DNA from: Desulfobacteraceae bacterium
GTDB lineage: Bacteria; Desulfobacterota; DSM-4660; Desulfatiglandales; Desulfatiglandaceae
Assembly (NCBI GenBank): GCA_030613055.1
Contig: JAUWMR010000041.1
Location: 1 to 37,082 of the forward strand
Length of the DNA: 37,082 bases
Reading direction: 5' to 3'
Shown: piece after piece, positions 1 through 37,082 of the stretch
Position numbering within the stretch: the stretch's first letter is position 1
How the letters are laid out: each line of letters opens with the position of its first letter
Notes under the pieces: generated by a model
What the model was told of the DNA's origin: nothing
The model's input: only the letters and a program-made list of their open reading frames with translations
The model's database searches: none
Position numbers and translations under genes: made by a program

Positions 1-3000
1 ACCACAGCGGATGGGGTGGTTTATACGAAAAAGAATCCTGCACTGATGACCCGTGAGATATCAAAGTTGGCAAAGCAGTTCGGAACATATCAGTACCACA
101 TAACAAGTCTTAATCTGATAAATCCAAATAATACCCCTGACTCTTGGGAAAGAGAATCCCTCCAGGCGTTTGATACTGGAGTTAAGGAAGTAATACAAAT
201 CACGGAGTTAGAGGGCAAGAAGATTTATCGGTTTATGCGTCCTCTTTTATATGAAAAAGGATGTGTCTCTTGCCACGCCAAACAAGGATATCGACTTGGG
301 GATGTCCGGGGGGGAATAAGTGTTTCGCTACCCTACAACGGAATTGAAATAGCCATTAAGAAAAATCAATACCGAATGTTTGCCATGGCGGGCTCTATTG
401 CCATCGTAATGGCATTTATCTTCTATTTTGTTGTGTGGCAACTGATGAAAAAACTTGCCACTACCACAGACATGCTTGAAACAGAAAAATATGAGTTGCG
501 GACAGCCCAGTTAAATCTTACAAAGGAAAGAGGCACGCTTGATGATATTGTAAGCAGTATTGATGCAGACTTATTTTTAGTTGACAGGAAACTGAAAATC
601 CTTTGGATAAACAGGAGAATGAAGGAAAGAGGTCTATCTGATATGATTGGTCAGACTTCTGCTAAAATTTACGATAATCTTGACATTATACCTGAAGATT
701 GTCCTATAGCTTTGGTTTTCAAACATGAAAAAACTATGAAAAAGGATCGTTCTTTCCTTCAACCTGACGGCACTGTTCGGTGGTATTCTTTTACATGTTC
801 TCCTGTAAAAGATAATCTAAATAACATAATCCAAGTGCTTTCACTTGTCCATGACATTACGGATCGCAAGCGGATGGAAGAATCCTTAAATGAGCGTGTC
901 GAAGAACTGGCAAAGGCACGCCGGGGCATGTTGAACATGATGGAGGATCTGGATGAGGAGAAGATAAAGGCTGAAGCCGCCACTCAAGCTAAGGGCGACT
1001 TTTTAGCGAACATGAGCCACGAGATCCGCACCCCCATGAACGCTGTTATAGGCATGGCCCATCTGGCGCTTCAAACGGAGCTTACACGGAAGCAGGAGGA
1101 CTATATAAAGAAGATCCAGCTTTCTGCCAATTCCCTTTTGGGGATTATCAATGACATTCTGGATTTTTCCAAGATAGAGGCAGGAAAACTGAAGATTGAG
1201 TCCGTAAACTTCGATTTGGAAGAAGTTCTGGATAACGTCGCCGATCTGGTGGCCACTAAGGCTGAGGAAAAAGGAATTGAGATGCTGTTTTCCATTAACG
1301 ATGACGTACCGCTCTCGTTGGTGGGCGATCCTTTACGGCTCGGACAGATCCTTACCAATCTGACGAATAATGCCACTAAATTCACTGAAAAAGGAGAAAT
1401 CGTTGTTAGAGGGGAAAAGGTGGAGATATCAGAAAACCGGGTCAAGCTTAAATTCTCTGTTCGAGATACAGGGATCGGTCTCACTCAAGAGCATATATCC
1501 AAACTGTTTAAGCCTTTCACCCAGGCAGACACCTCCACCACCCGCGAATACGGCGGTACCGGGCTGGGATTGGCCATTTGCAAGCATCTTGTTGAGATGC
1601 AGGGGGGTGAAATTTCTGTGGAAAGCGAGCCGGGAAAGGGGAGCACCTTCTTTTTTACGGTGGTATATGACATGCTATCGAAAAGTGAAGGCTTTCGAAT
1701 TGAGCTTCCAATGGATCTCAGGGGGATGCGTGTGATGGTAGTGGACGATAATCAATCATCACGCGAAGTTTTTCATAAGCTTTTGGAAACTTTAACCTTT
1801 GATGTGACGTCTGTGAATTCCGGTTTTGAGGCCCTTGAGGAACTGGAAAGAGTCGCTGGCGGTAACGAGGGCAAGCCGTATGAACTTGTGCTTGTGGACT
1901 GGAAGATGCCGGTGATGGACGGTATTGAGACGACAATGCGCATCAAAGAAACTTGCCGGCTTTCCGGTGAAAAGGTCCCGGCGATTATCCTGATCACCGG
2001 CTTCGGCAGGCTGGAAGGGGTCCAAGAGGCTGAAAGGCATGTAGATGCGGTTCTTTTGAAGCCGGTGTCATTGTCGACAATGTTTAATACGATTATGGGA
2101 GTTTTTGGTAAAGATGTGGAAAAAAATGCCCGTCCTGCCGGAGAAAAGCCCAAAGACCTGGGGGCATTAGAACATATCCGGGGCGCGCGGATTCTTCTGG
2201 CTGAAGACAATGAGATCAACCAACAGGTGGCCAAGGAAATACTGGAGCAGGCGGGTCTGGTGGTTACCATTGCCAATAACGGTAAAGAAGCCGTTGAGGC
2301 AGTCAAAGAGAGTGATTTTGATGCTGTGCTGATGGACATCCAGATGCCGGTGATGGATGGCTATACTGCAACTCGTAATATTCGCGACTGGGAGGCAAGT
2401 ATTCAATCGCCAATCTTCGATCGTCAATCATCAATCCCTATTATAGCTATGACCGCCCATGCCATGGCCGGAGACCGGGAGAAGAGCCTGGAAGGCGGGA
2501 TGGACGATCACCTGACAAAACCCATAGACCCTGATCAGCTTTTCTCTACCCTGATAAAGTGGATCAAACCAGGTGTCAGGGATCAGGTGTCAGGGAAACA
2601 GGAAACGGTTTCTGATCAAAAGCTTAAGCAATATAAAGTGGACCTTCCAGATATCCTGCCGGGGATAGAGATCAAAGCTGCCCTAGACAGGGTTGGGGGT
2701 AACCGAAGCTTGTTCAGAAAGCTGCTGACAAAGTTCTGCGCCAACCACGGCAGTGCGGTTGACGAAATCGTAGAAACCCTGGAATCCGGAAACAGGAAAA
2801 CAGCGATCCGACTTGCCCATACCCTGAAGGGCGTTTCAGGAACAATCGGCGCTCGAGAACTCCATGAAGCTGCAAAAGACTTGGAAGCGGCTATAAAGGA
2901 CGAAAAAGAGGAGCTAAACGATCTGCTCGAGCGTGTATCGGGCAACCTGAAGGTAGTTGTATCCGGTATCGCCTCCCTTGATGAGAGTCAATCTGAGGAA

Positions 3001-3246
3001 CGGCCAGAGGGTGCTGCTGAGATTGTTGATATCTCAATGGTCTTTCCGCTGCTGGATGAACTCAAAACGCTTCTGGAAAAGGATGATACGGAAGCCGTGA
3101 AGTTGCTGGATCAACTCAAGGAAGCCTTAAAGGGAACAACCGTGCAAAATGAATTGGGCGCGATGGAGGAGTGTTTAGGAGAATATGACTTCGAGGGGGC
3201 GCTGGAGGTATTGGCCAAGGTTGTTGAGGAGTTAGGGGTTGGGTAA
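1..3246 (+). CDS. Hybrid sensor histidine kinase with haem-binding-type sensor domain (5' partial)
   Basis: The frame is open to the left edge, so the true start lies outside; residue numbers count from the GTG at position 16. The N-terminal part resembles the DUF3365/Tll0287-like extracytoplasmic sensor domain and contains a CxxCH haem-c motif (residues 83-87). A membrane segment follows (about 120-142), then a PAS domain (about 175-290), a HisKA/HATPase core with NMSHEIRTP (phospho-His 335), two receiver domains (Asp 628 in LVDWKMP, Asp 774 in LMDIQMP) and a C-terminal HPt domain (AHTLKG, His 935). This is a BarA-type multistep phosphorelay protein. The likely role, by inference, is sensing a redox signal or small ligand through periplasmic haem and relaying phosphate to a partner such as the HD-GYP regulator 107 bp downstream. 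The linker after the first receiver, the REC2-HPt linker and the C terminus contain 7-bp-period repeats, and the stop codon lies inside the last one. Confidence 0.93.
2404..2436 (+). repeat. Heptamer repeat inside second receiver domain
   Basis: Five units of the form CAATCnn start at 2404, 2411, 2418 (degenerate, CGATC), 2425 and 2432, an exact 7-bp spacing. In frame they encode a polar loop between RDWEA and the conserved receiver segment IIAMTAHAM. Most receiver domains have only a few residues there, so this looks like an in-frame insertion. Confidence 0.75.
2570..2597 (+). repeat. Heptamer repeat in REC2-HPt linker
   Basis: Four consecutive 7-mers, CAGGTGT, CAGGGAT, CAGGTGT and CAGGGAA, fill 2570-2597 and also form two copies of a 14-mer. 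They are translated in frame as part of the linker between the second receiver and HPt domains. Confidence 0.75.
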
Positions 3247-3303
3247 TGGGTATTGGGAACTGGGTATTTGGTATCAGGTACTGGAGTGTTGGAGTGTTGG
3301 AGT
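3232..3303 (+). repeat. Heptamer then octamer repeat across the kinase stop codon
   Basis: Eight 7-bp units run from 3232 to 3287: TTAGGGG, TTGGGTA, ATGGGTA, TTGGGAA, CTGGGTA, TTTGGTA, TCAGGTA, CTGGAGT. A period-8 tract overlaps them (GGAGTGTT at 3283 and 3291, partial unit to 3303). The TAA stop of the hybrid kinase (3244-3246) falls inside the array, so the last residues of the protein are repeat-encoded. Confidence 0.75.
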
Positions 3304-3353
3304 AACAAGTTTTTCAACCTGAGTTCTTTTCTTGCGATTGCAAGGGAAAGGGG

Positions 3354-4463
3354 ATGAGAATGGATGGCAGGCTACCCAAACAGACGCTTCTTGTCGTTGA
3401 TGATACACCTGTAAACATCGATGTGCTCGACGGGATCTTAGGTAAAGACTACAAAATCAAAGTAGCCCTCAATGGTGAAAAAGCGCTCAAGATCGCCGGG
3501 TCTGAGAACCCACCAGATCTGATTCTTCTGGACATCATGATGCCCGGCATGGACGGTTACGAGGTGTGCAGGCGACTAAAAGAAAATGATGCTACAAAGA
3601 AGATTCCCGTGATTTTTGTGACGGCCAAGGACGAAGTTGAAGACGAAACAAAAGGATTTAAACTTGGGGCGGCTGACTATATTACCAAACCGGTCAGCCC
3701 GCCAATCGTTCGCGAACGGGTAAAGACTCATCTTGCGCTCTATGACCAGAACCGGGTGCTTGAAGGAAAGGTCCGGGAACGAACCGCCCAGCTCAGGAAG
3801 GCCTTTGAAACGATCAAGAATGCCTCTTTGGATACCATCCTTAGGCTCTCGAGAGCAGCTGAGTACAAGGATGAGGACACCGGTGCCCATATTCTTCGCA
3901 TGAGCAATTACTCGGTTGCTGTGGCCCGGAAAATGGGCCTGGGTGAGAAGACCGTGGAGGCAATCCTATATGCCGCCCCCATGCACGATATCGGCAAGAT
4001 CGGCACTCCGGATCGCATATTGCTGAAACCCGGAAAACTGGACCCGGATGAATGGGAGATCATGAAGAAACATGCTACCAACGGAGGACGGATCCTGGTG
4101 GGTTCTGACGCTGGTTTTATCAAACTAGGTGAGGTGATAGCTCTCACACATCACGAAAAATGGGACGGCAGCGGCTATCCCAAAGGGCTTAAGGGCACAC
4201 AAATCCCTCTGATAGGACGAATTGTGGCTATCGGCGATGTGTTTGACGCTCTGACGTCTAAACGGCCTTACAAAGAACCTTTCTCCCTTAAAAAGTCATA
4301 TAACATCATCAGAGAAGGTCGTGGAAGCCATTTTGATCCGGATGTAGTGGATGCCTTTTTTGAAGCGGAGGATGAGATACTGAAGATTAAGGAGAGATAC
4401 AAGGATGAAGGAGAGAGCCTCCTGCTTCAGATGGCCGGTATAGATAGGGGCCTAAATATGTAA
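3354..4463 (+). CDS. Response regulator with HD-GYP domain (c-di-GMP phosphodiesterase, RpfG-like)
   Basis: The 369-residue protein has an N-terminal receiver domain (acidic pair VVDD near residue 16, phospho-acceptor Asp 60 in LLLDIMMPGMDG, Lys in ITKP) and a C-terminal HD-GYP domain. The HD-GYP motifs are intact: MHDIGKIG with H211-D212, and HHEKWDGSGYP ending in GYP at 274-276. Proteins of this architecture hydrolyse cyclic di-GMP when phosphorylated. The ATG is preceded by AAGGG about eight bases upstream. It lies 107 bp after the hybrid kinase on the same strand, so the kinase is the probable phosphodonor (inference). A decayed paralogous receiver follows 78 bp downstream. Confidence 0.94.
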   Translation: MRMDGRLPKQTLLVVDDTPVNIDVLDGILGKDYKIKVALNGEKALKIAGSENPPDLILLDIMMPGMDGYEVCRRLKENDATKKIPVIFVTAKDEVEDETKGFKLGAADYITKPVSPPIVRERVKTHLALYDQNRVLEGKVRERTAQLRKAFETIKNASLDTILRLSRAAEYKDEDTGAHILRMSNYSVAVARKMGLGEKTVEAILYAAPMHDIGKIGTPDRILLKPGKLDPDEWEIMKKHATNGGRILVGSDAGFIKLGEVIALTHHEKWDGSGYPKGLKGTQIPLIGRIVAIGDVFDALTSKRPYKEPFSLKKSYNIIREGRGSHFDPDVVDAFFEAEDEILKIKERYKDEGESLLLQMAGIDRGLNM

Positions 4464-4541
4464 GTTGAACCTAAAGTGTTTTCCGATACAGCAATCGTCA
4501 AACACTCGCCATCATCGATGGGAGAGATAATTAGGATAAGT

Positions 4542-4829
4542 ATGAAACATATATCTGAAAGAGTATTGGTCGTAGATGATACGCCAATGAATATCGACCT
4601 TTTGGAAGGCATACTCACTCCGGTAGGATATACCGTGGATTCTGCTGAAAGCGGTGAAGAAGCCCTTGATAAAGTCTCCGATGATACTCCGGACCTGATC
4701 CTGCTGGATGCCATGATGCCTAAAATGAACGGCTATGCAGGAAATGGAGGACGAAACCAAATGATTCCAGGTGGGGGCAGAGGGGGTATTTACATAATAA
4801 ATCCTCTGAGCTTCTTCAGATTTATCTGA
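4542..4829 (+). pseudogene. Decayed response-regulator receiver domain (internal deletion and frameshifts)
   Basis: The ATG at 4542 has AGGA just upstream and opens a receiver domain (VLVVDDTPMNID, then LLLDAMMPKMNGY) closely similar to that of the preceding HD-GYP regulator. After MNGY the frame no longer matches. Reading one frame over at about 4741-4790 gives EMEDETK, a stop, then FQVGAEGVFT, which matches EVEDETKGFKLGAADYIT of the neighbour. Back in the first frame INPLS resembles TKPVS. About 25 codons between the phospho-acceptor loop and this point are missing. The gene has therefore lost part of its receiver and everything after it. It is probably a dead tandem relative of the upstream regulator. 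Confidence 0.8.
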
Positions 4830-4945
4830 TCCCAGTCATTCTCACCTTTTCCTTCGCGGTTTCCAGCAGAAGCCGTGTGGGTTTTGAAGAACTCGATTTT
4901 TGCGGGAGGGAGCACAGGAGTGAATGAAGTGATCGAATAATTTTA

Positions 4946-5356
4946 TCAAGCTTCCTCAAGCCAATTTTCTACGACCAGGTTATTTATTCTTGAAAAATAG
5001 CGAGTATTGGCCGTTACCATGACGCATTTGTTCGTAATTGCAGATGACGCGATCAGGACATCTTCAATGCCAATGCTCTGACCGGTTTTACGCATATCTG
5101 CCAGAATATCTCCTGCTACCAGTGCTTCTTTTTTTCCAAGGGAAATAACATTGACCCTTGAAATTATCTCCTTACTTATTTTTAACCAAAACACTTCAAA
5201 ATCCTCTCGGACCATACTTCCAAAGCGTAATTCCATGACACAGATACATGAAGTGAGCAGGGCGTGAGACGGCTTTGACTGTAATTGAGATAGCAGATGT
5301 GGATTTGGACGTTTTTTAATCAGTTCACTCAGAATGTTCGTATCCAGAAGGTACAT
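4946..5356 (-). CDS. PIN-domain ribonuclease toxin (VapC-like)
   Basis: The 136-residue protein has the standard PIN-domain acidic residues: D5 in MYLLDTNILSEL, E42 in CVMELRFG, D99 in IGIEDVLIASSA and N117 in TANTRYF. VapC toxins are Mg-dependent RNases that cleave tRNA or rRNA and are held inactive by the cognate antitoxin. The start ATG shares one base with the stop of the upstream antitoxin (TAATG), so the pair is translationally coupled. The length is usual for the family. No catalytic residue is missing, so the toxin should be active if expressed. The specific RNA target cannot be told from sequence. Confidence 0.93.
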   Translation of the reverse strand: MYLLDTNILSELIKKRPNPHLLSQLQSKPSHALLTSCICVMELRFGSMVREDFEVFWLKISKEIISRVNVISLGKKEALVAGDILADMRKTGQSIGIEDVLIASSAITNKCVMVTANTRYFSRINNLVVENWLEEA

Positions 5357-5631
5357 TACTCGGCGGGTTCTCCTCCCATAATTCTTGGTACATGCATCGA
5401 CCGGTCTTGAACGATACGATCTATGGCATCAAAAAAAGGATCGTCATCCTCAAGCCATCCATGTGCATTATTCAGATGCAGAGCGACTTCATCTGCAGGG
5501 ACTAAACGGGCCATCGGCTTACCTCTTTTTGTGATGAGTATATGCTTCTTACCATAAGCCACTTGGCCCAAAAGTTCGGAAAAGTGCTTTTTGGCCTCTG
5601 CGACATTTACGGTCTCTTTATCCACTGTCAT
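5356..5631 (-). CDS. Phd/YefM-type antitoxin
   Basis: The 91-residue protein begins with the Phd/YefM signature: NVAEAKKHFSELLGQV, then ILITKRGKPMARLVP. This N-terminal domain dimerises and binds the operator, and the C-terminal tail (about residues 55-91, rich in Asp) would wrap the toxin. The gene precedes and overlaps the PIN toxin by one base, the normal antitoxin-first order. The ATG is preceded by AAAGGAGA. A 13-bp palindrome and promoter-like hexamers lie 20-55 bp upstream, consistent with autoregulation by the toxin-antitoxin complex. Confidence 0.92.
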   Translation of the reverse strand: MTVDKETVNVAEAKKHFSELLGQVAYGKKHILITKRGKPMARLVPADEVALHLNNAHGWLEDDDPFFDAIDRIVQDRSMHVPRIMGGEPAE

Positions 5632-5651
5632 TCTCCTTTACCAGGAATTAT

Positions 5652-5684
5652 GGTCATGATGACCCAAAAAACAAAAAATGTCAA
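5652..5684 (-). promoter_or_regulatory. Candidate promoter and operator of the Phd/VapC operon
   Basis: On the minus strand TTGACA (5684-5679) is followed after 17 bases by CATCAT (5661-5656, four of six bases match TATAAT). The -10 lies within a perfect inverted repeat, GGTCAT-C-ATGACC (5664-5652). An operator over the -10 region upstream of phd is the expected position for autorepression. Confidence 0.6.
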
Positions 5685-5831
5685 ACGGAAACGGAGTCAT
5701 CATTGGTCTTGATATCGCACACTGATGTGTGTACGATTGTGTCATGAAACGGTGCCAAAACATCTCCCTCCATCTTATTTGTATGTTCAAAGAAAATGGC
5801 CTATGTCCATGAAGGCCATGGAGTGCAGGGT

Positions 5832-6881
5832 ATGGAAATTACACGCAGGGATTTCATCAAAAAATCTCTCATCCTGTCCTGCCTGCCGATCTTCTCTCCT
5901 GTTACCTTGCATGCAAAGGAAAAAGAGAGAGGGCCGTGGCAGCCTGCCTATCATAGATTGGGAAAGGGTAAGCTTGATCTCAAGGTGGAGGAAGCCTACG
6001 CCCTGTTTGAGAATTGCAGGCTCTGTCCCCGCCAGTGTGGTGTAAACCGGTTAAAGGGCGAAAAAGGCTTCTGTCGGGCCCCGGCAAGACCCGTGATCTT
6101 CAGTGCGCATCCCCATTTTGGTGAGGAGCTATCCCTTGTGGGAAAAAATGGCTCCGGCACGATCTTTTTCTCAAATTGCAACCTCCGCTGTGTCTTCTGC
6201 CAGAACTGGCCTATCTCCCACAAGGGAAAAGGGAAAGAACTTCAGGACGGGGACCTGGCAAATATGATGATCCGGCTCCAAAAAACCGGCTGCCATAATA
6301 TCAATGTGGTCACGCCCACGCACGTCATGCCCAATATCCTCAACGCCATTCGGATCGCCATGAAAAAAGGGCTTCACGTTCCATTGGTTTATAATACCAG
6401 TGGTTACGAGCGGGTAGAGATATTAAAAATCTTAGACGGCATTGTGGACATCTATCTTCCGGATATGAAATATACAGATGCTTACCGTGCAGAAAAATAT
6501 TCTGCCGGGGCCTCAGACTATCCCGAGATTGCGAAAAAAGCGATCATCGAAATGAACCGGCAGGTCGGGGAACACACGGTCGATAATCAAGGAATTGCCA
6601 TGCGCGGTCTAATGATCCGCCACCTGGTAATGCCTAACCGGGTTGCAGGGACCGAAGAATTTACAAGATGGGTGGCTGAGCACCTTTCCAGATCCACCTA
6701 TGTGAATATCATGCCGCAATATCGCGTGGAATACATGGCCTTTGATTATCCTGAAATTGCCCGCGGGATCACCATGCAGGAATTCTTGGAAGCAATGGCC
6801 TGGGCTGAAAAATACGGGCTGAACAACCTTGACCCCCGGTCAGTAGCCGTCAGAAAGTTTTACCGCAAACACCTACGATAA
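5832..6881 (+). CDS. Radical SAM protein, PflX/pyruvate-formate-lyase-activase-like, with Tat-type signal
   Basis: The 349-residue protein carries the radical SAM cluster motif CNLRCVFC (C116, C120, C123) and an N-terminal CRLCPRQC motif with a later GFCR, typical of the COG1313/PflX group of activase homologues. It starts with a twin-arginine-like signal (RRDFIKK at residues 5-11, a hydrophobic stretch, then a TLHA-type cleavage site). The ATG at 5832 is chosen because GGAG lies about eight bases upstream and the RR motif is then close to the N terminus; an in-frame ATG at 5796 is possible. The family makes a 5'-deoxyadenosyl radical; its substrate is unknown. It ends 10 bp from the convergent AmrS-like gene. 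Confidence 0.88.
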   Translation: MEITRRDFIKKSLILSCLPIFSPVTLHAKEKERGPWQPAYHRLGKGKLDLKVEEAYALFENCRLCPRQCGVNRLKGEKGFCRAPARPVIFSAHPHFGEELSLVGKNGSGTIFFSNCNLRCVFCQNWPISHKGKGKELQDGDLANMMIRLQKTGCHNINVVTPTHVMPNILNAIRIAMKKGLHVPLVYNTSGYERVEILKILDGIVDIYLPDMKYTDAYRAEKYSAGASDYPEIAKKAIIEMNRQVGEHTVDNQGIAMRGLMIRHLVMPNRVAGTEEFTRWVAEHLSRSTYVNIMPQYRVEYMAFDYPEIARGITMQEFLEAMAWAEKYGLNNLDPRSVAVRKFYRKHLR

Positions 6882-6891
6882 TCTTTTGCAC

Positions 6892-8097
6892 TCAGGACCA
6901 AATGCCGGGTATCTGTTCTCCACAATACGCGCATTTGCCTTCCTTCAGATGCATCTCTCGAATCATGTACCCCGTCCGGCGGATTACTGTTTTTTTACAT
7001 TCAGCACAATAGGTATTCCATGCCTCGTGCCCCGGAACCTTACCAATATAGACATATTTAAGCCCTGAAGACAAAGCCGCGGCCCTGGCCTTCTCAAGAG
7101 TTGAAACCGGTGTTGACGGGAGATGCTGGAGCTTATGCAGTGGATAGAACCGGGAAAAATGCACAGGGGTATCCGGGCCCAGTTCACTCTTCACCCAGCA
7201 GCACATTTCCCGTACAAGCGATATGTCATCATTCTTTGTGGGGATTACAAGGTTCGTGATTTCCAAGTGGATTCTCTCCTGCTTAAGTATCTTTAATGTC
7301 TCAAGCACAGGAGACAGCCTGCCGCTTGACAGTTCACTATAAAAGTCTTCTGTAAAACCCTTGAGATCGATTTGAGCCGCATCAAGCACGTTGCACAGAT
7401 CTCGGAGCGGCCCGGGATTTATAAAGCCGTTTGAATGGATGATGTTTAATAAGCCAGCCCTTTTTGCACAACGGGCGATATCCGACATGTATTCATAAAA
7501 GATTGTAGGTTCCGCATAGGTATAGGCAATAGAACGGGCATTCATCTCTTTTGCCTTCTTCACCACAATCTCCGGCGGGATGTCATAGCTGTATACATCT
7601 TCCGGAAACGCCTGGGATATCTCCCAGTTCTCACAGAACTTACACCTAAGATTGCATCCAGCCGTTGATAGCGTCAAAGAAGTGCTGCCAGGAAGGACAT
7701 GAAAAAAGGATTCCTTCTCAATCGGGTCTAAATAAAAGGCGCACGGGTTCCCGTAGACCAGGCTGTATAACTTTCCACCCCGATTCACACGCACCCTGCA
7801 AAAACCCCTTTCCCCTTCTGAAACCAGGCACCGCCTGGGACACAGTTCGCACCGGATTTTTCCCCCACCTAATGCAGTATAATAAGGTGAGAGCTTAGTC
7901 CTGATGAAACCTTTTTTGGCCGTCTGTGCCCTCGCGGTTTCCGGAAAACCAAAAAAATGGGGAGTAAAAAGACAACAGAGCCCCGCCCCGCAAAACGTCA
8001 GGAATTCACGTTTTGTCAGGTAACGTTCATGAATGTGCTCATGATTCCAATTGCTTTTCACGTAGAATGACGCGGGATGGTTTGGTCTCAACAACAT
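6892..8097 (-). CDS. amrS: AmmeMemoRadiSam-system radical SAM enzyme (AmrS-like)
   Basis: The 401-residue protein matches the AmrS/COG1180 family. It has CELCPRRC (83-90) and GFCR, the cluster motif CNLRCKFC (C148, C152, C155), family segments AYTYAEPTIFYEY and HFSRFYPLHKL, and a C-terminal CAEC...CAYCGE zinc-ribbon-like end. It is longer than usual because of an N-terminal extension with a twin-arginine-like KREF (29-32) and a hydrophobic stretch to about residue 58. The start is uncertain (ATG at 8097, no clear ribosome site). The partners that name the system, Memo and AMMECR1, are not in the window. It is convergent with the other radical SAM gene (10-bp gap). The reaction is not established. 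Confidence 0.88.
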   Translation of the reverse strand: MLLRPNHPASFYVKSNWNHEHIHERYLTKREFLTFCGAGLCCLFTPHFFGFPETARAQTAKKGFIRTKLSPYYTALGGGKIRCELCPRRCLVSEGERGFCRVRVNRGGKLYSLVYGNPCAFYLDPIEKESFFHVLPGSTSLTLSTAGCNLRCKFCENWEISQAFPEDVYSYDIPPEIVVKKAKEMNARSIAYTYAEPTIFYEYMSDIARCAKRAGLLNIIHSNGFINPGPLRDLCNVLDAAQIDLKGFTEDFYSELSSGRLSPVLETLKILKQERIHLEITNLVIPTKNDDISLVREMCCWVKSELGPDTPVHFSRFYPLHKLQHLPSTPVSTLEKARAAALSSGLKYVYIGKVPGHEAWNTYCAECKKTVIRRTGYMIREMHLKEGKCAYCGEQIPGIWS

Positions 8098-8155
8098 AAC
8101 AGATAAATATTACTGTCCGGCAAGAAAAAAATTAACGCAGTGATATACTTATTGT

Positions 8156-8635
8156 CTAAAGCCGTATAATTTCTCCTTCGATACCCTGGTCAATAGTCAA
8201 AATACCAATAGTTTTCCGCCACAGGGAAAAAGGTCCCCCTTTAAACGCCCCGGGGTTGAAAAAAAGGACACCGTTTCTACGGTGGTTGACCGGCCAGTGG
8301 CTGTGGCCAAAGACAAGGCAGTGAATACCTTCAAATAGAGACAACGCCCTTGTCTCAAGACCAAAGGGAAATCCCCATCCGTGGGTCAGGCCGATTCTGA
8401 ACCCCTTAACCTCAATCAACTCTTTAGTTGGGAAACGTTCTTCAATCTCAGGCCGGTCATTGTTACCGGACACAGCAAGGATTTTCTTGCCTCCGAAGGC
8501 ATTAAGCACTTTAAGTGCGTGAATATCCCCGGCATGGAGAATCAAATCCGCATCCTTGAAGTATCTGTCTACTACCGATTCAAGGAACGGGCTGGGGATA
8601 TCAAGATGCGTATCGGAAATTACACCTATTTTCAT
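8156..8635 (-). CDS. YfcE/MJ0936-family metallophosphodiesterase
   Basis: The 159-residue protein has the calcineurin-like phosphoesterase motifs in order: GVISDTHLD (residues 4-12), HAGDIH, SGNND, THGWG and GHSHWP. These provide the dinuclear metal ligands. Length and motif spacing match the YfcE/MJ0936 group, which hydrolyses phosphodiester bonds in vitro; physiological substrates are poorly known. It lies between the AmrS-like gene (58-bp gap) and the flavoenzyme, all on the minus strand. Its start region contains no strong ribosome-binding site. Nothing ties its substrate to the neighbouring genes. Confidence 0.9.
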   Translation of the reverse strand: MKIGVISDTHLDIPSPFLESVVDRYFKDADLILHAGDIHALKVLNAFGGKKILAVSGNNDRPEIEERFPTKELIEVKGFRIGLTHGWGFPFGLETRALSLFEGIHCLVFGHSHWPVNHRRNGVLFFNPGAFKGGPFSLWRKTIGILTIDQGIEGEIIRL

Positions 8636-8666
8636 GGCAAATCAGTAATGCGGGTTTTGTCCTTTA

Positions 8667-8912
8667 TTTGACAGGATAACAGGATTTACTTGATTTTAAG
8701 TTATCTTGTTCATCTCTCCTTTGAAACATCTAAGTTGTCTATTTTTTTATATAGAAAAAGTCACTCTAAGACACACTGGAAACCGCTGGCTCTCATATTC
8801 GCTCGACGCCAGTCATAATCACTTCACCTTCTTCTGTTGGTCATGTCTGAGTTAAAAGCCTTATATTGATTTACAGGACAAGCATCATGTCTATCCTGTT
8901 GATCGTGTCAAA
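8667..8912. repeat. Interspersed element with long-range inverted arms
   Basis: The left arm TTTGACAGGATAACAGGAT (8667-8685) is the inverse of the right arm ATCCTGTTGATCGTGTCAAA (8893-8912) apart from one inserted base and one mismatch. Just inside the right arm, ACAGGACAAGCAT and ATGTCTATCCTGT (8876-8902) form a second, imperfect hairpin. No ORF lies between the arms. The composition resembles ACAGGAT-rich intergenic repeats I recall from many environmental bacterial genomes. It occupies the 287-bp gap between the flavoenzyme stop and the phosphodiesterase start. Confidence 0.55.
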
Positions 8913-8920
8913 TACTTATA

Positions 8921-10924
8921 CTAAATTTCCAATCCTGTGAGATACCCTTCCCGGATTGCATCCAGTGCCTTGCGGGGGTCTTTGGCATCTCCGATCATAT
9001 AAACTTCAGGAACAAGCTTTTCAATCTCGTCGGCAAGCCTGTTCTCCGATCTGGAGCCGGCGGCAATCACAATGGTATCGGCCGGCAGAAAATCGGAGCC
9101 GTCCTCCCTTTCTATTTCCAGACCGTCAGGCCTTACTCCTGTAGCCTTGGTTCCTGTCATGATGGTAACACCTAAACGCTTCAATTCGGCCATCACTGTC
9201 CAGCGTGTAGTAAGCCCGATATCTTTGCCTGCCTTTTTGATCATTTCCACGACTGTCACTGATTTGTTACCCTTGTTCAGCAATTCCGTCAGGGTTTCCA
9301 TGGATTCTGCGCGGTTGGCCATAAGGAAGTGCAATACCTCTGGCGAAAGTGTTCCCTGGTTGGCCAGATAGAGAGCAGTTTCCAGGCCTACAGCATTCCC
9401 GCCTAAAATGACCACGTTTTTTCCCACGCCAACACCACCTGCAAGTACACCCCATGCCTGGACTACATTTTGACCGTCGACGCCCGGGATGTCCGGCTGG
9501 ATCGGCTTGGCTCCGGTTGCTACTACAACTACGTCCGGTGCCATATCTTTTATGAGCGCGGCATCGGCCTCTTTATTGAGAAGGATTTCAATATTAAGGG
9601 CCTTCAGATTGCTTGCAAGGTCAGCGGGTGCCGTGACCATCTCTTGTCTTTGGGGGATGAGACGGTTCAGGAGCATTTGTCCGCCCAAGGTGCGCTCCTT
9701 TTCTATCAGTGTGACGTCATGTCCCCTCTCTGCCGCGGTGCATGCGGCCTTCATGCCGGCAGGGCCACCGCCGATGACCAGCACCTTTTTCGGTTCAAGG
9801 GCAGGGACGGACTTTAATTCACCTTCCATACCGGCCCTCGGATTGACTGTGCAGGTCACGGGCCTCATTTGGAAAACGCTGTCAAAACACCCTTGGTTAC
9901 AGGCAATACAGTGATAAATGAGGTCGGATTTTCCATCTCTGGCTTTATTGGGAAGATCCGGATCAGCAATAAGGGCCCTGGCCATAGTAACCAGATCCGC
10001 CTGGCCATTTCTCAAAATTTCTTCTCCTGTGTGAGGATCGTTGATCCGGTTGCTGGCAAGCACCGGGACTGAAACTGCGGCCTTAATGCCCTGTGCCAGG
10101 TAAACATAGGCCTGGCGGGGAACAGACATGGTCAATTGGGGAATACGCGTCTCGTGCCATCCTCCTGTGATATTAAAAAAATCGACTCCTACCTTTTCAA
10201 CTTCAGAGGCAAAGATTTTTGACTCACGGTTGGTATTTCCGCCTTCCATAAAATCATTACCTGCCAGCCTCACCAGCACCGGATAATCAGGGCCAACCGC
10301 TTTTCTTACCTTTTCGACCACTTCCAGGCCGAAACGCATCCGGTTTTCCAAGGAACCGCCGTACTCATCCTCACGCAGGTTGGTTAGTGGGGAAAGAAAT
10401 TGGGAGATAAGATATCCTGCGCTACCCAAAATCTCCACCGCATCAAACCCGGATTCTTTGGCCCGAACGGCCGCCTCTGCAAATTTGTCCTGAACCCCGG
10501 GAATCTCCTCCAGTTCAAGGGGGCGCGGGATTTCACCGGTCAGTTTTGAGCGGACGGCAGAGGCGGAAAAGGGCTTCCGTCCGCCAATCATAGCAGAATG
10601 GGTGTAACGCCCAGCCTGGTAGAGCTGGGCAGCAATTTTTACCCCGGAATTCTTAACGGATTCCGTCAGCCTCTTAAGCCCCGGGATATACTGGTCATCA
10701 CGGATGCATATCATGCTCGACATGCCGCCATATTCATCGATAGAACATCCGCCCACAATGATAAGACCCACTCCGCCCTTGGCCCGCAGGGTATAAAAAT
10801 CTATCAGGCGGTCCGTAACCTCACCTTCAGGCGTATACCCGAGGTGCATGGCCGTCATGACAATACGGTTTTTGAGTTCCATGTTATTGATCTTTATAGG
10901 TGAAAACAGATAAGGAAATTCCAT
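8921..10924 (-). CDS. NADH:flavin oxidoreductase, 2,4-dienoyl-CoA reductase (FadH)-like
   Basis: The start is the ATG at 10924 because AGGAGG sits ten bases upstream; an in-frame TTG at 10945 would place that site inside the gene. The 667-residue protein has an N-terminal old-yellow-enzyme barrel (FMN), a 4Fe-4S motif CIACNQGC...C (C339, C342, C346, C358) and a C-terminal FAD/NAD(P) region with IGGGPAG (384-390). FadH-type catalytic positions are conserved: GSAGYLISQF (Tyr 171) and GGWHETRIP (His 257). The family reduces conjugated double bonds of unsaturated acyl-CoAs or related compounds in the cytoplasm. The true substrate is uncertain because anaerobes carry many paralogues. No partner genes for fatty acid oxidation are adjacent. 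Confidence 0.9.
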   Translation of the reverse strand: MEFPYLFSPIKINNMELKNRIVMTAMHLGYTPEGEVTDRLIDFYTLRAKGGVGLIIVGGCSIDEYGGMSSMICIRDDQYIPGLKRLTESVKNSGVKIAAQLYQAGRYTHSAMIGGRKPFSASAVRSKLTGEIPRPLELEEIPGVQDKFAEAAVRAKESGFDAVEILGSAGYLISQFLSPLTNLREDEYGGSLENRMRFGLEVVEKVRKAVGPDYPVLVRLAGNDFMEGGNTNRESKIFASEVEKVGVDFFNITGGWHETRIPQLTMSVPRQAYVYLAQGIKAAVSVPVLASNRINDPHTGEEILRNGQADLVTMARALIADPDLPNKARDGKSDLIYHCIACNQGCFDSVFQMRPVTCTVNPRAGMEGELKSVPALEPKKVLVIGGGPAGMKAACTAAERGHDVTLIEKERTLGGQMLLNRLIPQRQEMVTAPADLASNLKALNIEILLNKEADAALIKDMAPDVVVVATGAKPIQPDIPGVDGQNVVQAWGVLAGGVGVGKNVVILGGNAVGLETALYLANQGTLSPEVLHFLMANRAESMETLTELLNKGNKSVTVVEMIKKAGKDIGLTTRWTVMAELKRLGVTIMTGTKATGVRPDGLEIEREDGSDFLPADTIVIAAGSRSENRLADEIEKLVPEVYMIGDAKDPRKALDAIREGYLTGLEI

Positions 10925-11014
10925 AAGATTAATCCTCCTGAACAAATGTACTAAATATTGTATGCGTTACTAAATATTTTCATCACCACGTTTCTCCGAA
11001 AGCTTTACTTTTTA

Positions 11015-11935
11015 TCAAACATCAAAGCCACCGTCATCATTATCCATTTCTTCATCACTATAAGCCCTCTTTTTCAGGATTACACGAATAAATGCACATA
11101 TGCTTAGAAGGGCCATAAAGGCAAATAAGATATCATACAGATGGTAGCTTAGATGCGCAAGCCATGTTATATTGCTTTTAAGGGAATCATGCCATTGTTT
11201 TTCAAGTTCATTTAATGGGATTGAAAGGGCCTTTAATATGGCTGATTCCGCGTCCATGCCCTTTTTCATATGTGAAAGAATACTCAGTATCGCTTCTTTA
11301 CCAAATTCAGCAATGATATACGTTACAAAACTTTTGCTTTCCTCGTAGGCCAGCAACAGGGACTCAGCTTTGTACGGAAATGTGTTTTTAAGCGAATCAA
11401 GGCGAATATATTTTCCTCTCATGGATGCCCTGTTAAGAAAAGAACGTTTTTGATCCATTATTATATCAACCATTCCGTCGCTTACCCACTGGCAAACACC
11501 CTCGTCCAGCCACCTTGGTAGTACAGGCTCTCTGATATGATGATGAAGCAGTAGATGACAGAGTTCATGTTTCAGCGTAATATCAAGGGTAAATGGTTGC
11601 ATATTCATCCTCGAATAATCTATTACAATGAGGTTCTTTGCCGGCACAGCAAAGGCAACAATGAGAGGGCTCTCGGCCATGCCTTGAAAAAGTTTTCTGT
11701 TCTCAAGGAGCAGCACGGTAGGCGCTACTGTCAGATCCCAGCCAATATTACTTTCAAGTTGTGACTTGACTGCTGGATACATAGCGGCGATCTCTTTTGC
11801 AGGTCTTTCCAGTGAATGTTCAAAATACACGGTGACATTGTTTTCTTGAAGAACACGAACATCCCCTGCATAAAGAGATCCTGCAATAAAAATCAGTGTG
11901 AATATAAGAAGAACTACAAATTCATTTTTCGACAT
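11015..11935 (-). CDS. Membrane-anchored gluzincin peptidase (peptidase MA-like)
   Basis: Counting from the ATG at 11935 (306 residues), the protein has an N-terminal hydrophobic signal (about 6-24), a zinc-peptidase motif HELCH (H123, E124, H127) and a downstream RWLDEGVCQW whose Glu 145 fits the third zinc ligand. A C-terminal membrane segment (about 262-285) is followed by an acidic tail. This matches the peptidase MA/gluzincin family, presumably facing the periplasm. An alternative TTG start at 11953 adds six residues. It is transcribed away from the DUF1343 gene. Substrate unknown. Confidence 0.8.
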   Translation of the reverse strand: MSKNEFVVLLIFTLIFIAGSLYAGDVRVLQENNVTVYFEHSLERPAKEIAAMYPAVKSQLESNIGWDLTVAPTVLLLENRKLFQGMAESPLIVAFAVPAKNLIVIDYSRMNMQPFTLDITLKHELCHLLLHHHIREPVLPRWLDEGVCQWVSDGMVDIIMDQKRSFLNRASMRGKYIRLDSLKNTFPYKAESLLLAYEESKSFVTYIIAEFGKEAILSILSHMKKGMDAESAILKALSIPLNELEKQWHDSLKSNITWLAHLSYHLYDILFAFMALLSICAFIRVILKKRAYSDEEMDNDDGGFDV

Positions 11936-11981
11936 TCCAATATTTTCGTCCAAGCGCAGCCCTCAGCCATTCTTTGTGGTA

Positions 11982-12008
11982 TTGACATACACTGCAATAT
12001 CATATTAT
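11982..12008 (+). promoter_or_regulatory. Weak candidate promoter for the DUF1343 gene
   Basis: TTGACA (11982-11987) and TATTAT (12003-12008) are good hexamers but the spacer is only 15 bases. The gene starts 78 bases further on, behind an AAGGG ribosome site. Confidence 0.35.
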
Positions 12009-12086
12009 GCGTTTGAACACTCTTGAAAAAAAACCACTATTTAAATAGGATTAATAAAAACACCGAAAAAACAGCAAAGGGATAAA

Positions 12087-13268
12087 ATGCCAGAGACAAA
12101 ACACGTCCTAACGGGTCTTGACATCATTCGCGAGGGAGAATGGAGAAGGCTGAAAGGGTACAGACTCGGCCTTCTCGCCAATCAGGCATCTTTAGATAGC
12201 GAGCTAAACACGGCAAGGGAAGTCATTACCAGGCTGCTTCCAGGCCAGTTAAAGGCCCTCTTTGGCCCGCAGCACGGTTATGACGGTGAAGACCAGGACA
12301 ATATGATTGAAACGGAACATTCAACCGATCCGGCATTGAGCATACCAATCCACAGCCTTTATTCTGATATTCGAGAACCACTTCCTCACATGCTTGACAT
12401 GCTGGACGTTCTAATAATCGACCTGCAGGACATTGGAACAAGGGTTTACACCTTTGCATCCACAATGTTGAATTGCCTCAAGGCTGCGGCCAAAGGTGGA
12501 AAAAAGGTCTTTGTCCTGGACCGACCCAATCCCATTGGTGGGGAAATTGTAGAAGGGGACCGCCTTAGGCCGGAACTCTATTCATTTGTTGGACCTTACA
12601 GCTTTCCCATGCGCCACGGCTTGACAATAGGGGAGATGGCCCGTGTATTTAACCATGTATTCGAACTGGATTGCGACCTTACGATCATACCAATGAAAGG
12701 TTGGAGCCGGAAGATGTTATGGAACGAAACCGGCTTAACATGGATAATGCCGTCACCAAATATGCCTTTTCCGGAGACGGCCCTGGTGTATCCGGGACAG
12801 GTGATCTGGGAAGGGACCAATGTTTCAGAGGGAAGAGGTACATGTCGTCCATTTGAAATTTTTGGCTCCCCATACATGGATACAAAAGCCATTAAAAATG
12901 CCCTGGACCCGGAGGCCGTAAAGGGCTGCTGTCTTCAGGAATATACGTTTCGTCCTACGTTCAACAAGTGGGAGGGAAAACATTGCCGGGGTTTCATGAT
13001 ACACGTGCTGGATCCTCATGCTTTTCGGCCTTATACCACCTCAATATGCCTGCTAAGAACCGTGATGAATACTCATCCCAAAAGCTTCGGCTGGAAAGCC
13101 CCACCTTATGAATATGAATATAAAAAAAAGCCCATTGACCTGATTATGGGCGACCCATCACTAAGGCAACACCTGGAATCAGACGCTACCCTTTCATACA
13201 TTAAAGAAAAATGGCAGGCAGATGTGGAATCTTTTATTAAGTGGAGGGAGCCCTATCTTCTCTATTGA
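12087..13268 (+). CDS. DUF1343 / NamZ-like (GH171) exo-beta-N-acetylmuramidase family protein
   Basis: The 393-residue protein follows the DUF1343 family almost end to end: LANQAS, LFGPQHG, SLYSD, IDLQDIGTRVYTF, VLDRPNPIGG, PMRHGLTIGEMA, GLTWIMPSPNMP and WEGTNVSEGRG. NamZ members release N-acetylmuramic acid from the non-reducing end of peptidoglycan fragments. There is no signal peptide, so this copy should act in the cytosol, perhaps in cell-wall recycling (inference). The motif that I recall as GPEHG in characterised members reads GPQHG here. AAGGG stands before the ATG. It appears monocistronic, with no muramic-acid recycling genes adjacent. Confidence 0.88.
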   Translation: MPETKHVLTGLDIIREGEWRRLKGYRLGLLANQASLDSELNTAREVITRLLPGQLKALFGPQHGYDGEDQDNMIETEHSTDPALSIPIHSLYSDIREPLPHMLDMLDVLIIDLQDIGTRVYTFASTMLNCLKAAAKGGKKVFVLDRPNPIGGEIVEGDRLRPELYSFVGPYSFPMRHGLTIGEMARVFNHVFELDCDLTIIPMKGWSRKMLWNETGLTWIMPSPNMPFPETALVYPGQVIWEGTNVSEGRGTCRPFEIFGSPYMDTKAIKNALDPEAVKGCCLQEYTFRPTFNKWEGKHCRGFMIHVLDPHAFRPYTTSICLLRTVMNTHPKSFGWKAPPYEYEYKKKPIDLIMGDPSLRQHLESDATLSYIKEKWQADVESFIKWREPYLLY

Positions 13269-13337
13269 ACTTAGGGAGTTCGCCTCATATGGTAAGCGGT
13301 AAACCGTCAGATTCTTTCAGGGGAGAGTTTACGGGAA

Positions 13338-13544
13338 TCACATGGTTTTAAGGAGTTGTTTACCGATTTCAATGGATTTTTTACCAAGTTTCTTGACAAT
13401 ATAGGACCTGACACTTTCGGAATGCATGGCCATCAGAAGAAGCTCTTTTATCAGCTTCCTCTCCTCTTTATTAAGCATCAATAACGCTGCTGTCTTATCA
13501 CTTAAGGCAACATCGGAGCCCTGTCTGGTATCACTGCTCCTCAT
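13338..13544 (-). CDS. Small helical protein of unknown function
   Basis: The 68-residue protein is not recognised. It starts three bases after the stop of a small helix-turn-helix gene, with a GAGG-like context, so the two are probably one operon. The sequence is predicted largely helical, with a basic C-terminal half (KEERKLIKELL, then SYIVKKLGKKSIEIGKQLL). It has no membrane segment or cysteine. The linkage suggests a partner of the DNA-binding protein, but this is inference only. Confidence 0.6.
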   Translation of the reverse strand: MRSSDTRQGSDVALSDKTAALLMLNKEERKLIKELLLMAMHSESVRSYIVKKLGKKSIEIGKQLLKTM

Positions 13545-13547
13545 GAA

Positions 13548-13718
13548 TTATTTCGTCTGCCCCCCGCTGATCCATCTGTCGATAGCTTCCTTATCGAATC
13601 GCCAGACCCTTCCGATCCGGATCGCAGGAATCTTGCCCTCAGCAGCATACTTACAGATGGTTATCTCATGTAACTTTAAATACTTGGCGAGTTCCTTGGT
13701 TGTCATAATCTCCGGCAT
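13548..13718 (-). CDS. Excisionase-type helix-turn-helix protein (56 aa)
   Basis: Reading the minus strand from the ATG at 13718 gives a 56-residue protein with the complete excisionase/HTH_17 pattern: TTKELAKYLKL, then YAAEGKIPAIRIGRVWRF and AIDRWI. AAGGAG precedes the ATG. The family includes phage and plasmid excisionases and small regulators. No integrase, attachment site or phage gene is nearby, so it is more likely a regulator or a relic. It is followed after three bases by the 68-residue gene, with which it forms a two-gene unit. Confidence 0.85.
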   Translation of the reverse strand: MPEIMTTKELAKYLKLHEITICKYAAEGKIPAIRIGRVWRFDKEAIDRWISGGQTK

Positions 13719-13909
13719 AATACACTCCTTTACTCTCTTTTAATATGATCAATGTCAGGTAATCAATTAAATTTATCTTTAGTACCAAAAAGCTTCAAAG
13801 TCAATAAAAAATCTGTTAATAATGAATAAAAATATCTTAACCTCATTCATTTGGTTTGTATTGCATATTTCCAAGTTTTATTCTGAAAGATTAAGAATAG
13901 GAACCGTTT

Positions 13910-14530
13910 ATGAAAGCCAAAAAGCTTCTCCTTGTTGCTTTTCTGTCAACTGTCTGTCTTTCACTTACGCCCATTTCATACCATAAGGTGAAATTCATAA
14001 ATGACGGTGATACCATTACTCTTGATAGTGGAGACCGGGTAAGATACTTAGGAATCGATGCGCCGGAGGTCGATCATGGAGGTGGGAAAAGCGAATTTAT
14101 GGCTGAAGCTGCCAGAGATTTCAACTCCGGGTTGGTGAATAAGGCACGTGTGAGACTGGAATTTGATCACGAAAAAAGAGATAGACACGGGCGTTTTTTG
14201 GCTTACGTGTTTTTGCAAAACGGGGAAATGATCAATGCGCTTTTAGTGCGAAAAGGCCTTGCCCATGTCATGTCAAAAAGGCCTAATTTCAAGTATAGAA
14301 AGATCCTTCTTCACTGCCAGCGAAAAGCCATGCAAGATAAGACCGGAATATGGAGCAGGCCTTTAAGAAGCGGGGAAGGTTTCTATTTGGGGAACCGCTA
14401 TTCTTACCGGTTTCACCGCCCAGATTGCCCATTTGGCCGGAAAATATATGAAAAGAATCTTGTAAGATTCAAATCCTTTTTTGATGCCTTCTGGGCAGGA
14501 TACAGCCCTTGCAAGCGATGTATGCGCTGA
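13910..14530 (+). CDS. Secreted thermonuclease (SNase family) with C-terminal metal-binding motif
   Basis: The 206-residue protein has a signal peptide (about 1-23) and a staphylococcal-nuclease domain. The active-site pattern is intact: NDGDT (D32, D34), RYLGIDAPE (R45, E53) and RHGRFLAY (R95), corresponding to R35, E43 and R87 of the S. aureus enzyme. The C-terminal tail carries HRPDC (H169, C173) and CKRC (C201, C204), a likely zinc site seen in some bacterial SNases. It should be a calcium-dependent nuclease outside the cytoplasm. It is convergent with the ClC gene, with a 47-bp gap. Confidence 0.9.
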   Translation: MKAKKLLLVAFLSTVCLSLTPISYHKVKFINDGDTITLDSGDRVRYLGIDAPEVDHGGGKSEFMAEAARDFNSGLVNKARVRLEFDHEKRDRHGRFLAYVFLQNGEMINALLVRKGLAHVMSKRPNFKYRKILLHCQRKAMQDKTGIWSRPLRSGEGFYLGNRYSYRFHRPDCPFGRKIYEKNLVRFKSFFDAFWAGYSPCKRCMR

Positions 14531-14577
14531 AATCAGGGGCCTGCTCAAAGGTTGCGCTGGATTAGTCGCTTTCCATC

Positions 14578-16335
14578 CTACTCATTAAGCACGGACTTTT
14601 TGATAACGGCCTTGTTATACGCACCGATGATGTCCCTGCGCGTTAAAACCCCCAATAATTCCAGGGGATTATCTGGAGATACGACTGGCAGAATAGAAAA
14701 ATCCTTCAATGTAATCTTCTCTAAGGCGCTATAAAGATTATCGTCAATGGAGACTGTAACAACATCCGGCGTAGCAAGGTCTTTGGCCACAATCAGATCT
14801 TTCAAATTCTCGTCAAAAACGGCATCACGATAATCAAGAAACGAAAGGATCCCCGTCAGATTCCCGTCTTTGTTTACAATAGGAAAGCTGTTATATTTAC
14901 TCTTTGATATCTTTTTGGAGAATTCTCTCAGGCTTATGCTTTCAGATATTGTCTCTGCTTCCGGATTCATGACGTCTTTTACAGGCATTGCCTTTAGAAC
15001 GTTGACCTCCTTTCCCCCCCTGATGTTTATTCCTCTTCTTGCCAGTTTTAGTGTATAGATTGAGTCCTCCAATAACTGGCCACTTGCCAGCGAGCCCACG
15101 ATACACGCAATCATAAGTGGAAGGATAATTTTGTAGTCGCCGGTCATCTCAAAGAGGATCAATATAGCGCTTAAAGGACCATGAGTAGTCCCGCTCACCA
15201 CAGCCCCCATGCCTACAATACTGTATGCCCCGGGAGAGGCTGTCATCGCGGGAAAAAGTTTGTGTACAATCATCCCGAAAAAGCCTCCCGCCATGGCTCC
15301 CATAAACAAAGAAGGGGCAAAAATACCTCCAGAGCCTCCCGAACCAATGGTAATAGATGTGGCTAATATTTTACAAAGGACCAGAACAAACATGAGCCAC
15401 CAGGAAAGCTCTTGCGCAAGAGATAAATCGATACCGCCATAACCAACACCTAAGATATGGGGGAATGCAAGACCCATAAAGCCCAAGATTAATCCACCTA
15501 AAGCAGCCTTGAGATATTCAGGAAATTTTATGTCGTCGAAGAAGTCTTCCAGTCGGTACAGCACAGTAGTGAAACTAACGGCCACCAGTGCACAGAAAAG
15601 GCCCAGGATAACATAGACCGGAAACTCCCAGGCGCTTACGAGTTCGTAGGGAGGGACTATGAATGCAGGGACATCCCCCAAGAAATGGCGGGAAACGGCC
15701 GTAGCCACTACTGAGGAGATAACGATTGGGCTGAATGTGGCAAGGCCAAAATCACCAAGGACAACCTCAAGGGCAAACATGGACCCGGCGATGGGGGCAT
15801 TAAAAGTAGCAGCGATACCGGCCGCGGCCCCACAACCCACGAGGGTCCTGATCCGATCCCCTGAAACTTTCAAAAACTGGCCTATGGTCGATCCAATGGC
15901 AGATCCTATTTGAACGATTGGACCTTCCCTTCCAACGGAGCCCCCGGTTCCGATACAGATGGCAGATGCCATAGACTTTATCAAAACGATCCGTTTTCTT
16001 ATTATTCCACTTCTAAGGGCAACGGCCTCCATGACCTCAGGGACACCGTGTCCTTTTGCTTCTCTGGCAAAAAAATAGACAAGAGGGCCTACGACCAATC
16101 CGCCTGCAGCTGGAACCCATACCCTAAGATACCATGGGGTCGCCTGGGCCAGATCAAGCAGATTACCGTCAGCCCCATAAGATATTGATTGAAACAAGAG
16201 TATTAGATAGCGAAAGCCAACCGCTCCGAGACCGCCGGCCAGTCCAACAAAAACAGCCAGCACGGCCATTGTGGTGTGTTCGCTGGTTCTAAGTATTGTG
16301 AGAATGCTTTGTTTGTAAGAGGATTTATGGTTCAC
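14578..16335 (-). CDS. ClC-family chloride transport protein with two CBS domains
   Basis: The 585-residue membrane protein has the ClC signatures GHGVPE (95-100, in place of GSGIP), GREGP (135-139, gating Glu 137) and GIFAPSLFMG, followed by a pair of cytoplasmic CBS domains (about 445-575). At the site of the E. coli exchanger's internal proton glutamate (E203) this protein has Val in FALEVVLGD, the state found in ClC channels rather than exchangers. The selectivity-filter Ser is His. It may therefore be a channel, or carry another anion, gated by nucleotide binding to the CBS pair (inference). The ATG has no strong ribosome site. The gene follows cpoB by 193 bp. Confidence 0.92.
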   Translation of the reverse strand: MNHKSSYKQSILTILRTSEHTTMAVLAVFVGLAGGLGAVGFRYLILLFQSISYGADGNLLDLAQATPWYLRVWVPAAGGLVVGPLVYFFAREAKGHGVPEVMEAVALRSGIIRKRIVLIKSMASAICIGTGGSVGREGPIVQIGSAIGSTIGQFLKVSGDRIRTLVGCGAAAGIAATFNAPIAGSMFALEVVLGDFGLATFSPIVISSVVATAVSRHFLGDVPAFIVPPYELVSAWEFPVYVILGLFCALVAVSFTTVLYRLEDFFDDIKFPEYLKAALGGLILGFMGLAFPHILGVGYGGIDLSLAQELSWWLMFVLVLCKILATSITIGSGGSGGIFAPSLFMGAMAGGFFGMIVHKLFPAMTASPGAYSIVGMGAVVSGTTHGPLSAILILFEMTGDYKIILPLMIACIVGSLASGQLLEDSIYTLKLARRGINIRGGKEVNVLKAMPVKDVMNPEAETISESISLREFSKKISKSKYNSFPIVNKDGNLTGILSFLDYRDAVFDENLKDLIVAKDLATPDVVTVSIDDNLYSALEKITLKDFSILPVVSPDNPLELLGVLTRRDIIGAYNKAVIKKSVLNE

Positions 16336-16472
16336 TTGTTTATGGAGGGATATTTTAAAATGCAGCGATGCGAGTAATAATTATCCACGGACTTTCTCGT
16401 TTTTTTTGTGGCATCAGCAAAAATCACGTAAACCCAGCAAGTTAGGTTGAATGTTGATCGCTAACAGCTCCC

Positions 16473-16493
16473 CCAGGAATCTTCGATTTCTGG
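16473..16493. other. Hairpin between cpoB and the ClC gene
   Basis: CCAGGAATC and GATTTCTGG form a nine-pair stem (one G-U) with a three-base loop, 36 bp downstream of the cpoB stop. It has no U-tract on either side, so intrinsic termination is unproven; it may stabilise the tol-pal mRNA end. Confidence 0.45.
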
Positions 16494-16528
16494 ATGGAAA
16501 CCAGTTATCTTTTCAGTTATTACGATTA

Positions 16529-17431
16529 CTATTTAAGTGTTTTAAGCTTGGCCCTTGCCACCCCGGCTTCACTCGAATTGGGATGTTTTTTTATTACCTT
16601 TTTTAGCAACAGCCTTGAACTGGTTTTGTCTTTTATCTCGTAAAAGGCAATCGCCTGCCTGAGGATCGCATTGGGCACTTTGTTCCCTTTGGGATAGTTT
16701 TTTATCACTTCCTGGTACGCCAGGATAGCCTTTTCATACTGCTTCAGGCCCATGTAGGATTCCCCGATCCAGAATTGCGCATTATCAGCTAAGTCTGACT
16801 TTGGGTATTTCCTTAAAAAACCCCTAAAACCGGTAATGGCCTCCTCATATTTTCCATCTCGATATTTCGCGTGTGTCATATCGTAGAGCTGCTTTTCAGG
16901 AGACACCGGTTTTTCTTTTGGGACCGTGGCTTTCGGCTCAGGACCTTTCACTTGTGTTGTAACCTTTGGCGGGGCCTTTTTAGCGGGAACACCAGGAGCC
17001 TGTTGCTTGAGGTATTCTTGAATCCTTTTTACCTCCTTTTCCAGTGTTGCCGTTCGCTTGTCGAGATCATTAAGGCCCGCCCTCATAGCATCTTGCGCGG
17101 CTGTGTCTCTCTCAACGGTACGCCTGACAAGCTGACTTCTATCATCCACACGACTCGAAAGCTTCAGCATCTCTGCTCTGACATTATCAATGTCCGAGCC
17201 CATTTCCGCCTGACTCTCGCTGATTACTTTCAGTCTCGCATTGAGGTCACTATATTGATCCTTGTCAACAGATCCTTCAAGTTTGCTCACGCGGTTATTG
17301 AGGGCTACGATTTGGTCATTTAAGTACTTGGCATCCTGTTGCGTGGTGATACAGGAAGAAAAGATAAGCAGGAAGAGCATAGCCCATCCCACTTTTCCAG
17401 ATCTGCTTTTTGGTACAACAGAAATATGCAT
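16529..17431 (-). CDS. cpoB: Tol-Pal system coiled-coil/TPR protein CpoB (YbgF)
   Basis: The 300-residue protein has a lipoprotein-like signal (LLIFSSC, Cys 27), a coiled coil (about 35-140), a Pro/Lys-rich linker and a C-terminal TPR region (about 180-300: YDMTHAKYRDGKYEEAI, then FWIGESYMGLKQYEKAILAY). This is the CpoB/YbgF layout, which coordinates peptidoglycan synthesis with outer-membrane constriction. A lipobox is unusual compared with E. coli CpoB, which is soluble in the periplasm. It follows pal on the same strand after a 112-bp gap with a strong hairpin. The exact start is uncertain because no clear ribosome site precedes the ATG. Confidence 0.9.
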   Translation of the reverse strand: MHISVVPKSRSGKVGWAMLFLLIFSSCITTQQDAKYLNDQIVALNNRVSKLEGSVDKDQYSDLNARLKVISESQAEMGSDIDNVRAEMLKLSSRVDDRSQLVRRTVERDTAAQDAMRAGLNDLDKRTATLEKEVKRIQEYLKQQAPGVPAKKAPPKVTTQVKGPEPKATVPKEKPVSPEKQLYDMTHAKYRDGKYEEAITGFRGFLRKYPKSDLADNAQFWIGESYMGLKQYEKAILAYQEVIKNYPKGNKVPNAILRQAIAFYEIKDKTSSRLLLKKVIKKHPNSSEAGVARAKLKTLK

Positions 17432-17458
17432 TTGATAAACTTAATATAAAGTAGACGA

Positions 17459-17481
17459 GCCGGCCCTTAATACAGGCCGGC
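17459..17481. other. GC-rich hairpin between pal and cpoB
   Basis: GCCGGCC (17459-17465) and GGCCGGC (17475-17481) form a perfect seven-pair GC stem with a nine-base loop. No U-run follows on the minus strand. It could dampen read-through or protect the 3' end of the pal message. Confidence 0.6.
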
Positions 17482-17543
17482 CCATTTGTTTAATCCTGGC
17501 ACATCGGAGAATGTTCGTTAACAGAAAACAGTCAATATTCCGA

Positions 17544-18107
17544 TTACTTGATCAACAAAAAATCATCCCTTCTGTTTTGTGACCAGGCTGCCTCGCTGTG
17601 ACCGGGGTCGTCCGGTTTCTCTTCGCCATAACTGATGGTATAAACACGGTCCCCTGAAATCCCCAATGCCATGAGAAATTTCTTGGCCGCGTGAGCCCTT
17701 CTCTCGCCTAATGCCAGGTTGTATTCGGCAGTACCTCTTTCATCACAATGGCCCATAATGCGGAGGGAATAACGCGGGTTATCATCAAGCCAGTTTGCCT
17801 TTTTCTTCAAAACATCCTGGGCCTCAGCCTTCAGATCAGACCTGTCAAAATCAAAGTAGACATTGGTAGTTTCAAAGATGCGCATCTCTTCTGCAATCAT
17901 TCTGGCCTTTTCCAGTTCCTGCATCCTTGCATCTCGTCCGGATACCGGTGCCGCCGCCTCACCTTCGACAGCTTCACCTGCCTTTTTCGTGGTAAATGCC
18001 TTTTTAGACCAGGCTTTCATTTCCTTTTTTGCACACGATGTCGTCAGCAAGAGTGACGAACATGCAAACGCCATGACTATCAAGCAAGTTATCATTTTTC
18101 TTTTCAT
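17544..18107 (-). CDS. pal: Peptidoglycan-associated lipoprotein Pal
   Basis: The ATG at 18107 is chosen because AGGAGG lies ten bases upstream; earlier in-frame codons have no such site. The 187-residue protein has a lipoprotein signal with LTTSC (Cys 25) and an OmpA-type peptidoglycan-binding domain (about 75-185): VYFDFDRSDL, GHCDERGTAEYNLALGERRA and ISYGEEKP. Pal anchors the outer membrane to peptidoglycan and interacts with TolB. It lies 320 bp after tolB and has its own promoter-like sequence, followed by cpoB. Confidence 0.96.
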   Translation of the reverse strand: MKRKMITCLIVMAFACSSLLLTTSCAKKEMKAWSKKAFTTKKAGEAVEGEAAAPVSGRDARMQELEKARMIAEEMRIFETTNVYFDFDRSDLKAEAQDVLKKKANWLDDNPRYSLRIMGHCDERGTAEYNLALGERRAHAAKKFLMALGISGDRVYTISYGEEKPDDPGHSEAAWSQNRRDDFLLIK

Positions 18108-18258
18108 GTTCTCTTTACCTCCTGAGTTATTAGGTTTACAATGAGAAACCAATGAATATACCCTTCAAATCCAATAAATTGATCAAAGAACAGATGAGAT
18201 TTACCCACAAATTTTTACTTTTTGCAAGAAAAAATAAGCATAAAGATTAATTTTTTGT

Positions 18259-18287
18259 ATTTTATCACATAAATTTTATAACTTCAA
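18259..18287 (-). promoter_or_regulatory. Candidate promoter for pal-cpoB
   Basis: On the minus strand TTGAAG (18287-18282) and TAAAAT (18264-18259) are separated by 17 bases in an AT-rich region, about 150 bp upstream of the pal start. This would let pal and cpoB be expressed apart from tolQRAB. Confidence 0.55.
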
Positions 18288-18350
18288 GGGTTTAGATGCC
18301 TGAACCTCTTTTTATTATTACACTTTCGCGCTTTGAAAATATGACGGGAA

Positions 18351-18382
18351 GGCCTCCCTGTGCGTTACACGCAGACGGGGCC
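18351..18382. other. Hairpin after tolB
   Basis: TGCGT-TAC-ACGCA (18361-18373) forms a strong inner stem. Outer pairing of CTCCC with GGGG (one bulge) extends it. It sits 46 bp past the tolB stop, ahead of the pal promoter. No uridine run follows, so it may be a terminator, attenuator or mRNA end. Confidence 0.45.
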
Positions 18383-18427
18383 GTGGAACCCGCCCTCAAG
18401 AAGGCAGGTAAAGTTTTACAAAATACG

Positions 18428-19765
18428 TTAAGGAGCCCAGGACGGAGAGGTCTGGTCCCCCCTTAAAAAAGTGACCCTGCTCTGGTTCTGCCCGTTCGCA
18501 TTCATGATATACAGGTGATAACGGCCTTTCCTGTTTGAACTGAAGACAATGTATCTCCCGTCTGGAGACCAGCAGGGATCCTCATTATTGCCCTGATTCT
18601 CCGTCAGTCTTCTCAATCGTCCCCCATCGGCGTCCATAGTACATATCTCAAAATGTCCATCGTTCATTGATACAAAGGCAATCCGGTTTAGAGACGACCA
18701 GACAGGAGAAGTGTTGTATTTGCCTTCAAAGCTTAACCTTTCTTCTCTCCCGGTGTTAATGTGCAGCACATATATCTGGGGGGAACCAGATCGGTTGGAG
18801 ACAAATGCCATCTTTTTTTTGTCCGGGGAAAAAGCAGGAGAAACATCAATGCTCCAGTGTCTGGTCATCTGTTCCAAGATTTTCCCGTTCAGATCAATGG
18901 TAAATATATCCGGGTTCCCCTTCTTGCTGAGCGTTAATGCCACCTTTCTGCCATCAGGAGTCCAGGATGCACCGATATTTAACCCTGTCCTTGATGAAAT
19001 TCTCTTCACTTTATTCGATGTAATATCCTTCATATAGAGCATGGGCCCGCCGTCTTTATAAGAATTATACATGATTCTTATTCCATCAGGGGACCATCGC
19101 GGCAACAGCGCAATGCTTCGGTCATTTGTTATTTTCCGCACATTATGCCCGTCATAGTCAGACATATAAATTTCCTTGTTTCCAGTTTCATTCCCCACAA
19201 AAGCCAGCCTTGTAAGAAATATACCCGCATGTCCGGTCAACTTCCGTATGATCTCATTTCCAAGGCGGTGCATAAGGTAACGGTAATCCCTGATATCGCC
19301 GATGATCCTTTTGCCAAGAATCTGGCGGCCCCAGAATACGTCAAACAGCCTTACTTCCATTTCCAGACTGCGACCCACGCAGGTATAACCGCCCTTCAAG
19401 AGAAGCTCCGCACCAATAACGGACCAGTCCTTGAAACGGATTTTTTGCAGTAGCAGCGGCCCATCCTTTCCTTCTAAAAAGGCATGTTTGTCCATAGGGC
19501 TGAAATAGCCGCTGAGCGCAAGATCATTGGAAATCACCCCCGGCAACCGCGTGGAAAGTTCAGGATTTTTATTTTTTTTACCCAGATACTTGAAATCCGG
19601 AATTGCTATGTTGAATTTTCGAATGGAAGGGGCATTGATGTCGATATATATCCTGGCGAAACTATGCCCCGGAAAAACAAAAAGAATGACAAGCAAAGCC
19701 ATAAACAAATAAATACAAAAACCAGTGCTCCTGGTGCAAAAAGAAATTTTCAATTCTGAACGCAT
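18428..19765 (-). CDS. tolB: Tol-Pal periplasmic beta-propeller protein TolB
   Basis: The ATG at 19765 is preferred because GGAGG lies upstream; a GTG at 19777 overlaps that site. The 445-residue protein has a signal peptide ending near HSFA, the TolB N-terminal domain (about 40-170, FNIAIPDFK) and a six-bladed propeller built of repeated WSPDG-type blades such as PRWSPDGIRIMYNS, ASWTPDGRKVAL and PCWSPDGRYIVFSSNRKG. TolB shuttles between TolA and Pal to keep outer-membrane constriction active. It follows tolA by 21 bp. A 320-bp gap with a hairpin separates it from pal, wider than usual for this operon. Confidence 0.95.
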   Translation of the reverse strand: MRSELKISFCTRSTGFCIYLFMALLVILFVFPGHSFARIYIDINAPSIRKFNIAIPDFKYLGKKNKNPELSTRLPGVISNDLALSGYFSPMDKHAFLEGKDGPLLLQKIRFKDWSVIGAELLLKGGYTCVGRSLEMEVRLFDVFWGRQILGKRIIGDIRDYRYLMHRLGNEIIRKLTGHAGIFLTRLAFVGNETGNKEIYMSDYDGHNVRKITNDRSIALLPRWSPDGIRIMYNSYKDGGPMLYMKDITSNKVKRISSRTGLNIGASWTPDGRKVALTLSKKGNPDIFTIDLNGKILEQMTRHWSIDVSPAFSPDKKKMAFVSNRSGSPQIYVLHINTGREERLSFEGKYNTSPVWSSLNRIAFVSMNDGHFEICTMDADGGRLRRLTENQGNNEDPCWSPDGRYIVFSSNRKGRYHLYIMNANGQNQSRVTFLRGDQTSPSWAP

Positions 19766-19786
19766 GACCCCAAACACCTCCGGATA

Positions 19787-20653
19787 TTAATATTTTTCCA
19801 GATCTTTCAGATTAAAAGTAAATTCAATTTCGTCATGAGTCTTTCTGTAGCCTTCAGGAAATGGCGGCAGGGGATCCGACCTTTCAACGGCCTTTAAGAC
19901 CGATTGATCGAAAATAACATCAGACGATCGCTTTGTTACCCACGATTTCAGGATAGTGCCGTCGCTCTTGACTCTTACAACGACTACAGCCTCAAACTTT
20001 TCTCTGTCTCTTGTGCTTAGCTGGGCAACCGGATATGTCCAGTTGCTCTTTATCTTGTTTGCCACCTCCATCTGATATATGCTGAAGTGAATCCCGGTAT
20101 CTGAAAACCCAAGCTGGCCACCCTGGGCACCCTGGGCACCCTGGACGCCCTGGCCTTCCCCATCTTTTACCTGGGTATCAAGGTCAGAAATAACCTGTTC
20201 AATATGTTCCTCTTCCTCGCGATTTTTTTCTTCCTCCTGGACTCTTTTTTCTATCTTCGACAGGGCTTCATCTATTAATTTGGACGTGGAGACTTCAGCT
20301 TTTTTGGCCTTAACTCGTCTTGTTTTAACGGTCCTTTTGGCAACGACAATCGGCTTTTCTTTCTGTTTCGTCCTGGCAATCCGTTTGGCTGGAGCAGCCT
20401 TTTTTGGTCTATGTACACTTTTGCTGCGCTTTTCTTTTGAACTTCCCTTTGCCGTTACCCGCTTACCCCTTGGCATTTCCACCAGATTAACTTCATAGAC
20501 AGTGCCCTTGATTCTCCTGGTGGGTATCTGCTCCGGCACGAACAGGATTATGGAAAAGGCCGCCAAATGAATAAACAGGGAAAATGCGAGCATTTTACCC
20601 CACTTTGGCTCCATCAGATTATTGGAGTTGTTTTCAAGCAATAAGGCTTCCAT
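19787..20653 (-). CDS. tolA: TolA/TonB-type energy-transducing protein
   Basis: The 288-residue protein has a single N-terminal membrane helix (about 19-40), a Lys/Arg/Glu-rich periplasmic stalk (about 45-155) including coiled-coil stretches, a Gly-Gln repeat (GVQGAQGAQGGQ) and a C-terminal TonB/TolA domain (YQMEVANKIKSNW, then DPLPPFPEGYRKTHDEIEFTFNL). Its place between tolR and tolB identifies it as TolA, although the C-terminal domain is TonB-like. It links the TolQ-TolR motor to TolB and Pal. The ATG at 20653 or a TTG at 20662, which overlaps the tolR stop, could be the start. Confidence 0.88.
   Translation of the reverse strand: MEALLLENNSNNLMEPKWGKMLAFSLFIHLAAFSIILFVPEQIPTRRIKGTVYEVNLVEMPRGKRVTAKGSSKEKRSKSVHRPKKAAPAKRIARTKQKEKPIVVAKRTVKTRRVKAKKAEVSTSKLIDEALSKIEKRVQEEEKNREEEEHIEQVISDLDTQVKDGEGQGVQGAQGAQGGQLGFSDTGIHFSIYQMEVANKIKSNWTYPVAQLSTRDREKFEAVVVVRVKSDGTILKSWVTKRSSDVIFDQSVLKAVERSDPLPPFPEGYRKTHDEIEFTFNLKDLEKY
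20119..20154 (-). repeat. 9-bp tandem repeat in tolA
   Basis: Four 9-bp units, CACCCTGGG twice, CACCCTGGA, then CGCCCTGGC on the plus strand, encode the Gly-x-Gln tripeptide repeat of the TolA stalk. Copy number could vary without shifting the frame. Confidence 0.8.
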
Positions 20654-20658
20654 AGGAA

Positions 20659-21063
20659 TCAATCCAAAGGTTCGGTGACCATCCCTAATTTGTCGATTCC
20701 CGCCCGCTTGACCCCCGCGATCACCTTGATGACGAATCCGTATGGCACATCTTTATCGGCTCTCAGAAGGACTTCCTTTTCTCTCCGGTGCTGAAAAATC
20801 ATTCTAATCTTTGTCTCCAGCCCTTTGAGCTCAACCCGGTGTTTTTCTAAAAAGATTTCCCTTTTCTTGTTAACCGTTAGCAGCAATGGGTCTTCCCGGG
20901 TTTTGATATGCTTAGTGGTAGTTTTCGGTAAATTGACCTCAACTCCCTGTATCATCATAGGGGTGGTCACCATAAAAATAATGAGCAGCACCAACATCAC
21001 GTCCACGAACGGAGTGACATTGATATCCGACATAAATGTCTTGTTATTGCTACCCTGGTACAT
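20659..21063 (-). CDS. tolR: TolR (ExbD/TolR family)
   Basis: The 134-residue protein has the ExbD/TolR signature: a short cytoplasmic N terminus (SDINVTPFVDVMLVLLIIFMV), where the membrane-embedded Asp of FVDVMLV is the proton-path residue, then a periplasmic domain (PLLLTVNKKREIFLEK and VLLRADKDVPYGFVIKVI). It works with TolQ as a proton-driven motor in the inner membrane. It starts seven bases after tolQ, and its TGA stop lies within the tolA initiation region, so translation is probably coupled. Confidence 0.95.
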   Translation of the reverse strand: MYQGSNNKTFMSDINVTPFVDVMLVLLIIFMVTTPMMIQGVEVNLPKTTTKHIKTREDPLLLTVNKKREIFLEKHRVELKGLETKIRMIFQHRREKEVLLRADKDVPYGFVIKVIAGVKRAGIDKLGMVTEPLD

Positions 21064-21070
21064 ATATAAC

Positions 21071-21868
21071 CTACCGGTGCGTTCGGGGAAGTATACTTTT
21101 CTTAACGAATTGTCTTTCCACCATGCTTAAAAAATCAGATGCGAAAATATCCATTTCTGCCCCGAGCGCTGAAATCCTATGCGTGAAGTAGTTGAAGGCC
21201 ACAACCGCCGGTATCGCGGCCGCCAGGCCAGCGGCCGTGGCTATAAGCGCTTCTGATATACCCGGGGCAACTACCGCAAGATTTGCCGAACCTTTAAGCC
21301 CTATCCCCCTGAACGCTTGCATTATTCCCCAGACCGTGCCAAAAAGGCCAATAAAGGGAGCTGTATTCCCTGTGGTGGCCAGGAAACTTATGGCTCGCTC
21401 CAGCCTGCTCATCTGGTCAATGGTGCCTTTTCTCAAAGATCTCCGGAGATTATCCATGATGGCCTGCTGGGAGCGCAAATACTCATGGCTTCCTGCCGTT
21501 CCCTGGCTGTTCTGGGAGCCAGCAGAGGCCTGAATTTTCCGGATCCGGCTGACCTCAGCATATCCTGCAACGAACAGACGGGCCATGGGGCTGTATTCCA
21601 GATCTTCACACTCCCTGTAAATGCTTTTCAGGTCCTTATCTTCCCAGAAAAGCTCAAGAAAGATTGCAGTCTCCTGTTTTGCTTTACGAAGCAATCTGTA
21701 TTTCACGAAAATAATGGCCCAGGAGATAACCGAAAAGAGCAATAATACCCACAGGACAAACTTTACCATTAGGCCGGCATGGATAACCATCTGGACAACA
21801 TCATGTTCGAATGCGCCCCCTAAGGAAATACCAACCGGAATTTGAGTAATAAAGGGGATATTTATCAT
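21071..21868 (-). CDS. tolQ: TolQ (MotA/TolQ/ExbB proton channel)
   Basis: The 265-residue inner-membrane protein has three hydrophobic segments and the TolQ/ExbB signature GNTAPFIGLFGTVWGIMQAFRGI, followed by APGISEALIATAAGLAAAIPAVVAFNYF. It forms the proton-conducting stator of the Tol system with TolR. GAGGT precedes the ATG. The cytoplasmic loop contains a Ser/Gly/Gln-rich stretch (about residues 118-135) that may be lineage-specific. It is the first tol gene of the block and follows mobB by 80 bp, so it could be co-transcribed with the molybdenum-cofactor genes. Confidence 0.95.
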   Translation of the reverse strand: MINIPFITQIPVGISLGGAFEHDVVQMVIHAGLMVKFVLWVLLLFSVISWAIIFVKYRLLRKAKQETAIFLELFWEDKDLKSIYRECEDLEYSPMARLFVAGYAEVSRIRKIQASAGSQNSQGTAGSHEYLRSQQAIMDNLRRSLRKGTIDQMSRLERAISFLATTGNTAPFIGLFGTVWGIMQAFRGIGLKGSANLAVVAPGISEALIATAAGLAAAIPAVVAFNYFTHRISALGAEMDIFASDFLSMVERQFVKKSILPRTHR

Positions 21869-21948
21869 TATGACCTCAATCTATCTTTTTTCCAGAATAA
21901 CAATATTGACTTGATTGTTCAAAACTTCCTTTCTCGACTGCAATCCTG

Positions 21949-22497
21949 TCAAGGCATTTCCGCTTCCCGGTTCAATGCTAATGCCGCCGGAATCAACTCA
22001 AAATAACCTATCAAAAAATCAGCCAGTTGTTTAATATCGCCAGTCGAAAATCGGGGAACATCAAGATCAACCGGAACATCGCTTACCAGGGCCACTAAAT
22101 TCTTATCGTCCTTTAAAATGATTTCCTTGTGGGCCTCAGGTCTAAAAACCTCTATTTTTGGCATATCTATATATTTATATCCTTCACTTAAGACTATGTC
22201 AATGTTGCAGAATAGTGGCGCCAATTCATCAGGGTTGTAATCATGGTCTACATCCATAACCATCCCTATCCTGTGAGGAGATGAAAGAATAGTAATCGAG
22301 GCCCCTGCCTGCTTATGCCGCCAGCTGTCTTTTCCTTGCCGATCCATTTCAAAATCGTGGATATCATGCTTGATTGTCCCTACTTTCAAGCCGCGCCGGG
22401 TGAGTTCGGGTATGAGCTTTTCGAGCAGGGTGGTTTTTCCTGCCCCGGATGAACCGACAAAAGAGATAATTGGGGGTCCATTATCTTTTGATAACAT
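21949..22497 (-). CDS. mobB: Molybdopterin-guanine dinucleotide biosynthesis GTP-binding protein MobB
   Basis: The 182-residue protein carries a Walker A P-loop GSSGAGKTT (15-23), followed by VGTIKHDIHDFEMDRQGKDSWRHKQAGA and LSEGYKYIDMPKIEVFR, the hallmarks of MobB. MobB is a GTP-binding accessory of MobA in attaching GMP to molybdopterin, needed for bis-MGD enzymes such as formate dehydrogenases. mobA is not in this window. It lies 30 bp after the ModE-type regulator and before tolQ. Confidence 0.94.
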   Translation of the reverse strand: MLSKDNGPPIISFVGSSGAGKTTLLEKLIPELTRRGLKVGTIKHDIHDFEMDRQGKDSWRHKQAGASITILSSPHRIGMVMDVDHDYNPDELAPLFCNIDIVLSEGYKYIDMPKIEVFRPEAHKEIILKDDKNLVALVSDVPVDLDVPRFSTGDIKQLADFLIGYFELIPAALALNREAEMP

Positions 22498-22527
22498 TTT
22501 CAGCTATTTCCTTTTCCTTTTTTCCGG

Positions 22528-22875
22528 TTATCTTTTTTTTTCTTTCCCACCAAATATGCTCCTGAAGATTCTATTATCTTCCTTGAGACACCTCTCTTTT
22601 AGAATACCGTATTTTTTCAAAAGCGCTTTGCCCTCATGCGTCAGATGGGAGCCGCTCTTTCTGTCTGTATGAACAATCCTTACGTTCAAATAGCTTTCCG
22701 TGACCTTTATTTTGCTCCACACACCCTTGTAGGACATTTTCATTATCTTTGCGGTCTGGTTTATGGATCCCGTTTTTTCAATATTTTCCAGTATCTCCTT
22801 TCTCCCCTCTCCGATGATGATCCGGTTATGCTCGTCAACTATCCATTGCCTTGATCTCAATTTAAACGATCCCAT
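22528..22875 (-). CDS. ModE-type winged-helix regulator without metal-binding domain
   Basis: The 115-residue protein is the N-terminal DNA-binding half of ModE: GRKEILENIEKTGSINQTAKIMKMSYKGVWSKI (about 24-56), then a winged segment with GSHLTHEGKALLKKYG. Full ModE has C-terminal molbindin domains for molybdate; they are absent here, so sensing must happen elsewhere or not at all. The ATG, preceded by GGGGG, overlaps the moeA-PBP fusion gene by 14 bases, implying translational coupling. It may regulate its own operon through the palindrome upstream of moeA (inference). Confidence 0.9.
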   Translation of the reverse strand: MGSFKLRSRQWIVDEHNRIIIGEGRKEILENIEKTGSINQTAKIMKMSYKGVWSKIKVTESYLNVRIVHTDRKSGSHLTHEGKALLKKYGILKERCLKEDNRIFRSIFGGKEKKR

Positions 22876-24817
22876 CTTCGTTACCCCCTGTCTCCTTCCA
22901 TAGATGACCGCTATTCGAGGGATCGTAGCCCCCTAAAGATGTTACACGTTCCTGAAAATGCCGGGACCGGATAGTCTCCAACACCGCCTGGATATTAGGC
23001 TGATCCAATATTTCACTCGGAATAACCAGGTCGTACTGCTCTCTTACCATGGAAATAAAATCCAAATTCAAGGCCTTTGCCGCCGCAAAGATACCCATGC
23101 CGCAATCTGCCGCACCACTCAAGACATCCACTGCCACTGCCATATGCGTGAATTCATCGTGGTCATAGCCTTTGATGGAATCAGGTGAAATTCCTAATTC
23201 ATTCAATTTGAAATCAAAAAGGACCCTGGTCCCGGAACCGGCCTGACGGTTGACAAATGTAATATCACCACCGGCCAGGTCCTGAATGCCCTTAATACCC
23301 TTTGGATTACCTTTTGCCACTATCAGACCCTGGTCCCTTAAAACCAGGTTAAAAATACTGGCTCGCATTCCCTTTAGATACTTAATTATATAGGAAAGAT
23401 TATATTCGCCTGTCTCCGTGTCTAAAAGGTGCGTACCTGCCATGTGACATATTCCTTTTCTAATGGCTATCAACCCGCCAAGACTGCCAACATTACCTGA
23501 TGAAATACGGATATTGTATCCTTTGCGCCTGATTTCATCCGAAAGAATATCTATGTTAATGTCATGACTGCCAATAACCACAACAGTATTTAAAAGATCT
23601 TCCTTGCTTACCAGAAGCTCTGCTTCCAACTCCTCATCCTGTGAGACGCCTTCCGAGAGTGCCGGGATACGCAAAATGCCCTCGGCCCTTGTAAGTGTGG
23701 TTATGGAACCTGCGGCCCTTGCTAAAGGTGTGGCAACGTATTTCGGGCCAACCTTGCCAATATTGACACGCAGGAATTCCTCAATGCCCAGCTTGGACGG
23801 AATATCCCGAGTGGGAAAGACCCTAATGGTCTGGCGGGCAGGGGGCTGATATCCCTGAAGTCTGGAAATCAAAGGTCTTACAAACTGGTCAAATGAAAGC
23901 GTTGAAGAAACAGCATACCCTGGATTGCCTACGACAGGTTTGTCATGAATAATACCCAAAATGGTTGGCTTCCCCGGCATCATAGCAACACCATGGACAA
24001 GGACCTCTCCCAGTTCACTGATGACATGCACAGTATAGTCCTTGCTGCCTGCCGAGGAACCCGCGTTGATTATCACTATATGGGCGTCTGATTCAACGGC
24101 CTCCTTTACAGCCTTGCGGATCATCTCCTCCTGGTCATCTACAATATCATAGACCACCGGGATGCCGCCCGACTCGCGAACTAATGCCGCAAGTACTAAA
24201 GAATTGTACTCAATGATCTGGTTTTCCTTTAGCGTATAACTTTCATCAATTGCGCTGTAGTGTACAAGCTCTGAGCCGGTTGGAATAATAGCCACCCTGG
24301 GCATCGACCAGGCTTTCAGGGAGAAGACTCCGGCACTTATGAGGGCGCCGATATCATATGGCCTAATTCTATGATTTTGCGTAAGGACTAACTGGGTAGC
24401 TACAATATCCTCCCCCACCTTCCGGATATTTTGCCAGGGATAGGCAGAAGATTGAATTTCCAGGTGGTCTTCATCTAACTGATGGATCTTTTCAACCATG
24501 ATCACCGAATCAAATGGTTCACAAATGGGTTGGCCGGTATTGATCCAGACAGCGTCGGTTCCCAACTTAAGTTTCATGGGATATCTTTCAGTCGTTCCAT
24601 AGGTGTCCTCTGCCTTTACAGCGATACCGTCCATGGCTGCTGAATGATAAGAAGGAGCGGATCTCTTTGCAAAAACCGGTTCAGCCGTGATTCGACCCAG
24701 GGCATCCTCGGTTTTTATTACCTCAGGTTTGGTTTGTTTATCAGGGGCGAACCGGGAAAAAAATAATCCCTTTGCCTCTTCAAGAGACTTCATGGAAAGG
24801 TAGACCTTGCGCTTCAT
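22862..24817 (-). CDS. MoeA fused to a periplasmic-binding-protein-like (PBP_like) domain
   Basis: The 651-residue protein has a full MoeA region (about 1-405; SAAMDGIAVKAEDT, IPTGSELVH, NAGSSAGSKDYT, MMPGKPTILG) and a C-terminal LysR-substrate/PBP-type domain (about 410-640; NVGSLGGLIAIRKG, FVNRQAGSGTRVLFD, AADCGMGIFAAA). MoeA inserts molybdenum or tungsten into adenylylated molybdopterin. The extra domain, common in archaea and sulfate reducers, is thought to bind molybdate, tungstate or a related ligand. GGAGG precedes the ATG. It lies 12 bp after the single-domain moeA, so the operon has two MoeA proteins, perhaps for different metals or enzymes (inference). Confidence 0.93.
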   Translation of the reverse strand: MKRKVYLSMKSLEEAKGLFFSRFAPDKQTKPEVIKTEDALGRITAEPVFAKRSAPSYHSAAMDGIAVKAEDTYGTTERYPMKLKLGTDAVWINTGQPICEPFDSVIMVEKIHQLDEDHLEIQSSAYPWQNIRKVGEDIVATQLVLTQNHRIRPYDIGALISAGVFSLKAWSMPRVAIIPTGSELVHYSAIDESYTLKENQIIEYNSLVLAALVRESGGIPVVYDIVDDQEEMIRKAVKEAVESDAHIVIINAGSSAGSKDYTVHVISELGEVLVHGVAMMPGKPTILGIIHDKPVVGNPGYAVSSTLSFDQFVRPLISRLQGYQPPARQTIRVFPTRDIPSKLGIEEFLRVNIGKVGPKYVATPLARAAGSITTLTRAEGILRIPALSEGVSQDEELEAELLVSKEDLLNTVVVIGSHDINIDILSDEIRRKGYNIRISSGNVGSLGGLIAIRKGICHMAGTHLLDTETGEYNLSYIIKYLKGMRASIFNLVLRDQGLIVAKGNPKGIKGIQDLAGGDITFVNRQAGSGTRVLFDFKLNELGISPDSIKGYDHDEFTHMAVAVDVLSGAADCGMGIFAAAKALNLDFISMVREQYDLVIPSEILDQPNIQAVLETIRSRHFQERVTSLGGYDPSNSGHLWKETGGNEDGIV

Positions 24818-24829
24818 TTAATACCTCCA

Positions 24830-26062
24830 CTATATTAGAAGGACCTTTATTTTCTGGCCTTGATAAAGGCCTTCTGTATTCATGTCTATGCGGATCAGGC
24901 CATCGGCCTCAACCAGTGTCGACAAAAGACCTGATTTTCCAAAGACCGGTTCAGCAATCATGCCCTCGCCCTTTTTTACCAGCCTGACCCGAACATAATC
25001 CTCCCTGCCGGTCGCAGATTCAATATTCCGGCTCAACTCAGCCTCAACTTCGGGTTTGAGATCGCTCCTAAAATCCGTACAACCAGACAGCCGTGAAAGT
25101 AAAGATGTCAAAAACACCTCAGCCACCACAAGTGCCGATGCAACGTGACCGGGCAGGCCGATTACGGGTTTTGAGCCGCATTTCCCAATGATAGTCGGCT
25201 TTCCCGGGCTGATAGATATACCATGTACGAGCAGGTCAAAATCCGGCAGTATTTCAAAAACCTTGAGCGTAAGGTCCCTTGTGCCAACTGAACTTCCACC
25301 TGACAGCCATACCGTATCTGCCTGCGCAATGGCATTTTCAACCATATGTTTCAAAGACTCAAAATCGTCAGAAGACAGCCCCATATACTGGGCTTCTGCC
25401 CCGACCCGCTGGCAGAATGCCCCGAGGGTGTATCGGTTGATATCTCTTACCTGACCTGGCCGGGGCCGCGCGTCAACAGGCACGACTTCATCGCCGGTGG
25501 ATATGATGGCAACCTTTGTCTTTTTGTAAACCGTGATCTCAGATTGACCGAACCCGGCCATCAGCCCTAAGTCCTGCATGCGTAACAAGCGGCCTTTTTT
25601 GAAAACAATTGTCCCTTCTCTGTAATCATCTCCGGGCTGGATAACATTTTCCAAAGGCGATACTGCGCGGTTTATCTCGAGTGTCTTATCATCCAATAGA
25701 TGGCAGTACTCCACCATTACCACGCTATCGGCCCCCTCAGGTAACATTCCGCCGGTAGAGATCTTTACGGCCTCCCCTTCGCCCACAACCATTGTGGGCG
25801 TCTCGCCCATGAGCACTTCCCCTGTTACGTCAAACAGGGCCGGGATACTTTCACCTGCGCCGAATGTTCCTTTCGCCCGCACAGCATAACCATCCATGGT
25901 GGACCGATAAAACCCAGGCAGGTTCTCAGGCGCGATCATTTCTCTACTCAGGACTCGCCCGAATGCCTCTTCTAAAGGGATTTGTTCTTCCCCTGAAGGG
26001 CCAAACTGCTCGATGATTCTGAAAACCTCTTCCGGTTTTTTTACCTTGAAAAAAAATTCCAT
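24830..26062 (-). CDS. moeA: Molybdopterin molybdenumtransferase MoeA
   Basis: The 410-residue protein covers all MoeA domains: [92 protein letters not shown] and a C-terminal domain IV (about 335-410). It catalyses metal insertion into molybdopterin-AMP in the cytoplasm. It is the first gene of the moeA, moeA-PBP, modE-like, mobB run. An 18-bp perfect palindrome lies 74-91 bp upstream. Confidence 0.95.
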
Positions 26063-26135
26063 GATCGTTTTTCTGTATTTATTCAGGTTTTTTTACCTAC
26101 TGGCTATATCAGTACGGATTACGCAAAAAATTGAA

Positions 26136-26153
26136 TATGTCACGAATGACATA
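26136..26153. promoter_or_regulatory. 18-bp perfect palindrome upstream of moeA
   Basis: TATGTCA (26136-26142), spacer CGAA, TGACATA (26147-26153). The halves match perfectly. It lies between the divergently positioned context of the toxin operon end and the moeA start, 74 bp from the moeA ATG. It differs from the E. coli ModE box, but the operon encodes a ModE-type winged-helix protein that is the natural candidate to bind it. Confidence 0.6.
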
Positions 26154-26186
26154 ACACTGCAATAAAAAATTTCCGCAAAATCCGGC

Positions 26187-26531
26187 TCAAATAATGATAC
26201 CAATAGCTCGTTGGATAGCCTTTTCCACCTCTGCCATCTTTGCAGGACTTACGGTTCCGGAAAAAGGCCCACGAATCAGGAAGGACTTGTCGAGGGTGGT
26301 TATCTGTTCACACTTTGCCATGGAAGTTCGGTTAATGCCGGCTTCCCTTTCTGGTAGTTCAACATGGGTAGGGCTGGGACGGAGAGTTGTTGAGATGGGG
26401 ACTACAATGACATCATTAGCTAGGCGATTTCGAACGTCTAAAGAGACGACCAGAGCAGGTCTTGCTTTGGTATCCCCCGGATGCCCGGGAAGTCTTACAA
26501 GAAAAATCTCGCCTCTTTTAGGATACGGCAT
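26187..26531 (-). CDS. MazF/PemK-family endoribonuclease toxin
   Basis: The 114-residue protein has the MazF/PemK pattern: KRGEIFLVRLPG, then GDTKARPALVVS (the conserved RP), DVIVVPIST and HVELP, with a C-terminal helix. MazF toxins are sequence-specific mRNA or tRNA interferases in the cytoplasm. It starts three bases after the antitoxin stop. Its own stop lies 33 bp from the palindrome upstream of moeA. Confidence 0.93.
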   Translation of the reverse strand: MPYPKRGEIFLVRLPGHPGDTKARPALVVSLDVRNRLANDVIVVPISTTLRPSPTHVELPEREAGINRTSMAKCEQITTLDKSFLIRGPFSGTVSPAKMAEVEKAIQRAIGIII

Positions 26532-26534
26532 AGC

Positions 26535-26816
26535 TTATTCCTCCCAAAGTTGTCGGGCAGACTCAGATGTTATCTTGTTCCACTTGCGGTCTTCTTGCCG
26601 TTCCTCATCGGATAATGAAAGATAGTATTCTTCAATCTGGCTTTCAAGCTCCCGCATTTTCTGCTCTTTGTGCCAACGACGCAAGGCCTCTTCGATAAGC
26701 TGGCTGCGGGATCGGGTTTCAGATTTCTTAATGAAAGCATCTATATCTTTTACCAACCCAGCATCAAGACTGGCAGTGACCTTGACCTTTATTGAAGAAG
26801 ATGTTTTTGCATCCAT
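26535..26816 (-). CDS. Ribbon-helix-helix antitoxin partner of MazF
   Basis: The 93-residue protein begins with a ribbon-helix-helix domain (KVKVTASLDAGLVKDIDAFIKK, then SRSQLIEEALRRW, about 9-50) and ends in an acidic helical tail (about 55-93) that would bind the toxin. GGAGG precedes the ATG. It is the first gene of a two-gene operon with MazF. A promoter-like pair and a 15-bp palindrome lie just upstream, fitting autoregulation. Confidence 0.92.
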   Translation of the reverse strand: MDAKTSSSIKVKVTASLDAGLVKDIDAFIKKSETRSRSQLIEEALRRWHKEQKMRELESQIEEYYLSLSDEERQEDRKWNKITSESARQLWEE

Positions 26817-26833
26817 ATCGTCCTCCTTTTCTG

Positions 26834-26878
26834 CTTATAATATATAAGAACATAGCTCATATCGCTTCTTTGTGTCAA
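26834..26878 (-). promoter_or_regulatory. Candidate promoter and operator of the RHH/MazF operon
   Basis: On the minus strand TTGACA (26878-26873), an 18-base spacer and TATGTT (26854-26849) are followed at once by a perfect inverted repeat CTTATA-ATA-TATAAG (26834-26848), 18 bp from the antitoxin start. This is an expected site for a ribbon-helix-helix autorepressor. Confidence 0.6.
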
Positions 26879-26993
26879 TGATTTTTTTCAAGCAGGTGAT
26901 TAGAGCGCCCAATGAAAAAACGCATAATTTCATGGCTGCCCTGCCATCACCTTGCTCCCTACCTATTTACTGAACCGTATAAATCAACAGCTT

Positions 26994-27040
26994 CAGACTA
27001 TAGTCTGTAGACTTATTGCCTGCATTCCAGGACAATGCAG
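26994..27040. other. Palindrome and hairpin in the gap before the MazF operon
   Basis: CAGACTATAGTCTG (26994-27007) is a perfect 14-bp palindrome. CTGCATT and AATGCAG (27020-27026, 27034-27040) form a seven-pair stem. The rest of the 26817-27112 gap holds the toxin-operon promoter and no recognisable gene. Role unknown. Confidence 0.45.
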
Positions 27041-27072
27041 CCCTGATGATCCTGCAATAAGGGTCTTATTCT

Positions 27073-27089
27073 CCTCCCCTGGTGGGAGG
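27073..27089 (-). terminator. Terminator-like hairpin after the acyl-CoA synthetase gene
   Basis: CCTCCC-CTGGT-GGGAGG forms a six-pair stem 24 bp past the stop of the minus-strand gene. The sequence after it is A/T-mixed rather than a clean uridine run, so intrinsic termination is only possible. Confidence 0.4.
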
Positions 27090-27112
27090 GATTAATAAGC
27101 CCAAGGCTTCTA

Positions 27113-28528
27113 TCAACTCATCCCTTTTTTCCACTGCTGATATCGCCATACCCGTGCGTAGGTGTTCATAGCCCTCTCGGCCGAATCGAAAAAAGGGATA
27201 CCCGCCGCTGAGAAGCTCTGGGCCAAACCCGGGTCAAATCCGGGAATATTGACCATCAGAAAAGGCTTATGAAATTCCCTTTGGGCCTCAATGACGGATT
27301 GCGTGTAAATCCGGTTGGTCTCGGGGCTTGCGCCGATTCCGACCATCACCAGGGCATCCACCCCGGGGTCGGCAGCCACTGTCCTGGCGACCCTTGCGTA
27401 GATCTCGATATCAAGAAATGCAGTTAACCCCACATCCACGGGGTTTCGAAGGCTGGTACCTGTAGGCGGTACGATTTCGAAAAGGGCTTTGCGGGTCTCA
27501 TCCGATAGTTCCGCCAGTTTAAATCCCACATTACCGCAGGCCTCGGCCGCTGACACGGCCAGCCCGCCCGGGCCGGAGATTACGGCCATTCGGTCGCCCA
27601 GCGGGGAGGTAAGCACGGAGAACCCCATGAGGGCATCCACCCACTCCTCAAATCCGGTCACGGATATGGCGCCGCCCTGCGAAATCACTCCTTTCCAGAT
27701 ATCCCGTGAGCCCGACAGTGCTCCTGTATGGGATGCGGCCGCCCGGGAGCCTTCACCTGTAAGCCCCAGCTTCCAGAGGATCACCGGCTTTGCAAGGGAT
27801 GCGGCTTTTAGGGCCCTTAAAAAATAGGGGCCGTCCTTAATCCCCTCAAGATAGGCGCCAATCACCCCCGTGTCACCATCTTCCCCCAGGTAGGCCAAAA
27901 AGTCCGCACTGACCAGATCACATTCATTTCCCAGGCTGACGACCTTGCTAAAAGCGATTCCCTTTTGAGGGGCCATTCTTCCAAGAATATTGGTGAGTGA
28001 TCCGCTCTGGGAGATGATGCCCACGGGACCCGGTTCTTTTGAAAGCTCGGGAAAATTGGACAGCCCCGACTCAGGGCAGTAGAGGCCCATGCAATTGGGT
28101 CCGATGAGCCTCATGCCGGAGGAACGGGCCACGCGTACCATCTCCTCTTCCAGGGTCCTCCCCTCAGGGGTGCCGGTCTCCTTGTAGCCCGCGGTAAAAA
28201 GCACCGCCCCTTTTACCCCTTTGGCCGCGCAATCTCGAACCACGGAAAGACTCTGGTTGTGAGGAACCAGCACAATGGCCAGATCCACGGAATCCGGAAT
28301 GGATGAGACACTCGGGTATGCCTTAAGCCCGTCAATCTCTTCAGCATCGGGATGAACAGGATAGATACTGCCCGGAAACCCCTGATCCCTCAAGGCCATA
28401 AGAAATAGCTTGCCTGTCTTCATCCCCCTGGGCACCCCAACCACTGCAACCGATCTGGGGTGAAAGAGGGCGTCAATTTGAGCCATTAACCCTTGTCGAT
28501 TATCCATAACGACTTTACCCGTCTTCAT
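27113..28528 (-). CDS. CoA-binding acyl-CoA synthetase (ADP-forming) alpha-type subunit
   Basis: The 471-residue protein has a CoA-binding Rossmann domain (DALFHPRSVAVVG, then YPVHP), succinyl-CoA-ligase-like domains (IGPNCMGLY, GIISQSGSLTN) and SHTGALSG with the catalytic His 267. ADP-forming acetyl/acyl-CoA synthetases join this alpha region to an ATP-grasp beta region; the ATP-grasp part is missing here and not encoded nearby, so a separate beta subunit is needed. Such enzymes conserve energy by making ATP from acyl-CoA. Start codons at 28528, 28507 and 28486 are all possible. The region is more GC-rich than its neighbours. Confidence 0.87.
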   Translation of the reverse strand: MKTGKVVMDNRQGLMAQIDALFHPRSVAVVGVPRGMKTGKLFLMALRDQGFPGSIYPVHPDAEEIDGLKAYPSVSSIPDSVDLAIVLVPHNQSLSVVRDCAAKGVKGAVLFTAGYKETGTPEGRTLEEEMVRVARSSGMRLIGPNCMGLYCPESGLSNFPELSKEPGPVGIISQSGSLTNILGRMAPQKGIAFSKVVSLGNECDLVSADFLAYLGEDGDTGVIGAYLEGIKDGPYFLRALKAASLAKPVILWKLGLTGEGSRAAASHTGALSGSRDIWKGVISQGGAISVTGFEEWVDALMGFSVLTSPLGDRMAVISGPGGLAVSAAEACGNVGFKLAELSDETRKALFEIVPPTGTSLRNPVDVGLTAFLDIEIYARVARTVAADPGVDALVMVGIGASPETNRIYTQSVIEAQREFHKPFLMVNIPGFDPGLAQSFSAAGIPFFDSAERAMNTYARVWRYQQWKKGMS

Positions 28529-28634
28529 CGTTTTCAGGGCCGTCGTTATTCCAAGGCCTTTTCTTCGATATTGTACTGTCCGTATTCACCCTCAAACTCC
28601 GTCCCCTATTTCCAGGTAGTTGCAACTACTATGG

Positions 28635-28654
28635 ACTCCGGTTTTCACCGGAGT
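28635..28654. other. Perfect hairpin followed by a T-tract
   Basis: ACTCCGGT-TTTC-ACCGGAGT is a perfect eight-pair stem-loop followed on the plus strand by GTCGACTTTTTACG. Outer GGACTC (28633-28638) and GAGTCC (28668-28673) can also pair. It could be a terminator on the plus strand or part of a dispersed repeat. Confidence 0.5.
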
Positions 28655-28937
28655 GTCGACTTTTTACGAGTCCATCAAAACTAAAGGGCATGACCCTGTA
28701 TGCTCTTGGTCATTCTGTCTAACTAAAACTAAAGCTTTTATTTTTTATGCCGATATAGGATATAGAATATTATCATTACTTGAAGGATGCAATTAATTAA
28801 AAGGAATAGGGTGTGTCTTGATTTTTATGTTGTGGGGAAAAAGACGGATAAAAATAATAAAGACCTTAATATGTGAATAAAAAGTTAGGGATAATCACAA
28901 ATCAAGAAACGGCCCCATTCCTCCCAAAGCAATCAAA

Positions 28938-28967
28938 TTGACAGATAAAGATAGAAAATATTATGAT
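28938..28967 (+). promoter_or_regulatory. Candidate promoter for the binding-protein/kinase operon
   Basis: TTGACA (28938-28943), an 18-base spacer and TATGAT (28962-28967) make a good sigma-70 type promoter. A transcript from here would have a leader of about 285 bases before the ATG at 29260. Confidence 0.55.
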
Positions 28968-28990
28968 ATAATATTGTTTGCGTGTGTATA

Positions 28991-29086
28991 GGCGGGTTGA
29001 GATTACCAAATTGTTTCTTTAGTAGTATTGGAAATTAGTGTAGTTGTAGATACTAACGACAAGACTCAAGCCTCCTTGTTGGCAAG
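28991..29086 (+). ncRNA. Possible structured 5' leader
   Basis: GGCGGGTTGAG (28991-29001) can pair with CTCAAGCCTCC (29065-29075) at nine of eleven positions. It encloses a TTAGTGT/ATACTAA stem (29035-29041 with 29050-29056) and is followed by CTTG/CAAG. It does not match a riboswitch class I recognise. The folding is by eye only. Confidence 0.3.
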
Positions 29087-29259
29087 AACAGAATTTTAAA
29101 AGTGTTATCATTGACGGCCTGAGAACAGACATCCCAATTTAACTAGATCTACCACTCTTCTATTCACTCTCAATATAAGTATGAAATGTTCGCTGAACCA
29201 TCAAGATATTCCGCAACCACATTTTTCATTTCATCTACAGTTTGGAACAAAGGAGCATT

Positions 29260-30450
29260 ATGTTATTCAGAAAAAAAATAGTAATTGGGTTGTCGATTAT
29301 CGTAATCCTGTTATCAGCTTTTGGTGCATACTTGTATCTTTCAAAAAATGCTGACAAACGTCCCGTCAAAATTGGTGTTGTGTTGCCCCTGTCAGGCGAT
29401 TTTGAAACATATGGGAAGCTTGGAGCTCAGGGTGCGAAAATGGCTGTGGATGAAATCAATAAAACCGGTGGGGTCCTGAATGGGAGGCGCCTGGAGCTGA
29501 TAATCGAAGATAACAAAACAGACCCCAATATTGCGGTCAAACAGATAAGAAAATTAATCCAGGAAGATGATGTTATTGCCGTAATCGGGCCTGTCAGCAG
29601 TGCTGCCCGTGACGCGATGGCCAGGGTTGCCAAACAATTCAAAACACCCCTGCTGTACGGTATCAGTTACGAGGGTAACAGATATGACCGATATTTATTT
29701 TGCTACAGCCCGATTCCTGATCATGTAATCACCCCCCTGATTCCTTTTATGGCGAAAAATTATGGTCCGTCATTCTATATCTTTGGCTATGATTATGTAT
29801 GGCCGCACGAAATGACAGAAGCCATCAAAAGAGAAGTAAAGAAATCCAACTGCAAAATATCGGGGGTTGAATTTACTCCTTTTGGCATAAAGGATTTTTC
29901 TCCCACTCTTAAAAAAATCAGGGAATCCGAAGCTGAAGTTCTCATGCTGATTCTTCCGGGTCCTGACGGGTTCAGGTTTATCCGGCAATTTAATGAATCC
30001 GGTTTGAGAAAACATGTGAAAATTGTGGCAATCGCGTCTGAGGAAACCTATTTGCAAGCCCTGCCGCCTGAAGAACTCGAAGGTATTATAACGAATGTTC
30101 ATTTTTTAAGCAGCCTTGAAAGCAAAGAAGCAAAATCATTTGTTGACCGGCAGAAAAAAATGTTTGGGGATAACACAGTAGTCACTTATTCTACAGAATC
30201 TCACTATGGCCTTATCAAACTTTTACAAAAAGCTATTGAAAAGGCCGGTACTGTTGATAAAGAAAAGATTATTGATGCCATGGAGAATCTGACAATAATA
30301 GTAGGTAATGGTTCGGTGACAATGAGGGAAGATCATCATATGAACCTGAACATGATAATCTCCGAGTTTACTGCCGGCAAACTCATTGCGAAAAAAAACA
30401 TCGGGCTGGTAATCCCTGGAAACCAGAAAAAAATGGACAGTGACAGATGA
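29260..30450 (+). CDS. Periplasmic ligand-binding protein (LivJ/LivK-type, PBP type 1)
   Basis: The ATG at 29260 follows AAGGAG. The 396-residue protein has an N-terminal hydrophobic segment (about 7-25, no lipobox), then the amino-acid/amide-type binding fold: KIGVVLPLSGDFETYGKLGAQGAKMAVDEIN, LIIEDNKTDPNIAV and AVIGPVSSAARDAMA. The ligand may be a branched-chain amino acid, amide or short acid. No permease or ATPase gene is near. Its last four bases, ATGA, contain the start of the sensor kinase, so the two proteins are made together. A role as the ligand-binding partner of that kinase is the simplest reading (inference). Confidence 0.91.
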   Translation: MLFRKKIVIGLSIIVILLSAFGAYLYLSKNADKRPVKIGVVLPLSGDFETYGKLGAQGAKMAVDEINKTGGVLNGRRLELIIEDNKTDPNIAVKQIRKLIQEDDVIAVIGPVSSAARDAMARVAKQFKTPLLYGISYEGNRYDRYLFCYSPIPDHVITPLIPFMAKNYGPSFYIFGYDYVWPHEMTEAIKREVKKSNCKISGVEFTPFGIKDFSPTLKKIRESEAEVLMLILPGPDGFRFIRQFNESGLRKHVKIVAIASEETYLQALPPEELEGIITNVHFLSSLESKEAKSFVDRQKKMFGDNTVVTYSTESHYGLIKLLQKAIEKAGTVDKEKIIDAMENLTIIVGNGSVTMREDHHMNLNMIISEFTAGKLIAKKNIGLVIPGNQKKMDSDR

Positions 30451-33365
30451 GTTTACGCGCCAAAATTCTTTTGTGGTTAATGCCTGTATTGTTGCCAATG
30501 CTACTCATCATCTATCTAAATTATACCGCCCAGAGAGATGCCGCTGAAAAGCAGTTAATAAGTATGTGTTCGATTGTAATTGAACATGGCGCCAGGGATC
30601 TGAACGATTATATCCTGTTGAAAGATACAACTTATCGGCTCTTGGCTGAGTGGCTTGTCAAAAGCTCGATTGATCCGAATAATGTCACAACAGAGCAGGA
30701 GAGCGAAATTGGAAGGCAGATGAGAATTCATCCCGGCTTTTCCATGATGCTCTTCACGGACAAGGAAGGCAGGGTACTATTTGGCAAGGTTGGTCTAAGC
30801 CGAAGTGATATCCCGTTTTTACCACGCAATATTACCGGGAAAATTGCATTTGATGAAAATGAACAAAAATATCTAACTGATGTATACCAAAAGTGGAAAA
30901 CATCAGTTGTCAAATACCGGAACCAAATAGTTGACACCGATAAGCTGATATATATGCTTAGCGCATCCGGTGAAAAAAATTCCTTCCGCTACAGGCAGGC
31001 ACAGCAAAGATTAGTTGCTCTGAAGGCAGGCATAAAACAACCCCCGCATACTGTTTTTATTGGCGGAAAAGAACTGACTGACAAAGCTGGTTTACCTTTT
31101 CGCTCTAATACATTTATATTTGCCATCCCTACTGAAACAGATGAGGGAAAGCTTTCCGGATTTATCTTGGGGATATCGGACTGGACTCTTGTTGAAAACA
31201 AAATTTATTCGCTTAAATCAGATTTAAAGGCCAGTGGAATACCTGGAGCGGACATCGTTCTGTTTGATATGTCGTCAAGTGAATTTCTCATTAAGTCAAA
31301 GCATATATCGGCAAACTGTATTAGAGATGCTGCGAGACCGGAGGCCTTGCGGGATAACACGGATAGTTTTGTGAGCTATGTGGAGTCTATCAATGCACAA
31401 ATGGTTTTTGCTGCCGTCGTTGACACTAAAGTGCTCACTCTGATTAATGATACCAGCTATCTGCTTTCAAGGAATGATAGCTATGATAATGATTTGAAAA
31501 ATATCTTGAATAAATCTGATTTCTATTTGATTGGATACGTGCCGGTAGCGGACATTTCTTTTCATGCGGAGAGATTGCTATGGAGATCAGTTCTTTTTAC
31601 CCTCATAAGTATTTTTCTGCTTGTAGGTATTATTTTATTGCTAAGCGGAAGGATTGTTCGGCCCATCGCAAAAATGGCGGCTATGACAAAGCGAATTTCT
31701 GAGGGTGATTTAAGTTACCGTATTGCTGATACCAGGAACGATGAAATAGGAAGGTTAGCTTTTTCTTTTAATCAAATGAGCAAAGATCTTCTGAAAAAGC
31801 AAACAGAGTTGGAAATAAAGAACAAAGAGCTACAAACCAGCGAAAAGCGTTACCAAGACCTCTTTGACAACGCTCCGATCGCTATTGCCTTGATTACCAA
31901 GGATGGCCGGATTAAGGATGTGAACAAGAAGATTTTTGACATTGCAGGATACAAAAGAGAAGATGTGCAGGGAAAAAATGTCAGTGAACTATATCAGGAC
32001 CCTGTTGATCTGGAAAAAGTCATACAGGAAATACAAAGGCATGGAGATGTCAAGGGTATGGAGCTCAACCTTAAGCGTAAGGACGGCGCACCATTTATCG
32101 GCCGCTTTACCAGTGTTCCTGTTACCCTAAACGAGGAACCGTTGATGCTCGCTATGGTTGAAGACATCACCAAACAAAAAGAGGCAGAGCGTGAAAGGGA
32201 GGCTGTGGCCCTCAAATTACAGCGGTCTCAGAAGATGGAAGCCATCGGCATGATGGCAGGCGGTGTGGCCCATGACCTGAACAATATCTTGTCAGGAATT
32301 GTCAGTTATCCGGAGCTGATGCTGCTCGATCTGCCGGAAGACAGCCCCCTGCGAAAGCCGGTAGAGACTATTCAGGCGTCAGGCAAACGGGCTGCAGATG
32401 TAGTGGCCGACCTGTTAACCGTGGCCCGAGGCGCAGCTGCTGTCAGAGAAGTACACAATCTGAACAAACTGGTTTCAGATTACCTGCATTCTCCTGAAAT
32501 AAGACGGCTTACGACTAATCAGCCGGATGTAACGCTTATTACCGATTTTGCCGCTGATCTTTTCAACCTGAGCTGTTCACCGATTCATATCCGGAAATGT
32601 TTACTCAATCTTGTTATTAACGGTTATGAAGCGGTTGATAAATTCGGTTCGGTTACCGTATCCACTGCCAACCGGTATATTGATAAGCCTCTCAAGGGAT
32701 ATGATGATGTGCATAGGGGTGAATACGTGGTTCTTTCAGTTATTGATGATGGACCTGGCATTACGCCCAATGATTTGGAACGGATCTTTGAGCCGTTTTA
32801 TACCAAAAAAGTGATGGGGAGAAGTGGTACCGGTCTCGGCCTCGCCGTGGTTTGGAACACAGTGCAGGACCATGACGGTTATATCGACGTAATCACCGGA
32901 GTCAAAGGTACCCGTTTTGATCTGTACTTTCCAGCCAGTCGTGAAATGGCAGATGTTGAGAAAGAAGATATGGTCTTGGCTGACCTGCAGGGTAACAGCG
33001 AGACTATCCTGGTGATCGACGACGAGCCGGATCAGCGCAGAATTGCCTGCAGCCTGCTGAGCAGACTTGGTTACCAGCCCAATGCTGTTGCCAGTGGTGA
33101 GGAGGCTGTTGTCTATCTCAAAAAACATGCAGTTGACCTGCTACTCCTGGATATGATTATGGACCCGGGCATGAACGGCAGAGAAACCTATGAGCAGATT
33201 GTTGCATTGCATCCCGGCCAGAAGGCAGTGATCGCCAGTGGTTTTACCGAGACAGATGATGTAAAAAAAGCTCAGGAGCTGGGCGCCGGATTATTTATCA
33301 AAAAGCCATATACCCTCGACCGGCTTGGCCAGGCAGTTAAAATGGAGTTGGAAAAGCAGATATAG
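30447..33365 (+). CDS. HAMP-PAS hybrid sensor histidine kinase
   Basis: The 972-residue protein has a first membrane helix (about 7-25), a large periplasmic region (about 28-375), a second helix (about 377-401), HAMP (about 402-455), PAS (about 465-580), a HisKA of the AHDLNN type (phospho-His 609), HATPase_c (about 700-830; DDGPGI, GRSGTGLGLAVV) and a C-terminal receiver (about 850-970, Asp 902). The start overlaps the binding-protein stop (ATGA). The periplasmic region presumably reads the ligand-bound state of that protein, as LuxQ does with LuxP or TorS with TorT. No HPt or DNA-binding output is adjacent, so the downstream partner is unknown. Confidence 0.93.
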   Translation: MSLRAKILLWLMPVLLPMLLIIYLNYTAQRDAAEKQLISMCSIVIEHGARDLNDYILLKDTTYRLLAEWLVKSSIDPNNVTTEQESEIGRQMRIHPGFSMMLFTDKEGRVLFGKVGLSRSDIPFLPRNITGKIAFDENEQKYLTDVYQKWKTSVVKYRNQIVDTDKLIYMLSASGEKNSFRYRQAQQRLVALKAGIKQPPHTVFIGGKELTDKAGLPFRSNTFIFAIPTETDEGKLSGFILGISDWTLVENKIYSLKSDLKASGIPGADIVLFDMSSSEFLIKSKHISANCIRDAARPEALRDNTDSFVSYVESINAQMVFAAVVDTKVLTLINDTSYLLSRNDSYDNDLKNILNKSDFYLIGYVPVADISFHAERLLWRSVLFTLISIFLLVGIILLLSGRIVRPIAKMAAMTKRISEGDLSYRIADTRNDEIGRLAFSFNQMSKDLLKKQTELEIKNKELQTSEKRYQDLFDNAPIAIALITKDGRIKDVNKKIFDIAGYKREDVQGKNVSELYQDPVDLEKVIQEIQRHGDVKGMELNLKRKDGAPFIGRFTSVPVTLNEEPLMLAMVEDITKQKEAEREREAVALKLQRSQKMEAIGMMAGGVAHDLNNILSGIVSYPELMLLDLPEDSPLRKPVETIQASGKRAADVVADLLTVARGAAAVREVHNLNKLVSDYLHSPEIRRLTTNQPDVTLITDFAADLFNLSCSPIHIRKCLLNLVINGYEAVDKFGSVTVSTANRYIDKPLKGYDDVHRGEYVVLSVIDDGPGITPNDLERIFEPFYTKKVMGRSGTGLGLAVVWNTVQDHDGYIDVITGVKGTRFDLYFPASREMADVEKEDMVLADLQGNSETILVIDDEPDQRRIACSLLSRLGYQPNAVASGEEAVVYLKKHAVDLLLLDMIMDPGMNGRETYEQIVALHPGQKAVIASGFTETDDVKKAQELGAGLFIKKPYTLDRLGQAVKMELEKQI

Positions 33366-33407
33366 TGAAGAGGAGCGGCCATAACTTTATAAGAATATCT
33401 ATCATGA

Positions 33408-33563
33408 ATCATTGACACACATGCATTCCAGGCCGGACATCCGCCCCGCTATCATAGAGACCCATTCGACCGGATGCTGATAGCCCAGGCGCAAGTGGAA
33501 TCATTGGTGCTGCTTTCCAATGATCAAAAGCTGGGGCTATACGATGTAAATATACGGTGGTGA
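33408..33563 (+). pseudogene. 3' remnant of a PIN-domain (VapC-like) toxin
   Basis: In one frame the sequence reads AGHPPRYHRDPFDRMLIAQA, then LVLLSNDQKLGLYDVNIRW and a stop at 33561-33563. HRDPFDRMLIAQA with a following S/T-x-D is the C-terminal hallmark of the PIN toxin family. A stop (TGA) lies just upstream at 33405-33407 in that frame, and no start or N-terminal Asp region is present. The rest of the gene and its antitoxin are missing. It begins about 40 bp after the sensor kinase stop and ends 37 bp before the first 113-bp repeat. Confidence 0.85.
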
Positions 33564-33600
33564 AATAGTGTGGTAGCTCCGTCTCATCCTTTTCCTACCT

Positions 33601-33713
33601 CAGCCTCATAAAAACCCGGTCAATATAGCAAATAGTTCAGGTTAAGGGAACATGAAAGCTCAGCTGCGCCGCTCACCACTAATTTCTTAGTTTTTCAAGA
33701 GTGTCCCGCTTCA
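33601..33713. repeat. 113-bp direct repeat, copy A
   Basis: It matches 35881-35993 at 100 of 113 positions without gaps, in the same orientation, and similarity ends sharply on both sides. It begins with CAGCCTCATAAAAACC and ends with AAGAGTGTCCCGCTTCA. It lies 37 bp after the PIN-toxin remnant and upstream of the AbiE-type operon. On the minus strand both copies open with a 9-codon similar stretch (start codon, AAG CGG GAC ACT CTT) soon closed by stops. It has no obvious inverted symmetry. Confidence 0.9.
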
Positions 33714-33849
33714 CTATAGAAGGGGGCATCAACGGATCTCTCTCCAGTACTAATGCAATCCTTTCTGTTCGGGAACGATAAAGAATTGTGAACGGAAATC
33801 TGTTAATCCTTGGGAATAGAATTATTAGGATAATAGACTTAGATAGTTA

Positions 33850-33912
33850 TTGACATTTGTTCAAGAATTAACTATGTTCACTAAAAATGGACACGTGGAA
33901 ACAATGAACAAA
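33850..33912 (+). promoter_or_regulatory. Promoter and candidate operator of the AbiE-type operon
   Basis: TTGACA (33850-33855), a 17-base spacer and TATGTT (33873-33878) form a strong sigma-70 pattern 50 bp ahead of the start codon. TTTGTTCA (33856-33863) has a perfect inverted partner TGAACAAA (33905-33912), and a further TGTTCA lies at 33875-33880 across the -10. AbiEi antitoxins are known to repress their own promoters by binding inverted repeats, so this arrangement fits autoregulation. Confidence 0.65.
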
Positions 33913-33927
33913 AACGGGTAAAACAGG

Positions 33928-34959
33928 ATGAGAACCAGAAACGCAGAAAAAGAAACTCTACGCATAGCACTGGAAAAGCTCGAAAAGACGATTGAGCTAA
34001 CCGCTGAAGTGTACCCTGAGGTTGATCCAGAGGGTCCGGACGCAGTGATTCGAATCATTTGGCAAGATATGGAGTGGCATTTTGCAGCTGAGGTTAAATA
34101 CACGCTCACACGCGCAATGACCGGTGCAGTTGTTCAACAACTACGAAGGCACTTTAAAAAAGGCATTATTATTGCAAAATATGTAACCCCGCAGGTAGCT
34201 GAACTTTTAAAAGAATTAGATGCTCCATTCCTCGACGCAGCTGGCAACGCATACCTAAATGAGCCCCCCCTATTTGTTTTCATCAAAGGCAACAAGCCGA
34301 CTGAGATGTATACCGAGAAGCCTCCAATCCGTGCTTTCCGTCCTGCAGGACTACAGGTTGTCTTTGCCCTTCTATGTAATCCGGGCCTGGAAAAGGCCCA
34401 ATATCGTGAAATCGCCAAAGCTGCAGATGTCGCCTTAGGCACTGTAGGTTGGATTATGCGGGATTTGAGACAGACTGGAAATCTGGTTGAAATGGGGAAA
34501 CGCGGTCGGCGTCTGATTCAAAAGGAGAAACTGTTGGCACGATGGGCAACGGCGTATCCTGAGCAGTTAAAGCCCAAGAAGTTAATAGGGACCTTCAGAG
34601 CCGCCAATACAGATTGGTGGAAGGATGCTGAGCTTCCCGGCCCGGAAACGTATTGGGGTGGAGAAATCGCAGCAGCCAAGCTCACACAACACTTGCAGCC
34701 ACAGACAGCGACAATCTACACGCATGAACTCAAGGTGCTCCTTAAATGGCTAATAAGAAATAGAATAAGACAAGACCCGGATGGAAATATTGAGATCATG
34801 AGGAAGTTCTGGAAATTCGAACCTGATTGGGAATACCCCAACTTGACTCATCCCGTCCTAACATACGCGGATTTGCTCGCTACAGCTGATGATAGGAACA
34901 TTGAAACAGCAGGTATCATCTATGACAAAGCAATTGCTCGACTTATCAGGGAAGATTGA
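33928..34959 (+). CDS. AbiEi-type antitoxin/regulator with nuclease-like N-terminal domain
   Basis: The 343-residue protein resembles the AbiEi_2/COG4861 family named as type IV antitoxin. The N-terminal region (about 20-125) has the family segments IIAKYVTPQVAELLKEL and FLDAAGNAYLN, plus an acidic run (D38, D47) leading to E55-V-K57, reminiscent of a PD-(D/E)xK nuclease core. The middle (about 155-200) is a winged helix: YREIAKAADVALGTVGWIMRDL. The C-terminal 130 residues are family-specific. The 3' end overlaps the toxin gene by 38 bases, and the operon sits between two 113-bp direct repeats. The start ATG has only a weak ribosome site. Antitoxin activity is inferred from the family. Confidence 0.82.
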   Translation: MRTRNAEKETLRIALEKLEKTIELTAEVYPEVDPEGPDAVIRIIWQDMEWHFAAEVKYTLTRAMTGAVVQQLRRHFKKGIIIAKYVTPQVAELLKELDAPFLDAAGNAYLNEPPLFVFIKGNKPTEMYTEKPPIRAFRPAGLQVVFALLCNPGLEKAQYREIAKAADVALGTVGWIMRDLRQTGNLVEMGKRGRRLIQKEKLLARWATAYPEQLKPKKLIGTFRAANTDWWKDAELPGPETYWGGEIAAAKLTQHLQPQTATIYTHELKVLLKWLIRNRIRQDPDGNIEIMRKFWKFEPDWEYPNLTHPVLTYADLLATADDRNIETAGIIYDKAIARLIRED

Positions 34960-35809
34960 GGGATTGACCGTTGAGCTTTTTGACACCATAGCAAAGGTAG
35001 CTGAATCTGTAAGCGCTCCTTTCTTTGTCGTCGGTGCGACAGCACGGGACATAATACTCAAATACGGTTACGACATCGAGACAACCCGAGCGACTAATGA
35101 CATAGATTTGGGCGTGAAAGTATCTGATTGGGATCAGTATATCAAGCTAAGAGAAGGCCTGATTGTGACAGGAAGATTCGAATCTACCAAGGAGGTTCAA
35201 AGGCTGAAATATTTGGGAAGTCTATTTATCGATGTAATCCCTTTTGGCGCAATTGCAGATCCAGGTGGATCGTTCTCCTGGCCTCCGGATCACGAAGTCG
35301 AAATGAACACCTTAGGATTCGACGAATCATACCAACATTCGTTGACTGTAAGACTGAAGAGAAACCCGGATCTCGACATCAAATTCGCAAACCAGGTCGG
35401 CTTGGCTCTAATGAAACTAATTTCCTGGGACGACAGGTATCCTGAAAGGAACAAGGACGCCAAGGACTTAGGGTTTCTGATGCGCAGGCACATTGATGCG
35501 GGCAACGAGGAACGACTCTTTGAAGAAGAAGCGGATTTGATCGATATTCTTGCGGAAAGTGGAGGTTTCGACTACCTGAGGGCCAGCGCGAGATTGCTTG
35601 GCCGGGATATTTCGGCGATTGCAAATCATGAGACAAGGAAAAGGCTCCTGAAGATATTGGAAAGTGAGACTGGCGAGAGAGACCGCTACAGGCTTGTCGA
35701 GAATATGATAGACATTTCCGCGGGAGCCAGCTCAGATTTTGAAGAGAATCTGGTCCTGCTCGAAGAGCTTAAGGCCGGCATTCTCGAAGGGCCAAGAATT
35801 GCTCGATAA
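34922..35809 (+). CDS. AbiEii-like nucleotidyltransferase toxin
   Basis: The 295-residue protein is a DNA-polymerase-beta-type nucleotidyltransferase: FFVVGATARDI (G38, D43), NDIDLG (D60, D62) and IDVIPFG (D104), with the AbiEii-type K165 and RNKDAKDL (176-183). AbiEii toxins use NTPs to modify tRNA or other targets and cause growth arrest and phage abortive infection. The ATG at 34922 is preceded by AGGT and overlaps the antitoxin gene by 38 bases; an earlier in-frame start at 34889 would overlap more. All catalytic residues appear intact. Whether this pair blocks phage is not shown by sequence. Confidence 0.85.
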   Translation: MTKQLLDLSGKIEGLTVELFDTIAKVAESVSAPFFVVGATARDIILKYGYDIETTRATNDIDLGVKVSDWDQYIKLREGLIVTGRFESTKEVQRLKYLGSLFIDVIPFGAIADPGGSFSWPPDHEVEMNTLGFDESYQHSLTVRLKRNPDLDIKFANQVGLALMKLISWDDRYPERNKDAKDLGFLMRRHIDAGNEERLFEEEADLIDILAESGGFDYLRASARLLGRDISAIANHETRKRLLKILESETGERDRYRLVENMIDISAGASSDFEENLVLLEELKAGILEGPRIAR

Positions 35810-35880
35810 TCATCTCGGCTTTTGTCCTCCAGCCCCACAGACACACTAAAGCGGCTATACAAGGAAACAATGCCACACTT

Positions 35881-35993
35881 CAGCCTCATAAAAACCTGGC
35901 CAATATAGCAAATAGTTCAGGTTCAGGGGAAATTAAAGCTCAGCTGCGCCGATCACCATTAGATACTTAATTTTTTAAGAGTGTCCCGCTTCA
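35881..35993. repeat. 113-bp direct repeat, copy B
   Basis: Direct copy of 33601-33713, exactly 2,280 bp further on, 13 mismatches, no gaps. It starts 71 bp after the toxin stop. With copy A it encloses the AbiE-type operon with its promoter. No attC-like symmetry, tRNA end or transposase gene is associated. Confidence 0.9.
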
Positions 35994-36046
35994 TGCTGTT
36001 TTAGTCGCCCCTCGGCATTGAAATCCAATAATCATTTCTTGGGAGG

Positions 36047-36084
36047 AAAAAAATAAAAGCCAGAATCACTGAAAATCCCGGCTT
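36047..36084 (-). terminator. Intrinsic terminator of the coiled-coil protein gene
   Basis: On the minus strand AAGCCGGGATT pairs with GATTCTGGCTT (11 pairs, G-U included) and is followed by TTTTATTTTTTT. It lies 31 bp past the stop of the minus-strand gene. Confidence 0.7.
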
Positions 36085-36114
36085 GTAAAAACACAAATGT
36101 GGAAAGGCTGCCGA

Positions 36115-36972
36115 TTATCCCCCGGCTTCCTTCTCCAGTTCAGCCAGTTTGTCCGGATCAGAAATCGCGATGTCTACCAGGGCCTCGGGAATAGAACTCT
36201 GTTCGCACATTGTTCGGATATCCTTTTCCACATCAGAAAATTCCAGGATTTCCCGGATTCCTTCGATGTATTCGAGCATATCGTCCGAATCGATATCTTC
36301 CAGAGCAGGACCTGCTGTTTCAGCCGCTTTTTTGGCGGCCAGTTCTTCTTCTTTTCTCTTCTTTTCCGCCAGCTCTTCTTCCATGGCCTTTTTCACTGCA
36401 TCAATTGCGGATTGCTTGATGCCGCCAATTTCTGTGATGAGTTCGTCTGCTGCGTTTTTGTTGAGGAGATGTTTAATCTTATCTTCTTCCGAAGCGTCTT
36501 CCACAGCGGCAAATAACTCCTGAACTCTTGCTTTTTCGGCGAGTTCTGCGGCCACTTTGGATTTTACGCTTTTGTATTCTTCTTCTGATACACCTAAAGC
36601 CTCCCTTATGGCTTGAGACTCAAACGATTCGGAGATGAGATAGCGTATTCCCGGTTCACCGGGGAGCTCTTTGGCCCTTGCTATCATCAACTCGATTTTT
36701 TTATTTCCAACAATTTCATCCACATCGGCTCTGTGTTTTGAAGCTAAAAAGGAGGGCCAATCTATACCCAGGTCACGAATTATTTTCATGGCGGTGGCGT
36801 AGGTGTCTTTGATGTCATCCAGGCCCAGCGCGAAAATCGCCTGGTTAAAATCCTGCATAAACGGCCTGCCAACCCGGTTGCGTGCTTTTACCGCTGTTTT
36901 TAACTGCAGCCAGTTACCACCGTGTTTCGACACATTATAGCCGGTTTTATCCAGCTCTTCGGCAATTTTCAC
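36115..36972 (-). CDS. Charged, coiled-coil-rich protein of unknown function
   Basis: The product is not recognised. From the GTG at 36972 it is 285 residues, soluble, rich in Glu, Lys and Ala. An N-terminal region (about 1-100; KHGGNWLQLKTAVKARNRVG) is followed by helical segments with a strongly charged coiled coil (about 195-225, EEELAEKKRKEEELAAKKAAE) and an acidic C terminus. The start is doubtful because no ribosome site precedes the GTG. In a different frame a 27-codon ORF starting MVKYLFGCSSNS runs into this region, so the real N terminus may be lost by a frameshift. It ends with a good terminator. It lies just outside copy B of the 113-bp repeat. Confidence 0.65.
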   Translation of the reverse strand: MKIAEELDKTGYNVSKHGGNWLQLKTAVKARNRVGRPFMQDFNQAIFALGLDDIKDTYATAMKIIRDLGIDWPSFLASKHRADVDEIVGNKKIELMIARAKELPGEPGIRYLISESFESQAIREALGVSEEEYKSVKSKVAAELAEKARVQELFAAVEDASEEDKIKHLLNKNAADELITEIGGIKQSAIDAVKKAMEEELAEKKRKEEELAAKKAAETAGPALEDIDSDDMLEYIEGIREILEFSDVEKDIRTMCEQSSIPEALVDIAISDPDKLAELEKEAGG

Positions 36973-37082
36973 TGAGGATTTCAGGCTGTTTTCTTAGGAA
37001 AAATCGTCGTGAGTGTATTTATGAATCTGCTATTCGATGAACATCCAAAAAGGTACTTTACCATCAATGCGATTTTCTGGCA

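Follow-up and report, generated by a model that had tools for sequence, protein, structure and literature searches.

What does a solute-binding protein (SBP) do when its gene adjoins that of a sensor kinase? This question is raised by a gene pair from a Desulfobacteraceae bacterium, and we examined the whole stretch of DNA that carries it, i.e., the whole of contig C56 (37,082 bases), from a draft genome of 4.26 Mb (hereafter, the window). The first-pass annotation had described a binding protein coupled by a four-base overlap to a hybrid kinase, and the overlap (ATGA) was indeed found at 30447-30450. The pair and its immediate signals are arranged as follows:

29215..33369, + strand: two-gene cassette, the stretch homologous to locus L033 (blastn; homology ends at both borders)
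29250..29255, + strand: AAGGAG ribosome-binding site of the SBP gene (sequence; AAGGAG also precedes the L033 SBP start)
29260..30450, + strand: SBP gene (solute-binding protein, Peripla_BP_6, UrtA/AmiC-like, 396 aa; ORF, Pfam and fold matches)
29278..29334, + strand: hydrophobic N-terminal segment of the SBP, residues 7-25 (hydropathy; candidate signal peptide or membrane anchor)
30447..30450, + strand: ATGA stop/start overlap, SBP TGA and kinase ATG (sequence)
30447..33365, + strand: hybrid sensor histidine kinase gene, 972 aa (ORF and Pfam)

A terminator scan showed nothing above chance, and a promoter scan found slightly more promoter-like sites than the chance level (18 vs. 12.9). We consider it likely that the pair encodes a two-subunit receptor, in which the SBP would be the ligand-capturing subunit of the kinase and dedicated to signalling.

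The kinase had been predicted to be a hybrid enzyme with a periplasmic domain of about 350 residues. Its hydrophobic segments at residues 7-25 and 381-399 enclose a periplasmic part of about that length, and the Pfam domains, REC included, agree with the prediction:

30465..30521, + strand: first transmembrane segment, residues 7-25 (hydropathy)
30537..31586, + strand: periplasmic sensor domain, about residues 31-380, probably a divergent double Cache (family alignment; sub-threshold dCache_1 in relatives)
30984..31106, + strand: 41-residue insertion, residues 180-220, missing in chemoreceptor-type relatives (alignment)
31587..31643, + strand: second transmembrane segment, residues 381-399 (hydropathy)
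31638..31790, + strand: HAMP, residues 398-448 (Pfam)
31848..32177, + strand: cytoplasmic PAS, residues 468-577 (Pfam)
32250..32432, + strand: HisKA, residues 602-662, phospho-acceptor His609 (codon 32271-32273; Pfam and alignment)
32580..32939, + strand: HATPase_c, residues 712-831 (Pfam)
33006..33338, + strand: receiver (REC), residues 854-964, phospho-acceptor Asp902 (codon 33150-33152; Pfam and alignment)

His609, the ATP-site motifs and Asp902 are invariant across three orthologues. Synonymous divergence from the L033 copy is high (dS 0.89) in the PAS stretch at 31812-32201 (residues 456-585) and about 0.3-0.4 in its surroundings, which suggests domain replacement or recombination.

A search of other genomes, as the first-pass annotation had advised, recovered the pair in L033, in L032 (3' part of the SBP gene) and in G315. 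The full-length close orthologues of the kinase occur in the MAGs L032 and L033 (82% identity). Blastn aligned the window with L033:4771-8923 at 87.5% identity over 4156 bases, from 45 bp 5' of the SBP gene to 4 bp 3' of the kinase gene, between unrelated flanks. The ATGA overlap itself is variable, since it is present in the window, in L032 (whose contig starts within the final part of the SBP gene) and in G315, while L033, with an SBP 91% identical to ours, instead has a 10-bp gap upstream of the kinase. G315, from another family of the same phylum, holds a diverged SBP and hybrid kinase pair (SBP 57% and sensor domain 32% identical to those of the window). Measured against the L033 copy, dN/dS was 0.12 for the SBP and 0.22 for the kinase; purifying selection acts on both genes. 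Since the window and L033 share two genes and little else, a joint function is supported, short of proof, and the sequences make it probable that SBP and kinase are one inherited and functional unit. Such an SBP would most likely be a detachable ligand detector, not part of a pump. The two-subunit receptor is thus favoured by the cassette borders and the diverged G315 pair with its ATGA overlap, as it is by purifying selection and by the unchanged catalytic motifs and receiver Asp.

The surroundings of the pair differ among its carriers. In the window it is flanked by a divergent CoA-ligase gene on one side and by an AbiE-type pair on the other. In L033 and L032 it precedes galE, near nucleotide-sugar and polysaccharide genes (names assigned by eye), and galE overlaps the kinase by 4 bases in L033. 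A link to exopolysaccharide was considered and set aside, since this context is missing in the window, whose genome has no match to the L033/L032-type galE at E<=1e-30, and the G315 neighbours differ. Other genes in the window include a short frame just 3' of the kinase (33462-33563) that, by eye, resembles the C-terminus of a PIN-domain toxin and is probably a remnant, the downstream AbiEi/AbiEii-type toxin-antitoxin pair (33928-35809; PF09952 E 4.7e-41, PF08843 E 7.3e-5), a MazF/PemK-type toxin with a ribbon-helix-helix partner (26187-26816; Pfam), and a MoeA fused to a PBP-like domain (22862-24817), which a second MoeA and a MobB gene adjoin. Searches for the periplasmic domain found it in no genome but its own among 99 relatives, and likewise among 85 genomes of the order; it turned up in 3 genomes out of 145 related to that of L033, in 3 out of 395 from the phylum and in 10 out of 291 related to G223. 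The sets are partly overlapping and were searched with different queries. The SBP-kinase pair is an accessory trait.

Transporter genes had been reported absent nearby, and this proved correct: none of the genome's 28 matches to the HAAT-type permease family PF02653 falls on C56, and no ABC ATPase occurs among the window ORFs scanned with Pfam or read by eye. The absence of a permease from the contig supports the two-subunit receptor. The genome does hold 23 Peripla_BP_6 matches along with those permeases, which an orphan SBP could serve; the SBP might then be co-transcribed with the kinase while feeding a transporter encoded elsewhere, and the kinase would sense its ligand directly through its Cache-like domain. 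Against such an orphan stands the shared cassette, which consists of exactly two genes and no permeases. Alternatively, the SBP could present its solute to both kinase and transporter, coupling uptake with signalling, and SBPs that serve both are described (PMC11113362). However, the contig is without a permease, and the closest SBP paralogue, which has transporter genes of its own (C84), shares just 26% identity with that of the window, so we regard a dual role as very unlikely. Elsewhere in the genome, L024 1108-6579 (C30) is a second SBP-receptor group, in which an SBP with an N-terminal hydrophobic segment is followed by a HAMP protein (weak dCache match, no kinase domain) and then by a dCache histidine kinase, and in L022 3096-5525 (C43) an SBP adjoins a zinc-ribbon and HAMP protein with no recognised output domain.

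Which kind of SBP is this? Pfam matches were to PF13458 (E 6.3e-79), PF13433 and PF01094, and PF13407 was not matched at E<=0.01. The LuxP branch is of the Peripla_BP_4 type. The predicted structure (mean pLDDT 79) matched UrtA/AmiC-type folds; its closest solved structures were UrtA urea-binding proteins, 8tg1 (a periplasmic urea-binding protein) and AmiC (Foldseek: 7s6e, E 3.3e-33; AmiC 1qo0, E 2.9e-26), with VIA Z 38.5-40 over about 350 residues against the UrtA/AmiC structures. These matches place the SBP in the UrtA/AmiC branch of Peripla_BP_6 rather than in that of LuxP; its earlier description as LivK-type stands at the level of the superfamily, the nearer group being UrtA/AmiC. Against the UrtA model TIGR03407 it scored 203 bits, where the cut-off is 493, and a score so far under the cut-off leaves urea unsupported as the ligand. 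Kinship with UrtA and AmiC would point to a small polar molecule as the class of ligand. In the predicted structure, residues 2-29 form an unbroken N-terminal helix, and the N-terminus has no lipobox cysteine.

The sensor domain was found in 15 genomes, five with the window type (G000, G099, G100, G315 and G223) and ten with what we call the chemoreceptor type (G270, G630, G638, G674, G689, G756, G759, G132, G813 and G821). Profile comparison of the two types gave E 1.2e-23 over 271 columns, by which they are homologous. In profile searches the distant homologues aligned over two stretches of the sensor-domain model (residues 1-86 and 190-352), with most of the middle missing, and the main difference from them is the 41-residue insertion of the window type. 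The output is an MCP domain in 7 of the 15 (G756, G821, G759, G638, G674, G689 and G270; Pfam) and a hybrid kinase in the other 8, where G813 has sensor and kinase in two overlapping frames and the outputs of L032 and L033 were taken from their 82% identity to the window kinase rather than from a Pfam scan. No family member reached the dCache_1 (PF02743) cut-off of 45 bits. Sub-threshold dCache_1 matches were obtained for 4 of 12 scanned domains (L033, L139, L145 and L146; E 4.5e-5 to 0.017), three of them spanning most of the profile; the window copy was unmatched. No match came from profile comparison against three dCache domains encoded in the window's own genome; when the sensor-domain alignment was searched against the sequences of solved structures, only chance-like matches resulted (E >= 0.16; none for L145), and structure prediction from three close sequences failed (pLDDT 35). 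Taken together, the domain is probably a divergent double Cache. The open-licence literature yielded no account of this sensor-domain family or of the SBP-kinase pair.

An SBP gene is found near the sensor-domain gene at 14 of the 15 loci, and at 13 it is of the Peripla_BP_6 type, lying directly upstream at 12 loci (the G099 contig holds no more than its 3' end, as read by eye) and ~3.4 kb downstream in G630; in G270 an SBP_bac_5 gene lies upstream. This linkage across both chemoreceptor and kinase outputs favours the two-subunit receptor and speaks against direct sensing by the kinase, although all 15 loci share descent and thus represent few independent events. Eight upstream SBPs of the chemoreceptor type are 64-92% identical to that of G756 and so mark one inherited lineage, not eight events; within that lineage, the output module varies while the SBP gene persists. 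A mirror-tree comparison gave a correlation (r 0.87; 45 pairs, 10 genomes) that shared descent alone would produce and that was not counted as proof, and the SBP tree joined the window-type and chemoreceptor-type SBPs without firm support (0.387). The exception is G223, whose sensor domain carries the 41-residue insertion and has no neighbouring SBP, the genome holding no orthologous SBP (best match 100 bits, on another contig). This counts against the two-subunit receptor and for direct sensing, as does the precedent of AgtS and AruS of P. aeruginosa, with which SBPs encoded nearby showed no interaction (PMC11113362, in part). Of 11 SBP-activated kinases that have been characterised, the same source (citing Matilla 2021) places 10 next to the gene of their SBP, which favours the two-subunit receptor; gene adjacency is a good but imperfect predictor of function. 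On balance, we judge direct sensing beside an orphan SBP to be improbable.

Kinases related to that of the window also adjoin SBPs. A search with the whole kinase retrieved 79 loci, which come from the best 80 matches and are not a random sample; 77 are non-orthologous and share mainly the cytoplasmic core, and 64 remained once 13 too close to a contig edge were set aside. An SBP gene lies immediately upstream of the kinase in at least 15 of these 64, a lower bound since 6 of the 25 listed upstream genes were unscanned. The SBPs were Peripla_BP_6 at six loci (L041, L042, L060, L106, L107 and L110), ABC_sub_bind at five (L035, L037, L038, L044 and L073), and NMT1 (L039), Phosphonate-bd (L048), SBP_bac_11 (L078) and SBP_bac_3 (L083) at one each. 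L106, whose called start leaves a gap of 284 bp, was included manually, and the called frames overlap by 16 to 249 bases in L041, L042, L060, L078 and L110. The SBP tree sets those of L042/L060/L110 and those of L106/L107 apart from that of the window and from each other. A FIST-domain protein precedes three related kinases (L075 4171-7152, by Pfam; L105 and L108, by similar N-termini).

How might the two-subunit receptor work? In the periplasm the SBP would capture a small solute, and either its open or its closed form would dock on the kinase's Cache-like periplasmic domain; the role of the SBP would be signalling, not transport. Docking would alter the geometry of the dimer, and the signal would reach His609 by way of HAMP and the cytoplasmic PAS. 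From His609 the phosphoryl group would flow to Asp902 of the fused receiver and on to two partners encoded elsewhere, an HPt protein and a response regulator. We infer the docking, the direction of regulation and the phosphorelay partners. The genome has 87 HATPase and six Hpt matches, three of the latter in short open frames of 110-140 aa on C47 and C25. Tentatively, and with slightly more doubt than confidence, we suggest that the Cache-like family is a dedicated SBP reader that docks a Peripla_BP_6 subunit and has moved with the SBP gene between chemoreceptors and hybrid kinases, and that the window-type SBP may remain anchored in the membrane through its N-terminal helix, forming a stable two-subunit receptor. 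To our knowledge, the ligands of most sensor kinases are not known. Should the SBP prove to be the subunit that binds the ligand, a ligand search could turn to a soluble protein that is easy to purify and has a well-studied fold, and the SBP linkage of sensor family and kinase core would let gene order predict SBP-reading receptors in Desulfobacterota.

SBP-dependent sensor kinases are a known kind, and here, as in that kind generally, an SBP gene adjoins that of a transmembrane kinase in a conserved arrangement. luxP and luxQ are likewise adjacent, LuxQ has a fused receiver, and its phosphorelay runs through LuxU and LuxO. The layout had been called LuxP/LuxQ-like, and the likeness holds for an inherited two-gene unit without transporter genes, in which an SBP would be read by a membrane kinase; kinship is not supported. 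LuxQ has a periplasmic double-PDC (Cache) domain (PMC8534201, in part), as the window kinase probably does, but the window SBP is of the UrtA/AmiC type, there is no AI-2 link, and the kinase falls far under the cut-off of the NCBI LuxQ model (NF041947, 86 of 1200 bits, over residues 454-964 only, the common kinase core), so that it was rejected as a LuxQ. On the SBP Pfam families and this score we rejected homology with LuxP/LuxQ, and with a UrtA/AmiC-like SBP and a probable divergent double Cache the comparison is one of analogy. AmiC acts in the cytoplasm. Its partner is AmiR (title of 1qo0), unlike the kinase pairing of the window SBP. HptA/HptS and CuaD/CuaS-CuaR resemble the window pair as SBP-based three-component systems with an SBP dedicated to a sensor kinase; HptS has a double-PDC domain (PMC8534201) and CuaD binds CuaS (PMC10384115). 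cuaSR includes an adjacent response regulator gene, whereas the window kinase has its receiver fused and no adjoining regulator gene. TorT/TorS also joins an SBP to a sensor kinase, but the TorS sensor domain is all-helical, unlike that of the window (PMC8534201, in part). The G756-type pairs of Peripla_BP_6 protein and chemoreceptor share the homologous sensor domain and the upstream SBP gene, and differ in their MCP output, in lacking the 41-residue insertion and in SBPs only 19-21% identical to that of the window. Two things are less expected beside these known systems: the SBP gene keeps to the sensor domain even as the output module is exchanged, and the SBPs that adjoin related kinases come from six Pfam families.
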